The position numbers were made by a program, and so were the translations under genes. Positions 1 to 64,000 of a stretch of 64,000 bases of DNA are shown one piece after another (the stretch's first letter is position 1; each line of letters opens with the position of its first letter). Where the stretch lies: contig NC_015554.1 of the NCBI RefSeq assembly GCF_000213655.1, positions 3,286,001 to 3,350,000 of the forward strand, given 5' to 3'. Source of the DNA: Alteromonas naphthalenivorans. GTDB taxonomy: Bacteria > Pseudomonadota > Gammaproteobacteria > Enterobacterales > Alteromonadaceae. Under the pieces are notes generated by a model. The model saw only the letters and a list, made by a program, of their open reading frames with translations, had not been told where the DNA came from and did not search any database.

Positions 1-59
1 TGATTGCCCTTAATGTTAAACGCGGTAACTCTACGCTTTACTTATTGATTCGTCAGTAG
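1..59 (+). CDS. degQ: DegQ/DegP-type periplasmic protease, C-terminal fragment (gene begins before the window)
   Basis: Only the last 18 codons and the TAG stop (57-59) are present. The frame reads IALNVKRGNSTLYLLIRQ, which matches the end of the second PDZ domain of DegQ/DegP proteases (usually ALNVxRGxxxxYLLxR). The family degrades or refolds damaged envelope proteins in the periplasm. The next gene is degS, the order known from E. coli (degQ-degS), and this supports the call. A strong terminator follows at 81-108, so degQ is probably transcribed separately from degS. Identity rests on a short tail plus context. Confidence 0.72.
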   Translation, partial: IALNVKRGNSTLYLLIRQ

Positions 60-80
60 TTGTAGCAAACTTATGCATTA

Positions 81-108
81 AAACAGCGCCCATAGGCGCT
101 GTTTTTTT
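81..108 (+). terminator. Rho-independent terminator after degQ
   Basis: A perfect 7-bp stem, CAGCGCC / GGCGCTG (84-90 and 95-101), encloses a CATA loop and is followed by seven T. It sits 22 bp after the preceding stop codon. Confidence 0.9.
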
Positions 109-304
109 GTGCGTAATTTAGTGAAAGTGTGGGTTTGTCGTAAAATGCTTATACCCAATCGGATTAAAGACGACAGATTGACGGATAAGGTGATATCCTT
201 TAACTTAATCAAATAAAAAATACCATTAACACATAGCCTTATTTTGCCATCTATTTTGGCTCAAATTTGTGGGCTGAAGTGCTTTGGCATTAAAAACAAC
301 GTAA
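109..304 (+). promoter_or_regulatory. Intergenic region before degS with a weak promoter candidate
   Basis: No gene is seen here. A possible sigma-70 promoter is TTGACG (178-183), a 17-bp spacer, then TAACTT (201-206). The -35 is good and the -10 is poor. An imperfect palindrome, AAGGTGATATCCTT, lies in the spacer (187-200). The promoter assignment is tentative. Confidence 0.3.
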
Positions 305-1384
305 GTGTGGCTTGTGACTGGCAGCTCGATAGTTAATTTCATCATAAAATCAATATTCCTTGGAACAATAGTAGCCTTGCTTCTGTTGTTTTTACTGCCG
401 GATTTACGTCAAGGTAGCGGCCTGACACAAGGACTTTTCACTGAGCCCTCTGTGAGTGCTAGCCGTGAGAGCTATTTTGCCCCCTTAAGCCGCTCTGCCC
501 CTGCTGTAGTGAATATTTATAGTGTCAGTATCGAGAACGACACTGGGTTGTTTCGTAATCAGCCTAGAGAGCGCGCCAGTTTAGGTTCAGGCGTAATCAT
601 GACCGAAAACGGCTACATTCTTACCTGTCACCATGTGGTAGAAAATGCTGATAGTATTTATGTTGCAGTACAAGACGGAAGAATTCTGGAAGCACAAATA
701 GTTGGTAACGATCCCCTTACCGATTTAGCAGTATTGAAAGTTACTGCAGACAACTTACACATTATTCCCCAAGTTTCTGAGCCAGATATTCATGTAGGTG
801 ATGTGGTAATGGCTATCGGTAACCCCTTCGATTTAGGTCAAACGATTACTCAAGGTATTGTGAGCCGCGCTGGACGCAACGGTCTATCTAACTACGTTGA
901 TTTCATTCAAACCGATGCCGTGCTGAACCAAGGTAATTCGGGCGGTGCACTGGTTGATAGCAACGGTATATTGCTGGGTATTACCAACGCAAATTTCCAG
1001 GTACGTGATTCTCGTAATCGTGTTCGGAATGTAGATGGTATTAACTTCGCGGTACCATACGAACTCGCTAAGCGAGTGATGGACAAAATTATCAATAACG
1101 GCCGTGTTATTCGTGGTCAACTAGGATTTATTGGTGGTGAGTACCGAAATCGCCCTGGAATTGAAGTTACAGCGGTGGCTAACGGTAGCGCTGCTGATGA
1201 AGCTGGCTTGCAACCAGGTGACATTATATTAGCCATTGACGGCATCCGGTTAGAAAGTGCATCTAAAACGTTAGACATGATTGCAGAAACTGCGCCTGGT
1301 ACTACTTTAGAGCTTGAAATTAGCCGTGGTGGTAACCCGCTTACTATTAACGCTTTAGTTGCTGAGCTGCGTGCCCAAGAATAA
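305..1384 (+). CDS. degS: Membrane-anchored site-1 protease DegS (sigma-E stress sensor)
   Basis: A 359-residue S1C serine protease, close to the usual DegS length. It has one N-terminal membrane anchor (about residues 10-31), a trypsin-like domain and a single PDZ domain near the C terminus (about 265-350). The catalytic residues are visible: His110 in TCHHVV, Asp140 in DPLTDLAVLKV and Ser212 in GNSGGAL. A single PDZ plus a retained membrane anchor separates DegS from DegP/DegQ. In known systems DegS senses unfolded porin C termini and starts RseA cleavage, which releases sigma-E. The start is a GTG with no clear Shine-Dalgarno; a second GTG three codons later (314) would give almost the same protein. 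Confidence 0.93.
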   Translation: MWLVTGSSIVNFIIKSIFLGTIVALLLLFLLPDLRQGSGLTQGLFTEPSVSASRESYFAPLSRSAPAVVNIYSVSIENDTGLFRNQPRERASLGSGVIMTENGYILTCHHVVENADSIYVAVQDGRILEAQIVGNDPLTDLAVLKVTADNLHIIPQVSEPDIHVGDVVMAIGNPFDLGQTITQGIVSRAGRNGLSNYVDFIQTDAVLNQGNSGGALVDSNGILLGITNANFQVRDSRNRVRNVDGINFAVPYELAKRVMDKIINNGRVIRGQLGFIGGEYRNRPGIEVTAVANGSAADEAGLQPGDIILAIDGIRLESASKTLDMIAETAPGTTLELEISRGGNPLTINALVAELRAQE

Positions 1385-1436
1385 ATCGCTGTAGCGCAAG
1401 CCTACGCTTACAAGCAAAAGCTTTTGTATCAAGCAC

Positions 1437-1477
1437 AAAAAAGCGCCTTATGATAAATAATCATAAGGCGCTTTTTT
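1437..1477. terminator. Bidirectional terminator between degS and murA
   Basis: A long inverted repeat, AAAAAAGCGCCTTATGAT and its complement, with a short A/T loop. A tracts on one side and T tracts on the other let it work for both convergent genes. Confidence 0.92.
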
Positions 1478-1497
1478 ATGAGCCGTTAATTAGCGCT

Positions 1498-3032
<1,535 letters not shown>

Positions 3033-3076
3033 AACTTACTTCTTTACCTGCTTGTTCTTTACCTAGCTAATTAGGA

Positions 3077-3385
3077 TCATTCTACTGGTAAAAAGCCATC
3101 AACGTCGCTTATTTTAGCCAGTTTACGTAATTTTTCTGGGAGTTCACGCAAGCTAACATTAATACCCTCACGCTTTCCATCCCTAATTGCGTTTAATATC
3201 CAAGCTAATCCAGCACTATCTACTCGCTCAACATCGCCCAAATCTATACAACACGTACCAGCTTTAGCCAATAAAGCGCTTTGCGATGAGGTTAAACTTT
3301 CAAAAAAATTTTTAGACAGGGTGTCACGATCTAAATGACCGTGCACATTGACTTGGGCGTTATCGTTAACCTGAAAAAGGCTCAC
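3077..3385 (-). CDS. mlaB: Phospholipid transport system STAS-domain protein MlaB
   Basis: A 102-residue single-domain STAS protein. The central motif DLGDVERVDSAGLAWIL is typical of STAS domains, with the Ser-Ala-Gly at the expected site. In the Mla system MlaB binds MlaF in the cytoplasm and stabilises the MlaFEDB ABC complex. Its start overlaps the mlaC stop by 4 bp (ATGA-type), which indicates translational coupling. It is the last mla gene in the operon. Confidence 0.92.
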   Translation of the reverse strand: MSLFQVNDNAQVNVHGHLDRDTLSKNFFESLTSSQSALLAKAGTCCIDLGDVERVDSAGLAWILNAIRDGKREGINVSLRELPEKLRKLAKISDVDGFLPVE

Positions 3386-4047
3386 GCACTCTCTCCGTCA
3401 AAATCGATAGGCTCATCTTGGTTTAGCTCTACAGGCTTACCAATCTTATCTCTCATTAGCGCAATCACTGCATCAATACCGTCTTGACGAAGGATAGATT
3501 CAAATTCGCTGCGCTTACTATTTAGCATGCTGATACCTTCAGCTACCATGTCGTATGCTTTCCACTCATTTGTTTTTGAGTCTTTACGTACTTTAAACGC
3601 AATTTTGATTTCTGGGCGTTTAGGATCTTGAACTACAGCGCGAACCGTTACTGATTTTTTATCATCAAAAGACGACTCAGGTTCAAACTGAACCGTTTGG
3701 TTGTTGTAGTAGCCCATTGCAACCGCGTAAGACGTAATAAGATATTGTCTGAATACGGTAATGTATTCACCCATTTTTTCTTGTGGAACCGATTTAAAGT
3801 GCTTGCCCAATACCATGAAAGCAGCAAATTTATAGTCGATATGAGGGACTAGCTCTTCTTCCATAATGGTGCGCAACATTTCAGGATCAGCTTTCACCGC
3901 TTCTTGGTTCGCTTTAATTCTATCGAAGGTTTTAGAAGCAACGCCTTTAACCAACTCATACGGGTTTTGCTCGTTGATTTCTTGAGCTTGCGCCGTTCCC
4001 ACTAAAGAGAACATCAACACGCTCATTATTACCATTAACTTTTTCAA
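3382..4047 (-). CDS. mlaC: Periplasmic phospholipid-binding protein MlaC
   Basis: A 221-residue periplasmic shuttle of the Mla pathway. The N terminus is a clear Sec signal peptide with likely cleavage after AQA (about residue 21). The rest matches the Tol-Tol-Ttg2 (MlaC) family, including the segment IDYKFAAFMVLGKHFK. In the known pathway MlaC carries phospholipids between the outer-membrane MlaA complex and MlaFEDB. It follows mlaD after a 98-bp gap that holds a long-loop hairpin (4082-4117) and overlaps mlaB. mlaA is not in this window. Confidence 0.95.
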   Translation of the reverse strand: MKKLMVIMSVLMFSLVGTAQAQEINEQNPYELVKGVASKTFDRIKANQEAVKADPEMLRTIMEEELVPHIDYKFAAFMVLGKHFKSVPQEKMGEYITVFRQYLITSYAVAMGYYNNQTVQFEPESSFDDKKSVTVRAVVQDPKRPEIKIAFKVRKDSKTNEWKAYDMVAEGISMLNSKRSEFESILRQDGIDAVIALMRDKIGKPVELNQDEPIDFDGESA

Positions 4048-4081
4048 TGCCTATCTCCTGAAACTAAATTCTTATTACAAC

Positions 4082-4117
4082 AGACCTGACAATTCCCTTT
4101 TTGGTTTCATCAGGTCT
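4082..4117 (-). other. Hairpin in the mlaD-mlaC gap
   Basis: A perfect 8-bp inverted repeat, AGACCTGA (4082-4089) and TCAGGTCT (4110-4117), with a 20-nt loop, in the only sizeable gap of the mla operon. No good T tract follows on the minus strand. It is more likely an mRNA stability or processing structure, or a leaky attenuator, than a full terminator. Confidence 0.5.
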
Positions 4118-4145
4118 TTATTAATTCTAATTAACCTTCGTATTC

Positions 4146-4619
4146 TTATTCTTCGTCACTTCCGCGACTAAATAAGAATTGCCCTATCAAATCTTCTAAT
4201 ACCAATGCCGACTTTGTATCTTGCAAATAATCGCCATCTTTTAGGTTTGCTACCCCGTCAAACGAGAAACCTGGCTGGAAGCCAACATATTGCTCACCCA
4301 GCAGGCCAGAGGTCAGTATTGAAACTGAGCTGGTTTCTGGAAAGCCGTCGTAGCTTTTCAAAATCGATAACTCTACTACGGGCGTGAAGTCTTCTTGATC
4401 AAGTGTGATGGAAGAAACTCGACCAACATTCACACCACCGACCTTTACAGATGAGCGTGCTTTCAACCCACCGATGTTGTCGAATTTAGCGTATAGCGTG
4501 TAGGTATCACCATCGCCACCTACCGATTGATTAGCCACTTTTAGTGCCAGCAACATTACCGCACCAATGGTTAATACAACGAACATGCCAACCAATACTT
4601 CAGATTTATATTTATTCAT
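4146..4619 (-). CDS. mlaD: Phospholipid transport MCE-domain protein MlaD
   Basis: A 157-residue MCE protein. A single N-terminal membrane segment (about residues 7-27) precedes the MCE domain, with the typical LYAKFDNIGGLKARSSVKVGGVNVGRV segment (about 42-68, quoted in parts) and LLGEQYVGFQPG near residue 107. Family members form a hexameric ring in the inner-membrane MlaFEDB complex through which lipid passes. It starts 9 bp after mlaE. The length fits short MlaD proteins without a long C-terminal tail. Confidence 0.95.
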   Translation of the reverse strand: MNKYKSEVLVGMFVVLTIGAVMLLALKVANQSVGGDGDTYTLYAKFDNIGGLKARSSVKVGGVNVGRVSSITLDQEDFTPVVELSILKSYDGFPETSSVSILTSGLLGEQYVGFQPGFSFDGVANLKDGDYLQDTKSALVLEDLIGQFLFSRGSDEE

Positions 4620-4628
4620 GACTCAACC

Positions 4629-5405
4629 CTACTCAATGCCAAACATAAGGGCGGTAAGCACGAAGTCCAGCCCTAATACTGCTAATGAAGAATACACTAC
4701 AGTTTCTGTAGTAGCTTTGCTGATCCCTTCCGATGTAGGAATAGAATCGTAACCCTTAAATATGGCTATCCAGGTGACAACCAAGGCAAAAACAAGGCTT
4801 TTAATAATGCCATTTACCACATCTTCGCCCCATTCCACCGTAGACTGCATAATTGACCAATAACTGCCAACATCTACACCTAACCAATCAACGCCCACTA
4901 GGTGACCGCCTAAAATACCGACCGCACTGAATATCAGCGCTAGCATTGGCATCGAAATAATGCCCGCCCAAAAGCGCGGCGCGACAATACGCCTTAGCGG
5001 GTCAACAGCCATCATCTCTAGACTGCTAATTTGCTCAGTTGCTTTCATTAAGCCAATTTCTGCGGTTAGTGCAGAACCCGCTCTACCAGCAAACAATAAT
5101 GCGGTAACTACAGGACCAAGCTCACGTAGCAGCGATAACGCCACCATGGGGCCTAAGCTACCTTCAGCGCCGTAATCAACTAAAATGGTATAGCCTTGCA
5201 GCGCCATTACCATGCCAATAAACAATCCTGACACGATAATAATTAACAAAGACTGAACGCCCACCACATGAACCTGTTTAATGGTAAGCGGAATGTTTTT
5301 TAATCTAGGAAGGGCAAGTAGCGCTCCCATTAACATGTAGGTAGCACGGCCAATGGCAGTTAACTTGCCAATGGTTTTAGCACCTATCGATTGGAAGAAC
5401 TTCAT
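4629..5405 (-). CDS. mlaE: Phospholipid ABC transporter permease MlaE
   Basis: A 258-residue integral membrane permease with about five to six hydrophobic segments. The conserved region contains [19 protein letters not shown] and [19 protein letters not shown], both hallmarks of MlaE/TtgB2 permeases. It pairs with the ATPase MlaF, whose stop overlaps its start by 4 bp. Translational coupling fits equal subunit production for the inner-membrane complex. Confidence 0.96.
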
Positions 5406-6202
5406 TTATCCCCTCCGAAAAAGGTATTTTCTATATCCGGAGCAGGGTAATGAAACGGCACAGGGCCATCGGCTTTACCTTTTAGGAACTGCTGAACTAA
5501 CTCTGAGTCGCTTTCTCTAATTTGCTGCGCGGTTCCTTCCCCAATTACCCGTTTGTCTGCCAAAATATAAATATAATCGGCAATAGTGAGCACTTCAGTC
5601 ACGTCGTGGGTTACCACTACGCTCGTTAAGTTTAGTGCGTCGTTAAGCCCTCTGATTAATTTAACCAGTACACCCATTGAAATCGGATCTTGGCCGGCCA
5701 AAGGTTCATCGTACATAATAAGGTCTGGGTCTAACGCAATAGCTCTGGCTAATGCTGCGCGACGTGCCATTCCACCAGAAAGTTCGCTTGGCATGAGTTG
5801 CGCTGCGCCTCTTAGCCCAACAGCCTGTAGCTTTAATGCGACAGTTGTGGCGATAAGATCTTCCGATAACTTGGTGTGTTCACGTAGCGGAAATGCCACA
5901 TTGTCAAAAACTGTCATGTCTGTGAACAAAGCACCACTTTGAAAAAGCATGCTCATTCGACGACGTGCTTGATAAAGCTCTTTACGGCTCATAGCGACAA
6001 CAGAGTCGCCATCAAACTGTATATCACCTTCATCTGGCGTTAATTGCCCGCCAATAAGGCGCAGTAAAGTGGTCTTCCCTATACCACTGGGGCCCATAAC
6101 GGCCGTAATTTTTCCTTTCGGAATGCTCAGCGTAATACCGTCATAAATAACACGGTCTGCGCGTCGAAAGGTTAGGTTGTCTATCTCGACTAAATGGTCC
6201 AT
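5402..6202 (-). CDS. mlaF: Phospholipid ABC transporter ATPase MlaF
   Basis: The ATPase subunit of MlaFEDB. Walker A (GPSGIGKTT), the signature ([15 protein letters not shown]) and Walker B with the following Glu ([13 protein letters not shown]) are all present. The ATG at 6202 (protein begins [12 protein letters not shown], 266 residues) is preferred over a TTG 15 codons upstream because family proteins begin close to this point; neither has a strong Shine-Dalgarno. First gene of the mlaFEDCB-ibaG-murA operon. Its promoter should lie in the 400-bp divergent gap shared with yrbG. Confidence 0.95.
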
Positions 6203-6610
6203 AGCGATTTTATTTATCGACCCTTGAATAATAAGTGATACCAGCAAAGCAAGTAATGACGCACATCACTCACTTCCTATAGATGTAAGGTTTAAGCTAC
6301 TTAAGTCGCCTTTAACGCTAAACTGTTTTCCATAACGGCTTTACATAACAGCTAAAGCCAAGGCAAGTTCTATGCCTTTGAGTACGTTAAATCGATAAAG
6401 TTTACTGAGCAGTGTAATTTAGTGACATTGTACGCTTTTTCAAGCGCGGCACAAAAGCAAAACGTTACAAGTTATGTTCGATTTATTCGAATTTAGAAAA
6501 TTCGAATAATTTTCAATCAGTAAGCACGATCAAAGGGGCACTTAATACCACCTTTGCTAAAATAAGCGATAGTTCCCATAGGCAAATGGCATTGTTTTTG
6601 CGACAATCTT
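6203..6610. promoter_or_regulatory. Divergent intergenic region between mlaF and yrbG
   Basis: No gene is seen. The region must carry promoters for both operons, but no near-consensus sigma-70 promoter stands out. Its clearest feature is two copies of the self-complementary octamer ATTCGAAT at 6485-6492 and 6500-6507, set 15 bp apart in a very A/T-rich stretch. The pair could be an operator or form a hairpin. The yrbG start lies about 100 bp downstream. Confidence 0.4.
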
Positions 6611-7594
6611 GTGAAATTCCTAACTATGCTGGTTGTTGTGCTTTTAAACGTAGTCATTTTTTTAGTTGGACTGATTGTACTTAGCTGGAGTGCAGACCGT
6701 TTTGTTTACGGTGCATCAGCGTTCGCCAAGAATATTGGTATGGCGCCCATGATGATAGGCTTAACCATTGTCGCAATGGGGTCGTCTGCACCTGAAATTG
6801 TGGTGTCAGCCGCGGCATCTATTAACGGTAATATGAATACGGCCGTAGGTAACGCATTAGGCTCAAATATTACTAATATTGCCCTTGTGCTTGGTATTAC
6901 TGCACTAGTCAAACCGCTTCTTGTTGCGTCCTCTACGTTAAAGCGTGAACTCCCTGCTCTGCTTGTTATTACCGTCATTGCCGTGGTTTTTCTTTTCGAT
7001 GGCGAGCTTACTCATCTGGAAGGTATTATCCTTATTAGCCTCTTCGTGATTGTTTTAGGCCTAATGGGCTGGCTATCTATGAAAGTAGATAAAGAAGACC
7101 CGTTAGTAAGTGAGACAACAGATGAAATCCCTAACGATGTGCCCACCTCTTCCGCTGTTTTCTGGATTGTCGTTGGTCTAATACTGTTACCGTTAAGTGC
7201 ACACTTCTTAGTGGGTTCAGCAGTAGAAATAGCCCAATACCTAGGCATGTCAGATTTAGTTATCGGCCTGACCATTATTGCGTTGGGCACAAGTTTACCC
7301 GAACTGGCTGCCAGCATTGCTGGCGTGCTTAAAGGGGAAGATGATTTAGCGTTAGGCAATATTATTGGTTCTAATATTTTTAACTTGCTTGCTGTATTAG
7401 GCATGCCTGGCCTAATAGCGCCTGGCACATTAGACCCCGATGTGTATAACCGCGATATGTTCGTTGTACTCGGGTTAACCCTATTGCTATTTTTGTTTAG
7501 TTTCACCTTAATGGGTAATCGACGAATAAGCCGAAGAAATGGCGGCTTATTGATTGCTTGCTTTATTGGTTATCAATTTTGGCTTTTTGCGTAA
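6611..7594 (+). CDS. yrbG: Calcium/sodium antiporter YrbG
   Basis: A 327-residue inner-membrane exchanger of the CaCA family. Two homologous halves carry the alpha repeats, GSSAPEIVVSAAA in the first and GTSLPELAASIAG in the second, with about ten hydrophobic segments in all. The predicted role is Ca2+/Na+ exchange; the physiological substrate of E. coli YrbG is not firmly known. A GTG at 6611 is taken as start; the in-frame ATG at 6626 is equally possible, and neither has a strong ribosome-binding site. The stop overlaps the kdsD start as TAATG. Confidence 0.93.
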   Translation: MKFLTMLVVVLLNVVIFLVGLIVLSWSADRFVYGASAFAKNIGMAPMMIGLTIVAMGSSAPEIVVSAAASINGNMNTAVGNALGSNITNIALVLGITALVKPLLVASSTLKRELPALLVITVIAVVFLFDGELTHLEGIILISLFVIVLGLMGWLSMKVDKEDPLVSETTDEIPNDVPTSSAVFWIVVGLILLPLSAHFLVGSAVEIAQYLGMSDLVIGLTIIALGTSLPELAASIAGVLKGEDDLALGNIIGSNIFNLLAVLGMPGLIAPGTLDPDVYNRDMFVVLGLTLLLFLFSFTLMGNRRISRRNGGLLIACFIGYQFWLFA

Positions 7595-8568
7595 TGTCAC
7601 AAGAAAATAGCTTCATCACTTCAGCCAAGCGCGTTATAGAGATTGAAGCGCAGGCAATTTCAGCGCTTTCATCGCGTATGAACGATGATTTTGTTACCGC
7701 ATGTAATTTATTACAAAACTGTGTGGGCAAAGTTGTCGTGTGTGGAATGGGTAAATCTGGGCATATCGGGCATAAGATAGCAGCAACGCTTGCCAGTACC
7801 GGAACACCTTCGTTTTTCATGCACCCAGGTGAAGCCAACCATGGCGACTTAGGCATGCTGAGTAAAGGTGATGTGCTACTCGCTATTTCTAATTCTGGTG
7901 AAACCGCAGAGCTAGTCAATTTACTGCCCATTGTGAAGCGGTTAAATGTGCCTGTTATAGCAATGACCAACAGCGTAACCAGTTCATTAGGACAGCACGC
8001 AGACGTGGTGTTGAATATCAGTGTAGAAAAAGAAGCGTGTTCTTTAGGCTTAGCACCTACCTCTAGTACCACCGCTACCTTGGTAATGGGTGACGCCCTT
8101 GCCGTGGCCCTACTTGATCGTAAAGGTTTTACCTCTGACGACTTTGCGCTTTCTCACCCGGGTGGCAGCTTAGGCAGAAAATTACTGCTGAAAGTGAGTG
8201 ACATCATGCTAACTGGTAGCGAATTACCCTTGGTAGACGAAAACGCCTTGGTTGCCGAAGCACTATTGGAGATATCCAAAAAGGGGCTGGGTATGACCGG
8301 GGTTATCGATAGCGATGGTGTTTTAGTCGGAATTTTCACCGATGGTGATTTACGTCGTATTTTAGATGCCCGCATAGACTTGCATACCGCCACGGTTACG
8401 CAGGTGATGACCAAAGGCGGTAAAACAACCATGCCTGAACAACTCGCCGTAGAAGCGCTAAATGTAATGGAAACTCATAAGATAAGTGCGCTTATGGTAA
8501 CGGATGATGCCCGCAAGCCTGTGGGCGCATTCAATATGCACATGCTACTTAAAGCGGGAGTTTTATAA
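7594..8568 (+). CDS. kdsD: D-arabinose 5-phosphate isomerase KdsD
   Basis: Converts ribulose 5-phosphate to arabinose 5-phosphate, the first step of Kdo synthesis for LPS. A 324-residue cytoplasmic protein with an N-terminal SIS domain (GMGKSGHIG at 51-59; STGTPSFFMHPGEANHGD) and two C-terminal CBS domains (about 205-324). The start is the ATG at 7594, overlapping the yrbG stop as TAATG and beginning MSQENSF. A longer frame upstream only reads through the end of yrbG. The stop again overlaps the kdsC ATG. Confidence 0.96.
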   Translation: MSQENSFITSAKRVIEIEAQAISALSSRMNDDFVTACNLLQNCVGKVVVCGMGKSGHIGHKIAATLASTGTPSFFMHPGEANHGDLGMLSKGDVLLAISNSGETAELVNLLPIVKRLNVPVIAMTNSVTSSLGQHADVVLNISVEKEACSLGLAPTSSTTATLVMGDALAVALLDRKGFTSDDFALSHPGGSLGRKLLLKVSDIMLTGSELPLVDENALVAEALLEISKKGLGMTGVIDSDGVLVGIFTDGDLRRILDARIDLHTATVTQVMTKGGKTTMPEQLAVEALNVMETHKISALMVTDDARKPVGAFNMHMLLKAGVL

Positions 8569-9134
8569 TGAACGACACCCAAACAGCCGTAAATACACTT
8601 TATACCGCTATGCCAACGGCGTTGTATTCCTCGTTAAAACAAGTTCGATTATTAGTTTGTGATGTAGACGGTGTGTTTTCAGATGGCCGTATTTACCTTG
8701 GTAATGCTGGCGAAGAGTTAAAAGCATTTCATACCCGTGATGGCTATGGTGTTAAAGCGCTTGTGAATTCAGGTGTGGCAGTGGCGGTTATTACGGGCAG
8801 GCGTTCTGCCATTGTCGAAAATAGAATGAAAGCACTGAATGTCGCACACATTGTGCAGGGTGAAGAAAATAAATCTGACGCCCTTGCTGAACTGATGGCT
8901 CGCTTATCACTTAAGCCCGAGCATGTGGCGGTAGTAGGTGACGATATGCCTGATACGGGCATGTATCCTCACGCTAATGTAAAAATTGCGGTAAAAGACG
9001 CCCACCCTGCGGTTGCACAGCAAGCGAATTGGATCACCACGTTGCCCGGCGGCTTCGGGGCCGTTCGCGAAATATGTGACACCTTGCTTCAAGCAAACGA
9101 CAAGCTACACGGAATTCAAGGTGCTAGCGTATGA
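8568..9134 (+). CDS. kdsC: 3-deoxy-manno-octulosonate-8-phosphatase KdsC
   Basis: A 188-residue HAD-family phosphatase that removes phosphate from Kdo 8-phosphate in the cytoplasm. The catalytic HAD motif is CDVDGVFSDG, with nucleophile Asp32 and acid/base Asp34. The later motifs VITGR and VGDDMPD are also present. It has no cap domain, as expected for the tetrameric KdsC type. It overlaps kdsD by 1 bp and lptC by 4 bp, so it is part of a tightly coupled LPS operon. Confidence 0.96.
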   Translation: MNDTQTAVNTLYTAMPTALYSSLKQVRLLVCDVDGVFSDGRIYLGNAGEELKAFHTRDGYGVKALVNSGVAVAVITGRRSAIVENRMKALNVAHIVQGEENKSDALAELMARLSLKPEHVAVVGDDMPDTGMYPHANVKIAVKDAHPAVAQQANWITTLPGGFGAVREICDTLLQANDKLHGIQGASV

Positions 9135-9709
9135 AGGTATTAGGTTTTGATCGATTAGGCTTAAGTATTTCGGTGTTATTTATATTGGCATCCGCCCTGT
9201 ATATCCCTATTTGGATGGACGAAGACCCTGCTCAGCAATCTGATCAAGGGCCGGACGCATTAAAGCCTGCATATAAAGCCAAAAACCTAACGACCACCTT
9301 ATACAATCAAGAAGGACAGCTAAATCACAAAGTATTTGCAGCGTCGATGGAACATTACGACCAATTGGGCTTTGTTTTATTCCAAAAGCCCAGATATACA
9401 TTGTATACCGACGATGCACAGTCACCGTGGGAAGTTACCGCGACAGAAGGCACTTTGTATAATAACGAATTGATACAGCTAGAAAATAATGTCGTTATTG
9501 AAAACCAAAGTGTCGATGACTTTGTAAGAACAATACGCACAGCGTTTATAGAGATAAACCTGTACACTAAGCAAATGACATCTGATCAGCCCGTGGAAAT
9601 ACGTGGCTTACAATATGTGATTAACAGCAATGGGTTTAACGCTAATTTGCGTACCCAGGAATACGAGTTAATAGACCATGTACAAACCATTTATTCGCCT
9701 AGCCACTAA
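9131..9709 (+). CDS. lptC: LPS export protein LptC
   Basis: A 192-residue bitopic inner-membrane protein with an N-terminal membrane segment (about residues 10-28) and a periplasmic beta-jellyroll domain. LptC passes LPS from LptB2FG to the LptA bridge. The sequence fits the LptC family (for example TATEGTLYNNELIQLENNV and the late IRGLQYVINSNGF). The ATG overlaps kdsC by 4 bp, and the 3' end overlaps lptA by 32 bp. Confidence 0.94.
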   Translation: MKVLGFDRLGLSISVLFILASALYIPIWMDEDPAQQSDQGPDALKPAYKAKNLTTTLYNQEGQLNHKVFAASMEHYDQLGFVLFQKPRYTLYTDDAQSPWEVTATEGTLYNNELIQLENNVVIENQSVDDFVRTIRTAFIEINLYTKQMTSDQPVEIRGLQYVINSNGFNANLRTQEYELIDHVQTIYSPSH

Positions 9710-10241
9710 AGCATTAGCGACTAGCCTCGCTGTTAGCCTATTTGCTACTGCGGCTATAGCGGCTGAAAGCGACTTTAATAAACCGATTAAAGTTGACTCG
9801 AAATCGCAATTTGTTGACGGTAAAAACAAAACCTCATTGTTTAAAGATGATGTACGGATTACTCAAGGTTCTTTGGTGATAAATGCCGATGAAGTTGAAG
9901 TGATTGCCAGCGAAGGTGATGGACGAGAGATATTCGTGGCTCGCGGCAAACCAGCCAGCTATTCGCAAAAACTTGAAGACGGTGCTCCTGTCACAGCGAA
10001 GGCCAACGAAATTCGCTATGAAGTAGTAAATCGAACTATTTCTTTACAAGGAAATGCTGAGCTACAGCAAGACACCAGTAAAGTACAAGGTGATAAGATT
10101 ACCTTCGACATGGTCACTGAACAATTACTTGCAACAGGCGGCGAAGACGGCGAAGGTGGCAGAGTCACTACCGTATTTACCCCTGAGGCAATACGTAAAG
10201 CGTCATCGAATAACGAAGACGATAAGGCGGACGACAACTAA
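9678..10241 (+). CDS. lptA: Periplasmic LPS-binding bridge protein LptA
   Basis: A 187-residue OstA/LptA-domain protein with a Sec signal peptide ending at about residue 28 (ATAAIAA). The mature part shows the repeated beta-strand pattern of the family ([40 protein letters not shown]). LptA polymerises across the periplasm between LptC and LptD. It starts inside lptC (32-bp overlap) and ends 2 bp before lptB. Its partner lptD is at 46515 in this window. Confidence 0.95.
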
Positions 10242-10243
10242 TC

Positions 10244-10969
10244 ATGGCAACGTTGAGCGCACAGAGCCTTGCAAAGGCTTATAAAGCACGTCAAGTGGTT
10301 CGCGATGTAAGCTTATCAGTATCGACGGGGCAAATCGTTGGACTACTCGGCCCTAATGGTGCCGGTAAAACGACTACCTTCTACATGATTGTTGGCTTAG
10401 TTCCCCTAGATAAGGGCAAAATCAGTATTGATGACAGCGAATTAACTCACGAGCCCATGCACGAACGTGCTCGCCGCGGTATTGGGTATTTGCCGCAAGA
10501 AGCCTCTATTTTTAGAAAATTGACGGTGTTTGAGAACATCATGGCTATCTTGCAAACCCGTAAAGGGTTAAGTTCATCAGAACAAGAACAAGAAGCCGAT
10601 GCGCTACTTGATGAATTTAATATCAACCATATACGTAATAGTACGGGTATGAGTTTATCCGGTGGTGAACGCCGCCGAGTAGAAATCGCACGAGCATTAG
10701 CAGCCGATCCGCAATTTATTTTGCTTGATGAGCCATTTGCTGGTGTTGATCCTATATCGGTTAATGATATAAAGAAGATCATTCAACATCTTCGTGACAG
10801 AGGAATTGGAATCCTCATCACCGATCACAACGTAAGAGAAACACTGGATGTGTGTGAGAAAGCGTATATTGTGAGCCAAGGCGAACTCATCGCGCAAGGG
10901 ACGGCAGAACAAGTTTTAAGTAATCAGAAAGTAAGGGATGTATACCTAGGAGAACAATTCAGGCTATAG
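10244..10969 (+). CDS. lptB: LPS export ABC transporter ATPase LptB
   Basis: A 241-residue ABC ATPase that powers LPS extraction with LptF and LptG (not in this window). Walker A is GPNGAGKTT (about 36-44), the signature is [16 protein letters not shown] and Walker B is [13 protein letters not shown]. It lies directly after lptA (2-bp gap) and before rpoN, the same order as in E. coli, so the family-level call can be narrowed to LptB. Confidence 0.97.
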
Positions 10970-11044
10970 TTACTGTAACCGAATTGTCATTTTCAGTTTT
11001 AAGCACGGGTATATTCACAACAAGAGTTTAAAAATAAGACGTAG

Positions 11045-12529
11045 ATGAAACCATCTTTACAGCTAAAGTTCAGTCAACAACTTACCATGACACCGCAGTT
11101 GCAGCAGGCAATCAAGCTGCTGCAGTTGTCTACGCTCGACCTGCAGCAAGAGATTCAGGAAGCACTTGACTCAAACCCTCTTTTAGAAGTTGAAGAAGGC
11201 GGTGATGACCACCCGGTTGAGAAAAACAACATGGATGGAGACGACCCTTCTGTGGAAGCGGCTCCCACTGCATCTAGCGATTCGTTGGAAGCTGGTGACG
11301 CGCTTGAAAAGAACGACCTTCCCGACGAGTTGCCAATCGACAGCACATGGGATGAGTATTACTCGGCCTCTTCTGCCCCCGCTCCTGGCCCATCTAATAA
11401 TGATGACGACCAACTGTTTCAGGGTGAAACCACCGACAATATTCAAGACCATTTGCTTTGGCAGATGCGTTTAACCCCGTTTTCAGATACAGACCGCGCC
11501 ATTGCTACCGCCATTATCGACTCCATCGATGAATCTGGTTACCTTAACGTACCCATTGAACAGATTTTAGAATCGGTAAACTCTGACGATGTTGAAGAGT
11601 TGGTAGAAATGGACGAAGTTGAATGTGTACTAAAACGTATTCAAATGTTCGACCCTATTGGTTCAGGTTCACGTACACCGCAAGAATGTTTGCTCGTGCA
11701 GCTTCGCCAGTTCTCGGACGATACGCCATGGCTGACCGAAGCCAGACAGCTTATTAATGAGTACTCAGACCTGCTGAGCAGCAAAGATTACCGTACGTTA
11801 ATGCGCAAGAGCCGTTTGAAAGAAGATCAACTTCGCGAAGCCATGCGCTTATTGCAAACGTTGAATCCTCGTCCTGGCAGTGCATTAATTACTAAAGAAC
11901 CCGAATACGTTATTCCTGATGTTTCGGTAAACAAAAAGAATGGCCGTTGGGTAGTAGAACTTAATCCCGACAGCTTGCCAAAATTAAGCGTAAATCAACA
12001 ATACGCTGCCATGAGCCGACGCTCTAAAAACAGCAGCGATTCGCAATTTATTCGCTCGCATATGCAAGAAGCCAAGTGGTTTATAAAAAGCCTTGAGTCA
12101 AGAAACGACACCTTGATGAAAGTAGCAAACTGTATTGTGCAGCAACAAATGGGCTTTTTCGAGCACGGCCCAGAAATGATGAAACCAATGGTGCTAAATG
12201 ATGTCGCAGAAATGGTAGATATGCATGAATCCACCATTTCACGAGTCACCACGCAAAAGTATATGCATACCCCTCGTGGCATTTTCGAGTTGAAATATTT
12301 CTTCTCTAGCCATGTAGCAACGGAATCTGGTGGTGAGTGTTCATCTACCGCTATTCGCGCACTAATTAAAAAGCTTGTGGCAGCGGAAACGCCCAGCAAG
12401 CCATTAAGCGATAGCAAGATTGCTCAATTGTTGGCCGAACAAGGCATTAAAGTAGCCCGGCGAACAATAGCAAAATACCGGGAATCGTTATCGATTCCGC
12501 CGTCAAACCAACGCAAAAGCCTTATTTAA
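11045..12529 (+). CDS. rpoN: RNA polymerase sigma-54 factor RpoN
   Basis: A 494-residue sigma-54. Region I is Gln/Leu-rich ([19 protein letters not shown]), followed by a very acidic region II (about 50-130), the core-binding domain, and a C-terminal DNA-binding part that ends with the RpoN box [10 protein letters not shown] (471-480). The gap from lptB is 75 bp. The downstream order hpf-ptsN-rapZ-npr is the classical rpoN operon linking sigma-54 to the nitrogen PTS. Confidence 0.98.
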
Positions 12530-12558
12530 AGGCCTTGATAATTTAAGGAAGACGAAAT

Positions 12559-12846
12559 ATGCAAATCAACCTTACCGGTCATCATGTCGAAATTACTGAT
12601 TCTTTGCGTAGCTATGTCGATACTAAGTTCAGCAAACTAGAGCGTCACTTTGATCACATATCTAATGTGCATGTCATCCTGAACGTCGAAAAACTCAATC
12701 AAAAAGCCGAAGCCACCATGCACCTTAGCGGCGCAGAAGTGTTTGCTTCATCTCATAATACAGACATGTATGCGGCGATAGACAGCATGATCGACAAACT
12801 CGACAGGCAAGTTATCAAGCATAAGGAAAAGCTGAAAAAGCACTAA
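12559..12846 (+). CDS. hpf: Ribosome hibernation promoting factor HPF
   Basis: A 95-residue short-form HPF (YhbH), starting MQINLTGHHVEITDSLRSYV. It has the S30AE/HPF alpha-beta fold and lacks the C-terminal extension of long HPF. Short HPF works with RMF to form inactive 100S ribosomes in stationary phase. An AAGGAAG ribosome-binding site lies upstream. It sits between rpoN and ptsN as usual. Confidence 0.96.
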   Translation: MQINLTGHHVEITDSLRSYVDTKFSKLERHFDHISNVHVILNVEKLNQKAEATMHLSGAEVFASSHNTDMYAAIDSMIDKLDRQVIKHKEKLKKH

Positions 12847-12854
12847 ATATTAGT

Positions 12855-13298
12855 ATGGAAATTCAAGCCATAGTAAGTTTGGACCGCACCGAGTGTGCGG
12901 TTCAATGTAACAGTAAAAAACGTATTCTAGAGATTATTAGCGACATTGCTGCTAAAAATAATCCCGACATCGATCAGGCTAGTGTATTAAATAGTCTACT
13001 AACCCGTGAACGAATGGGGAGTACGGGTATTGGCAATGGTATTGCTCTGCCCCACGGTCGATTACCGGGCTTAGAACACGTTATCGCCATTATTGTAACC
13101 AGCAACCCTGCCATCGATTTTGATGCGCTTGACGATCAGCCCGTAGATATATTCTTTGCCCTATTAGTGCCAGAAGAGAAAACAGAAGGTCACTTACAAA
13201 CACTCGCTACCGTGGCGGGTAAGCTAAGTGATAAAGAAACGGTGAAAGCCATTAGGCGGGCCTCCACCAGTGATGACATCATTACGGCTTTAAGCTAA
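12855..13298 (+). CDS. ptsN: PTS IIA-like nitrogen regulatory protein PtsN
   Basis: A 147-residue EIIA-Ntr of the fructose/mannitol IIA fold. The phosphorylated histidine is His67 in GIALPHGRL. It accepts phosphate from NPr and, in the unphosphorylated form, regulates potassium transport and sigma-dependent processes in studied species. It follows hpf by 8 bp and precedes rapZ. The length and active-site surroundings are normal. Confidence 0.96.
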   Translation: MEIQAIVSLDRTECAVQCNSKKRILEIISDIAAKNNPDIDQASVLNSLLTRERMGSTGIGNGIALPHGRLPGLEHVIAIIVTSNPAIDFDALDDQPVDIFFALLVPEEKTEGHLQTLATVAGKLSDKETVKAIRRASTSDDIITALS

Positions 13299-13330
13299 AA
13301 AAGCACTGCACCATATTTTAAAAGGGAGAA

Positions 13331-14182
13331 ATGCAGGTGAAACTGATTATTATCAGTGGTCGATCCGGTTCAGGAAAATCAGTTGCGCTACGTGCCCTTG
13401 AAGATTTAGGTTACTATTGCGTAGATAATATTCCGGTTAACCTTCTCCCTACTCTGACCCATACCGTGGTTGATGAATATGACCAAGTTGCGGTAAGTAT
13501 CGATGTAAGAAACCTACCCAAAAATCCAGCGGACTTGGTAGAGATCTTAGATTACCTACCCTCATCGTGGTCTATGACCATTGTGTACATCGACGCGAGT
13601 GACGATGTACTGGTGAAGCGTTTCAGCGAAACCCGCCGATTACATCCGCTAGCTAAGCTCAACAAATCTTTATCTGAATCGATAAAAGCCGAATCAGACT
13701 TGCTTGCGCCTATTGTTGAGCGCGCCGATTTGTACATTGATACGGATAAACTCACTATTCATCAACTCGCAGAGCTTATCCGCGAACGAATTCTAGGCAA
13801 GAAAAGCTCTCGCCTAGTATTGGTGTTTGAATCGTTTGGCTTTAAGCACGGTATCCCCAAAGACGCCGACTATGTATTTGACGCCCGCTTTCTCCCCAAC
13901 CCGCATTGGGAACCCGATTTAAAACACTTAACTGGTTTAGATGCCCCCGTAGAAGTATTTTTAGGTTCCCAGCCTGTTGTAACCAAATTTATTTGGCAAA
14001 TTCAGAACCTAATCACTACATGGCTGCCACACTTAGAACGCAATAACCGTAGTTATGTCACCATTGCGATTGGTTGTACCGGCGGTCAGCACCGCTCAGT
14101 ATTTATTGCTCAATCGTTAGCGAAAACCTTTGGCGAAATGCATCCCGATGTACAAATTCGCCACCGCGAGTTAAATCAGTAA
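13331..14182 (+). CDS. rapZ: RNase adapter protein RapZ
   Basis: A 283-residue P-loop protein. Walker A is SGRSGSGKS at the N terminus, and the C-terminal half carries the conserved IAIGCTGGQHRSVFIA segment. In E. coli RapZ brings the sRNA GlmZ to RNase E and so controls glucosamine-6-phosphate synthase; it also binds GlcN6P. The ATG at 13331 has an AGGGAGA ribosome-binding site. The stop overlaps the npr start as TAATG. Confidence 0.96.
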   Translation: MQVKLIIISGRSGSGKSVALRALEDLGYYCVDNIPVNLLPTLTHTVVDEYDQVAVSIDVRNLPKNPADLVEILDYLPSSWSMTIVYIDASDDVLVKRFSETRRLHPLAKLNKSLSESIKAESDLLAPIVERADLYIDTDKLTIHQLAELIRERILGKKSSRLVLVFESFGFKHGIPKDADYVFDARFLPNPHWEPDLKHLTGLDAPVEVFLGSQPVVTKFIWQIQNLITTWLPHLERNNRSYVTIAIGCTGGQHRSVFIAQSLAKTFGEMHPDVQIRHRELNQ

Positions 14183-14454
14183 TGACAATCGAAAAAACAC
14201 TTACCATAGTCAATAAATTGGGCTTACACGCCCGCGCTGCCACACAGTTGGTTCAATTAGCCAATCAATTTGACGCAAAAATCGTGTTGGTGAAAGGCGA
14301 TAAGAAAGCCGATGCTAACAGTGTGCTGGGCTTAATGATGCTGGAAAGCCACCAAGGTGAACAGGTAAACGTTGTGGTTGAAGGTAATGATGCCGAAGCG
14401 GCATTAAACGCCATTGAAACGTTAATTGAAGGCCGTTTCAACGAAGACGAATAA
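14182..14454 (+). CDS. npr: Phosphocarrier protein NPr of the nitrogen PTS
   Basis: A 90-residue HPr-fold protein, starting MTIEKTLTIVNKLG. The phosphorylation site is His16 in GLHARAATQL, and the second conserved patch is KADANSVLGLMML. It passes phosphate from EI-Ntr to PtsN. The start at 14182 overlaps the rapZ stop; a longer frame from 14074 only extends back into rapZ and is rejected. Last gene of the rpoN cluster. Confidence 0.95.
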   Translation: MTIEKTLTIVNKLGLHARAATQLVQLANQFDAKIVLVKGDKKADANSVLGLMMLESHQGEQVNVVVEGNDAEAALNAIETLIEGRFNEDE

Positions 14455-14489
14455 TGCAGCTTCCAATACGACTGAGAAATTCTGCTAAA

Positions 14490-14612
14490 AGCCGTCTATA
14501 ATTTCACCATACGGCTCGTAATTGTCTGTACCTACTGCGCTTTTGTCATGACAGCGTCATGGCAAGTGCGATATCCTACCATTATTGAAATTCCATTTTT
14601 TAGGCGAAAGCA
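14490..14612 (+). promoter_or_regulatory. Region before mgtE with a candidate promoter
   Basis: A perfect TATAAT (14497-14502) could be the -10 element of an mgtE promoter, but no good -35 lies 16-18 bp upstream. The same stretch forms an AGCCGT/ACGGCT stem (14490-14495 and 14511-14516), and a small inverted repeat, CATGAC/GTCATG, follows at 14547-14561. No Mg2+-riboswitch architecture was recognised in the 158-bp gap. Confidence 0.35.
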
Positions 14613-15971
14613 GTGGCAGAAGCGCTGGTCTCAAAATACGTACAAAGCCAACTAAGGGCACTAAATGGCGCGTTGAATAATGGCCAATTTGTTTCTGTAC
14701 GTAAGCTTCTGCTTGAATTACCCCCATCTGATGTTGCACACATTCTAGAATCTAGCCCCAGTCGTACTCGTGACGAGTTGTGGGAGCTTATCGATGGTGA
14801 TTTCCATGGTGATATTTTAGAAGAACTCTCTGACGACGTACGTAACGGTATCATCACCAAAATGCTGCCTGCTAACGTGGTAGACGCGTTAGAAGAGATG
14901 GATACCGATGACTTAGCGGTTACCCTTAGTAGTCTGCCTGAGCCTGTATTACAGGACATTCTAGACTCTATGGATGCACAAGACAGGGTACGTGCTGAAC
15001 AGGCATTGTCTTACGGCGAAGAAACTGCCGGTTTCATTATGAATACCGACACCATTACACTTCGCCCTGATGTCACCATTGATGTGGTCCTTCGTTATAT
15101 TCGCCTCAAAGGTGAATTACCTGAAAATACCGATACCTTTTATGTGGTTAACCGCACCGATAATTTGGTGGGTATTGTACCGGTAACGCGATTACTCACC
15201 GCTGAGACTGAAGCCAAAGTGTCTGATGTGATGGATGAAGAGTCTGAAGCGATTCCTGTGCATATGCCAGATGATGAAGTGGCGAGCTTATTCGAGCGCT
15301 ATAACTGGCTATCGGCCCCCGTGGTTGATGAGAAACACCGCTTAGTCGGCCGAATTACCATTGATGACGTGGTAGATATTATTCGTGAGGACGCTGAGCA
15401 CTCCATGATGAGTATGGCGGGTTTAGATGATGACGAAGATACTTTCGCCCCTGTGCTTCAAAGTACCAAACGACGCTCCGTTTGGTTGGCTGTAAACCTG
15501 GTTACCGCGCTAATGGCAGCCATGGTAAGCGACTTGTTTGAAGCAACGCTAAGCCAATTGGCCGTACTTGCCATATTGAACACCATAGTACCAAGCATGG
15601 GCGGTGTTGCCGGAAACCAAACCCTTACCCTTGTTATTCGCGGTATGGCGCTTGGGCACGTTAATGCCAACAACTCCCGCTGGTTAATAAGCAAAGAGAT
15701 ATCTATTGGCTTCTTAAACGGTGCTATTTGGGCAATCTTAATTGCTTCGGTAATAGCGCTTTGGAAACAAGACTACATGTTAGGGATTATTATTGCCTTT
15801 GCCATGCTGGTTAACATGATAGCCGCAGCAATGGCAGGCGCTACTTTGCCGCTCATCATGAAGCGTTTGAAAATAGACCCTGCACTAGCAGGAAGCGTAA
15901 TTCTGACCACCATCACTGATGTGGTGGGTATATTTGCGTTCTTAGGCACTGCGACCCTGTTTTTAATGTAA
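14613..15971 (+). CDS. mgtE: Magnesium transporter MgtE
   Basis: A 452-residue Mg2+ channel. The N-terminal helical domain is rich in acidic residues (LEEMDTDDLAVTLSSLPEP), followed by two CBS domains (about 140-265) and a membrane domain with about five helices (about 290-452). In known MgtE the cytosolic domains sense Mg2+ and gate the pore. The pore region includes NTIVPSMGGVAGNQTLTLVIRG. The GTG start at 14613 follows an AGGCGA-type site. It is convergent with the disrupted Cache gene. Confidence 0.95.
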   Translation: MAEALVSKYVQSQLRALNGALNNGQFVSVRKLLLELPPSDVAHILESSPSRTRDELWELIDGDFHGDILEELSDDVRNGIITKMLPANVVDALEEMDTDDLAVTLSSLPEPVLQDILDSMDAQDRVRAEQALSYGEETAGFIMNTDTITLRPDVTIDVVLRYIRLKGELPENTDTFYVVNRTDNLVGIVPVTRLLTAETEAKVSDVMDEESEAIPVHMPDDEVASLFERYNWLSAPVVDEKHRLVGRITIDDVVDIIREDAEHSMMSMAGLDDDEDTFAPVLQSTKRRSVWLAVNLVTALMAAMVSDLFEATLSQLAVLAILNTIVPSMGGVAGNQTLTLVIRGMALGHVNANNSRWLISKEISIGFLNGAIWAILIASVIALWKQDYMLGIIIAFAMLVNMIAAAMAGATLPLIMKRLKIDPALAGSVILTTITDVVGIFAFLGTATLFLM

Positions 15972-16008
15972 TGCCGCGACAATCGTGTAGGCGTTGTTCT
16001 AATGCTAT

Positions 16009-18026
16009 TTAGCTTGGCATCATGATGAACGCCACCACATCGTTTTGATAATCACCGGTTGTTTTGTACTCTCTATACCCTTTAGACGCGGCAATACCAA
16101 TTGCGTATTTCTTACCTTGGTAATTTGTAATTCGAGAGTCTTTCTCGCCGTTTTTTAAACCTAAAAGTGTGTCGTCTATCTCGATAACGTCCCCCACCTG
16201 CTGAGGGCTACCTTCGGTAGCAGAAATAATCATCCCATCACGCTGGCAAAACATGCCAAAACACCCGGTTACAGTATGCCCACTTTCATCTTTAGGTAGC
16301 GAGTCGTTTAACATTTCAGTGAATTGTGGCCCACTGTCAAACACAATTCCTATACCGCCAAATACGTTGTTTTGTTCTAAACTGGTGATTGATGCGTTGT
16401 AGATGTAGGTGTGCTTATTATCGTACTGCGCGCTAGGAACAAATTTCGACACGGAATATTTTTGTGAATCTGTACAACTCAACGCATCTATAGCGCCGCT
16501 CTGTGTATCGACTTTGTCTCCAATGACTGACGCATGGTCTTTGTTAGATACCGCGACAATAATGCCATTTTTGTCATAAACGTATAAATTGGTGTAAACC
16601 GTGTATAGGTCATTAATGTAACCAAGAATATTTGAAATTTCTTGCTGAGCATCAGGCCCTACGGTGGGAAGTTGCAAGTACTGTCGAAACACAGTGGTAA
16701 GCGCCCACCAGCGACAATCGTTCGCTCTCTCGTACAGATTTCTGTCCATAATATCTACTGCTAAGCTTGCGCAAAACCTTACGTCACCAAGCCGTGCGCT
16801 TATCACTGTAGATTGTAGGTTATCGATAGAGTCAGAAAAGATTAACGCGATACTCTCACCGGTCGATTTGATCTCAGAAAGTACAGGCATGAATTCAACA
16901 GCATTATTACGCGCTGCTGCAATAATGCCATTCAATACCACTAAACTCAGATCGTCATTGATTAACATCGACGTTTTGAATATTTGCTTTAAATCATCAG
17001 AAAAGAGTTGAGAATTGAGTAACTGACAAGAGTCTGTTTGAGGTTTTCCAGTTTCTTTTGAATGCTTAAAAGCATCGTTGAGTGGCGTCATAGCTACACC
17101 CTGCCAAGATAAACCTTTAAAACCTTGGTATCCCTTAGTTTCCGACGTTGTAGATATATAGCTTTTATTTTTTATGGTGATTAAATCAGGAGACCCACTG
17201 TTAGGTATTTTTTCACCCACTTTAAACTTTTGTGAATGGCTAGTTGCCATGACTTCTCTGCTTTCAGACAAAATCATAATACTACTGGCGGCACGTTCAG
17301 ATTGTAAGTTGCTAAAAATTGACTGCATTTCATCGTCAAATTTGAAGCATAGACAAAGAACACCTAGTGCTTTGGCATCTTTTTCGTTACTTTCCTTAAT
17401 GACACACGAATAAATTAATGAATTGCGCTTGTGAGGCTGAAGATCTGAATAACGAAAAGTTTCTGTATAGTCATCTGTAGACGCCAAGGTTTTTGAAATT
17501 AGCGGATCTTCGCTAAATTCAATTGAGCTATCAATATCCAAATTAGCCTTAACCCGCCCCTGGGTATCGAGAAGAACAATCTCATCATATACGCTATATT
17601 TTTTACGTATTCCGCTAAACGGTGGCGAATATTTTCAATGTCTTCGACTTGCCTATCGGTGTGAAGCAAGAAAGCTCGGATATCATCATCAGTAGCCAAA
17701 AAGCCTACATCGGCAGTACGCTCAAACAAATTTCTAATCAGAATATCGATAGCGACTTGAGATTTATTATGATCGTCAGCCAAACGCGTCAATAAATGCT
17801 CTTTCATCAGGTTTTGAATGAGCCGACCTTGTAACTCAGAAAATTTCTCTTTGGTGCTAAGCATTTCTTCCAAAATGCTATCAGATACATTATGGCTGTT
17901 GATTTTACCTATCAGCGATATTTTCCCCCACCAATGGTTCAAATCATCAAACCTATCGTTGTAATTATTGATAAGTGGAATTGCCGCTTGTAATTTTTGT
18001 CGGTTATTTGAAAGTAACTGTTCCAA
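16009..18026 (-). pseudogene. Tandem Cache-domain sensor protein, disrupted by a frameshift
   Basis: Two frames, 17499-18026 and 16009-17541, together encode one protein of about 670 residues. The break maps to an A6 run on the coding strand (17599-17604). Adding one A restores EYVKKYSVYDEIVLLDTQGR, a typical Cache beta-strand segment, and joins both frames without a gap. The product would have two similar modules, each a helical part (NLFERTADV; NLYERANDC) followed by a Cache/PAS-like fold. No signal peptide or membrane segment is seen, so it would be cytosolic. The central NGIIAAARNN stretch weakly recalls a chemoreceptor tip. The start is a TTG. A true mutation, a sequencing error or -1 frameshifting (A AAA AAT) are all possible. 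Confidence 0.7.
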
Positions 18027-18213
18027 TACTGCACTGCCTATTATTTTTATTTTATGACAAATAGTTTTTGTGCTTGAAGAACGAATTTTCTCTTACAAGG
18101 TTGTGGTTAGTCGTATATTTTGCGTTTGACTTTACAAGGTGTAATGCACTTTTTTACCTTCCCAGTATATTTGCGACAATGCAATACAATCGGCTTACAC
18201 CTTTAGTTTAATA
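18027..18213. promoter_or_regulatory. Gap between two broken genes with an inverted repeat
   Basis: A/T-rich and non-coding. A 9-bp inverted repeat, AAGGTGTAA (18136-18144) and TTACACCTT (18195-18203), is present, with a partial direct copy TTACAAGG at 18093-18100. Such spaced half-sites could be operators, possibly for the neighbouring AraC-type regulator, but this is inference. Confidence 0.3.
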
Positions 18214-19107
18214 TTACAGCAATCCTGCAGGTACCTGCCTATCGTGGCTCCATTGCTTAGGTGACTGTCCATACAACCGTTTAAACTCGCGGCTAAATTG
18301 CGATGTACTTACATATCCTACATCCATTGCAGCTTCATTTACGGTCATCCCACCTACAATTTTCATTGCAGCCGTGTTCAGGCGCATAGACTTTACGAAC
18401 TGAATGGGCGACAAACTTGTGGCTTGCTTGAACTTTCGATGGAATACCGCACGGCTCATGTTCACATGAGACGCCACTTCATCTATTGTGATTGGCTTGT
18501 CTAAACGGCTTGATAAATAGTGAATGGCGCGGGCAATCTCATTATCTACACCAAACGCTCTACTTGCCGACGCTCCAGCATTGCCCTTTAAAATAGCGTA
18601 GTACACTTCCCGTAAACGACTTTCACCTAGGATCGCGGTATCCGCAGCACTCTGGGTTAACTGTAATATTCTATATAGCGCCTCGGAAAAACACTCATCC
18701 CACGAAGAAAGTACGATACTTGGAGGAAGGGCACTACTGCGAGGCTAACGTGTTACCCCCGTCGCGCGCTCATATTCCATTGTAACCTCCGTCATCATCG
18801 GGGCTCTAGCGCAATAGACACCCCTAGCAAAGGGGTTCTCTTTAGATGCATTAGGGGTTCCTGCTTCTACAGGCATAGACATACAACAGCACATATACTG
18901 TTCGGCGACATAAACATAAGACTTTCCATCAACAATGGCTTCTTTTGTGCCACTGACTATAGCAATAACAGCAGGCTCATAGATGGCTGGGGAACACCTT
19001 ACCCCTTCTGTAACTCGAAACAGTTGTCCCCCTTTAACGCCGGTCTCAAACAGGCCATCTTCCGTAAGCTTACTTTCAATTAGTTGCTTTAATTTTTGCT
19101 TAAACAT
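18214..19107 (-). pseudogene. AraC-family transcriptional regulator, interrupted by one in-frame stop
   Basis: One continuous frame encodes an AraC regulator except for a TAG at 18745-18747. The N-terminal part (from the ATG at 19107) matches the AraC-type ligand-binding domain (PNASKENPF, RAPMMTEVTMEYERATG). After the stop the same frame continues with SALPPSIVLSSWDECFSEAL and then a complete double helix-turn-helix domain (ARAIHYLSSRLDKPITIDEVA; DVGYVSTSQFSREFKRLYG). The full product would be about 297 residues, normal for this family. A CAG to TAG change would explain the stop. Without readthrough only a 120-residue fragment without DNA-binding helices would be made from the first ATG. A C-terminal fragment of 130 residues could start at 18606. 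Confidence 0.85.
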
Positions 19108-19186
19108 AGTACCGCCCAAGCTACTTCACCGATATTAGGGGGCGAAAAAACGCCTATTATCTCGCCCTATATATCAAAATACCCGT

Positions 19187-19723
19187 TTAATTATTGTGAC
19201 TTGGTTGTTCCAAAACAGAGTGATATTTAGTCAAGAGTTTTTCGAAAGAGTCACTCCTAATTTTCCAAGTACCCTCTTCCTTCTTAAAACTCCATTTATT
19301 GTAATCCGTTCCTGGATCTACCGTTTCACCTGACTCATTGACAGTAAGATTAAGTGCTATTCTTATTGAAGCAGCGTCGTCATTGTGCATTCTCAGCGTT
19401 CTTATCGTTTTAATAGTAACACTAAGCTTTTTACAGAACCTCTCTAGCGCACCTAGCCGCATTTCGAAAAGCCGCGTTACATCGGCATCAAAAGATAATT
19501 GCTCTTGACTAATGTACGTTGACGCTTCGTCGATATCACATCGATTATATGCACCAATATAATTTTCGATTATTGGCCTAAACTCGCGATTAAGTATTTT
19601 GTTTTCCAGCGCTAATTCGGCCTGGCGCTCTTTTTCGGCGATGCTAGATTGATACCACGCGAAAGCCGTTGCACATAGGATGAAGACAATAATTAAACCC
19701 AATAGAACCTTTAAAATTTTCAT
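19187..19723 (-). CDS. Membrane-anchored protein of unknown function
   Basis: A 178-residue protein not recognised as a named family. The N terminus has one hydrophobic segment (about residues 4-23), either an uncleaved anchor or a signal peptide. A charged helical stretch follows (about 28-50, rich in Glu and Lys). The remainder alternates charged and hydrophobic strands, with NKWSFKKEEGTWKI near the end. That ending and the early YIGAYNRCDIDEASTY resemble NTF2/SnoaL-like or DUF4440-type folds, but this is only an impression. It lies between the broken AraC gene and sspB, facing the same way. Confidence 0.6.
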   Translation of the reverse strand: MKILKVLLGLIIVFILCATAFAWYQSSIAEKERQAELALENKILNREFRPIIENYIGAYNRCDIDEASTYISQEQLSFDADVTRLFEMRLGALERFCKKLSVTIKTIRTLRMHNDDAASIRIALNLTVNESGETVDPGTDYNKWSFKKEEGTWKIRSDSFEKLLTKYHSVLEQPSHNN

Positions 19724-19811
19724 AGTAGTTATTATTCTTTTATTAGTTTATTAAACAATATCTATTAGAACGCAAAGCTAAAGGGAAGTACAAGGGAAAC
19801 ACTAGAACAAC

Positions 19812-19859
19812 GGGGGGGGGGAAATAAACTGACTTCCTGCTAAGGTAGCAGGAAGTCAG
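19812..19859 (-). terminator. Terminator after sspAB, next to a G10 tract
   Basis: A perfect 13-bp stem, CTGACTTCCTGCT (19829-19841) and its complement (19847-19859), has a 5-nt loop and lies 6 bp after the sspB stop. Read on the minus strand it is followed by TTTATTTC. Just beyond is a run of ten G on the plus strand (19812-19821), which is unusual in this sequence. Confidence 0.88.
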
Positions 19860-19864
19860 AATGC

Positions 19865-20320
19865 TTATTTAATCACTTTTAAGGTAGGTTTTCCCTTTTT
19901 AGGGGGAACGGGTGCATTTGTATTATCCGACGCGTCTACGTCTTCAATAGATGCAGGCCCAGTGGCTTGAGGTTCAGATGGCTTACTTGTTTTGGCCATC
20001 TCCTCTTCGGTAGCAAATACAGTACCGGCGCCATTTTCACGCGCATAAATCGCCATAATAGCTTCGCTAGGCATGCTTAATCTTCTTGGTTGGCCACCAA
20101 AACGAGCTTGAAAAGAAAGCCCGGTTAAGTCCAACGAAAAATTAACACACGCACTAGGCGACACGTTTAAAACGATTTGCCCGTCCTTAACAAACTCTAA
20201 AGGCACTTCCACCATGTCATTCGTTGCATCAACAACAATGTATGGTGTGAGATCGTTGTCCACTATCCATTCGTAAAAGGCCCTTAAAAGGTAGGGCTGA
20301 TTAGACGTCATAGATGTCAT
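19865..20320 (-). CDS. sspB: ClpXP protease adaptor SspB
   Basis: A 151-residue SspB. The N-terminal substrate-binding domain (about 1-110) includes YIVVDATNDMVEVP and the ARFGGQPRRLSMP segment. A flexible acidic/Pro linker follows, and the C-terminal ClpX-binding tail ends KPTLKVIK. SspB delivers ssrA-tagged proteins from stalled ribosomes to ClpXP. The ATG at 20320 overlaps the sspA stop (ATGA). A second ATG three codons later is also possible. Confidence 0.96.
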   Translation of the reverse strand: MTSMTSNQPYLLRAFYEWIVDNDLTPYIVVDATNDMVEVPLEFVKDGQIVLNVSPSACVNFSLDLTGLSFQARFGGQPRRLSMPSEAIMAIYARENGAGTVFATEEEMAKTSKPSEPQATGPASIEDVDASDNTNAPVPPKKGKPTLKVIK

Positions 20321-20949
20321 AGTGGGTTATGGATCTCGCGCTCTTGATCGGTTAGCGATGCTTTAAATGAACTGCGAGAGAAGATACGGTTCATGTAGGC
20401 ATTAATTTCTTTACTACCTGCGCCATTAAGCTCAATACCTAAAGCAGGTAAGCGCCATAATAACGGAGCAAGATAACAATCAACTAAGCTGAACTCTTCG
20501 CTCATGAAGTAAGGCAATTCACCAAACACAGGTGCTAATGCAAGTAGCGCTTCACGTAAGTCGTTACGCGCAGCTTCAACATTACCTTCACCACGGAAGA
20601 TACGAGCTGCTAACGAATACCAGTCTTGTTCGATGCGGTGCATCATAAGACGGCTTTGGCCACGAGATACCGGATAAACTGGCATAAGTGGTGGATGCGG
20701 GAAACGCTCATCAAGGTATTCCATGATGATATGCGATTTATAAAGCACCAGTTCACGATCAACAAGAGTTGGAACGGTTCCGTAAGGGTTTAACTCCAAC
20801 AGATCCTCTGACAGATTGCTAGGATCTGTGTAGCTTATTTCAACACCCACACCTTTTTCTGCCAACACAATACGCACCTGATGGCTGTAAATATCAATTG
20901 TGTCAGAGAACAACGTCATAATAGAACGTTTATTCGCGGCTACGGCCAT
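20317..20949 (-). CDS. sspA: Stringent starvation protein A
   Basis: A 210-residue GST-fold protein that binds RNA polymerase; in E. coli it is induced on starvation and helps acid resistance. The thioredoxin-like N half contains the invariant NPYGTVPTLVDRELVLYKS (cis-Pro), followed by an all-helical C half. A strong GGAGG site lies just before the ATG (20947-20949). It is coupled to sspB by a 4-bp overlap, as in relatives. Confidence 0.96.
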   Translation of the reverse strand: MAVAANKRSIMTLFSDTIDIYSHQVRIVLAEKGVGVEISYTDPSNLSEDLLELNPYGTVPTLVDRELVLYKSHIIMEYLDERFPHPPLMPVYPVSRGQSRLMMHRIEQDWYSLAARIFRGEGNVEAARNDLREALLALAPVFGELPYFMSEEFSLVDCYLAPLLWRLPALGIELNGAGSKEINAYMNRIFSRSSFKASLTDQEREIHNPL

Positions 20950-21004
20950 TCAATTTCCTCCGTCGAGAAACTAGTTATGCCCGCTAAATCGGGCGAAATT
21001 CAAA

Positions 21005-21034
21005 TAATAAAAAAGGGGGCGAGAAGCCCCCTTT
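21005..21034 (-). terminator. Terminator after the petABC operon
   Basis: The stem AAAGGGGGC / GCCCCCTTT (21012-21020 and 21026-21034) with a 5-nt loop is followed on the minus strand by TTTTTTATTATTT. It lies 25 bp after the petC stop and separates petABC from sspAB. Confidence 0.92.
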
Positions 21035-21058
21035 GCCATTATACATAATTCTGTGCGA

Positions 21059-21793
21059 TTAGTGCACTTCTCGCCAGTATTCTTTCTTCAGCAAGTAAAC
21101 AAATACAAACAGTACGGCAATGAAGATAAGAACCCATTTACCAATACGGTGTGACTCTAGCTTAGCTGGCTCACCGGTATACTCTAAGAAGTTAACAATA
21201 TCGGCAACAGCTTGGTCGTACTCATCTGGAGACATTGAACCTGTACCATCAGATTTAATACCTACATATTGTTCAACCATTTCACCGTCGACCATAACTT
21301 CTTCGTGCATTTCAGTTGGTGTACCTTGCAAAGGTTGAAGTACATGCGGCATACCCACTTCTGGGAATACTTTATTGTTCACACCAAATGGACGACTCTC
21401 ATCTACGTAGAAAGAACGTAGATAAGTGTAAATCCAATCTTCACCACGAACACGAGCTACAAGAGTCAAGTCTGGTGGCGCAGCACCAAACCAACCTGCT
21501 GCTGCATCTTCAGGCATTGCACGCGTAATATAATCAGCAACCTTTTCGCCCGTAAACTGAAGGTTTTCAGTTCCTAGCTCATCTGGAATGCCCAAATCGG
21601 CAAACGTACGCTGATAACGCTGATACTTCATTGAGTGACAGCCTAAGCAGTAGTTCATGAACAACTGCGCACCACGTTGCAACGAGGCCTTATCAGTTAG
21701 GTCGATAGGTGCCTTATCAAGATGCACACTACCACCAGCGGCTAACGCTACACCCGGTAGAAAAAATGCTAAAAAGCACATCAATTTTTTCAT
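21059..21793 (-). CDS. petC: Ubiquinol-cytochrome c reductase cytochrome c1 subunit
   Basis: A 244-residue c-type cytochrome of the bc1 complex (complex III). It has a Sec signal peptide (cleavage near ALA, residue 18), heme attachment by Cys49-x-x-Cys52-His53 in NYCLGCHSMKYQR, and a C-terminal membrane anchor (about residues 221-238). It passes electrons from the Rieske protein to soluble cytochrome c. It overlaps petB by 1 bp and is the last gene of the operon. Confidence 0.97.
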   Translation of the reverse strand: MKKLMCFLAFFLPGVALAAGGSVHLDKAPIDLTDKASLQRGAQLFMNYCLGCHSMKYQRYQRTFADLGIPDELGTENLQFTGEKVADYITRAMPEDAAAGWFGAAPPDLTLVARVRGEDWIYTYLRSFYVDESRPFGVNNKVFPEVGMPHVLQPLQGTPTEMHEEVMVDGEMVEQYVGIKSDGTGSMSPDEYDQAVADIVNFLEYTGEPAKLESHRIGKWVLIFIAVLFVFVYLLKKEYWREVH

Positions 21794-23055
21794 TAGGCAA
21801 TCCTCTCTGGTACAGGCTTAGTTTTCTCGTTACGGCTGTATAGGAACAACAACACGAAGAAACCAAAGTACATAACGGTCGCGATTTGCGACGCAACAAT
21901 CTTCCAGTTTTCTTGAGGTGTAGCACCTAAGTAACCTAGGAAAACGAATACAATTGCGAACACAATAAGGTTTACGGTGTGTAAACCACAACGATAGCGC
22001 CACGATTTAACACGACCGCGATCTATCCATGGTAAAGCGAACAAGGCTGCAATAGCACCAAACATCGCAAGTACACCAATTAGCTTATCAGGTACTGCCT
22101 TAAGGATGGCGTAGAACGGCGTGAAGTACCAAACAGGGAAGATATGTTCAGGTGTTTTCAACGGGTTCGCAATTTCAAAGTTAGGATGCTCAAGGAACTT
22201 ACCGCCCATTTCAGGTGCGAAGAACAAGATATAAGTGAACAAGGCTAAGAAAATACAGAACGCTACTAAGTCTTTCAGCACCATGTGCGGGAAGAATGGC
22301 AAGATGTCATCAGCGATATCATACTTGCTTGTGTAGTACTCATGGATTTGGAATTTAGTCTTTTCTGACTCAGGTAACGAGCCTTTCTTATGCTTAATCG
22401 CAATACCGTCTGGGTTGTTAGAGCCCACTTCGTGTAGCGCAATAATGTGTAAGAACACTAAAATAACAATAACCAATGGCAATGCAATAACGTGCAATGC
22501 GAAGAATCGGTTTAGGGTAGCACCCGAGATTACATAGTCACCTTGTAGCCAGATAACTAAGTCTGGACCTACAACTGGAATTGCACCAAATAGTGATACG
22601 ATTACCTGTGCGCCCCAGTAAGACATTTGTCCCCATGGTAATACATAACCCATGAAGGCTTCAGCCATTAGTGCAAGGTAGATAAACATACCAAACACCC
22701 AAAGCAATTCACGAGGCTTTTGGTAAGAACCGTAAATCATGCCACGGAACATATGTAGATATACCACAATAAAGAACGCTGAAGCGCCAGTACTGTGCAT
22801 ATAGCGGATAATCCATCCGTAATCAATTTCACGCATGATGTATTCAACAGACGCGAACGCACCTTCAGAAGTTGGTACGAAGTTCATTGTTAACCAGATT
22901 CCAGTAATAATTTGGTTAACTAAAACGATGGTAGCCAAAAATCCAAACACGTACCAAAAGTTCATGTTCTTAGGCGCTGGGTATTGGATGGCGTGCATAT
23001 TCGCCACACGCATAATTGGAATACGCGCTTCAATCCACTCTAAAAAAGCATTCAT
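21793..23055 (-). CDS. petB: Ubiquinol-cytochrome c reductase cytochrome b subunit
   Basis: A 420-residue integral cytochrome b of bc1 with about eight helices. Conserved elements include the heme-binding helices (RYMHSTGASAFFIVVYLHMFRG; HVIALPLVIVILVFLHIIALH) and the quinol-site PEW-type motif seen here as FPVWYFTPFYAIL. PVW replaces the usual PEW, a deviation worth checking. The ATG at 23055 (MNAFLEWIEARIP) is chosen because it follows the petA stop by 1 bp; an upstream frame extension only reads into petA. Confidence 0.96.
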   Translation of the reverse strand: MNAFLEWIEARIPIMRVANMHAIQYPAPKNMNFWYVFGFLATIVLVNQIITGIWLTMNFVPTSEGAFASVEYIMREIDYGWIIRYMHSTGASAFFIVVYLHMFRGMIYGSYQKPRELLWVFGMFIYLALMAEAFMGYVLPWGQMSYWGAQVIVSLFGAIPVVGPDLVIWLQGDYVISGATLNRFFALHVIALPLVIVILVFLHIIALHEVGSNNPDGIAIKHKKGSLPESEKTKFQIHEYYTSKYDIADDILPFFPHMVLKDLVAFCIFLALFTYILFFAPEMGGKFLEHPNFEIANPLKTPEHIFPVWYFTPFYAILKAVPDKLIGVLAMFGAIAALFALPWIDRGRVKSWRYRCGLHTVNLIVFAIVFVFLGYLGATPQENWKIVASQIATVMYFGFFVLLFLYSRNEKTKPVPERIA

Positions 23056-23056
23056 A

Positions 23057-23689
23057 TTACACAGCCTCCGCTTCTGAGCCGAGGATGATGTTTGTGTCAT
23101 CTACGAACTGGTAAGGCGGAACAACAAGGTTCAACGGCGCAGGTACGTTTTGGAATACTCGACCCGCCATATCAAACTTAGAGCCGTGACATGGGCAGAA
23201 GAAACCGTCTGGAACCCCTTCAACCACTTCTTCGAAAGCGCCATCTTTAAGGTGCTGCGGTGAACAACCTAGATGCGTACAAATACCGACTAAGATAAGG
23301 TACTCTTCTTTCATAGAACGGAAACGGTTCTGGGCAAACGTAGGTTGTTGCTCTGCTTCAGAGTTAGGATCTTTCAGTTTATCTTCGTGAGTGCTCAATT
23401 CTTCAAGAATTTCAGGAGTACGACGAACAATCCATACAGGCTTGCTTCGCCACATCACACGCACTAGCTGTCCAGGTTCAATCCCGCTGATATCTACTTC
23501 AACGTCAGCACCGGCCGCTTTCGCTTTGGCACTTGGATTCCAGGACGCAATAAAAGGCACTGCCGCTCCAACAACACCTACACCACCAACTACCGACGTG
23601 GCAACGGTCAAAAACCGACGACGGGTGTTGTTTTCTGGCTGGTTATCATTGTGTGCAGACTCTGTTGCATCTACAGATACATTGCTCAT
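23057..23689 (-). CDS. petA: Ubiquinol-cytochrome c reductase Rieske iron-sulfur subunit
   Basis: A 210-residue Rieske protein. A twin-arginine-like region (TRRRFLTVAT) precedes the single N-terminal membrane helix (about 29-48). The [2Fe-2S] site is formed by CTHLGC and CPCHGS. It takes electrons from quinol at the periplasmic face. Two ATGs exist (23695 and 23689). The second is preferred because the GGAGAA site would lie too close to the first. First gene of petABC. Confidence 0.96.
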   Translation of the reverse strand: MSNVSVDATESAHNDNQPENNTRRRFLTVATSVVGGVGVVGAAVPFIASWNPSAKAKAAGADVEVDISGIEPGQLVRVMWRSKPVWIVRRTPEILEELSTHEDKLKDPNSEAEQQPTFAQNRFRSMKEEYLILVGICTHLGCSPQHLKDGAFEEVVEGVPDGFFCPCHGSKFDMAGRVFQNVPAPLNLVVPPYQFVDDTNIILGSEAEAV

Positions 23690-24039
23690 CCACATTTCTC
23701 CAGGTTCGGATAATTATGATGTATAACCCTAACTTTTACTGGTTTTATCACGTTAGGATCGCCCATCATATGGCTTGTCATGAAGTTAACTCTAAGGCAC
23801 TTTTGTGCCCATTCGAGAATTCACTAAAGTTTCGTCAAATTTCGACCGCAAATGATAAAAGAAAAGCCCTTATAAACACAAGGTTTTACTGGTATTTAAG
23901 CAATAAATTAATCTGAGGCCACTGTTAAGAATTAGTGAGTGATTGGAATAAAATCAAGAATTTGACCGAAATTCGGTCAAATCCCTTTGTTATATTAAAA
24001 CATTGTTATAAACCTTCGACCCAGTAGTGCGAAGATATT
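23690..24039. promoter_or_regulatory. Intergenic region upstream of petA
   Basis: A 350-bp region without a convincing gene. It must hold the petABC promoter (minus strand). It also contains a GGCAC-TTTT-GTGCC hairpin (23796-23809) and, near the far end, a 23-bp near-perfect palindrome (23960-23982). This is one boundary of the accessory uptake module. Confidence 0.4.
23960..23982 (-). terminator. Palindrome, probable terminator after the M20 gene
   Basis: ATTTGACCGAA (23960-23970) pairs exactly with TTCGGTCAAAT (23972-23982) around one central base. It lies about 58 bp after the M20 amidohydrolase stop. On the minus strand it is followed by TCTTGATTTTATT, a moderate terminator tail. Its near-zero spacing also fits a dimeric regulator site. 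Confidence 0.5.
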
Positions 24040-25563
24040 CTACTTACGATAATCGAGTGCTGGTGCTCTCTGCCCTAGCATGGATTCATAGTTCAGCGTA
24101 CTTTTTCGTAGCTGAAACTCTTGCTTCGCTTTACTAATATTTTCAGGTTCAGAGAAAAGGGATATAGCGGTTTGCGTGATGACCTCACTGGCCAAGTACA
24201 TACCTTTGTAACCAATGTCAGTACCACTCATTGCTGACGCCTGCCAAGTGTGAGGAGGAGTACCTTTTACCCAGGTGGTACTAGATAGCCCCACGGTAGG
24301 TACTTGCCAACTCACATCACCTACATCAGTTGATGCCGACCAAACAGTAATCTTTTCATCGAAGGGCTCTGGTGTGCTGTGAGCATTGTGACTAAAGGTC
24401 TGCTCGCGGGTGCTACTTATTTCGCTAGCAAACTGCTGCTCACTTTTGGTCAAAATAATCGGCGGTGCGGCGTCAATATGCTTGTGCATTAATTTTGATA
24501 AGGTCACATTAGGTAATACATTCCACACTCCACCTGTGACTTCCCAATCAACACGGGTTTCAGTGCCAAGTGCTGCACCCTTCGCCGCTTTTTCCAATCT
24601 ATCCCATAATGATAACACGACAGCAGGCTGTGCTGAGCGGACGTAATAATACACTTCGGCGAAATCCGGCACCACGTTCGGCGCCGTTCCGCCATCGGTG
24701 ATCACATAATGAATTCGCGTGCCATCCGGCACATGCTCACGCATTAAATTTACCATCATGTTCATGGCTTCTACGCCATCTAATGCCGAGCGCCCTTTGT
24801 CTGGCGCTGCGGCAGCATGCGCAGCTACACCGTAAAAACGAAACTTACCGCTCTTATTGGCCAGCGAAGATGAGGGTGAAGAAGATGTACTATCTGATGG
24901 GTGCCAGTGAAGCGCAACATCCACATTTTCAAAAACGCCTGCTTTTACCATATAGACTTTACCTGAGCCCCCTTCCTCTGCGGGTGTGCCAAAAACCTTT
25001 AGTGAACCTTGGTTTGGGTGAGTATCGAGATAATCAGCTAAGCTAAGCGCAGCGCCTATTACCCCGCCGGCAAACAAGTTGTGTCCACAAGCATGACCTG
25101 CGTGAACATGTCCGTTAGTGCTAATCGGCTGTTTGTCAGACGTGTTTAATACTCCCATGCTGGGAAGAGCATCCATTTCGGCAAGTAAGCCGATAACAGG
25201 CTTATGCTCGCCATCTTCCGTCTGGTCTGCTGGGCTGTATTGCGCAATAAATGCAGTAGGCATGCCCGCAATGCCAGCAGTAACATCAAAGCCACGTCCA
25301 ATCAGCGTTTGTTGCATTAATGCGCTGCTGTTGTGTTCTAAAAAACCTAGTTCAGGCTTTTCCCACATGGTTTTTGCAATATGCTTCATCGTGCTTTGAT
25401 GAGCAAACGTAATCGCGGCTTTAGAGTCTATAGCCGAAGCATCGGTTTGCTCAACACTTTGAGCCTTCACAGCGCCAACAACACTAATGAAGGATATGAG
25501 TATAGCGAAAGCGAGTTTATGCCAAAATGCTAAGAGTTTAGTTGTGCATAAATGCATCATCAT
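24040..25563 (-). CDS. Exported M20-family amidohydrolase, AbgB-like
   Basis: A 507-residue metallo-amidohydrolase of the M20D group, similar in layout to AbgB (p-aminobenzoyl-glutamate hydrolase subunit B). It has an N-terminal signal peptide (about residues 1-35, ending VKAQ). Metal and catalytic residues appear as Cys159 and His161 in HACGHN, Glu196-Glu197 in TPAEEGGSG, His219 in ALHWHPS and a late His in GTPPHTW. Such enzymes cleave amide bonds of N-acyl or aminoacyl conjugates; the substrate here is unknown. The start overlaps the M14 gene stop (ATGATGATG; any of three ATGs is possible), so the two are translationally coupled. Confidence 0.85.
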   Translation of the reverse strand: MMMHLCTTKLLAFWHKLAFAILISFISVVGAVKAQSVEQTDASAIDSKAAITFAHQSTMKHIAKTMWEKPELGFLEHNSSALMQQTLIGRGFDVTAGIAGMPTAFIAQYSPADQTEDGEHKPVIGLLAEMDALPSMGVLNTSDKQPISTNGHVHAGHACGHNLFAGGVIGAALSLADYLDTHPNQGSLKVFGTPAEEGGSGKVYMVKAGVFENVDVALHWHPSDSTSSSPSSSLANKSGKFRFYGVAAHAAAAPDKGRSALDGVEAMNMMVNLMREHVPDGTRIHYVITDGGTAPNVVPDFAEVYYYVRSAQPAVVLSLWDRLEKAAKGAALGTETRVDWEVTGGVWNVLPNVTLSKLMHKHIDAAPPIILTKSEQQFASEISSTREQTFSHNAHSTPEPFDEKITVWSASTDVGDVSWQVPTVGLSSTTWVKGTPPHTWQASAMSGTDIGYKGMYLASEVITQTAISLFSEPENISKAKQEFQLRKSTLNYESMLGQRAPALDYRK

Positions 25564-26756
25564 TGCTCACAACTTGTTGCTTCAGCAGTACACGCTTTAA
25601 TATAAAATGCCTCGGCAGGGGTGGCAATTAACGTATCGACAAGCGTATTGGCAGCATGCTTAGCGACGTAACGTGTTTTCTCATTGGGTTCATTATCACC
25701 GACTTCATAAGTAACGCCATGCACGTGATAAACATCAGCAAAAAACTGTTTAAAAACGCCCTTCCCTGGCGATGTGCCAGGTTTATCTACGACTTTGAAC
25801 ACGCCTCTTGTTTGCGTTTGCAACTCGGCTAACCAGTCTACAACCATGTCGCTAGGGGCAATACTTTCATCTACCGGAATGGTATAAAAAACATTGTTGT
25901 GGGTAGAGTGAAAGTCCATACCCATTACAATTTTCCCGCCGGCATCCGTGATTTTATCTAAATACGTTTTCACTGCTCTGGTCTCTGGTTGAGAGAATAC
26001 ATTCCAATCGCGGTTTAGATCTTTATGCCCAAGGCTATGTCGCCAATGTCCATTAGCTACACCATCAGGGTTTATGTTTGGCACTACCAACACATTAAAT
26101 CGTGACAAAAACGCACTGGTTTCAGACGTAGTGGTTAAGAATTGATTTAGAAAAGAGAACATAGCTACTGCGCCTGTTACTTCCGGTGGGTGTTGGCGAC
26201 CAACGAAAATAACCCACTCTGTGTTTTCTGGCTTTTCTAGAGCAAATGCAGAAAGCGTGCGGCCTTCGGTAGATTTACCAATCGTAAACGGCTTAATGCC
26301 AAAGTCTTGCTCTGCTTGTTTTAGCCAGTTTATGTAAACTAAATTTGGAATAGGACGCTGGGCTGCCACATAGAGTGGTCGTTTTGACACAGGTAAAGAT
26401 ATTGTCATTCCCTGCTCTGTGGTATCAAACGCAGTTATCTCCCAGCTTTTTTGATCGTAACTCACTTTAGGTAAATACCTTGGCGTATAACCGTCAAAGG
26501 TCAGCACTACGTCTACTTTTCCTGCTTGTTTTGACGATGAATTGCCTGCTGCGGTAACACTAAAGTAATACCAAGGACTAGGGTTTATGGGCTTATCTTC
26601 TGGTAAGAAGCTCAATACATAGGTGCCATTTTCGTCGACTTCACAGGAATCTAACTTACCGGCTTCAAAATCTGCAGAAAAAGTAACGCCTTCGAATTCA
26701 CACGCCAATGTAACAGGGGAAGCAAATGCCAGTGCAATGAAAAGTAATCGAAACAT
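25560..26756 (-). CDS. Exported M14-family zinc carboxypeptidase
   Basis: A 398-residue M14 metallopeptidase with an N-terminal signal peptide (cleavage near residue 18). A beta-rich N-terminal domain as in cytosolic-carboxypeptidase-like M14 proteins (about 20-130) precedes the catalytic domain. Zinc ligands His189 and Glu192 lie in GRQHPPE, His283 lies in DFHSTH, the substrate-binding motif NRDW is at 248-251, and the probable catalytic Glu351 is in VTYEVGDN. It should trim C-terminal residues from peptides or gamma-glutamyl chains in the periplasm. A GGAGATATC site precedes the ATG. It sits between the TonB receptor and the M20 enzyme. Confidence 0.87.
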   Translation of the reverse strand: MFRLLFIALAFASPVTLACEFEGVTFSADFEAGKLDSCEVDENGTYVLSFLPEDKPINPSPWYYFSVTAAGNSSSKQAGKVDVVLTFDGYTPRYLPKVSYDQKSWEITAFDTTEQGMTISLPVSKRPLYVAAQRPIPNLVYINWLKQAEQDFGIKPFTIGKSTEGRTLSAFALEKPENTEWVIFVGRQHPPEVTGAVAMFSFLNQFLTTTSETSAFLSRFNVLVVPNINPDGVANGHWRHSLGHKDLNRDWNVFSQPETRAVKTYLDKITDAGGKIVMGMDFHSTHNNVFYTIPVDESIAPSDMVVDWLAELQTQTRGVFKVVDKPGTSPGKGVFKQFFADVYHVHGVTYEVGDNEPNEKTRYVAKHAANTLVDTLIATPAEAFYIKACTAEATSCEQ

Positions 26757-26772
26757 GATATCTCCATGAAAT

Positions 26773-26801
26773 AAGCGCCCCCTAATGGTAGGCGCTTTTT
26801 T
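26773..26801 (-). terminator. Hairpin between the TonB receptor and the M14 gene
   Basis: AAGCGCC (26773-26779) and GGCGCTT (26791-26797) form a 7-bp stem with an 11-nt loop. The T tract (26796-26801) is on the plus strand, whereas both flanking genes run on the minus strand, where the tail is only ATTTC. It is therefore probably leaky, lowering peptidase transcription relative to the receptor. Confidence 0.45.
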
Positions 26802-26830
26802 ATGATGTAAAAGTAGGTTAAGTGTTTAAC

Positions 26831-29800
26831 TTAGAATTTATGATTAAGTGTTACGTAGGTATAACGGCCAATCGATGAATGAAGGCTACTGCTGAATCCA
26901 AAGGTTCCATCGGCAAACGGCGGTTCTTCGTTTGTCAGGTTACGCATGCCTACGGTCACTTTCGTTTTTCCGCTAAATAAGGCGTCTTCACTTAAGCGGT
27001 AACTTACGTACGCATCTAACGTTGACCAATCATCAATGACGTAAGTCACTAAATCACCTGAATCGTCGGTATAATTTAAGCTAGTGTCTTCAACATCACT
27101 AACGTAACGATATTTAAGACCGGCACGCCAAGCATCGCGAGAATAGGTTAGCGATAAATTAGCCCGCCATTCTGGGCGTTCGTTTTGACGAATAAGGTCG
27201 CCATCGCTACCAAATATGGCAACTCGCTCCCCTTCGTACAATAACGCTTCGTTTCCAGCTTCTTGCGCTGCAACCACTAGGTCTGTGATATCGTCAGACC
27301 CTTGATCGAACTTTCGTAAGTTAGCGGCACTGAGCTTAATGGAAAAATCACCTACTTCAGTTTCAAAACGGTAATCAGCACTGTAATCGATACCAGAAAT
27401 GTCTCTTGGCAATAAGTTAGTGTAGTCGTTTCGAATATATATAATTTCGTCATTTTCATCACGAACCACATTTTCATTCGCGCTACCCTGGCTACGCAAT
27501 AATGCGTCATACAAAATTTGCGTTTGGCTATTTAAAATACCCACCGTGTTCTCTTGCTTGATTTGCCACCAATCGACTGTAAGGGTTAACGCTTTGGTAG
27601 GCGTAAGTACTACACCAAACGAGTAGTTTTCACTTTCTTCGGGGCTTAAGGTATCGCTACCATTTCGAAGTTCTAGCGTACCGCGATTCGTTTGTGTCAG
27701 CGGATCGGTTCTGGTATTTGAACGGGCAACATTTACTGCTGTGGTTTGTGGTAACCCTGGCGCTTTGAAGCCCCCTGAATAAGCACCACGAATTAACGCA
27801 TTTTCATTTACCGTCCATGCAAGGGCAAATTTAGGTTTAAATACACTGCCTACATCAGAGAAATCTTCGTAACGGCCAGCCACCTGCAAATTCAAACTTT
27901 CAATAAAAGGTTTATCGGCCAGCAATGGAATAGCAAATTCCGCGTACGCAGATACCACATTGCGACTTCCGCTGGCATCAGGCGTGGGGCTACTTCCTAA
28001 TACTTGGCTAGCAATTTCAGACGAAGTGCCACCCACTAAGTCACTGAAAAACAACGTGCCGTTCAAATCATCGGTTCGTTTGTCGAAAAAGCTCTCATAG
28101 CGATATTCAACACCTGCGGCAAAACCTACATTACCGGCGGGTAAACTAAACAAATCTGGTCGAGATACTTTGGCATCAATTGAGGCAAGTTCTGTTTCTG
28201 ACTCCCGCTCAACGTCCACCATAAAACTGTCTATAACACTTTGTGATACCGGCGTATCGTCAACCGTATTTGGGTTAGTTACACTGGCGCCGCTGAAAAT
28301 ATTGTAAGCCGTGCTTTCATCGGTACTATTAACCGCTTGTTGGAACAAGGTGGTGTTAATTCGATTTGCGGTATCTATGGTATTCGCTTTTGAATACAAC
28401 ACGGCTGAGTCGAAGTCCCAATCGCCTATATAACCACGGGAGCCTGCTAATAAACGATAACTGTAGTCATCGACTTCGATATTTCGTGGGCCTGTATCAA
28501 TGGGACGATAGCGACGAACTGTTACGTCCTCACCAAAAGGGTTGTAAAATGCATCAGCAGACACCGTAAAACGCTGTGCTGTTAGATTGCCCGATTGTTC
28601 ACGAATACGTTTTGCCGTTGCCGAGTAGTAAAGGGCTTCACCGTATATCTCAACGTCGTCGTTGATTTGATGATTCACCAAGGTGTACAGGTTGAGCCTA
28701 TCGACTTCAGAGCTTAAGCTACGCTGTGAGTTCGAATCGAAGCGCATATCTCGAGGTGTTGATCCAGAAGACGCACACACATCGCCACTAACGTCTGCAA
28801 CACAATCGTTGTATGACGCTGGCTCAAGGTGAAACGTGCCTAAACTGTCTGAGGAGAATTCGCCCCATGGCGTTACCGTTGAGCGATTATCTAGCTGTGT
28901 ATCGCCAACAAAATCAGCAGGCACTTCGCTGAAGTTGCGTAAGTCAGAACTGGCGGCATAGTCCCGCTCACTCGCCATTACCATGTCACGATGATAGTAC
29001 CCACCACTAAAAGTAACGTGTGTTTTATCATTATTAAATAACCAGCCACCAGCGCCTGATAAATTGATTTGGTCGCGACCTGTACCTTGGCTACTGCCAT
29101 ATTGAGCTTGAAGCTCACCGCCGGTATATTTATCGTCTAATACATAATTCACTACACCTGATATGGCATCAGTACCGTAAATAGCCGCAGCGCCATCGCG
29201 TAACACTTCAACGCGTTTTAGCCCTTTAACTGGCAGCGTATTTGAATTCACAGTAGTAACAGGCACCAAGTTTTCGGCCTGCGTACCTGGGTGTAGCACT
29301 AATCGGCGACCGTTCAACAGTGTAAGTGTGTAGCCTGTACCTATACCTCGTAGATTTACTGAAGAGACATCGCCACGTGCATCGTTTACGCCACCAACTA
29401 CACGCTCGCTATTAAAATTTACGGCACCTTGTTGTGGTAACTCCGCTAAAATTTCCGCGCCACTGCTTAAGCCTAAACCATCAATATCTTCAGATGACAT
29501 CATGGTGACGGGCAATGCGCCAGTATCTTGCATTCCACGGATGTTTGAGCCAGTAACTTGAATACGCTCTACACTTGCTTCTTGTTTTTGAACGTCAGTA
29601 GGAGCAGAGGTAGCAGGGCGCGTACCTGATTGGCTCTCCTCTTTATTTTCAATTGGAGTAACAATGTAAGTGCTTTTAGATGTCTGCTTGTAGGTAAAGC
29701 CAGTGTCTTTAAGCAAGGTAGAAAGTGCATCCTGCACATCCATACTGCCTTCTAGCTTAGGGCTTAGTTTTTTCTTTATTCTAGCGTCTGAAAACAGAAT

Positions 29801-29956
29801 TTGAATTTCACTGTGCTGTGCCAGTGAGAGCAATGCGTTATCGAGTGTGGTGGCTTGAATTGAAATGTTTTCTATTTGCTGTGCTTTGATACTTGCACTT
29901 AGTGATAGTGCGACACACAGGGCTAACGTACTTGTTGTGGTTTTTGGCAACTTCAT
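26831..29956 (-). CDS. TonB-dependent outer-membrane receptor/transducer with STN signalling domain
   Basis: A 1041-residue receptor. It has a signal peptide (about 1-26), then an STN domain (about 30-105; LDNALLSLAQHSEIQILFS) used for signalling to a FecR-type protein, then the plug (PVTMMSSEDI, RGIGTGYTLTLLNGRR, VEVLRDGAAAIYGTDAISGVVNYV) and a 22-strand-type barrel ending with an aromatic-terminated strand (YVTLNHKF). The ATG at 29956 is preferred because AGGAG lies 6 bp upstream; a frame extension of 11 codons lacks this. An ECF-type promoter element sits 37 bp before the ATG. The large barrel and peptidase neighbours suggest peptide or conjugate uptake rather than a siderophore, but the substrate is unknown. 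Confidence 0.9.
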   Translation of the reverse strand: MKLPKTTTSTLALCVALSLSASIKAQQIENISIQATTLDNALLSLAQHSEIQILFSDARIKKKLSPKLEGSMDVQDALSTLLKDTGFTYKQTSKSTYIVTPIENKEESQSGTRPATSAPTDVQKQEASVERIQVTGSNIRGMQDTGALPVTMMSSEDIDGLGLSSGAEILAELPQQGAVNFNSERVVGGVNDARGDVSSVNLRGIGTGYTLTLLNGRRLVLHPGTQAENLVPVTTVNSNTLPVKGLKRVEVLRDGAAAIYGTDAISGVVNYVLDDKYTGGELQAQYGSSQGTGRDQINLSGAGGWLFNNDKTHVTFSGGYYHRDMVMASERDYAASSDLRNFSEVPADFVGDTQLDNRSTVTPWGEFSSDSLGTFHLEPASYNDCVADVSGDVCASSGSTPRDMRFDSNSQRSLSSEVDRLNLYTLVNHQINDDVEIYGEALYYSATAKRIREQSGNLTAQRFTVSADAFYNPFGEDVTVRRYRPIDTGPRNIEVDDYSYRLLAGSRGYIGDWDFDSAVLYSKANTIDTANRINTTLFQQAVNSTDESTAYNIFSGASVTNPNTVDDTPVSQSVIDSFMVDVERESETELASIDAKVSRPDLFSLPAGNVGFAAGVEYRYESFFDKRTDDLNGTLFFSDLVGGTSSEIASQVLGSSPTPDASGSRNVVSAYAEFAIPLLADKPFIESLNLQVAGRYEDFSDVGSVFKPKFALAWTVNENALIRGAYSGGFKAPGLPQTTAVNVARSNTRTDPLTQTNRGTLELRNGSDTLSPEESENYSFGVVLTPTKALTLTVDWWQIKQENTVGILNSQTQILYDALLRSQGSANENVVRDENDEIIYIRNDYTNLLPRDISGIDYSADYRFETEVGDFSIKLSAANLRKFDQGSDDITDLVVAAQEAGNEALLYEGERVAIFGSDGDLIRQNERPEWRANLSLTYSRDAWRAGLKYRYVSDVEDTSLNYTDDSGDLVTYVIDDWSTLDAYVSYRLSEDALFSGKTKVTVGMRNLTNEEPPFADGTFGFSSSLHSSIGRYTYVTLNHKF

Positions 29957-29992
29957 GGCTGCTCCTATAGTATTTTGTTGTGTTCCCATAAG

Positions 29993-30021
29993 CTAATACG
30001 CAGCCAAAAACAAAACCCTCC
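29993..30021 (-). promoter_or_regulatory. Putative ECF sigma promoter of the TonB receptor gene
   Basis: On the minus strand: GGAGGG (30016-30021), 12 bp, CTGCGTATTAG (29993-30003). The same two blocks with the same spacing occur before the sigma-factor gene (31607-31635), while the 12-bp spacers differ. It begins 2 bp after the fecR-like stop codon and ends 37 bp before the receptor ATG. The -35-like GGAG core fits ECF promoters in general. Confidence 0.75.
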
Positions 30022-30022
30022 G

Positions 30023-31012
30023 CTATTTTTTCACTAATTTAACCTTTTCATTCTCTTTTTTTATTTCTACAGGCAAGGTCGCTTCAAGTGCCGTTAAAAT
30101 AGCATCACCATCTGAAAGTTTAAAAACGCCACTAATACGTAAATCAGCAATCTCTTGGCTAATCACTATTTTTTTGCTTCTATAGCGGTTAAAACTGGTA
30201 ATCACTTTCTCTAGCCGTTCTTCATCAAAACGTAAGTAACCGGTACGCCAACTTTGCGCTTTTACTACACTGTCCACACTTTGTTTTGCGATAAGTGCAC
30301 TGGTATCATTGAACGATGCGACTGCGCCGGCTTCCAATAACACTTGAGTATCATCTTTCGCTGGTTTGTCGGTGTTCGGCTCTGCCTTTTCTTCTATGGC
30401 AACGGTACCTTCTTCTACTGCGATATCAAACCCAGCCTGTGACAGCTTAATATTAAACTTCGTTCCTACGACTCTCACCGTCTTGTTTGCGGTATGAATT
30501 AGGAATGGACGAGAGCGATCTTTAGCAATATCAAAAAATGCCTCACCTTGTTCTAGCCAGAGCTCTCTGTGCGCTTCACTAAACTTTATATTAATGCGGG
30601 TATCTGTATTTAACGTAATGGTAGAGCCATCTGATAATCCAACATTGCTCACCTCGCCAATGGCAGTAGAGTAATTATTGGCAAGCTCACTGTTATCAAT
30701 ACTTTGGTCAGGCGCATTGTGATGCGTGATGAGTAAAAAGCAGAACGATGCAACAACAATAGATGCCGCTAGATAGCGCATTCGATAGAAGCGTTTTTCC
30801 AGCTTTTGCCGCCAGCCTATATGAGGCGCAATTTGAGCTGAAGTTTCCCACAAATAAAGCGCATCGTTAAAAGCAGCTTGATGTGCGCCTTTCGCATCGC
30901 ACCACTCAAGGATCTCACTTTCTTCTTTAGCTGTCAGTTCACCAGAGTAAAGACGCACAACGTAATCACTTGCACGTTTATTAATTGAATGCTGGTTCAA
31001 AGCCGTAGCCAT
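30023..31012 (-). CDS. FecR-family anti-sigma/signal transduction protein
   Basis: A 329-residue inner-membrane regulator. The cytosolic N-terminal part (about 1-70) has the DUF4880-like pattern (ASDYVVRLYSGELTAKEESEILEW). One membrane helix follows (about 79-96), then a periplasmic FecR domain (FDIAKDRSRPFLIHTANKTV in parts; VRVVGTKFNIK) and an STN-like C-terminal part (LRISGVFKLSDGDAILTAL). It should bind the adjacent ECF sigma factor and respond to the receptor's STN domain. It overlaps the sigma gene by 1 bp. Confidence 0.92.
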   Translation of the reverse strand: MATALNQHSINKRASDYVVRLYSGELTAKEESEILEWCDAKGAHQAAFNDALYLWETSAQIAPHIGWRQKLEKRFYRMRYLAASIVVASFCFLLITHHNAPDQSIDNSELANNYSTAIGEVSNVGLSDGSTITLNTDTRINIKFSEAHRELWLEQGEAFFDIAKDRSRPFLIHTANKTVRVVGTKFNIKLSQAGFDIAVEEGTVAIEEKAEPNTDKPAKDDTQVLLEAGAVASFNDTSALIAKQSVDSVVKAQSWRTGYLRFDEERLEKVITSFNRYRSKKIVISQEIADLRISGVFKLSDGDAILTALEATLPVEIKKENEKVKLVKK

Positions 31013-31575
31013 TAATCTTGCACCTTATTTCGAATAGCCATCAGTGCGGCTGAAATATATTTTTCTACTGTACTCACAGAAACGCCTAATATGTCGCTGA
31101 TTTCCCGGTAAGCCTTACCTTCAACGCGGCAAAGCACAAATGCAGATTTGTGATGAGGGTTAATATTTTCAAGCACGTTTTCAATTTCAATTAGCTTCTC
31201 AGCAATCCCTGCACACTTTTCCGGCTCATTGTTCCACGTAGAATATAGAGTATCAGAAAATGGTTCGTGAGCATCATGAGCGCGCACTTTTGCCCGCCGT
31301 TCCCTATCTATAATTAAATTAGTCACAACGGTAAACAAAAAGCTTCGAAACGTATCTTGTCGCGCTTCAACCTTCTGTGCCAATTCATCAAGTGAAAAGA
31401 GTTTGGCGTACATTTCTTGAAGTATGTCTTCTACCTCAGGGGCATTCGCACGGGCTCGAACACGAATAAACCGACGAAGCGCGGGCTCATGTTCAGAAAT
31501 GAGTTCGTAAAGCATAGCATTGTCGCTTTGAGACTGCGCTATAGCTGATTGAGTATTTAAATAAACGACTTTCAC
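31012..31575 (-). CDS. FecI-like ECF RNA polymerase sigma factor
   Basis: A 187-residue sigma-70-family ECF factor. Region 2 contains the core-binding and -10-binding segment (VEDILQEMYAKLF; FRSFLFTVVTNLIIDRERR), and region 4 contains HKSAFVLCRVEGKAYREISDILGVSVSTVEKYI (about 142-174, quoted in parts) with its helix-turn-helix. No region 3 is present. It is the first gene of the sigma/anti-sigma pair, and the receptor gene follows. The same promoter-like element found before the receptor also precedes this gene, suggesting autoregulation, which differs from E. coli FecI. Confidence 0.93.
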   Translation of the reverse strand: MKVVYLNTQSAIAQSQSDNAMLYELISEHEPALRRFIRVRARANAPEVEDILQEMYAKLFSLDELAQKVEARQDTFRSFLFTVVTNLIIDRERRAKVRAHDAHEPFSDTLYSTWNNEPEKCAGIAEKLIEIENVLENINPHHKSAFVLCRVEGKAYREISDILGVSVSTVEKYISAALMAIRNKVQD

Positions 31576-31606
31576 ACTAATTCTTCATTCATTTCTGGCT
31601 TAACTA

Positions 31607-31635
31607 CTAATACGCAGTAGAGCATAACCCCCTCC
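31607..31635 (-). promoter_or_regulatory. Putative autoregulatory ECF sigma promoter
   Basis: On the minus strand: GGAGGG (31630-31635), 12 bp, CTGCGTATTAG (31607-31617). It ends 32 bp before the sigma-factor ATG. It is the exact partner of the element at 29993-30021. Confidence 0.75.
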
Positions 31636-31666
31636 ACTATTATTCATTTTATTAGCGCCAGAAAAT

Positions 31667-31694
31667 AAAAAACCCGGCATGAGCCGGGTTTTTT
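31667..31694 (-). terminator. Terminator after rplM-rpsI
   Basis: The stem CCCGGC/GCCGGG (31673-31678 and 31683-31688) with an ATGA loop is flanked by six A on one side and six T on the other. It is placed 23 bp after the rpsI stop, so it serves that operon on the minus strand. Confidence 0.93.
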
Positions 31695-31716
31695 GCACAA
31701 TATATAAAACGTAAAA

Positions 31717-32109
31717 TTAACGTTTTGAGAATTGTGGACGCTTACGTGCTTTGTGTAGACCCACTTTCTTACGTTCAACTTGACGAGCGTCACGAGTAAC
31801 GAAGCCAGCTTTACGTAGAGCAGGACGTAACGTCTCATCGTACTCCATAAGAGCACGAGTGATGCCGTGACGAATTGCGCCAGCTTGACCGTTAGAACCA
31901 CCACCTTTAACAGTGACGTATAGGTCAAACTTTTCCAACATTTCAACAAGTTCTAGAGGTTGACGAACAACCATGCACTCAGTCTCGCGACCAAAGTACT
32001 CGTCTAGAGCACGTTTGTTTACTTGAATGTTACCTGAGCCTGGACGCAGGAACACACGAGCGGTAGAACTTTTGCGGCGGCCGGTGCCGTAGTATTGAGT
32101 ATCTGCCAT
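31717..32109 (-). CDS. rpsI: 30S ribosomal protein S9 (uS9)
   Basis: A 130-residue S9. The N terminus is [20 protein letters not shown], and the C-terminal tail ends [11 protein letters not shown], the conserved basic tail that reaches the P-site tRNA. It follows rplM by 12 bp. In several relatives rpsI is directly followed by petABC; here the uptake module lies between them. Confidence 0.99.
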
Positions 32110-32121
32110 GTCGATTGCCCC

Positions 32122-32550
32122 TTAGATGTCCAAAACTTGTGGTTGCTGTGCTGCGTGCTTATGTTCAGCACCAGCGTAAACTTTCATTTTACGGAACATT
32201 GCACGGCCTAGAGGACCTTTTGGCAGCATTCCTTTCACTGCTTTCTCAATAACCATTTCTGGTTTGAAAGCTAGCAGCTTTTCAAAGTTAGTTTCTTTCA
32301 GACCACCTGGATAGCCACTGTGTGCATAATAGATTTTGTTCAATGCTTTACGGCCAGTAACCGTAATTTTATCAGCATTGATAACTACAATGTAATCACC
32401 AGTGTCCACGTGAGGCGTGTACTCTGGCTTATGCTTACCACGAAGGCGCAATGCGATTTCTGAAGCCAAACGGCCTAGAGTTTTGTCTGTGGCGTCAACC
32501 ACGTACCAGTCACGTTGTACCGTTTCTGGCTTTGCAACAAAAGTTTTCAT
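32122..32550 (-). CDS. rplM: 50S ribosomal protein L13 (uL13)
   Basis: A 142-residue L13 of normal length. It starts [20 protein letters not shown] and contains [12 protein letters not shown] and [21 protein letters not shown]. It is an early-assembly 50S protein. A promoter and a structured leader of about 130 nt precede it. In E. coli L13 represses its own operon, which the leader could serve here. Confidence 0.99.
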
Positions 32551-32680
32551 TTAAATATCACCCGAATAATATCGTCGTTACTGATTTCTGAACACCAGAA
32601 ATCACCATAAAATCAACACAAAGACCCCTTCGAGCCGGTCGATTCTTCCACCTTCCCAAAGGTGGGCGTAACTGGGCAGG
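32551..32680 (-). ncRNA. Structured 5' leader of rplM-rpsI, candidate autoregulatory element
   Basis: Two clear hairpins lie in the untranslated leader. The promoter-proximal one pairs CCACCTT with AAGGTGG (32648-32654 and 32659-32665; loop of 4). The start-proximal one pairs TGATTTCTG with CAGAAATCA (32582-32590 and 32596-32604; loop of 5) and ends about 31 nt before the ATG. Position and structure fit an r-protein leader. Its relation to known L13 leaders was not tested. Confidence 0.5.
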
Positions 32681-32686
32681 GCGCGA

Positions 32687-32714
32687 ATTATACAGGTTTT
32701 GACGAAAATGCGAA
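32687..32714 (-). promoter_or_regulatory. Sigma-70 promoter of rplM-rpsI
   Basis: On the minus strand: TTCGCA (32709-32714), a 16-bp spacer, TATAAT (32687-32692), followed by a GC-rich start region (TCGCGCCC). This discriminator is typical of promoters for ribosomal protein genes that are under stringent control. Confidence 0.7.
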
Positions 32715-32837
32715 CCCCTAATTTGCAAATATGGGCTCTTTTTCTGCACAAAGTCTCTACAGAAACAGTGACAAGCCTAATTAATTCCGTTAATTTCAAT
32801 GAGCAAACCTTTTTAGAAGAGAATAAACAGGAAAATA

Positions 32838-33728
32838 ATGCGCTTATCGGCTGTTTTTTTAGTTGTGGTTCAACTTCTAGCAAGTGTTTATGCTAAAGCC
32901 GAATCTGGTAACGTCACTCTCACACGGGCATTTGCCGATGACGATTATGGTTTTTATCAGCAGAAAGTACTTGAGGCTGTATTGTCGGCAACCCCCGAAT
33001 ATGGCAACACGCAGATTTCCTTGCACCCCCACCCTATGCCACAAAGTCGACAAGTAGTATCCCTACTAAAGGGCGATGCAGATGTGATGTGGAGCGTGAC
33101 TAATGCTGAACGCGAGAAATTATTGACCCCCATTAAACTTCCCCTTTTAAAAGGGTTGGCTGGTTACCGAATATTAGTGATAGCAGACGATGCTCAACAC
33201 AACTTCGAACCTACATTAACTACCGATGAACTTAAAACCCGCACCTTGGTGCAGGGGAACGACTGGCCTGACTTACACGTACTTAAATCGAACGGGTTTA
33301 ATGCGGAAGGCGAAGAATGGAGTTTATGGTTTACGTCAATGTACATCATGGTAGAAAAAGGCATGGTGGATGGTTTCCCTAGAAATGTTATTGAGGTAAG
33401 TGGAGACTTAGCACGTCATGCAGACAAGCCTATTACTATCGATAAAAATCATCTTCTTGTTTATCCCAACTATGAATACTTTTTCGTACGTCCGGACGAT
33501 GATGCTTTAGCAAAAAGAATTCGTGTTGGTCTATCCCGACTGATAGAAAACGGCAAACTTGAAGCCATATTTAATCATTTTCAAACTCATAAGCTCGCCC
33601 TCACCTTGGCAGACGATCCTCACCGTACTAGGCACACACTGCAGAACCATTTTCTACCGTATGTGCTTGATTACGCGCGGTGGGATTTAGAGAAAGAGAA
33701 AGCCATCAAGGCACTGACAAGCGAATAA
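32838..33728 (+). CDS. Periplasmic substrate-binding-like protein of unknown function
   Basis: A 296-residue protein with a Sec signal peptide (about 1-19, ending VYA). The body resembles type-2 periplasmic binding proteins (SBP family 3): HPHPMPQSRQVVSLLKGDADVMW early, a hinge region RILVIAD, and a late segment YFFVRPDDDALAKRIRVGLSRLIENGKLEAIF typical of the C-terminal lobe. No transporter genes lie nearby, so it may be an orphan sensor or a scavenging protein. The AGGA site is 7 bp before the ATG. The ligand cannot be told from sequence. Confidence 0.65.
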   Translation: MRLSAVFLVVVQLLASVYAKAESGNVTLTRAFADDDYGFYQQKVLEAVLSATPEYGNTQISLHPHPMPQSRQVVSLLKGDADVMWSVTNAEREKLLTPIKLPLLKGLAGYRILVIADDAQHNFEPTLTTDELKTRTLVQGNDWPDLHVLKSNGFNAEGEEWSLWFTSMYIMVEKGMVDGFPRNVIEVSGDLARHADKPITIDKNHLLVYPNYEYFFVRPDDDALAKRIRVGLSRLIENGKLEAIFNHFQTHKLALTLADDPHRTRHTLQNHFLPYVLDYARWDLEKEKAIKALTSE

Positions 33729-33821
33729 ATACCCAACTTCACCATTTTTCTTGTTTTATACCCCGTATTACTGGTAAAACACCTGCCTAAAATACGACTT
33801 ATAATCAATGAGGAACCCACA

Positions 33822-34466
33822 ATGCGCAGTAAATGTGGACTTATCGCTGTTTTCATCTCTCTTATACTTTATGCAACCCCTACCTTCGCTGACAACAATC
33901 ACACATTGCTTGGTATTCAACAGCAATGGGCGTTAATCAATTATGACGCAGATAGCAGCGAGAAAGAGAAGGCGTTTATAGCGCTTATCGCTGATGCTGA
34001 AGCCTTTGTTGCATCATCGAATAACAGTGCCGAAGCCCTCACGTGGTTAGCCATTACCCAATCTAGTGCTGCGAAAGCTAAAGGTGGCCTAGGTGCGCTC
34101 GATTTCGCAAAAGCAGCTAGAGCAAACCTTGAAAAAGCATTAGAGGCAGATGAGCAAGTATTAGAAGGTACTGCATTAACCGTATTAGCGGCGCTGTATC
34201 ACAATGTACCTGGCTGGCCGGTTGCGTTTGGCAGTGACAAAAAAGCAGCGCGCTTGTTTGAAAAGGCGCTAGCGCTTTACCCAAACAGTATGGATACGCA
34301 CTACTTTTACGCAGAATACTTGTTTGATGATGGTGAGTATGAAGAGGCTGCTCGACACTTAACACTAGCCAAAAGCGCACCTGAAAAACCAAACCGCCCT
34401 ATTGCAGACAAAGGCCGAAGAGCGGAGATAGAAATATTAGAAGCCAAGGTAGCGAACAAGCTTTAA
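33822..34466 (+). CDS. Exported tetratricopeptide-like repeat protein
   Basis: A 214-residue helical protein with a signal peptide (about 1-23, ending TFA). It has paired helices of the TPR/SEL type: ARANLEKALEADEQVLEG, and AARLFEKALALYPNSMDTHYFYAEYLF followed by YEEAARHLTLAKSA. The overall layout recalls TatT-like helical proteins (DUF-type TRAP-associated). A GAGGA site precedes the ATG. The 3' end carries a 20-bp duplication across the stop codon (34447-34486). Exact function unknown. Confidence 0.65.
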   Translation: MRSKCGLIAVFISLILYATPTFADNNHTLLGIQQQWALINYDADSSEKEKAFIALIADAEAFVASSNNSAEALTWLAITQSSAAKAKGGLGALDFAKAARANLEKALEADEQVLEGTALTVLAALYHNVPGWPVAFGSDKKAARLFEKALALYPNSMDTHYFYAEYLFDDGEYEEAARHLTLAKSAPEKPNRPIADKGRRAEIEILEAKVANKL

Positions 34467-34486
34467 AAGTAGCGAGCAAGCTTTAA
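34447..34486 (+). repeat. Short tandem duplication across a stop codon
   Basis: Two 20-bp units differing at two positions (core GTAGCGAACAAGCTTTA / GTAGCGAGCAAGCTTTA). The first unit contains the gene's stop codon (34464-34466); the second is non-coding. Confidence 0.8.
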
Positions 34487-34516
34487 CGGTTAAGCTTTAG
34501 TAAGACCGGTAAAGCG

Positions 34517-35473
34517 CTATGAATTAGCAGTGGTGATTTTTGCTTGCTGCCATAGTGCTTCCATCTCATCAAGCGTCATATTAGCTAATGGTGAGCCCTT
34601 ACTCTCGGGCTCGCCTTCTATTATAGACAAGTTTTCTGAGTCTATTTTATGGGCTGATTCTGCTTTGAAGGCTAAAGACTCTACCACTTTAAAACGTTTG
34701 GCGAATTTGTTACTGGCGTTACGTAACGCCGTATCTGCATCGACTTTACAATGTCTTGCCAAATTAACCATAGCAAACAACGCATCGCCAATTTCTTCTT
34801 CTAAGGCTTGCTGATTCAGGGTTTCGGCATCAAGTTCTTGTTGTATTTCTTCAACTTCTTCTCGCACTTTATCTAAAACAGGCGCAACGTCTGGCCAATC
34901 AAAACCCACCTTTGCACAGGCTTTTTGTAATTTTTGGGCATACATTAATGCCGGCATTCCCACTGGCACATCATCAAGTAGACTAGGAAAAGTCGGTTCA
35001 TTATCTTTACTCGGCGATGTAGAAGTCAGCTTTTGCGTTAAAGCCCGTTGCCTTGAATTCTCATGCTTTAACGCTTTTTCTTGCGCTTTTATACTGTCCC
35101 ACTGTGCAGTTAAGCCTTCTTCGCTACTTGGCTGCGCTGAAGCATTGCCGAATACATGTGGATGACGGCGGGTCATTTTGTCGCTAATGCTTTTCGCAAC
35201 ATCGTTAAAGGTGAAATTGCCTTCTTCCTCTGCAATACGGGAATAGAACACTACCTGAAACAACAAGTCACCCAGCTCGTCACGAATATCTGAAGGCTCC
35301 CCTTTCGCGATAGCATCAGCCACTTCGTAGGCTTCTTCAATGGTATAGCGGGTTAGGCTTTCCATCGTTTGCTGAATATCCCACGGGCAGCCAGATTCCG
35401 GATCACGAAGCGTCGCCATTATTTCTTGAAGTCGCTTTATCTCAGGCAACTCAGAATTGTTTACGTTTTGCAT
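34517..35473 (-). CDS. mazG: Nucleoside triphosphate pyrophosphohydrolase MazG
   Basis: A 318-residue dimeric MazG, longer than the E. coli enzyme (263 residues). Two MazG helical domains are seen: the first with GCPWDIQQT, EEAYEVADAI and ELGDLLFQVVF, the second with VREEVEEIQQEL and EEIGDALFAMVNLARH. The extra length comes from a polar linker (about 135-165) and a 50-residue tail. MazG hydrolyses NTPs to NMPs and limits ppGpp build-up in E. coli. Its start lies inside the end of relA (23-bp overlap). The toxin-antitoxin pair mazEF found between them in E. coli is absent. Confidence 0.95.
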   Translation of the reverse strand: MQNVNNSELPEIKRLQEIMATLRDPESGCPWDIQQTMESLTRYTIEEAYEVADAIAKGEPSDIRDELGDLLFQVVFYSRIAEEEGNFTFNDVAKSISDKMTRRHPHVFGNASAQPSSEEGLTAQWDSIKAQEKALKHENSRQRALTQKLTSTSPSKDNEPTFPSLLDDVPVGMPALMYAQKLQKACAKVGFDWPDVAPVLDKVREEVEEIQQELDAETLNQQALEEEIGDALFAMVNLARHCKVDADTALRNASNKFAKRFKVVESLAFKAESAHKIDSENLSIIEGEPESKGSPLANMTLDEMEALWQQAKITTANS

Positions 35474-37634
35474 CCGTAATGCCTTTTAACTGACGTAATC
35501 GAGCAAGTACTTTTGATAAGGTATCTAAGTCTTGTACTTCAATAGAAATGGTAATTAGCGCCGTTTGCCTGTGTTTATCACTTAAACTGTTCACCCCCAG
35601 TAATGGCACGTTTTCATTTGCCAGCACGGTAGTGATATCACGCAACAAACCGGTTCTGTCGTGGCAGAAAATATCGACTGAGGTTTCAAAACCTACTTTA
35701 AGCTCTTGTGACCAGTTCACCTCAATTTGACGTTCTGGGTGCTGCTCAAGCAAATGCTGCAATTGATCGCAGCTTTCTTTATGTACGCTTACTCCACGCC
35801 CTTGCGTGATATACCCCATAATGGGCTCACCCGGAACGGGTTTACAGCAATTGGCCAACTGGCTCATCAAGTGGCCAACCCCTTGTACAACAACTGCGTC
35901 TTTCTTGCCTGCGCCCTTAGCCGTACGCTTTGTTTTTACTTTAGGGCTAATTTCAGGCTCTTCTGGCTCAGGCTCTTGTAAGAAATGAATAAAGTTGATG
36001 ACTTGCATCACCCTCACGTCGCCCGTACCTATAGCTGCATACAAATCGTCAACGCAATGTCCATTGAACTTCTCGTATACTTCACTGGTGATCTTCAAAG
36101 GCAAATGGGCGCGATGCAATTCACGCTCTAGCAATTCTTTACCCGCGGCTAAGTTTTTATCCCTGTCTTGTTTTTTGAAATAGGAATGGATAGTAGCGCG
36201 AGCGCGAGATGAGTGAACATAGCCCAAGCCTGGGTGCATCCAATCGCGACTGGGGTTAAGCTCTTTGCCAGTAAGCACTTCCACTTGATCGCCGCTATGC
36301 AGCTGATAAGTAAAAGGCACAATGCGTCCATTGGCTTTCGCCCCAATGCAGCGATGCCCTACATTGCTGTGAATATAGTAGGCAAAGTCGAGGGGCGTAG
36401 CGCCTTGTGGCAAGTCGATAACATCGCCTTTTGGGGTAAACACATACACGCGGTCATCAAATACCTGACTGCGCAACTCTTCCACCATATCACCAGATTC
36501 GGCCACTTCTTCTTGCCAGGCTAATATGCGGCGAAGCCAGTTTATGCGCTCATCGTAGCCCGACTGTTTACCCGTACTGCCTTCTTTATATTTCCAATGC
36601 GCAGCAACACCTAGCTCGGCGTCTTGGTGCATTTTGTGAGTACGAATTTGGATTTCTACCGGTTTACCTTCAGGACCCACAATAACGGTGTGAATAGACT
36701 GATAGCCATTCGCTTTAGGCGTGGCAATATAATCGTCGAATTCATTGGGCAAATGCTTGTAACTGGCGTGCACGGTGCCAAGCGCGGCATAACAATCTTG
36801 TAACCGCTCGGCGATAACCCGCACAGCACGTATATCGAAAAGTTGTTCGAAGGTAAGGCGCTTTTTCTGCATTTTTTTCCAAATGCTGAAAATGTGTTTT
36901 GGCCTGCCGTACACATCCGCGCGAATATTTTCGCTATTCATTAATGATTGAAGATCATCAACGATGCCATCAATATAATCGGCTCGCTCTCGACGTTTAC
37001 CGTCAAGTTGCTTAGCGATTTGTTTGTAGGTAATAGGATGCAAATAGCGAAAGGCTAAATCTTCCAATTCCCATTTTAACTGACCTATTCCTAAACGGTT
37101 GGCCAACGGGGCATAAATGCTGGCACATTCACGGGCCACCATAACCCGCGTTTCTTCATCCGCTTTTTTCGCTTGTTGAAGGGCGCAAATACGTTCTGCC
37201 ATTTTAATCACAACGGCACGTACATCTTCAACCATAGCAAGCAACATACGACGAATACTATCTATATGTTGTTCATCAGATTTTTCGTTGAACGGCGAGC
37301 CATTATTTTTTCTAGCGTGTAAGGTTTTAATGGCGTCCATACGCCTAACCCCCACGACTAAGTCACGAATTTCAACATCGAATTCTTGCTCAATATCAGC
37401 TTCGGTTAAACAGTGTTGTTCGCAGTAGGGAAAGACCAATGCCGCCTGTAAGGTGACGTCATCCATATTCAACTGACAGAGTATTTCAACCATTTCCTGG
37501 CCGACGAGAAGACGCTCTGGCATAGAAGACACACTGCGTAGTTTGTCTTTCGTTTCTTCACTTAAATCGAGGCTGTCTAGCCACACCTCAAAAGGAGGTC
37601 TATCGGCTGCATGCACTTTTCTTGTTGTCACCAT
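35451..37634 (-). CDS. relA: GTP pyrophosphokinase RelA
   Basis: A 727-residue (p)ppGpp synthetase of the stringent response. It has an inactive HD-like N-terminal domain (the HD catalytic pair is not preserved), a synthetase domain (RADVYGRPKHIFSIWKKM; EFDDYIATPKANGYQSIHT, the EFDD form typical of RelA rather than SpoT), a TGS domain (VYVFTPKGDVIDLPQGATPLD), a zinc-finger-like NCCKPVPGEP region and a C-terminal ACT domain. It synthesises ppGpp on ribosomes with uncharged tRNA. It follows rlmD by 12 bp, as in relatives. Confidence 0.97.
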   Translation of the reverse strand: MVTTRKVHAADRPPFEVWLDSLDLSEETKDKLRSVSSMPERLLVGQEMVEILCQLNMDDVTLQAALVFPYCEQHCLTEADIEQEFDVEIRDLVVGVRRMDAIKTLHARKNNGSPFNEKSDEQHIDSIRRMLLAMVEDVRAVVIKMAERICALQQAKKADEETRVMVARECASIYAPLANRLGIGQLKWELEDLAFRYLHPITYKQIAKQLDGKRRERADYIDGIVDDLQSLMNSENIRADVYGRPKHIFSIWKKMQKKRLTFEQLFDIRAVRVIAERLQDCYAALGTVHASYKHLPNEFDDYIATPKANGYQSIHTVIVGPEGKPVEIQIRTHKMHQDAELGVAAHWKYKEGSTGKQSGYDERINWLRRILAWQEEVAESGDMVEELRSQVFDDRVYVFTPKGDVIDLPQGATPLDFAYYIHSNVGHRCIGAKANGRIVPFTYQLHSGDQVEVLTGKELNPSRDWMHPGLGYVHSSRARATIHSYFKKQDRDKNLAAGKELLERELHRAHLPLKITSEVYEKFNGHCVDDLYAAIGTGDVRVMQVINFIHFLQEPEPEEPEISPKVKTKRTAKGAGKKDAVVVQGVGHLMSQLANCCKPVPGEPIMGYITQGRGVSVHKESCDQLQHLLEQHPERQIEVNWSQELKVGFETSVDIFCHDRTGLLRDITTVLANENVPLLGVNSLSDKHRQTALITISIEVQDLDTLSKVLARLRQLKGITDAKRKQF

Positions 37635-37646
37635 AACCGCTGCTCG

Positions 37647-39068
37647 CTATTGCTGTTGGCGTGTAAATAGCGCCATCGTTTCCATGTGATGGGTAAAGGG
37701 GAACATTTCAACCACACCCGCTTTTTGCATTTGATAACCTCCATCTATCAGTACACGCGCATCCCGCGAAAAAGTGTTCGGGTTGCAAGAAACATACACT
37801 ATCGTATTCGGTGTTGCTCGAACCAGTGCATGACAAACCGTCAATGCTCCTTCTCGAGACGGATCAAGCAAGACTTTATCGAAGCCACCCGCTAACGCTT
37901 TATCCACTGATTTTTCATCAGCCAAGTCAAGCTGCATCCAATCCACGTTCGTTATGCCCTGTTCGAGGGCGTTACTTTTGGCACGCTGCACCATTTCAGC
38001 AACCCCTTCCACCGCGCTTACCGTGGCGCCACTATTGGCAATGGGCAAGGTGAAATTACCTAAACCACTGAACCAATCGGCTATACGTTCACCGGCTTTT
38101 GGTGCTAACCACGACAGGGCTTGCGCCACCATTTTAGTATTGACTTCTGCGTTCACCTGCACAAAGTCGTTCGGACCAGGTTGCAAATAGAAGCCATCTA
38201 CTGTGTTACAGGTAATTGGCGCTATTTCATGCAAATGAGTAAATTCGCCATTACCGTCTTCGATTGTCATATTCACGTTTTGTTCCACAGCGAACTGGGA
38301 AAGCGACGCAATAAAGTCGTTGGCTAATGAACGGGTATGCTTTACCGTGACTTGCACCGCGTTTTCTCCGGCCAACAAGCTGACATGCCCAACCAAGCGA
38401 GCGCTAGCATAGCCAGTAATGGCAGATTTAAGTGGCGCGATAAGTTGGCTTAACGATTCAACTAAAACTGGGCAGCCTTCGATATCAACAATGTTTTTGC
38501 CTGCATTTTCTCGAAAGCCAAGTTTTATTTTATCTGGGTTTCTTGCATCAATTGCTAGTCGAGCTTTACGGCGGTAGCGTGGTCGATTACCACTGACGGG
38601 CGCTTGCCAGGCCCCCTCGTTGAAACCGAGTTTACGCTGGAACATACTTTTAAGCGCATCGTCTCGCAGTGCGAGGGCTTCCTGAGGCTCTACGTGCTGG
38701 AGCTGACAACCACCGCACTGATTTGCCACCCCGCAAAACGGTTTTTGGCGGTGCTCTGAGGGTGTATTCACTTTAGTGACTTTTGCGTTAACAATCTGCT
38801 TATTGCTTGAAAGTGCTTTTATCTCAACGGTTTCACCAGGTAATGCACCATCTACAAAATATAAGGTGTCACCCCGAGCAACGCCCTGCCCCTGCCAATC
38901 CATACCATCAATGGTTACCGCTTCATTAGCAGCATTAATGTCATCAACCGAGGGCCATGATTGTTTAGTTTTTACAATGTGCTGCTTTTCACCCGAGCCA
39001 GCGCCGCGTACTCGCCCTTTAACATTGCTTTTGTTTTTGCCCTTGCTCGGTTTATAAAAGATGGCCAC
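37647..39068 (-). CDS. rlmD: 23S rRNA (uracil-1939-C5)-methyltransferase RlmD
   Basis: A 473-residue SAM-dependent RNA methyltransferase. A Lys/Arg-rich N-terminal extension (about 1-45) precedes a TRAM domain (about 55-105). An iron-sulfur cluster is indicated by CGVANQCGGCQ plus a later Cys (IEGCPVL). The catalytic core has the SAM motif ADWFSGLGNFTLP and the nucleophilic Cys in YVSCNPNTFSRD. The order rlmD-relA-mazG matches E. coli. The extension is longer than in the E. coli enzyme. Confidence 0.96.
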   Translation of the reverse strand: MAIFYKPSKGKNKSNVKGRVRGAGSGEKQHIVKTKQSWPSVDDINAANEAVTIDGMDWQGQGVARGDTLYFVDGALPGETVEIKALSSNKQIVNAKVTKVNTPSEHRQKPFCGVANQCGGCQLQHVEPQEALALRDDALKSMFQRKLGFNEGAWQAPVSGNRPRYRRKARLAIDARNPDKIKLGFRENAGKNIVDIEGCPVLVESLSQLIAPLKSAITGYASARLVGHVSLLAGENAVQVTVKHTRSLANDFIASLSQFAVEQNVNMTIEDGNGEFTHLHEIAPITCNTVDGFYLQPGPNDFVQVNAEVNTKMVAQALSWLAPKAGERIADWFSGLGNFTLPIANSGATVSAVEGVAEMVQRAKSNALEQGITNVDWMQLDLADEKSVDKALAGGFDKVLLDPSREGALTVCHALVRATPNTIVYVSCNPNTFSRDARVLIDGGYQMQKAGVVEMFPFTHHMETMALFTRQQQ

Positions 39069-39085
39069 GTGGTGCTCCCGTTACA

Positions 39086-39463
39086 TTAATTTTCAAGAAT
39101 AACGGTAGCAACCGCATAGTGAGTTTCATCGGAAATGCTGATAACACTAGAGGTAATGGCTCGCTGTTCACACAGCATGGCAACCTCTCCAGTAAAGTGA
39201 AGTTCTGGCGCGCCTAAAGCATTGTTGCGCACTTCAATATGTTGCCAACTGACGCCGTTACCAATACCTGTACCTAACGCCTTCACCGTTGCTTCTTTGG
39301 CGGCAAATCGCTTGGCTAAATAGCGCACGGGCTCATTACTAGCAACATAAAGGTTAAGCTCGTAAGGCGTGAGTACACGTTTGGCGAGGCGCTCGGTAGT
39401 AGCGTCGCTTTTATTCAAACGTGCAATTTCAATAATGTCTGTGCCTAATCCAGCTATGGCCAC
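39086..39463 (-). CDS. acpS: Holo-[acyl-carrier-protein] synthase AcpS
   Basis: A 125-residue 4'-phosphopantetheinyl transferase that activates acyl carrier protein from CoA. The conserved N-terminal GLGTDIIEIAR and the central FAAKEATVKALGTG carry the Mg2+-binding residues. It follows pdxJ in the order recO-pdxJ-acpS, the same as in E. coli. Length is normal. Confidence 0.97.
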   Translation of the reverse strand: MAIAGLGTDIIEIARLNKSDATTERLAKRVLTPYELNLYVASNEPVRYLAKRFAAKEATVKALGTGIGNGVSWQHIEVRNNALGAPELHFTGEVAMLCEQRAITSSVISISDETHYAVATVILEN

Positions 39464-39535
39464 AAGGTATTCTCTTTTTGGTTTTTAGCGTTAACTTTCA
39501 ATTTTACTTGTTTAGCAACTTAGATGGATATGACG

Positions 39536-40273
39536 TTAGATTCCACTTCTTGCTTCTAACATGAGTTTACGCATATCAGCCACCGCAGTGGCTAAGCCAT
39601 CAAACGCCGCTCTTGCGATAATCGCATGGCCAATATTCAACTCGATAAGTTGAGGGATAGCCGCAATCGGTTTCACGTTATGATAATGCAAACCATGACC
39701 AGCATTCACTTTAAGCCCTCGTTTATCGGCATACTCAATACCTTCTACTAATCGAGCTAGCTCTTCTTCAAGTTCGGCTTCACTGGTTGCTTCAGCATAC
39801 TGGCCAGTATGAATTTCTATATAAGGCGCACCGCACTCAACCGCTGCATCTATTTGTTGTTTATCTGCATCGATAAACAAAGACACCAAAATGTTCGCGG
39901 CCGCCAAACGCTCGCATGCTTGTTTCATCACGGCCAAATTACCCGCTACGTCAAGACCGCCTTCAGTGGTTAGTTCTTCACGCTTCTCGGGCACTAAGCA
40001 ACAAAATACCGGTTTAACTTCCTCGGCAATCGCTAGCATCTCGTCGGTAACCGCCATCTCTAAGTTTAGGCGGGTATTGATAGTTTGCGCCAAAATGCGT
40101 ACATCTCTGTCTTTTATATGGCGACGATCTTCACGTAAGTGAACAGTAATACCGTCCGCTCCAGCGCGCTCCGCAACATCTGCTGCATGCACAGGATCGG
40201 GGTAGTTGGTACCACGGGCATTTCGAAGTGTGGCAATGTGATCGATGTTAACGCCAAGAAGAAGTGTACTCAT
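39536..40273 (-). CDS. pdxJ: Pyridoxine 5'-phosphate synthase PdxJ
   Basis: A 245-residue TIM-barrel enzyme for the last step of de novo vitamin B6 synthesis. The N terminus [18 protein letters not shown] and the segment [16 protein letters not shown] are strongly conserved. The ATG at 40273 gives [12 protein letters not shown], the usual start; an in-frame ATG eight codons upstream gives an atypical extension. pdxA of the same pathway is at 50105 in this window. Confidence 0.97.
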
Positions 40274-40431
40274 TAACAGATACCTATAGTAGAACAAGCC
40301 TTTGGTAATCAGCGCTTCATAGTAAAGGCGCGTATTACCTATCTAAAATTGATTAAGCGCTATTGTAACAAACTTTCGAACCATCACATGGCAAAAAGCG
40401 TGATTAAATATGCGTAACACTTATTGTTTTA

Positions 40432-41142
40432 TTACTTTCTAACCACAAACAATTCTCTACTTTTTAGTGGTTTATCGCCAATAAGCGGCTTGAGTAAATC
40501 ACGGCATAGCACTTTGGCCACACGTTTACTCATAGGCGTAAATTCACCTTGTGCTAGGGCGAGTAGCGCACTACCCGGCAAGCCCTTGCGAGTATGGCTA
40601 TTTGACACATCATCTGGCAGCGCACAAAAGCCAAATTCCGGCTGCAGTACATAGTGCTTTTCGGCCTCGATGGGCATTTCATATTCTACATCTTCAGTGA
40701 AATCAGGCAGTAATCCCATTTCATCTAGAAGTGACAGTTCAAACTTTCGCAGGGTAATTTCAATGTCATCATCGCTAAATAGCGCCGTAAGCGCCTGTCC
40801 GTAAGCCTCAAATACCGCATCACTGGCAAGGCCAGCAGGCATTATTCGATTGGTAAGTTCATTGAGGTACATAGCACAAAATAGCGGCGTGCCCACTAAA
40901 TTAATGGATGGCGCGGTGCTTTCGACATGCCGCAAGTTTTTTAAATCAGATTTACCGGCAAGTTGTAGTTTGAGAGCTTGAAAAGGTTGAAGCAGACTTT
41001 TTTTATCAGACTTGCTGTTACGTACACCTTTCGCCACGGCACTCACTTTGCCTTGTTCTAGGGTAAAGAAATCGACGATATAACTGGTCTCTCTATAGGC
41101 TCGGCGGTGCAACACAAAAGCAGTCAACCAGTCGTTATTCAT
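40432..41142 (-). CDS. recO: DNA repair protein RecO
   Basis: A 236-residue recombination mediator that loads RecA with RecR on SSB-coated gaps. The N-terminal OB fold shows AFVLHRRAYRETSYIVDFFT and VAKGVR, followed by a helical domain with MYLNELTNRI. The zinc-binding Cys cluster of some RecO proteins is not seen. It precedes pdxJ-acpS. The 158-bp gap after it holds no gene. Confidence 0.95.
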   Translation of the reverse strand: MNNDWLTAFVLHRRAYRETSYIVDFFTLEQGKVSAVAKGVRNSKSDKKSLLQPFQALKLQLAGKSDLKNLRHVESTAPSINLVGTPLFCAMYLNELTNRIMPAGLASDAVFEAYGQALTALFSDDDIEITLRKFELSLLDEMGLLPDFTEDVEYEMPIEAEKHYVLQPEFGFCALPDDVSNSHTRKGLPGSALLALAQGEFTPMSKRVAKVLCRDLLKPLIGDKPLKSRELFVVRK

Positions 41143-41185
41143 TCATTTTCCCGTATGTATTAGCAACTCTAACAGAGTAATGGGC

Positions 41186-41461
41186 TTAGCTTCGTTTAAT
41201 GCGTACCACTTTCATGGTTTCAAACTCAATCCCTGCCACCTCTTCTACCTGTCGGTAGTAAGTGATATTGACCCGCGCCCCTTTTAGGCTTTGGTATAGC
41301 TTTTTTCGGCGATAAATAAACGGCACATCAATGCCTTCTAACATTACGGTGTTGCGCACCCAATCATCTTCTTCACGCTGGACGTGCGACACCACCTTCA
41401 TATTATCTGATTGATTTAATTGGCCATGCTTGCTGATTAATTTGTCAGTCTCTGATTTCAT
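41186..41461 (-). CDS. Small conserved-looking protein of unknown function
   Basis: A 91-residue cytoplasmic protein not recognised. The C-terminal two-thirds reads like a compact beta-rich domain (RNTVMLEGIDVPFIYRRKK, ARVNITYYRQVEEVAGIEFE, MKVVRIKRS), with basic residues in the middle and at the end that would suit RNA or DNA binding. The ATG at 41461 has AAGGTG at good spacing; a GTG three codons upstream overlaps that site and is less likely. It lies in the same orientation between recJ and recO, two recombination genes. Confidence 0.7.
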   Translation of the reverse strand: MKSETDKLISKHGQLNQSDNMKVVSHVQREEDDWVRNTVMLEGIDVPFIYRRKKLYQSLKGARVNITYYRQVEEVAGIEFETMKVVRIKRS

Positions 41462-41539
41462 ATTATTCACCTTGCACCGCGTTGTATTCTGATATGCGAA
41501 CCTTAAGCGCTTTGCCTTTAAGTACTCTAGCTGTTTGAT

Positions 41540-43267
41540 TTATGCGCTTTCTAGCTGTTCGATAATAAGCTGTACCGACTCCTGGCCGCGAAATACGTTT
41601 ACATCTAATCGGTAGGCAATGCGTACTTGTTTCACCATGGCATTGGGCCACGCTTTAATATCAATATTAAAGGCAATCGCATCCACTTCGCCAACCGAAG
41701 GCTCTCGTAGTACCAACTTTAAGTGTTTTTCACCCACCAGTCGCTGTTGCACTACTTGAAACTCGCCATCGAATAATGGCGATTCAAAGCCCTGCCCAAA
41801 CGGGCCAGCTTGCCTAAGCAAATGGGCGAATGGCAACGATAGCTCTTGGCCCGTTAGGCTGCCGTCAGACAGTAACACTTGGTTACCGTCTAGTTTATCC
41901 ATATGTTGCTTAGCAATATCGATGAACGCCTTTTGGAATGCGGCTAAATTAGCCACCGGCAAACTTAGCCCTGCTGCCATTGCATGGCCACCAAATTTGT
42001 CAATAACACCCGGAAAACGCGTATTCACTTCATCGAGTACATCACGAATATGCACCCCTGGAATAGAGCGAGCCGAGCCTTTTATTGTCGCCTCGTCTTG
42101 ATGAGCAAAAGCGATAACCGGTTTCAAATACTTTTCTTTTAAACGCCCCGCCACAATGCCAATCACACCTTGATGGAAATCGGCTTGATACACCACTAAC
42201 GCGGCAGGAATATCACCTTCAGCTAGGGACATTTTTTCTAGCACTTGTTCTGCTTGCGCCTTCATTCCGGTTTCTATTTCTCGGCGTTCACGGTTAAGTG
42301 CATCTAGCTCCGAGGCTATCATGCGAGCTTGCATAGTATCGTCTTCTAGCAGGCAAGCTATGCCTTGAGACATATCATCTAACCTGCCAGCAGCATTTAA
42401 GCGAGGGCCAATAACAAAACCTAAATCGGTTGAAGTAAGGTGAGCGCAATCACGGTTAGCCACTTCAACCAACGCTTTAATACCCGGTCTGCATTTACCT
42501 GCACGGATACGCTGCAGGCCTTGATGTACCAAAATTCGGTTATTTTTATCTAAAACCACCACGTCGGCCACTGTACCTACGGCTACAATATCTAGTAACG
42601 ATGCCAAATTAGGCGCTGGAAGATTCTTTTTAGTAAACCAATTTCGTTGTTGTAGCTCGGTTTTAAGTGCAAGCATGATGTAGAACGCCACGCCAACCCC
42701 CGCTAAGTTTTTAGAAGGGAACGTACAACCTGGTTGATTGGGGTTCACAATAGCATCGGCAGGGGGAAGGTCGTCACCGGGTAAGTGGTGATCAGTAACA
42801 ATAACCTCTATGCCCAAGGCTTTTGCATGCGTCACTCCGTCAATACAGGCAATGCCGTTATCTACCGTAATAATAACGTCAGCGCCTTGCTGCTTGGCGA
42901 TATCCACAATAGGGACACTAAGGCCATAACCAAAATCGAAACGATTTGGCACCAAATAATCAACCTTTTTAAACCCCATCATATGCAATGAACGAATACA
43001 CACTGCAATACTGGTCGCCCCATCGGCATCGAAATCACCCACTATAACAAGCGTCTTATCTTGCTCAATAGTGTCTGCCAGAATACTTGCCGCACCGGCC
43101 ATGCCTTTTAACTCATTGAAATGGGTAAGGCCCTTCAGCCCATTTTCTAATTCGCTAATATCTTGCACATTTCTGCCGCGATAAATACGGTCTATTACAG
43201 GGTGCAAAGTAGAAGCAAGAGGGGCGTCACCAGTTTCACGGCGCACTACAGGCAATATCATCGACAT
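41540..43267 (-). CDS. recJ: Single-stranded-DNA-specific exonuclease RecJ
   Basis: A 575-residue DHH-family 5'-3' exonuclease. Catalytic motifs are GDFDADGATS, TVDNGIA, the DHH motif in TDHHLPGDDLP, and GPRLNAAGR. The DHHA1 motif GGHAMAAG is in the C-terminal half, followed by an OB-fold region. RecJ acts in the RecFOR pathway and mismatch repair. It is followed by the small unknown gene and recO. Confidence 0.97.
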   Translation of the reverse strand: MSMILPVVRRETGDAPLASTLHPVIDRIYRGRNVQDISELENGLKGLTHFNELKGMAGAASILADTIEQDKTLVIVGDFDADGATSIAVCIRSLHMMGFKKVDYLVPNRFDFGYGLSVPIVDIAKQQGADVIITVDNGIACIDGVTHAKALGIEVIVTDHHLPGDDLPPADAIVNPNQPGCTFPSKNLAGVGVAFYIMLALKTELQQRNWFTKKNLPAPNLASLLDIVAVGTVADVVVLDKNNRILVHQGLQRIRAGKCRPGIKALVEVANRDCAHLTSTDLGFVIGPRLNAAGRLDDMSQGIACLLEDDTMQARMIASELDALNRERREIETGMKAQAEQVLEKMSLAEGDIPAALVVYQADFHQGVIGIVAGRLKEKYLKPVIAFAHQDEATIKGSARSIPGVHIRDVLDEVNTRFPGVIDKFGGHAMAAGLSLPVANLAAFQKAFIDIAKQHMDKLDGNQVLLSDGSLTGQELSLPFAHLLRQAGPFGQGFESPLFDGEFQVVQQRLVGEKHLKLVLREPSVGEVDAIAFNIDIKAWPNAMVKQVRIAYRLDVNVFRGQESVQLIIEQLESA

Positions 43268-43335
43268 TCATCACTACGGTTAATTAGAGGGTAATGATAC
43301 CCAAGGGAATGAGGTAGGTAAAATCAGAACATAAA

Positions 43336-43380
43336 AAAACGCACCTAGCCTGAGTATTCACTTTTGCTACGGTGCGTTTT
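43336..43380 (-). terminator. Terminator after dsbC
   Basis: The stem CGCACC(-)TAGC / GCTA(-)GGTGCG is extended by flanking A/T pairs, with a loop of about 16 nt. On the minus strand it ends in seven T. It lies 18 bp after the dsbC stop. Confidence 0.8.
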
Positions 43381-43398
43381 AAAAAATTAAAATTGGCG

Positions 43399-44121
43399 CT
43401 ATTCGGCTTGCTCAATAGCCTGTGCAATCATACCTGCAGGTTGGTAACCTGGAATTAGCGAGCCATCTGGCAATACAATGTTAGGGGTACCGTTTACACC
43501 TAGTTTTTGTCCCAACAAATATTGCTCTGCCACTTTGTTAGCACATTTAGCGGTTGCCACATCGTTGCCCGCTTTTGCATCAGTTAATGCTTTTTGCGGA
43601 TTTGCTGCACACCATACCGACACCATATCTTGGTAATTCTGGCTGTCTAACCCTGCACGAGGAAAAGCCAAGTAGTTTACCGTAATCCCCAAGTCGTTTA
43701 AGTCGCCCACTTCTTTATGAAGCTTGCGACAATAACCACAAGTGGTATCGGTGAAAACACTGATCACATGCTTTTCGTTTTTAGCTTTAAACGTAATGGC
43801 TGATGATTCCATTTCCTTCACACCTTCGATGCGAAGGTCCGAATAGGCGGCTTCGGTTTCATTACGCATGCCTTCATCTATATTGAGAATACGCGCCTGA
43901 ACCAAATATTTAGCATCATCACTGACATAGAAGAAACCGCGATTGGTCGATACTTGTACCAAGCCTGGAATGGGTGAATCAGCAAGAGAGTCAACCTCTA
44001 GCCCCAGCATATTAGTCAGCTTACTCTTAATTGCCGTTTCATCTGCTGCGCTTGCGGCACTCGCGAAAAGGCTCGTAGTGAACACCATTGCAACCAATAA
44101 GCTAAATTTTACTACTTTCAC
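43399..44121 (-). CDS. dsbC: Thiol:disulfide interchange protein DsbC
   Basis: A periplasmic disulfide isomerase of about 240 residues. It has a signal peptide, an N-terminal dimerisation domain, then a thioredoxin domain with the active site CGYC in FTDTTCGYCRKLH. It is kept reduced by DsbD. The GTG at 44121 gives a typical signal peptide (MKVVKFSLLVAMVF) and has GGAG 8 bp upstream; the ATG eight codons earlier (44145) is the alternative. The order recJ-dsbC-xerD is the same as in E. coli. Confidence 0.95.
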   Translation of the reverse strand: MKVVKFSLLVAMVFTTSLFASAASAADETAIKSKLTNMLGLEVDSLADSPIPGLVQVSTNRGFFYVSDDAKYLVQARILNIDEGMRNETEAAYSDLRIEGVKEMESSAITFKAKNEKHVISVFTDTTCGYCRKLHKEVGDLNDLGITVNYLAFPRAGLDSQNYQDMVSVWCAANPQKALTDAKAGNDVATAKCANKVAEQYLLGQKLGVNGTPNIVLPDGSLIPGYQPAGMIAQAIEQAE

Positions 44122-44304
44122 TATATTTACTCCGACAGCAATCATGCTTTCAAAATATTAAAATGGGATATAACTAAGACCGCCCATGCAAGAGAAAAAT
44201 TTCATTTGCGCATTTCACTAAAGCGATACTTAGCGAGTATTTAACGTAATGCTATCACACCACTCGCTGGGTAACACTGAAGTTTGCCTTGCCAATTAGT
44301 GGAG

Positions 44305-45222
44305 TTATCCCCTAGGGTGATGGCTGTGAATGAGCGTTTGTAAACGCTCGGTCGCCACATGGGTATAAATTTGGGTCGTCGACAAATCGCTGTGCCCCAA
44401 CAACATCTGCACAACCCGCAAATCGGCGCCATGGTTGAGCAAATGGGTGGCAAAGGCATGACGCAAAGTGTGTGGAGACAGATGCTGTTCAATATTCGCT
44501 TTAACAGCATAATATTTAATACGATGCCAAAAAGTTTGCCGCGTCATTTTTTGACCACGTTTGCTCAAATACACATAGTCTGATTGCTTAGTGGCCAGCA
44601 CGGGGCGGGCAGTTTTTATATACGTTAACAGCCATTCTATGGCATCTTCCCCAAGTGGCACTAATCTATCTTTATTACCTTTACCGGTAACCCGTACCAC
44701 GCCTTGCTGTAAGCTTACCTCGCTCATTTGCAAACCGATAAGCTCACTTACCCGCAATCCTGTGGCATAAAGCACTTCTAGCATGCTTTTGTCTCTGCAC
44801 TCTATCGGGTCTTCTATTAAGGGCGCAGCGAGTAAATCTTCAACTTGGCGTTCACTTAAAGAGGCAGGCAAAGATTTAGGTAGCTTGGGATTTGATAAGG
44901 AAGATATAGGGTTATCTACCCGTATTTGCTTACCGATTAAATACGTATAAAAGGCTCGTAGCGCACTCATTGCCCGTTGTGTGCTTCGCGCCGAAAGCCC
45001 CTTGTCGTGGCGGTAGGCAAGATAGTCTTGCATCATTTCAGTGGTCAGTACCGCAATGTCTTTAATGCCTTGGTTATTACAGAATATAGCCAGTTTAGTT
45101 AAATCGGTACGATAGCTTTGCTGAGTATGATCTGATAATCCCTTCTCAAGCCACAGCATGTCTATAAAGCCATTGATATGTGCCTGACTAGCAGCAGGCA
45201 CATAAGTAAGCTCACGCGCCAT
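44305..45222 (-). CDS. xerD: Site-specific tyrosine recombinase XerD
   Basis: A 305-residue recombinase that resolves chromosome dimers at dif with XerC and FtsK. The catalytic residues are Arg157 (GLRVSELIG), Lys181, His251 and Arg254 (HTLRHAFATH), His277 (LLGHSD) and the nucleophile Tyr286 (QIYTHV). The N-terminal SAM-like domain is complete. The position next to dsbC-recJ identifies XerD rather than XerC. The ATG overlaps the djlA stop as TAATG. Confidence 0.97.
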   Translation of the reverse strand: MARELTYVPAASQAHINGFIDMLWLEKGLSDHTQQSYRTDLTKLAIFCNNQGIKDIAVLTTEMMQDYLAYRHDKGLSARSTQRAMSALRAFYTYLIGKQIRVDNPISSLSNPKLPKSLPASLSERQVEDLLAAPLIEDPIECRDKSMLEVLYATGLRVSELIGLQMSEVSLQQGVVRVTGKGNKDRLVPLGEDAIEWLLTYIKTARPVLATKQSDYVYLSKRGQKMTRQTFWHRIKYYAVKANIEQHLSPHTLRHAFATHLLNHGADLRVVQMLLGHSDLSTTQIYTHVATERLQTLIHSHHPRG

Positions 45223-46073
45223 TAAAAGCCACGCTTTTGCTTGATAAGCTCATAGGCAGACTGAATATCTTGGGTCTTTTTCTTCGCCATTTCCATAGCT
45301 TGCTCAGGTAACCCTTTCGAAACGAGTTTATCTGGGTGGTGCTCAGACATACGTTTTCGGTAGGCACGCTTAATGGTTTTTTCATCATCTGATGCACTAA
45401 CACCCAAAATACGATAAGCATCATCAAGAGATTGTTTTTCGGTATAGGCGCTTTGTTGCGAAGAACGCTGACGTCCATTGGAGCCACTTTGTCCGCCTCG
45501 CTGCCTAAAGCGTATTTCAGCTTCAAACATGGAAATAAGATAATCGAGATCACGACGTCTAAAACCCAGTGGCTTCGCTACTTTTTCTAAAACCACATAC
45601 TCTTCTTGGGTTAACTTGCCATCGGCAAATGCCGCTTGAATCAATATCTCCAAGAAAACTTGTAATATATCTCGGCGACCATGACTGGCCTCGTACAACC
45701 CTTTCAACGTATCAGTAATAGGGAAGTCTCTGGCTTTACCTTCACGAAATGCTTCTTGTGCTTCTTTTCGTGCATCACCGGTTAACTTCATGTCATCCAT
45801 GAGTGCAGTAGCAATTTGAATTTCACGACTGGTTACTTTGCCATCAGATTTCGCTAAATGACCCAGCGCTGAGAACAAGCTATGAAAAAATACCGCTTGT
45901 TGCTTCATACTATTTTGATCGGTAAAGAAACGGCCAAACCCACCGAGTTGATTAAAGTCTTGGCTGTACGCCTTATCGAAGAAATGCCCTACGATTAGCC
46001 CTAAAATAGCGCCGGGGATTTTTAAAAACATAAACCCAAAAAGCACACCAAGGATTTTTCCCCACACGGCCAT
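45222..46073 (-). CDS. djlA: Co-chaperone protein DjlA
   Basis: A 283-residue membrane-anchored DnaJ-like protein. The N-terminal Gly-rich transmembrane segment (about 6-28; GVLFGFMFLKIPGAILGLI) precedes a TerB-like domain (about 60-180) and a C-terminal J domain with the HPD motif (SEHHPDKLVSKG). DjlA stimulates DnaK and affects envelope and capsule signalling in E. coli. It is divergent from lptD, as in E. coli, and coupled to xerD. Confidence 0.95.
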   Translation of the reverse strand: MAVWGKILGVLFGFMFLKIPGAILGLIVGHFFDKAYSQDFNQLGGFGRFFTDQNSMKQQAVFFHSLFSALGHLAKSDGKVTSREIQIATALMDDMKLTGDARKEAQEAFREGKARDFPITDTLKGLYEASHGRRDILQVFLEILIQAAFADGKLTQEEYVVLEKVAKPLGFRRRDLDYLISMFEAEIRFRQRGGQSGSNGRQRSSQQSAYTEKQSLDDAYRILGVSASDDEKTIKRAYRKRMSEHHPDKLVSKGLPEQAMEMAKKKTQDIQSAYELIKQKRGF

Positions 46074-46514
46074 GTCAGTATTCTCCTGTAATCATTAGCG
46101 CATTATTGATGATGATTTTGCACTCAACCCACGTCTGAAATCGTTGTTTAAGCACTATGATCTGCAAGCCTTAAAAGGCTATAAAAATAAAGTAATCATT
46201 AGAAGTAGGTACAGCTTGACGCTTTTCAAGCTAAAAACTCGTCTATTCGCTTCATTAATTGAGACGATTTTTACCCAATAAGTCAGTAAATATGCGGTAA
46301 ATCCCTATTTAGATAAAGAGAAATACGATTTTTTTAATCCAATGGTTGGTAAATACAACAGAAGTGCTTAGAATTGACGGCTAATTACATTGCGTTAACT
46401 GCCAACGCTACTAGGTTGGCGTATTATTAACTCTATGCAGAACTATATGTGTGCCTTAAGGTCACATCATTATAGTGTCAGCACCGAATAACAAAACAGG
46501 CCATTCACCACCGC
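46074..46514. promoter_or_regulatory. Divergent intergenic region between djlA and lptD
   Basis: A 441-bp non-coding, A/T-rich region. It contains a hairpin AGCTTGA/TCAAGCT (46213-46219 and 46226-46232), a second weak stem CGTCT/AGACG with a T tail (46240-46270), and a GCCAAC/GTTGGC stem-loop (46401-46406 and 46415-46420) about 95 bp before lptD. A sigma-E promoter, known for lptD in E. coli, was looked for but no convincing GGAACTT element was seen. Confidence 0.35.
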
Positions 46515-48749
46515 ATGAAAAAGACCTGCGCCATGCTTGTTTCCGCGACCTTGTCTACTCACGTCGCGTTTGCACAGGAAGCTAATCCAGAATCAGTCTC
46601 ACCGCTAGCCTTTTGCTCGGTGGAGCCCATTGTCTTTAAAAGCTCAGCACTTATGCCGAAGGGGCATGTGAAAGTTGAAGCTAACCGAACTGAAATCATC
46701 GAAAATAAAGTAGCACTGTTTTCAGGTAATGTTGATATTACATCTGATAGCGCCATCATCAGTGCGTCTCAAGCACAAGTGAATGGCAATGGTGAAGACG
46801 TGCTAGCAAAAGGCGATGTGCATTTTCGCGATGCACAGTTAAGCGTAGAAAGTGATGCGGTGTCACTTCGTTCAAAAGAAGAACGCTTAGAAATGCAAAA
46901 CACCCGTTATCAACTCACTGGGTTTGTTGGACAAGGCGCAGCCGAAGACATATTGGTTGATACCAATGAAGGTATTGTTTTAAAGGAAGTGAGTTTTACT
47001 ACCTGCCCCGAAGGCCATGAAGATTGGATGATTCGGGCCAGTGAGATTAGCATTGAAAAAGGCACAGCATGGGGTAAAGCCAAACATACCCGCTTTTATG
47101 TCGCTGACGTTCCTGTTTTCTATCTCCCTTATTTCGCATTTCCAGTAAGTAATGAACGTCAAACGGGCTTATTGTTTCCCGAAATAACAAGCTCTAGCAA
47201 TACCGGCATCGATTACACACAACCATTTTATTGGAATATTGCCCCTAATTTTGACATGACCATTTCGCCTCGGGTGATGACCCAGCGCGGTATTCAGCTA
47301 AATACAGAGTTTCGTTACCTAACCGAAAAAAGTGAAGGGACCGCGTACGTAGAATACTTGCCAAGTGACAGTGATATTGAAGGGTCTCCCGATCGTTATT
47401 TCTACCGTTTACAGCATCAAGGTCAACTTAACGATAACTGGGTACTGGGTATCGATTTCAATGGTTTGAGTGATGACAACTACATTGTTGATTTAGGCTC
47501 TGACTATTATAACAGCGCAGATACACACCTTTATCGTACCGTAAGCTTGGGTTATTACACCCGAGATCTCACAGTAAATATGCAAGTAAAAGACTTCGAA
47601 ATATTGGGTGATACCGCCGACAGTTATCGTGCGCTTCCTGAAGTTAAAATTGATTACCGTACGCCTTTTGGCCGCTATTTCGAATTTAGTGTTAACTCTG
47701 AACTAGCGTATTTTGACAACACTTCTGAAACCGCGCCAACAGCAACCCGCTTTCATGTAGCCCCTACCCTTGCTATGCCTATTCGTGCTGCATGGGGTGA
47801 ATTTGTTGCTGAAACCACCGTGTTGCAAACTGTCTATAAACAAGAAAATATTCAAGATACTGACTTAGAAGAAAATGTAGAGCGTACTTTAGGTCAAGCT
47901 CGCCTATTCGGCGCGCTGTATTTCGAAAAAGATTCCTCATGGTTTGGTCACGATACCGCCATGACGTTAGAACCTAAAATTCAGTATCTTTACACCTCAT
48001 ATGAAGACCAAACAGCGATTGGGCTGTATGATTCAACGCCTCTGTTAACCGATGTTGAAGGGCTATTCAGAGGGCAAGAATTTACCGGATTGGATAGAAT
48101 TTCAGATAACAACCAAGTTACCCTTGGTATAACCAGTCGAATATTGGATAAAAACAATAGGGAACAATTTGTACTTAGCTTGGGTCAGATATTCTACCTT
48201 GAAGATAACAAGGTTATTGCCGCGACTAAAAATCAAGACCGTTCGGCGCTAGCCGCTGAGATGGACTGGCGCTTTAACAAAAACTGGTACGCCCATTCTG
48301 ATATTCAAGTGACTACCGACACCGACAAAGTTGACTTAAGTAGTGTTGGCGTAGAATATCGACAAGATGCAAAGCGATTTATTCAGTTGAGTCACCGATA
48401 TGTTCGTGACTTAAGTGGTGAAACCATTGACCAAGTGGGAATATCGGCGAGTTGGCCTATTGCTGAAAACTGGCAATGGGTGGGTAGAACTTACCGTGAC
48501 ATCGAGCGCGATAGAAGTATTGAGACTTATGCAGGTATTCAGTATGAATCCTGTTGTTGGGCAATACGCTTAGTGGCAGAAAGAAGTTTAAGCAACCGTT
48601 ATGACTCATCGGGTGAACAATCTACCGACGATTTCGATACGGGTGTGTCATTACAATTTATATTCAAAGGTATCGGTACGTCTGGTACACAAAGAAGCAT
48701 GTTACAAGATGGCATGTTTGGCTATCGTCAGCCATATAGTTTAAATTAA
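46515..48749 (+). CDS. lptD: LPS-assembly outer-membrane protein LptD
   Basis: A 744-residue outer-membrane translocon that inserts LPS into the outer leaflet with LptE. It has a signal peptide (about 1-21), a periplasmic OstA/LptA-like jellyroll (about 50-200) and a large C-terminal barrel. Cysteines that could form the inter-domain disulfides are present (AFCSVEP and TTCPEGHEDW in the N part; YESCCWAIRL in the barrel), matching the known pattern. First gene of lptD-surA-pdxA-rsmA-apaG-apaH. No strong Shine-Dalgarno is seen before the ATG. Confidence 0.96.
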   Translation: MKKTCAMLVSATLSTHVAFAQEANPESVSPLAFCSVEPIVFKSSALMPKGHVKVEANRTEIIENKVALFSGNVDITSDSAIISASQAQVNGNGEDVLAKGDVHFRDAQLSVESDAVSLRSKEERLEMQNTRYQLTGFVGQGAAEDILVDTNEGIVLKEVSFTTCPEGHEDWMIRASEISIEKGTAWGKAKHTRFYVADVPVFYLPYFAFPVSNERQTGLLFPEITSSSNTGIDYTQPFYWNIAPNFDMTISPRVMTQRGIQLNTEFRYLTEKSEGTAYVEYLPSDSDIEGSPDRYFYRLQHQGQLNDNWVLGIDFNGLSDDNYIVDLGSDYYNSADTHLYRTVSLGYYTRDLTVNMQVKDFEILGDTADSYRALPEVKIDYRTPFGRYFEFSVNSELAYFDNTSETAPTATRFHVAPTLAMPIRAAWGEFVAETTVLQTVYKQENIQDTDLEENVERTLGQARLFGALYFEKDSSWFGHDTAMTLEPKIQYLYTSYEDQTAIGLYDSTPLLTDVEGLFRGQEFTGLDRISDNNQVTLGITSRILDKNNREQFVLSLGQIFYLEDNKVIAATKNQDRSALAAEMDWRFNKNWYAHSDIQVTTDTDKVDLSSVGVEYRQDAKRFIQLSHRYVRDLSGETIDQVGISASWPIAENWQWVGRTYRDIERDRSIETYAGIQYESCCWAIRLVAERSLSNRYDSSGEQSTDDFDTGVSLQFIFKGIGTSGTQRSMLQDGMFGYRQPYSLN

Positions 48750-48809
48750 TCCGTTGTAGCGTGGGGAGTAGCCCTACGTTAAGCATTAACCAATAATAAA
48801 AGAGTGAGT

Positions 48810-50090
48810 ATGAAGTTCATAATCCGGGCCTTGTTAGTCAGTGCAGTGTTGTCGTTTAGCAGCTACGCGCAAGAAGTAATGCTTGACCGCGTAGCGGTTA
48901 TTGTCGATCAGGGTGTTGTACTTCAAAGTGAAGTCGATGCACTCATGAACGATGTAAAACGAAACGCAGAGGCAAATGGGCAAGACCTTCCTTCTGACCG
49001 CGCACTGCGTACTCAAGCCATTGAGCGTTTAATCACCAAAAGTCTTCAATTGCAGATGGCACAAAGAATGGGTATTCAAATAAGCGACCCACAGCTTGAA
49101 CAAACCATTGCAAATATTGCTGCAAACCAAAATACCACGGTAGATGAACTACGCAGACAATTGCGTTTAGAAGGCATCGCTTATGAAGATTACCGTGAAG
49201 ATATACGCGAAGAAATCGTGATGGGTGAAGTACGTCGCGCGAATGTTCGCCGCCGTGTTTATATTACCGACCAAGAAAGAGAAACCCTTATTGAACTTAT
49301 GGAACAACAAGGTGCAGAACAAGAAGAATACCGTCTAGGCCACATTCTTATTGGCTTTCCATCGGATCCTTCCGACGAACAAATCGATGCAGCAAGAGAG
49401 CGTGCAGACAAAGTACTTTCTCTATTAAATTCTGGGTCAGATTTTGCTAAAATAGCTATCGCATCATCATCAGGTAATGAAGCCTTAGAAGGTGGTGACA
49501 TGGGTTGGTTGAACATTAACGCTATGCCTACCTTGTTTGCTGAAGCGATTCAGGGGAAAGCAAAAGACGAGCTGGTCGGCCCTATCCGAAGTGGTGCTGG
49601 TTTTCATATCTTGAAAGTATTAGATACTCGAGGCATTGAAAAAGTCACTATTGAAGAGGTTAACTCTCGTCATATCCTCGTTAAGCCTTCAATCATACTC
49701 AGTGAAGACAAAGCCAAAGCGATGCTAGTTAAATTCAGAGCTCAGCTTGAAGCGGGTGAAGTTGAATTTGAAGATCTTGCTAAAGAACATTCAGAAGATC
49801 CAGGTTCAGCCCTTAAAGGCGGCGAGCTCGGTTGGTCAGATCCAAACAACTACGTACCAGCTTTTAAAGACGCCCTTGCGCAATTATCAGCTGGTGAATA
49901 CAGCGACCCAGTACGTTCAGTACACGGTTGGCACTTAATCCAATTAATCGATAGACGTGTAGACGACGCAACAGAGCGCCGCAAAGAAGACAAAGCGTAT
50001 CAGCTTATTTTCAACAGAAAGTTCGCAGAAGAAACGGAAAACTGGTTACGTGAAATGCGCGACGCTGCCTACATTGAAGTTATCGAGTAA
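48810..50090 (+). CDS. surA: Periplasmic peptidyl-prolyl isomerase/chaperone SurA
   Basis: A 426-residue chaperone for outer-membrane proteins such as LptD. It has a signal peptide (about 1-20), a helical N-terminal domain, two parvulin domains (EEYRLGHILIGFP... and NSRHILVKPS...; each with a GGDMGWL or GGELGWS motif) and a C-terminal helix. The ATG at 48810 is preferred; a GTG two codons earlier is the alternative. Cotranscription with lptD is likely (60-bp gap). Confidence 0.96.
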   Translation: MKFIIRALLVSAVLSFSSYAQEVMLDRVAVIVDQGVVLQSEVDALMNDVKRNAEANGQDLPSDRALRTQAIERLITKSLQLQMAQRMGIQISDPQLEQTIANIAANQNTTVDELRRQLRLEGIAYEDYREDIREEIVMGEVRRANVRRRVYITDQERETLIELMEQQGAEQEEYRLGHILIGFPSDPSDEQIDAARERADKVLSLLNSGSDFAKIAIASSSGNEALEGGDMGWLNINAMPTLFAEAIQGKAKDELVGPIRSGAGFHILKVLDTRGIEKVTIEEVNSRHILVKPSIILSEDKAKAMLVKFRAQLEAGEVEFEDLAKEHSEDPGSALKGGELGWSDPNNYVPAFKDALAQLSAGEYSDPVRSVHGWHLIQLIDRRVDDATERRKEDKAYQLIFNRKFAEETENWLREMRDAAYIEVIE

Positions 50091-50104
50091 TATATAGAGC
50101 ATAA

Positions 50105-51088
50105 ATGACACCGATAAAAATTGCAGTAACACCAGGTGAGCCTGCCGGTATTGGGCCAGACTTAATTATCAAGCTGGCTCAAGAATCATGGCAAGCTCAG
50201 TTAGTGGTATTCGCCGATGGCGAGATACTTGAAACCAGAGCGAAAGCACTTGGTTTACCGCTTACACTGCTTCCTTATGATGCATCAAACCCGCAGGTTC
50301 AGCCTGCGGGTTCGCTGTTTATTAAGCAAATTGATAAAGCGGCCGATGTGGTTGCAGGAACCTTAGATAGTGAGAACGGGTTATACGTAGTAGAAACCCT
50401 TCGACAAGCGTGCCAAGCAAACATGGAAGGCGACTTTCATGCGGTAGTCACCGGACCGGTGCACAAGGGCATTATCAATAAAGCTGGCGTATCTTTTAGT
50501 GGTCATACTGAATTTTTCGCGTATCAATCCAATACGATTGATGTTGTCATGTTGTTGGCAACAGAAGGCTTAAATGTCGCACTAGCTACTACCCATATTC
50601 CTTTAGAATATGTATCTCGCGCCATTACTAAAGAACGCCTTCACAAAGTGCTCCATATTATTAACACCGACTTTAAACTAAAATTTGGTGTTCGTAATCC
50701 GCATATTTACGTGTGTGGGCTTAATCCCCATGCAGGTGAAGATGGTCATATTGGTACAGAAGAAATTCAAACCATTATTCCGGCGCTAAACGAGTTACGT
50801 GAAGAAGGGCTAAATATTACCGGGCCACTTCCTGCCGATACGATATTTCAGCCTAAATATCTGGAAGATGCAGATGTTGTTCTTGCGATGTACCACGACC
50901 AAGGCCTTCCCGTGCTAAAATATAAAGGGTTTGGCGCTTCGGTTAACATTACCCTTGGCCTTCCATTTATAAGAACATCCGTCGATCACGGTACTGCACT
51001 AGATTTAGCAGGCCATGGTAATGCCGATCCTGGCAGTTTCAGAAAAGCATTGGAAAAAGCCATTGAGCTTGCACATCATCAACAATGA
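50105..51088 (+). CDS. pdxA: 4-hydroxythreonine-4-phosphate dehydrogenase PdxA
   Basis: A 327-residue NAD-dependent enzyme of vitamin B6 synthesis that oxidises 4-phosphohydroxy-threonine; its product is used by PdxJ. Conserved points: [12 protein letters not shown] at the N terminus, the metal-binding His residues in SGHTEFFA and MYHDQGLP, and the C-terminal [14 protein letters not shown]. It overlaps rsmA by 4 bp. Confidence 0.97.
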
Positions 51089-51912
51089 GTAAAACACATT
51101 TAGGCCACACGGCCAGAAAACGCTTCGGACAAAACTTCCTTCATGACGACTATGTGATTGGACAAATCGTGTCGGCCATTAATCCGCAACACGAGCAAAA
51201 CTTGGTTGAAATCGGCCCTGGCTTAGGCGCGCTAACCGATCCTGTTTGCGATGAAGTTGAAGCACTTACCGTTATCGAGCTTGACCGAGATTTAGCTAAG
51301 CGTTTACGAGAACATCCGTTTAACGGCGATAAGCTAACTGTTATTGAACAAGACGCAATGACCATGGATTTCACTGAGCTGGCTAAAACTATGCCCGTGA
51401 AAGATAAAGGGTTACGCGTTTTTGGTAACTTACCGTATAACATTTCAACGCCGCTAATGTTTCACCTGTTTTCTCACGCAGCGTGCGTAGATGACATGCA
51501 CTTCATGCTACAAAAAGAAGTGGTGAATCGTTTAGCCGCAGGGCATGGTTCTAAAAGCTATGGCCGATTATCGGTAATGGCCCAATACTATTGTAAGGTT
51601 ATGCCGGTTCTCAATGTGCCACCAGGTGCCTTTAAGCCGCCCCCGAAGGTTGATTCTGCGGTAGTACGTCTTATTCCGCACAAAACACCGCCAGTAGATG
51701 TGGTTTCAGTAGCTACCCTTGAGCGAGTATGCGCGCAGGCGTTCAATCAACGTCGCAAGACAATACGAAACTCGTTAAAAGAAAGTCTTACTGAAACACA
51801 AATCAGCGAGCTGGGTATAAACCCAACCGTAAGGGCTGAAGTGCTATCCTTGCAGGATTTCGCCACCATAGCGAATGCAGTATCAGCGTTAGAAGAAGCA
51901 CAAGAAAATTAA
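51085..51912 (+). CDS. rsmA: 16S rRNA (adenine-1518/1519-N6)-dimethyltransferase RsmA (KsgA)
   Basis: A 275-residue methyltransferase that dimethylates two adjacent adenines in the 3' hairpin of 16S rRNA; its loss gives kasugamycin resistance. Conserved motifs: [11 protein letters not shown], the SAM-binding [11 protein letters not shown], and catalytic [10 protein letters not shown]. The C-terminal helical domain has [12 protein letters not shown]. It is followed by apaG after 9 bp. Confidence 0.97.
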
Positions 51913-51921
51913 AGTTAGCTT

Positions 51922-52296
51922 ATGAATGAGTCTGAAATTAAGGTGCGGGTGAAAACCCGTCACCTGCCCGAACATCTACCTTCTGATTCGCCACAATTTG
52001 CGTTCGCTTATCACGTGACCATTGTGAATGACAGCCAGGAAACGGTACAACTGATTAATCGTTACTGGCAAATTACCGATGCTAACGGTAAAACCTCAGA
52101 GGTGAGTGGCTCAGGTGTTGTGGGTAAACAGCCCATATTAAAACCGGGCGAAGATTTTGACTATACCAGTGGTGCAGTACTTGATACCCCGGTAGGAAAT
52201 ATGCAAGGCTATTACGAAATGGAGCGTGAAAATGGAGAACGTTTTCGTGTTCCTATTGAAGTATTCCGTTTAGCGGTTCCCAACATTCTTCACTGA
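51922..52296 (+). CDS. apaG: ApaG family protein (Co2+/Mg2+ efflux-associated)
   Basis: A 124-residue single-domain ApaG of fibronectin-III-like fold. It contains FAYHVTIVNDSQETVQLINRYW (about 26-47, quoted in parts) and the GxGVVGxQPxLxPGExFxYTSG signature, here GSGVVGKQPILKPGEDFDYT. Its biochemical role is unsettled. It sits between rsmA and apaH as in E. coli. Confidence 0.96.
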   Translation: MNESEIKVRVKTRHLPEHLPSDSPQFAFAYHVTIVNDSQETVQLINRYWQITDANGKTSEVSGSGVVGKQPILKPGEDFDYTSGAVLDTPVGNMQGYYEMERENGERFRVPIEVFRLAVPNILH

Positions 52297-52308
52297 TTTT
52301 TGAGATTT

Positions 52309-53124
52309 ATGACTTATCGCAACACCTTCGTCGTGGGTGATATTCAAGGTTGTTATAGCGGGCTACAGCAACTGCTAGAAAAAGCCAAATTCTCTGCGGA
52401 TAAAGATAAACTCTTCGCCGTTGGCGACCTAGTTGCCAGAGGCGAAGACTCCCTAAGCACCTTACGGTTTTTAAAAAGCTTAGGTAGCAGTTTTGAAACA
52501 GTACTAGGAAACCATGATCTTCACTTGCTGGCGGTTGCGAACAAAATTCGTAAACCTAAGAAAGCTGACAACCTGCAGCCCTTGCTTGATGCTCCTGATT
52601 TAAAAACACTACTCGATTGGCTTCGCCAATTTCCTCTCGCTAAAAAAATCAATGACAATCACACCATCGTACATGCCGGTCTCTACCCTCACTGGAGTAC
52701 AGACACGCTCGTCAGCTTAAGTGATGAAGTCAGTCAAAAATTACAATCGAAGCACTATGCTGACTTTTTAAAAAATATGTATGGCAACACACCGGCTAAA
52801 TGGTCTGATAAACTTGAAGGTGAATTGCGAACCCGCTTTATTGTCAACGCGTGCACCAGAATGCGCTTTCTAAACGCAGATACTAGCTTAGAGTTTGAGA
52901 CGAAAACCCATCCCGCTCAGGCTTCGAAATCTATCGTTCCTTGGTTCAAGGTAGACAACCCCCATCTAAAAGCACAAGAACAAGTACTCTTCGGTCATTG
53001 GGCTGCACTTAACAGCGAGACGCAAGATGATCGTTTTGTCGCGCTAGATACTGGGTATATTTGGGGTCAAGAAATGACCATGCTGGATGTCAATACAGGT
53101 AAACTCATCAGAGTAAATGCGTAA
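52309..53124 (+). CDS. apaH: Symmetrical bis(5'-nucleosyl)-tetraphosphatase ApaH
   Basis: A 271-residue metallophosphatase that splits Ap4A and related dinucleotides to two NDPs and can remove Np4 caps from RNA. Metal-binding motifs: GDIQGCY, GDLVARGEDS, GNHDLHLL and a late HxGLYPHW (VHAGLYPHW). The ATG at 52309 (MTYRNTFVVGDI) is chosen; a TTG three codons upstream is less likely. Last gene of the lptD-surA cluster. Confidence 0.96.
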   Translation: MTYRNTFVVGDIQGCYSGLQQLLEKAKFSADKDKLFAVGDLVARGEDSLSTLRFLKSLGSSFETVLGNHDLHLLAVANKIRKPKKADNLQPLLDAPDLKTLLDWLRQFPLAKKINDNHTIVHAGLYPHWSTDTLVSLSDEVSQKLQSKHYADFLKNMYGNTPAKWSDKLEGELRTRFIVNACTRMRFLNADTSLEFETKTHPAQASKSIVPWFKVDNPHLKAQEQVLFGHWAALNSETQDDRFVALDTGYIWGQEMTMLDVNTGKLIRVNA

Positions 53125-53178
53125 ATGACTTAATTGCTAAAGCAAACTACTAAATCGCAATTTCTTATGCTTTACTTG

Positions 53179-53205
53179 TTAACTTAATGGCTTACCTGCC
53201 GATAC
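53179..53205 (+). promoter_or_regulatory. Putative sigma-28 (FliA) promoter of the chemoreceptor gene
   Basis: TTAA (53179-53182), 15 bp, GCCGATAC (53198-53205), against the flagellar consensus TAAA-N15-GCCGATAA: one mismatch in each block. It lies about 145 bp before the chemoreceptor ATG in an otherwise non-coding gap. The role of the next gene supports the call. Confidence 0.6.
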
Positions 53206-53350
53206 TCTGGTTATATACGATAGTCTATAATCCCATTACCGTTCATGTTATACATTTTAATACCTTCCTCTAGGTCATTGAGGTGTATTTTGGACGTAGT
53301 GCGGGGTAGTATCGTCACGCAAAAGAATAAAAAATAGTCTAGGAGTTTCA

Positions 53351-55375
53351 ATGAAGATTACAGTAGCCACTCGCGTAGTCGGCGGTTTTGTAGCAATTAC
53401 TTGTCTACTGATTGTCATTAGCGTTGTTTCGTTGTTTAACCTCAATTCCATTGGTTCAGCAACCGAAGAGGTAAATGACGTTGCGCTTCCTACAGTAGCG
53501 GGTAGTAACGCCTTAAAAGCGAACTTCCTAAACATGGGTAGATTGACATTCGAAGCCTATATAGAAGAAGATTTGTCTGGCCTTCAGGAAAAGCGTACAG
53601 CGTTCAATCAAAGCCGAGACATGTTCGAAACTGAATATAAGAAGCTTGCGACTGCGGTAGCCGATGAACCTGAACTTCAGAGTAAGTTAAACAGCGTTCG
53701 AGCTTCCTTTGACAACTATATTAAGAATGTTGAAGCGGTTTATTTGAACCACCAAAAGTTCATGGATATCCGAAACACCATTGACGACCGTTTAGGTGAT
53801 GCTGAAGATAACGCTGACGATGCGTCTACTTACCTACTAGACTTTTCTGACCTTGACGCAGTGCAAAGTGACCCAAATCTTAGACGCGCAGCAGATATTG
53901 GTAGCCAACTAGAAACCTCATTACTTTCTCTACTTACCGTTTCTTATGAATACGTAAAGACCGAAACTATCGTACGCTCTCAAACCCTGGGTAACGAAGT
54001 TGACTTAGTGGTAGATAAGGTTGCTACTTTACTCAGTGATATGAGCCAAGCCGCTGGACAGCGAGACCAGTCTGGTACGCTTAGCGATATTAATGAATTA
54101 GTAAACGATGCCCTTAATGCGATTACAGCCAGTGATGGCGTAATGGCGTTGCATGTAGAAAGACTAGAACGCAGAAACGACTCTGAAACCGCGCTGAATG
54201 CGTCAGATAAAAACATCGCGAACGGTATTGTTGAACTTGAACAATTACTAGCGCTTGCAGACGCCAAAGCAAAAGACGTCGAAGACCAGGTGAACGGTGC
54301 TATTACCACAGGTAACATTATTATCAGTGCAGTGGTTATCCTATCTATCGTGATAGCTATCATTATTGGTTACATAACAGTACGCGCCATTACTCGCCCG
54401 CTGTACCGCGTGAACGAGTTGCTTACCGTGGCCGCTTCTGGCGACTTAACTCACCGTTTAGACGACTCAGCAGAAGATGAATTTGGCCTATTAGCTAAAA
54501 ACTGTAATAACTTGATTGGCAACCTCAAAGAGCTGATTTCAGGAATTAATACCCGTGCAGAGCAGCTTGCCGCGGCATCAGAACAAACCTCAGCCGTTAC
54601 CGCGCAAACCACGCATTCGATTCAAGATCAAAAGTCGCAAATTGGTCAAGTGGCAACCGCCACTACAGAGATGCACTCTACCTCGCAATTAGTAGTGCAA
54701 AACGCTGAAGATACGCTGAGCCAAATTCGTCATGCTGATGCCGAAGCTGAAAATGTACGTCAAATCTCACTTGAGAATAAACGTATTATCGAAATTCTTG
54801 CCAAAGACGTACAAGATGCTGCAGATGTTATCAACAAACTTCATCAAGACAGCGCTAGCATCGGGGGTATTCTTGATGTTATCCGCGGCGTGGCCGACCA
54901 AACTAACCTACTTGCCTTGAATGCCGCCATTGAAGCTGCCCGTGCGGGTGAGCAAGGTAGAGGCTTTGCGGTAGTTGCCGATGAAGTACGTACGCTAGCG
55001 AGCCGAACGCAACAGTCTACGCAAGAAATTAACGCGATGATTGAGGTACTTCAAGCGGGTGCTGAGCGCGCGGTATCAGTAATGAATCAAGGTAAAGAAC
55101 AAACCGTAGCCTGTGTTGAGCAAACGGAAAAAGCAACTCAAGCGCTTGATATCATCTCTGAAGCGGTACACAAAGCCCACGACGTAAGTTCTCAAATTGA
55201 ACAATCGGCACGTGAACAAAATACGGTATCACAAGAAATTAGCGAGAAGCTTGAAACTATCGTTAATATTGCTGAAGAAACCACTTCAGGAGCTCAGCAA
55301 ACTTCTGACTCTAGCCACGAAGTGGCAAGGCTTGCTGAAGAACTACAGCAATCTATCCGTCAGTTTAAGGTATAG
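53351..55375 (+). CDS. Methyl-accepting chemotaxis protein
   Basis: A 674-residue chemoreceptor. Membrane helix 1 (about 9-31) is followed by a largely helical periplasmic sensor domain of about 285 residues, then helix 2 (about 317-340), a HAMP domain (about 342-395) and the cytoplasmic signalling domain. The invariant hairpin tip reads [20 protein letters not shown] (about 517-536), where CheA and CheW bind. No C-terminal CheR-tethering pentapeptide (NWxxF type) is seen. The ligand is unknown. A TAGGAG site precedes the ATG. Confidence 0.95.
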
Positions 55376-55437
55376 AATCTCACTGCGTATTTGGTTTAAT
55401 TGGATTGGATAGACTTAAATACTTAGCGTTAAATGAC

Positions 55438-55466
55438 AAAGGGAAGGTTAACACCTTCCCTTTTTT
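55438..55466. terminator. Terminator between the chemoreceptor gene and lysC
   Basis: GGGAAGGT/ACCTTCCC (55441-55448 and 55453-55460) with a TAAC loop is followed by six T. Flanking A residues let it also work for the convergent lysC. Confidence 0.92.
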
Positions 55467-55489
55467 GTCTGTGAAAAACACATTACACG

Positions 55490-56854
55490 CTATTCAAAAA
55501 GCGCTTTATGTAAGTCCTTCACTATTTTATCGCTGTCAGTTTCATTCACTAGGAATGACAGATTGTGCGGATTCGCACCGAAACAAATCATGCGCAAGTT
55601 AAAGTCAGACACCGCAGCAAAAATCTTGCTAGACACACCAATTGCCGTTTGCATGTGGTTACCGACCACAGTGACTAAGTCGTAACCGTTCTCTACTTTC
55701 ACATCACAAATAGTTTCAAGCTCTGCAATGGTTTCTTTGTTTAAGCGCTGTGCCACTGAATTGGCAGGGTTGTCTAAGGTAAACGACACCGAAATTTCCG
55801 ACGTAGTCACCAAATCCACACTTAGCTTGTGCTTAGCGATGATGGCAAAAACCTGCTGTAGGAAGCCCTGAGCATACATCATCTTGGGTGTTTTCACTGT
55901 TACCATAACTTGGTCTTTACGGCGAGTAATGGCACGATAAGGTGGTTCTTCAACACAATCGCGAACAATCCAAGTACCGCCTTTTTCTGGCTCTTTGCTT
56001 GAACCCACAAACACTTTAATATTTTTACGTAGGGCTGGCTCCATGGTGGCAGGATGCAGTACCTTAGCACCAAATGTCGCCATTTCAGCCGCTTCTTCAA
56101 AGCTAAGTTCTGGTAATGGGCGAGCAGCAGCAGTAATTCGTGGATCGGTAGTATAAACCCCAATCACGTCTGTCCATATTTCACAGGCGTCAGCGTCTAA
56201 TGCTTCTGCTAGAAGCGCGGCAGTAAAATCAGAACCACCACGACCTAAGGTCGTAGTTCGCCCTTCATCATCGGCTCCCACAAACCCTTGTGTAACCACA
56301 ATGGCATTTTCAATTTCAGGGGCCAGCAACTGCTTTGCCAAAGCTTCAATAGTGTCTATCTGTGGCACTGCTTCACCAAATTCACTGTCGGTGCGCAAGA
56401 CTTTGCGTACATCGAAGTTCATGGTAGTCACATTTTGTTCAGCTACTTTTTGTTCGGCTAAGACTGCACTGAACATCAATGACGACATGCGCTCCCCCAT
56501 AGAAAGCAACTGATCTTTCAAATCGTTTCTATGTAAAATCTCTTCGTGGAACGCTAGCGATTTCATTTCATCTAGCAAATCATTTAGCTTGCTTTCAACC
56601 GAGCTCTTATCTGCAAGCTTGTTGAGAATGGCAAGTTCAATATCAACAATAGATTGGCAAGTAGATTCTATTTGCTCTTGGGTAAGTGGGCTGTGCGCTA
56701 AATTCACCAGGTGGTTTGTCACCCCTGCTGATGCACTTACTACCACGATACGGGTCGCACTGTTTGAGGCAACAATTCGCGCACAGTTTTGCATCACTTC
56801 ATAGTTCGCAACACTGGTTCCGCCGAACTTGGCGATGGTTAAAGCATTTGCCAC
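55490..56854 (-). CDS. lysC: Aspartate kinase, lysine-sensitive type (LysC-like)
   Basis: A 454-residue monofunctional aspartokinase, the first step toward lysine, threonine and methionine. The kinase domain starts with IAKFGGTSVANYEVM and contains GRGGSDFTAALLAEALDADACEIWTDVIGV (about 207-236, quoted in parts). Two ACT domains at the C terminus (about 300-450) serve amino-acid feedback. The length and lack of a homoserine dehydrogenase domain match E. coli LysC. The start is a GTG after CGGAG. Only 72 bp separate it from the upstream gene, too short for a lysine riboswitch; two small hairpins lie there (56900-56926 and 56879-56893). Confidence 0.93.
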   Translation of the reverse strand: MANALTIAKFGGTSVANYEVMQNCARIVASNSATRIVVVSASAGVTNHLVNLAHSPLTQEQIESTCQSIVDIELAILNKLADKSSVESKLNDLLDEMKSLAFHEEILHRNDLKDQLLSMGERMSSLMFSAVLAEQKVAEQNVTTMNFDVRKVLRTDSEFGEAVPQIDTIEALAKQLLAPEIENAIVVTQGFVGADDEGRTTTLGRGGSDFTAALLAEALDADACEIWTDVIGVYTTDPRITAAARPLPELSFEEAAEMATFGAKVLHPATMEPALRKNIKVFVGSSKEPEKGGTWIVRDCVEEPPYRAITRRKDQVMVTVKTPKMMYAQGFLQQVFAIIAKHKLSVDLVTTSEISVSFTLDNPANSVAQRLNKETIAELETICDVKVENGYDLVTVVGNHMQTAIGVSSKIFAAVSDFNLRMICFGANPHNLSFLVNETDSDKIVKDLHKALFE

Positions 56855-56926
56855 GATTTTACTCCGAATTTCTTTTACCGAGCATACTGCTCGATACCGA
56901 CCGGCGAATTAATTATTCGCACCGGT

Positions 56927-57376
56927 TTAACGATTAATTTCTATCTGGTCACCCACACGAATGTCATGTGAAGCGAACCACCCTTGGTTCATTTCTAGCG
57001 CGTAGAGTACCTCTTTAGTTGCCTGCACTGACGTTAGGTCGTGAGGCTCTAGAGGTTTTATATCTGTAATTACGCCATTTCTGTCGATATAGGCGACATC
57101 TAAAGCAACATTTGTATTCTTCATCCACATACTGGCGTATCGCGGCGATGCAAACTTAAAAAACATTCCACAGTCATCACACAGTGATTCTCTGAACATT
57201 AACCCTTGAGCACGTTGTTCAAAAGAATGCGCGTATTCCATTTGGTAAAGTTTTCCATCAATCGTTAAAGTAACTTGATCAAACTTTACGCTAGGTTCCA
57301 TTTGCGCGCTGGCATTTAAAGCGCCATACCCTAGAAGCACAAAAAGCGCGATTGCGATGACAGTAGTTTTAGCCAT
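56927..57376 (-). CDS. Exported DUF192 protein
   Basis: A 149-residue protein with a signal peptide (about 1-24, ending ASAQ). The mature part is the DUF192 fold: SFEQRAQGLMFRESLCDDCGMFFKF (about 51-75, quoted in parts), WMKNTNVALDVAYID and the late VLYALEMNQGWF. The RAQGLMFR and MWMKNT motifs are typical. Function of the family is not established. It lies between acnB and lysC, with a terminator separating it from acnB. Confidence 0.88.
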   Translation of the reverse strand: MAKTTVIAIALFVLLGYGALNASAQMEPSVKFDQVTLTIDGKLYQMEYAHSFEQRAQGLMFRESLCDDCGMFFKFASPRYASMWMKNTNVALDVAYIDRNGVITDIKPLEPHDLTSVQATKEVLYALEMNQGWFASHDIRVGDQIEINR

Positions 57377-57396
57377 TAGACATTCCTTTTACCCAT

Positions 57397-57429
57397 AAAA
57401 AAAGCCGGACACTTACGGCGCCCGGCTTT
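57397..57429 (-). terminator. Terminator after acnB
   Basis: AAAGCCGG (57401-57408) and CCGGCTTT (57422-57429) with a 13-nt loop are followed on the minus strand by a run of T. It is located 17 bp after the acnB stop. Confidence 0.9.
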
Positions 57430-57446
57430 GTAGTTTATACACTAAA

Positions 57447-60059
57447 TCAGGCAACATTCAACGTTGGAATGATATTGGCCTTTGCCTCTTCCTCTGCCTT
57501 CTTGAAACTTGGCATTTTATCGAAGTTTAAGTAACGGAATACTTCAGACGACATGGAGTTAATTTTGCTCGCATATTCCATGTATTCTTCTGCCGTGGGA
57601 ATACGGCCAACGATAGCACCTACCGCCGCTAATTCAGCCGACGTAAGGTACACATTCGCCCCGTCACCTAAACGGTTAGGGAAGTTTCTGGTAGAGGTAG
57701 ACAGCACCGTAGCACCTGCATTTACACGTGCTTGGTTACCCATACACAATGAACACCCGGGCATTTCTGTACGCACGCCCACTCGCCCATAAATGTTGTA
57801 GTAGCCTTCTTCCATCAACTGAGCCTTATCCATTTTCGTGGGTGGCGACATCCACAAACGGGTAGGTAGGGTTTTATTGAACTGCTCAAGTAACTTACCG
57901 GCCGCTCTAAAGTGACCAATGTTTGTCATACATGAACCAATAAAGACCTCATCTACGTTCTCACCAGCTACTTCTGATAAGGTTTTCGCATCATCAGGAT
58001 CGTTAGGGCAACAAACGATAGGCTCCTTAATATCGCTAAGGTCTATCTCGATAATTTCTTTGTACTCAGCATCTGCATCGGCGCGCATAAGTTCAGGGTT
58101 GGCCAACCACTCTTCCATCTTCTGAGCACGGCGTTCAAGCGTACGTGGGTCACCGTAACCTTCGTTAATCATCCAACGAAGCATAGTGATGTTTGAGTTC
58201 AGGTATTCAGCAATAGACTCTTCTGAAAGGTTAATACTGCAGCCCGCCGCAGAACGCTCTGCCGATGCATCAGATAATTCAAATGCTTGCTCTACCGTTA
58301 GGTGTTCCAGCCCTTCAATTTCAAGTACGCGACCAGAGAACGCATTAATTTTGCCTTTCTTCTCTACGGTAAGTAAGCCTTGCTTAATACCGTATAACGG
58401 AATGGCGTGTACTAAATCACGCAGGGTAATGCCCGGCTGCATTTCGCCTTTAAAACGAACCAGAATGGATTCAGGCATATCAAGGGGCATCACACCGGTT
58501 GCTGCAGCAAAAGCCACTAAGCCAGACCCTGCTGGGAATGAAATGCCCAATGGGAAACGGGTGTGTGAATCGCCACCGGTACCTACTGTGTCTGGCAACA
58601 ACATGCGGTTTAACCAGCTGTGAATAATGCCGTCGCCGGGGCGAAGGGATACTCCGCCTCGGTTCATCATGAAGTCTGGCAAGGTATGCTGAGTTTCAAT
58701 ATCAACAGGCTTAGGGTATGCCGCGGTATGACAAAACGACTGCATGGTTAAGTCGGCAGTGAAACCAAGACAGGCTAAGTCTTTTAGCTCATCTCGCGTC
58801 ATAGGGCCTGTAGTATCTTGCGAACCAACGGTGGTCATCTTAGGTTCGCAATAGGTGCCGGGGCGAATGCCTTCTACGCCACATGCTTTACCTACCATCT
58901 TCTGGGCAAGAGTGTAGCCCTTACCGGTATCGGCAGGTTGTTCTGGCGTGCGGAACAAATCTGTTGCGCCTAAACCTAATGTTTCTCGTGCTTTTTCAGT
59001 GAGCGCGCGGCCAATAATAAGGTTGATTCGACCACCAGCGCGTACTTCATCTAAAATGACTTTAGATTTGTATTCGTACTCAGCTAACACTTCACCTGTT
59101 TCATGGTTGGTAATTTTGCCTTCAAACGGGTAGATGTCGATAACATCGCCCATATTCATTTTTTCTACATCAGCTTCAAAAACCAAGGCCCCAGCGTCTT
59201 CCATAGTATTGAAGAAAATGGGTGCTACTTTGCTGCCAATACATACACCGCCGCCGCGCTTATTTGGCACGCCAGGTAAATCTTCACCAAAGAACCACAG
59301 CACTGAGTTGGTGGCCGATTTACGTGAAGAGCCGGTTCCTACCACATCTCCTACAAAGGCAACGGGATAACCTTGGTTTTTTACATCTTCGATTTGCTTC
59401 ATTGGGCCTTTAACACCATGCTCTTCTGGCTCTAAGCCATCACGGGTCATCTTATAAGCGGCTAAGGCGTGAAGAGGAATGTCTGGGCGCGACCACGCAT
59501 CTGGGGCGGGAGACAAGTCGTCGGTATTGGTTTCACCGGTTACTTTAAATACAGAGTAAGTGATTTTATCGTCCATTAATTTACGCGAGGTAAACCACTC
59601 ACCTTCTGCCCACGACTTAATAATGTCAGTGGCAAATTCATTTCCGGCTTTGTGTTTTTCTTCAACATCATGGTAGGCGTCAAACATAAGCAGCGTGTGC
59701 TTAAGTTCTTTAGCCGCTAGTGGCGCTAGGCCCTCATCGTCGAGAAGCTCAACTAATGTCACGATGTTGTAGCCACCATGCATGTTGCCTAGAAGCTCAA
59801 TGGCCTTTTCTTTTGAAATTAACGAGCAGCTGTCCTCGCCTTTAACGATAGCACTTAGGAAACCGGCTTTAACGTAAGCGGCCTCATCTACGCCAGGTGG
59901 AACACGTTCAGACAACAATTCTAGTAGATTGTCTGCTTCGCCTTCTGGTGGATTTTTAATTAACTCAACCAAGCCTGCTACCTGTTCAGCATTTAGCGGC
60001 TTTGGAGGGATCCCTTCAACAGCACGTTCTTCTACGTGTTTGCGATAGTCTTGTAACAC
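57447..60059 (-). CDS. acnB: Aconitate hydratase B / 2-methylisocitrate dehydratase
   Basis: An 870-residue AcnB of the TCA cycle, interconverting citrate and isocitrate through a [4Fe-4S] cluster. Cluster ligands lie in GSCMTNIGHFRAAG and GCSLCMGNQAR. The N-terminal HEAT-like domain, swivel domain (DVVGTGSSRKSATNSVL) and catalytic domains are all present and closely follow the E. coli enzyme. The GTG at 60059 (protein begins MLQDYRKHVEER) is chosen: GAGGAAG lies 7 bp upstream and it matches the usual start, while a 21-codon upstream extension does not. Confidence 0.97.
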   Translation of the reverse strand: MLQDYRKHVEERAVEGIPPKPLNAEQVAGLVELIKNPPEGEADNLLELLSERVPPGVDEAAYVKAGFLSAIVKGEDSCSLISKEKAIELLGNMHGGYNIVTLVELLDDEGLAPLAAKELKHTLLMFDAYHDVEEKHKAGNEFATDIIKSWAEGEWFTSRKLMDDKITYSVFKVTGETNTDDLSPAPDAWSRPDIPLHALAAYKMTRDGLEPEEHGVKGPMKQIEDVKNQGYPVAFVGDVVGTGSSRKSATNSVLWFFGEDLPGVPNKRGGGVCIGSKVAPIFFNTMEDAGALVFEADVEKMNMGDVIDIYPFEGKITNHETGEVLAEYEYKSKVILDEVRAGGRINLIIGRALTEKARETLGLGATDLFRTPEQPADTGKGYTLAQKMVGKACGVEGIRPGTYCEPKMTTVGSQDTTGPMTRDELKDLACLGFTADLTMQSFCHTAAYPKPVDIETQHTLPDFMMNRGGVSLRPGDGIIHSWLNRMLLPDTVGTGGDSHTRFPLGISFPAGSGLVAFAAATGVMPLDMPESILVRFKGEMQPGITLRDLVHAIPLYGIKQGLLTVEKKGKINAFSGRVLEIEGLEHLTVEQAFELSDASAERSAAGCSINLSEESIAEYLNSNITMLRWMINEGYGDPRTLERRAQKMEEWLANPELMRADADAEYKEIIEIDLSDIKEPIVCCPNDPDDAKTLSEVAGENVDEVFIGSCMTNIGHFRAAGKLLEQFNKTLPTRLWMSPPTKMDKAQLMEEGYYNIYGRVGVRTEMPGCSLCMGNQARVNAGATVLSTSTRNFPNRLGDGANVYLTSAELAAVGAIVGRIPTAEEYMEYASKINSMSSEVFRYLNFDKMPSFKKAEEEAKANIIPTLNVA

Positions 60060-60383
60060 GATGTCTTCCTCTTGGTTTAGCTTGCGCAATGGGAATAACG
60101 GTCTTGTACGGTCTTGACGCAAGGTCTGATTAAAAATACTTCATAAGTATAACGATTAACCTGCCTAAATTAAATTTTTGAGGCTTTTTATTCGCTTATA
60201 GTCGCCATTCAGCGCGCTTAATATTGAACGATTAAAGCTATTAAAAACTCTAAAATTAAACCCTAAAAGCAATCACATTTATTGGGTGTTATTGCTTCCT
60301 AGGATTATTCCCTGTCATCATTGAAATGGAGGCGATAATCGTGGAACACAAGCTCGGTTTGAACACCACTGGGGGATAACATC

Positions 60384-61400
60384 TTATAAATCGGGAAGGT
60401 CTTTGTCTGGGCGTACATGCCTAAAGCTTGCAAATCGGGGGATCCCCTTCTTTGTTACGCCAAAGTATTTGAAGGTGATCCAACTGTTCATTGGAGGCGG
60501 ATATCGGCGCTGTTTCATACTAAACCCCGTGCCGATTTTAAATTGTACCCCTTCGGGCGTCTCGACCATAAGCGAGCCCATCATGCCGGCGAACTTTCCT
60601 TTACCTTTTACATAGCCAACCACTTTGGCTTCAGCATCGTTGAACCGTTTCGCTTTTAATAATTGATTACTGCGTCCGTCCTGATAAAAAGCAGCTTTGT
60701 GATGTAGCATTAGGCCTTCACCGCCCTTCGCAGTGACCTCATCTATTTTCGCTTCAAGAAGCCGCTGAGAATCCAACGTAAACTGGGGGATAGTAGTTAA
60801 ACTATTGCTATTTGCTTGCTTTACCAGTGCCTCCATCGTAGACAAGCGTGTGGCAAACGGGACATGACTGACGGGCATATCAAACAGCATCATCTTCACC
60901 GTCCTCCAGCGTTCATCAGGCGTATGACTAAGCACAATAGAAGCGATAGCTTCAAAACTGCTTCGCTGAGTCCATAGCTCTCCATCAAGGGCTACATCAG
61001 GCCAGTTCTTGGTAAACCACTCAGGTGCGTGAATTTTATTACCGTTGCGGGTAAGAAGCTGCGTACCCGTCCAGCGGGCACGCACGCCATCTAACTTTTC
61101 GCTAACCAAATACTCAGCAATATTGATGTAGTCACTCTTATTGTAGGTCGCTGCCAATTGGATAGGCATTACACCCTGCTCTGTCACGGGTTTAATAGGG
61201 CTAAACAACGGCTTGGCGACATTAGCCATCGGCTTAGCAGCATCAGAAATTGGCTTAGCAAAGTCAGACATCGGTTCAGTTGTGTCAGACGTTAGGTAAG
61301 TGACGGGGGTGGCAACGGGTGTCGCAACGGGTGTGGCAAATGAAACTGTAGGCTGGCTTATCGCAAGTAGTAGTATCGAGATAACATATTTAATATTCAT
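60384..61400 (-). CDS. Exported ATP-dependent DNA ligase (LigE-like)
   Basis: A 338-residue minimal ATP-dependent ligase with a signal peptide (about 1-22), so a periplasmic location is likely. The adenylation motif I is EKLDGVRARW with Lys102. Later motifs include ALDGELW, GGEGLMLHH and the motif V-like LLKAKRFNDAEAKVVGY, followed by an OB fold (GSLMVETPEGVQFKIGTGF). No BRCT or zinc domain is present. Residues 22-72 form a low-complexity Pro/Ala linker with repeated TPVA and AKP units. The ATG at 61400 is preferred over an upstream TTG. Similar exported ligases occur in gammaproteobacteria and may act on external or damaged DNA. Confidence 0.87.
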   Translation of the reverse strand: MNIKYVISILLLAISQPTVSFATPVATPVATPVTYLTSDTTEPMSDFAKPISDAAKPMANVAKPLFSPIKPVTEQGVMPIQLAATYNKSDYINIAEYLVSEKLDGVRARWTGTQLLTRNGNKIHAPEWFTKNWPDVALDGELWTQRSSFEAIASIVLSHTPDERWRTVKMMLFDMPVSHVPFATRLSTMEALVKQANSNSLTTIPQFTLDSQRLLEAKIDEVTAKGGEGLMLHHKAAFYQDGRSNQLLKAKRFNDAEAKVVGYVKGKGKFAGMMGSLMVETPEGVQFKIGTGFSMKQRRYPPPMNSWITFKYFGVTKKGIPRFASFRHVRPDKDLPDL

Positions 61401-61487
61401 TTTGGCATTCTTGTTAAAAAACAAAAAGCTTACGCTTATCAACTTATGTGTAAACTGGGCTTAAGGTGGGTTTACATGAAGGCTTTG

Positions 61488-61521
61488 AATACAGGCGGAA
61501 TACAGGCGGAAATACAGGTGG
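61488..61521 (+). repeat. Three tandem copies of an 11-bp unit
   Basis: AATACAGGCGG occurs at 61488-61498 and 61499-61509, and a third copy with one change (AATACAGGTGG) is at 61511-61521. It lies in the non-coding gap upstream of the ligase gene. Confidence 0.8.
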
Positions 61522-61533
61522 GAATAGAGATAT

Positions 61534-61562
61534 AAAAAAGCCCCAACCGAGGTTGAGGCTTT
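61534..61562 (-). terminator. Terminator after the second aconitase gene
   Basis: AAAGCCTCAACC and GGTTGGGGCTTT pair over 12 positions, one of them a wobble pair, with a very short loop. Six T follow on the minus strand. It lies about 40 bp after the stop. Confidence 0.88.
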
Positions 61563-61601
61563 ATATGCTAGTTGCTATTTAGCGTAAGGTTAAATAGCGT
61601 T

Positions 61602-64000
61602 TTAGCCTACTGTTTTAACAGCAACGCTTGGCTCGAACTTAGCTTTAACGCTCATGTCTTCTGCTGGCGGCGCGAAGTCAGTAAGGTTAATACCCTCAAC
61701 CGCAGCTTTGTACTCTTCCATTGTTGGGAAGCGACCTAGCACAGCAGATAGCACGACTAATGGTGTTGAACCAAGAAGTGACTCACCTTTCTTCTCGTTA
61801 GAGTCGGCAACAACACGACCTTGGAATAAGCGCGTAGAGGTAGCAATTACCGTATCACCAGGTTCTGCCTTTTCTTGGTTACCCATACAAAGGTTACATC
61901 CTGGACGCTCTAGGTACATGATGTTGTCGTACTTGGTACGCGCAGATTCTTTTGGCTTGTCGTCGTTAAACTCGAAACCTGCGTACTTAGTAAGAATGTC
62001 CCAATCGCCTTCCGCTTTTAGTTCATCAACAATGTTGTATGTTGGTGGTGCAACAACAAGTGGTACGTTAAACGACACGCTGCCATTTTGCTTTTCTAAA
62101 TTACGAAGCATTTGAGCGATAATCTGCATGTCACCTTTGTGAACCATACAAGAACCAACAAAGGCTAAATCAACAGTTTTGCCGTCGTAGAAAGAAACTG
62201 GGCGAATAACGTCATGGGTATAACGCTTGGAAACGTCATCGTTATTTACGTCTGGGTCAGCAATCATTGGCTCGTCGATTTGGTCTAAATCAACAACCAC
62301 TTCTGCGTAGTATTTTGCGCTGTCATCTGGTGCAAGCGCTGGCTCTTCGCCAGACTCGATTTCAGCAATACGCTTATCAGCAAGGTCAATCAAACCTTGA
62401 AGCATGCTGGCATCGTTTTCCATGCCCTTATCGATCATTATCTGAATGCGGCTCTTCGCCACTTCTAGCGACTTGATCATAGTCTCGTCGTTAGAAATAC
62501 AGATTGAGGCTTTCGCCTTCATTTCTGCTGTCCAGTCGGTAAAGGTAAACGCTTGGTCAGCAAGCAAAGTACCGATTTGCACTTCAATAACACGACCTTG
62601 GAACACATTCTCACCGCCAAATTGCTTCAGCATTTGAGCTTGAGTAGCATGAACAACGTCACGGAAGTCCATGTGGCTCTTCATGTGGCCTTTAAAGGTC
62701 ACTTTAACCGACTCTGGAATTGGCATCGCCGCTTCACCTGTCGCAAGCGCTACCGCTACCGTACCCGAGTCAGCTCCGAACGCGACGCCTTTAGACATAC
62801 GTGTATGTGAGTCACCACCAATGATAATAGCGCGATCGTCAACGGTAATATCGTTCAATACTTTGTGAATAACGTCAGTCATTGCATGGTAAACCCCTTT
62901 AGGGTCACGTGCCGTGATTACGCCAAAGTTATTCATGAAAGACATAAGCTTAGGAATATTAGCTTGGGCTTTCTTATCCCATACCGACGCTGTGTGACAG
63001 CCCGACTGGTATGCACCGTCTACAAGCGGAGAAATAGTTGATGCTGCCATCGACTCTAGCTCTTGGCATGTCATCGGGCCGGTTGTATCTTGTGAGCCTA
63101 CAATGTTTACTTTAACGCGAACGTCTGAGCCAGCGTGAAGCGGAGTCTCAGACTTAACGCCTACCGCATTGCGGTTAAAGATTTTTTCAACAGCTGTTAG
63201 ACCTTGGTTCGCTACAGATACTTCTTTCGAACGTGCATAAACTTCAGGTACGTCTGTACCTAACACTTTTGCAGCAAAAGTTTGTAACTGCTTACCAAAC
63301 GTTACCGCGTAAGAACCACCGGCTTTCATAAACTCCATTTTTTGCGGAGTGAAAGCGCTTGATATATCAGCAAGTTCTTCTGAGCCGTTAAACAGTTTCT
63401 TCGCTTTAGTGTCGATGGTAAGCACGGTGCCTGTAGCAACAGAATATGCTTCTTCTAACACTGGGTCGCCGTTAGCATCGCGAACCACATCACCGTTAGC
63501 ATCCGTCTTTTTAACCCAGTTTTTAAGGTCTAAACCAATACCGCCGGTAACGTCTACGGTCGTTAAGAAGATAGGCGCGATACCGTTGGTACCTGCAACT
63601 ACTGGCGCTTTGTTCACAAATGGAATGTAAGGGCTTGCTGCCTCACCGGCCCAAAGTGCAACGTTATTCACACCTGACATACGCGAAGAACCTACGCCCA
63701 TGGTGCCTTTTTCAGCAATAAGCATTACTTTAGCGTTAGGGTGCTTTTTACCTAGCTCAACAATTTCTTGCTGTGCTTCAGGGGTGATCATGCACTGACC
63801 GTGTAGCTCGCGATCTGCACGAGAGTGAGCTTGGTTACCAGGAGAAAGCAAATCAGTAGAGATATCACCTTCTGCAGCAATATAAGTCACTACATCAATT
63901 TTTTCTGGAACGTCAGGCAGTTTAGTAAAGAACTCTGCTTTTGCGTAGCTCTCTAGGATCTCTTTTGCTATCACATTACCTGCGTTGTAAGACGCTTCTA
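61602..64000 (-). CDS. Divergent aconitate hydratase B-like protein (5' end beyond the window)
   Basis: At least 799 codons, open to the window edge. The first in-window candidate start, a GTG at 63974, is not a true start because the frame continues upstream with EASYNAGN. The protein is an aconitase of the AcnB group with cluster motifs FVGSCMVHKG and RPGCNLCMGNQ and the GSQDTTGPMT segment shared with AcnB. It differs from the neighbouring acnB in carrying long unique regions (WAGEAASPYIPFVN; TKKTDANGD-like insert; CHTASVWDKKAQANIP). By recall it closely resembles the AcnB-like proteins of Bacteroidota, about 920 residues long. A similar TCA or methylcitrate role is likely. Confidence 0.9.
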   Translation of the reverse strand, partial: EASYNAGNVIAKEILESYAKAEFFTKLPDVPEKIDVVTYIAAEGDISTDLLSPGNQAHSRADRELHGQCMITPEAQQEIVELGKKHPNAKVMLIAEKGTMGVGSSRMSGVNNVALWAGEAASPYIPFVNKAPVVAGTNGIAPIFLTTVDVTGGIGLDLKNWVKKTDANGDVVRDANGDPVLEEAYSVATGTVLTIDTKAKKLFNGSEELADISSAFTPQKMEFMKAGGSYAVTFGKQLQTFAAKVLGTDVPEVYARSKEVSVANQGLTAVEKIFNRNAVGVKSETPLHAGSDVRVKVNIVGSQDTTGPMTCQELESMAASTISPLVDGAYQSGCHTASVWDKKAQANIPKLMSFMNNFGVITARDPKGVYHAMTDVIHKVLNDITVDDRAIIIGGDSHTRMSKGVAFGADSGTVAVALATGEAAMPIPESVKVTFKGHMKSHMDFRDVVHATQAQMLKQFGGENVFQGRVIEVQIGTLLADQAFTFTDWTAEMKAKASICISNDETMIKSLEVAKSRIQIMIDKGMENDASMLQGLIDLADKRIAEIESGEEPALAPDDSAKYYAEVVVDLDQIDEPMIADPDVNNDDVSKRYTHDVIRPVSFYDGKTVDLAFVGSCMVHKGDMQIIAQMLRNLEKQNGSVSFNVPLVVAPPTYNIVDELKAEGDWDILTKYAGFEFNDDKPKESARTKYDNIMYLERPGCNLCMGNQEKAEPGDTVIATSTRLFQGRVVADSNEKKGESLLGSTPLVVLSAVLGRFPTMEEYKAAVEGINLTDFAPPAEDMSVKAKFEPSVAVKTVG

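What the first reader, a model, noticed from the sequence alone, without database searches (positions are those of the whole stretch)
29993..31635. Identical two-block ECF promoter before the sigma-factor gene and the TonB receptor gene
On the minus strand GGAGGG-N12-CTGCGTATTAG occurs at 30021-29993 and at 31635-31607. Both blocks and the spacing are identical while the 12-bp spacers differ. The elements end 37 and 32 bp before the two start codons. This is what a promoter pair read by one ECF sigma factor should look like. It implies that the FecI-like factor switches on both its own operon and the receptor, a positive loop; E. coli FecI is not known to autoregulate in this way. No third copy was noticed before the M14 gene.
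Basis: partly seen in the sequence, partly recalled or inferred. Interest (0 to 1): 0.72.

Follow-up and report, generated by a model that had tools for sequence, protein, structure and literature searches.

The report
Self-activating peptide-receptor sigma factor operon
A marine bacterium carries a small gene cassette whose sigma factor appears to switch on both its own gene and the gene of the outer-membrane receptor that senses its signal; the same paired switch is kept in distant relatives, which is of interest because several studied relatives of this sigma-factor type do not switch themselves on.

Summary
GGAGGG-N12-CTGCGTATTAG occurs twice in the window and nowhere else in the 4.97-Mb genome. 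The boxes are better read as -35 GGAGG, 16-nt spacer, -10 CGTATT. Sigma-factor relatives were found in 23 other genomes of the order. In the 21 loci compared in detail (36-95% identity to the window's sigma factor), (G/T)GAGG-N16-CGTA stands before both sigma and receptor genes: 42 of 42, against 0.0005-0.0008 per shuffled region. The other three genomes agree. Spacers and flanks are not conserved. Two loci have a third copy before a detached M20 peptidase gene. None of 28 other FecR loci sampled from the genus shows such a pair; three alphaproteobacterial relatives lack it. No Fur-box-like match exceeds chance. So sigma-FecR-STN receptor-M14-M20 is most likely a FecI/FecR/FecA-like signalling cassette for peptides or acyl-amino acids that its own sigma factor activates. 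Passages read report no autoregulation for FecI, HasI, HemI, AsbI and VreI, though the HemI authors call that atypical. New variant of a known kind; no transcript was measured.

The parts
31607..31635 (-). Promoter of the sigma-FecR genes: -35 GGAGG 31635-31631, 16-nt spacer, -10 CGTATTA 31614-31608
   Evidence: core conserved in 21 of 21 loci
29993..30021 (-). Promoter of the receptor gene: -35 GGAGG 30021-30017 (begins 2 positions after the last base of the FecR stop codon), -10 CGTATTA 30000-29994
   Evidence: core conserved in 21 of 21 loci
31012..31575 (-). FecI-like ECF sigma factor, 187 aa, sigma regions 2 and 4, GTG start
   Evidence: Pfam PF04542, PF08281; TIGR02937
30023..31012 (-). 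FecR-like sigma regulator, 329 aa (DUF4880, FecR, FecR_C domains)
26831..29956 (-). TonB-dependent receptor with N-terminal STN signalling domain, 1041 aa
   Evidence: PF07660, PF07715, PF00593
25560..26756 (-). M14 carboxypeptidase; N-terminus looks like a signal peptide (by eye)
   Evidence: PF00246; sequence matches to solved bacterial M14 peptidases 3l2n and 4a37
24040..25563 (-). M20 amidohydrolase, AbgB-like, overlaps the M14 gene by 4 nt; hydrophobic N-terminus (by eye)
   Evidence: PF01546, TIGR01891; 37% identical to E. coli AbgB over 457 columns
31667..31694 (-). Intrinsic-terminator-like hairpin after rpsI, ends 31 nt before the -35 of the sigma promoter
23956..23986 (-). Intrinsic-terminator-like hairpin after the M20 gene, likely operon end

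Best explanation
The two elements are -35/-10 promoters recognised by the ECF sigma factor encoded at 31575-31012. An extracellular ligand, probably a peptide or N-acyl amino acid, binds the STN-bearing TonB receptor; the receptor signals through FecR; the activated sigma factor then directs RNA polymerase to its own promoter (sigma-FecR, perhaps reading on into the rest) and to the receptor promoter (receptor-M14-M20). The result is a self-contained positive loop with, as a rule, two target sites per genome. Shown here: the sites, their rarity in the genome, their conservation at both places, and the domain make-up. Inferred: recognition by this sigma factor, the positive sign, the ligand class, co-transcription, and how basal expression arises (no sigma-70-like site or Fur box was found just before it; leakage past the rpsI terminator is possible in this genome).
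For: Exact pair, only two in the genome. Core (G/T)GAGG-N16-CGTA before sigma and receptor genes in 21 of 21 loci each; GAGG and CGTA invariant in 42 of 42 copies; shuffle rates 0.0008 and 0.0005 per 160-nt region. Box identity between the two promoters of a locus 0.91-0.94 on average, spacer 0.38, flanks 0.29-0.37. In 60 genomes, 10 of 11 exact GGAGG-N14-TGCGTATTA sites are at this locus; 17 of 19 and 18 of 21 sites in two further sets of genomes. Third copies before M20 genes in L085 and L086. Pair kept in L089 although the receptor is only 25% identical and the enzymes differ. Receptor homologues in three genomes without this sigma factor lack the element. The CGT of the -10 fits ECF promoters in general (PMC8103513, passages); that a 16-nt spacing does so too is recalled.
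Against: No transcript start, binding or mutant data. The -35 GGAGG departs from the AAC box given as an ECF hallmark. One of 10 further clade loci (L069) did not stand out in the pairwise test, though its core motif is present. Strict patterns miss 5 of 40 true sites, so the genome-wide counts are of strict matches only. With one mismatch allowed, sites elsewhere (34) are about as many as control matches (37). Loci of close species are not independent. Most FecI-like systems in the passages read are reported as not autoregulated.
Confidence: 0.9

Rival explanations
1. The elements are binding sites of a separate DNA-binding regulator acting on both genes, and ordinary promoters lie nearby.
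For: Two blocks at a constant distance could suit a dimeric regulator; both sites are conserved together.
Against: By eye the blocks are neither inverted nor direct repeats of each other; the CGT block fits ECF promoters; no sigma-70-like site is listed just upstream of either gene on that strand; strict sites occur almost only with this sigma gene. ORF maps around the cassette differ between genera, but neighbours outside the cassette were not annotated, so a linked regulator was not excluded gene by gene.
Confidence: 0.05
2. The elements are ECF promoters read by another ECF sigma factor of the cell, so there is no direct positive loop.
For: Alteromonas genomes hold other sigma-like candidates (first-look candidates) and up to six FecR loci.
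Against: In the 60 genomes, exact sites lie at this locus in 5 of the 6 sigma-bearing genomes (the sixth, G015, has a variant -10), and only one lies in a genome without this sigma factor, although almost all congeners have other FecR loci (58 of 59 genomes); the second FecR locus of this genome shows no such motif.
Confidence: 0.06
3. The similarity is a recent duplication of one promoter region inside the locus rather than a selected pair.
For: In this genome both blocks are identical.
Against: Spacers and flanks are dissimilar (0.29-0.38), and the pair persists down to 36% sigma identity.
Confidence: 0.01

Closest known systems
E. coli FecI-FecR-FecA ferric citrate cell-surface signalling
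   Same: ECF sigma factor, FecR-type regulator, receptor with N-terminal signalling domain, sigma-dependent promoter before the receptor gene
   Different: fecIR is transcribed by sigma-70, Fur-regulated and not autoregulated (PMC9249621, passages); here the sigma gene has the same promoter as the receptor gene, no Fur-box-like match exceeds chance, and the linked genes are peptidases
Stenotrophomonas HemI, Aeromonas AsbI, Pseudomonas VreI, Serratia HasI
   Same: FecI-like or cell-surface-signalling sigma factors linked to TonB-dependent receptors
   Different: Each reported as not autoregulated (PMC12772443; PMC10253897; PMC4971064; PMC9249621; passages only). HemI is a weak comparison: its receptor is truncated, and its authors call the lack of autoregulation atypical
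Autoregulated ECF sigma factors in general
   Same: Sigma factor reads its own promoter; CGT in the -10
   Different: Positive autoregulation is given as a hallmark of ECF sigma factors, FecI-like systems being named among the exceptions; the same review cites about 55% of known ECFs as autoregulated (PMC8103513, passages)
E. coli AbgB (p-aminobenzoyl-glutamate hydrolase subunit B)
   Same: 37% identity over 457 columns with the M20 protein
   Different: Lies with an M14 gene and a TonB receptor gene rather than with abgA and abgT; longer hydrophobic N-terminus (by eye)

Membership tests
FecI/FecR/FecA-type cell-surface signalling | ECF sigma factor with regions 2 and 4 | tested here: met
FecI/FecR/FecA-type cell-surface signalling | FecR-domain regulator encoded directly after the sigma gene | tested here: met
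   genes overlap by one base; FecR homologue next to sigma in 20 of 20 other loci compared
FecI/FecR/FecA-type cell-surface signalling | TonB-dependent receptor with N-terminal STN domain | tested here: met
   window protein above the curated cut-off; 9 of 9 other receptor N-termini given (of 20 loci) match at E<=0.001, 3 of these (L078, L089, L091) below the curated cut-off
FecI/FecR/FecA-type cell-surface signalling | Sigma-dependent promoter before the receptor gene | tested here: inconclusive
   strongly indicated by conservation; no experiment
FecI/FecR/FecA-type cell-surface signalling | Ligand-dependent signalling through receptor and FecR | not testable with these tools
   needs cells
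E. coli Fec system proper | Sigma gene Fur-regulated and not autoregulated | tested here: not met
   by sequence only: no Fur-box match above shuffles, consensus recalled; target-type promoter before the sigma gene
E. coli Fec system proper | NCBIfam equivalog scores for FecI and FecR | tested here: not met
   NF041727 58.4 of 260 bits, NF007296 141.2 of 385 bits
Positively autoregulated ECF sigma factors | Own promoter matches the target promoter | tested here: met
Positively autoregulated ECF sigma factors | Sigma factor raises its own transcription | not testable with these tools
   needs deletion or reporter assay

The most novel reading that the evidence does not exclude
A clade of FecI-like signalling cassettes of Alteromonadales and neighbours is wired as a portable, iron-independent, self-amplifying switch for peptide feeding: the sigma factor's whole regulon is the cassette (two sites, occasionally a third before a detached peptidase gene), and the same promoter was kept while receptor and peptidases were exchanged. 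Such a loop could give all-or-none, bistable commitment of single cells to one peptide source.
Probability: 0.55. Interest if true: 0.62.

Novelty: new variant of a known kind. Interest (0 to 1): 0.5.

Why it matters
It predicts, base by base, a promoter pair for a FecI-like group and a wiring (autoregulation with no visible Fur site) that the FecI-like systems in the passages read do not have. It makes testable whether cell-surface signalling outside iron uptake uses positive feedback, and would give a compact promoter (GGAGG-N16-CGTATT) with very few strict sites in each genome examined.

Tried and rejected
A regulon beyond the cassette. With one mismatch to GGAGG-N14-TGCGTATTA, 60 genomes give 44 sites, 10 at this locus and 34 elsewhere, against 37 control matches; strict sites elsewhere are 2 of 19 (controls 5) and 2 of 21 plus one M20 site (controls 4). 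The one exact site in a genome without the sigma factor (G031, L022) lies between a CBS-domain-like ORF upstream and a sulfotransferase-like ORF about 350 nt downstream (both named by eye) and is taken as chance.

Fur control: mean best match to a recalled 19-mer 10.3 and 10.8 of 19, shuffles 10.8 and 11.0. RNA elements: three Rfam matches below the gathering score, all around the rpsI terminator. Alphaproteobacterial relatives L015-L017 (31-35% identity) show neither this motif nor another detectable shared pair.

A first comparison with other FecR loci placed the receptor start wrongly in 12 of 30 (gap above 400 nt); it was redone with a fixed region from 60 nt before to 200 nt after the FecR end, and only that is counted. 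It sees spacings of 15-17 only, takes the sigma gene by position and size, and would miss promoters farther away. L137 stood out in the first version (0 of 100 shuffles) but not in the second (34 of 300).

In 568 kb (both strands) of the 21 loci, four core matches lie elsewhere than at the two promoters; my equal-base estimate is about four by chance. Two of the four are the M20 sites, which count only because of their place before those genes. A profile search of 369 genomes of the class found only this genome at E<=1e-35. The protein search found relatives labelled Sphingomonadales and Alphaproteobacteria (P0075, P0094) whose DNA was not examined.

Full report
What is there. On the minus strand, GGAGGG-N12-CTGCGTATTAG occurs at 31635-31607 and 30021-29993: twice in the window, 0 in 100 shuffles, and exactly twice in the 4,972,148-base genome, with no match to the pattern read backwards. 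The first stands 32 positions before the GTG of an ECF sigma-factor gene, the second 37 positions before the ATG of a TonB-dependent receptor gene. The genes run sigma (regions 2 and 4), FecR-like regulator, receptor with an N-terminal STN domain, M14 carboxypeptidase, M20 amidohydrolase. A terminator-like hairpin after rpsI ends 31 nt before the first -35, another follows the M20 gene, and no sigma-70-like site is listed just before the sigma or the receptor gene on that strand.

Is it conserved? The sigma protein was sought in 98 relatives (8 with a match at E<=1e-20), 295 genomes of the family (19 at E<=1e-25) and 394 of the order (5 at E<=1e-25). The counts include this genome and the sets overlap; together they give 24 genomes, so the gene is rare and patchy. 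In the 23 family genomes a match to GGAGG-N14-TGCGTAT with at most two changes (three were allowed) lies before the sigma gene and another before the receptor gene, 23 of 23. For 21 loci stretches of about 13.5 kb were compared: this one, 19 others of the family, and one of another family, which its contig length suggests is Gallaecimonas mangrovi. I picked the sites from the matches. The core (G/T)GAGG-N16-CGTA is then exact at both places in 21 of 21, and GAGG and CGTA do not vary in 42 copies; shuffled 160-nt regions contain the core at rates of 0.0008 and 0.0005. The three genomes outside that set (G016, G023, G037) were seen. Sigma identities to the window's protein run from 36 to 95%. 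Between the two promoters of a locus the boxes are 91-94% identical on average, the spacer 38%, upstream 37%, downstream 29%. This is what two separately constrained promoters of one sigma factor look like, and the N16 spacing marks the boxes as -35 GGAGG and -10 CGTATT. A caution: several loci are from close species and are not independent.

Specificity. In 60 genomes the exact GGAGG-N14-TGCGTATTA occurs 11 times, 10 of them at this locus in five genomes. A sixth sigma-bearing genome in the set (G015) has a variant -10 and is missed. With one mismatch allowed there are 33 more sites, all elsewhere; the 34 elsewhere compare with 37 control matches, so only exact sites are informative. In eleven others, 18 of 21 matches to KGAGG-N15-GCGTATA are there, one precedes an M20 gene and two lie elsewhere; controls 4. 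These strict patterns miss one true site in the first set and four in the second. Among the 30 FecR loci of the genus for which DNA was returned (not all FecR matches), the 2 of this clade share a two-block word of 14 of 15 between the region before sigma and the region after FecR; the 28 others reach at most 13. Of 10 further clade loci, 9 reach 14 or 15 and one (L069) only 12. Shuffles reach 14 in 0 to 5 of 300 for these nine. The genome's own second FecR locus shows no such pair.

Independent hints. In L089 the receptor is 25% identical and the next genes are a DPP-IV-like S9 peptidase and a cyclophilin-type prolyl isomerase, yet the promoter pair is kept. Receptor homologues in three genomes without this sigma factor (42, 45 and 52% identical) lack the element; by eye two of them start without room for an STN domain, and the third has an STN-like N-terminus and lies beside another FecR gene.

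Mechanism. The best reading is a FecI/FecR/FecA-like cell-surface signalling system that activates itself. The chain ligand, receptor STN, FecR, sigma is inferred from the domains and from the known family. That this sigma factor reads both promoters is inferred from conservation; the positive sign follows if it does. The ligand is guessed from the enzymes: an M14 carboxypeptidase and an M20 enzyme 37% identical to E. coli AbgB and matching Xaa-Arg dipeptidase and HmrA structures by sequence, hence peptides or N-acyl/aryl amino acids rather than iron chelates. No Fur-box match rises above shuffles. How the loop is primed is open.

Mobility. In seven genomes of the window's genus the sigma gene follows rpsI: read from gene maps for four (window, L074, L075, L092), and for G016, G023 and G037 suggested by an open frame of 134 residues at the same place. 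In 16 of 16 genomes chosen for lacking the cassette at that place (three of them carry it elsewhere), rpsI and the Rieske gene lie within about 1 kb of each other with no sigma match between. In the other 17 loci compared, no rpsI match flanks the sigma gene. It behaves like a movable cassette.

What is known. A review gives positive autoregulation as a hallmark of ECF sigma factors, with FecI-like ones among the exceptions, and cites about 55% of known ECFs as autoregulated (PMC8103513, passages). fecIR and hasI are not autoregulated (PMC9249621, passages); nor are hemI (PMC12772443), asbI (PMC10253897) or the VreI system (PMC4971064), seen as passages only. Against my novelty claim: the HemI authors call the lack of autoregulation atypical and blame a truncated receptor, so some authors expect FecIRA-like systems to be autoregulated. 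An earlier VreI paper, on the other hand, calls self-induction unusual for ECF sigma factors (PMC2729926, passage). Ten paper searches (some listings capped) listed no study that I recognised as being about this group; the one naming Alteromonas with FecI gave two siderophore papers. The library lacks most subscription papers, and the 2021 ECF re-classification, which may hold a promoter model for this group, is not held.

Verdict. Observation confirmed, interpretation supported, new variant of a known kind, experimentally untested. On re-checking I lowered interest slightly (0.52 to 0.50) because of the HemI authors' view.

Noticed in passing
L085 10565 and L086 10600, minus strand (orientation as): A third copy of the promoter core stands before a detached, oppositely oriented M20 peptidase gene, as if the promoter accompanies the enzyme gene outside the operon.
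   Followed up: partly
L089 4587-10756: The same promoter pair precedes sigma and a different receptor followed by a DPP-IV-like peptidase and a cyclophilin-type prolyl isomerase: looks like a proline-peptide uptake cassette.
   Followed up: partly
window 23956-31694: The cassette sits between rpsI and the cytochrome bc1 genes, which lie next to each other in 16 of 16 genomes checked that lack it at that place.
   Followed up: yes
window 24040-25563: The M20 enzyme is AbgB-like (37%) with a hydrophobic N-terminus, hinting at p-aminobenzoyl-glutamate-like or glutamyl substrates in the periplasm.
   Followed up: partly
L137: Another FecR locus of the genus shows a possible shared pair GTTCCG...CGTCT before sigma and after FecR; strong, weak.
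   Followed up: no
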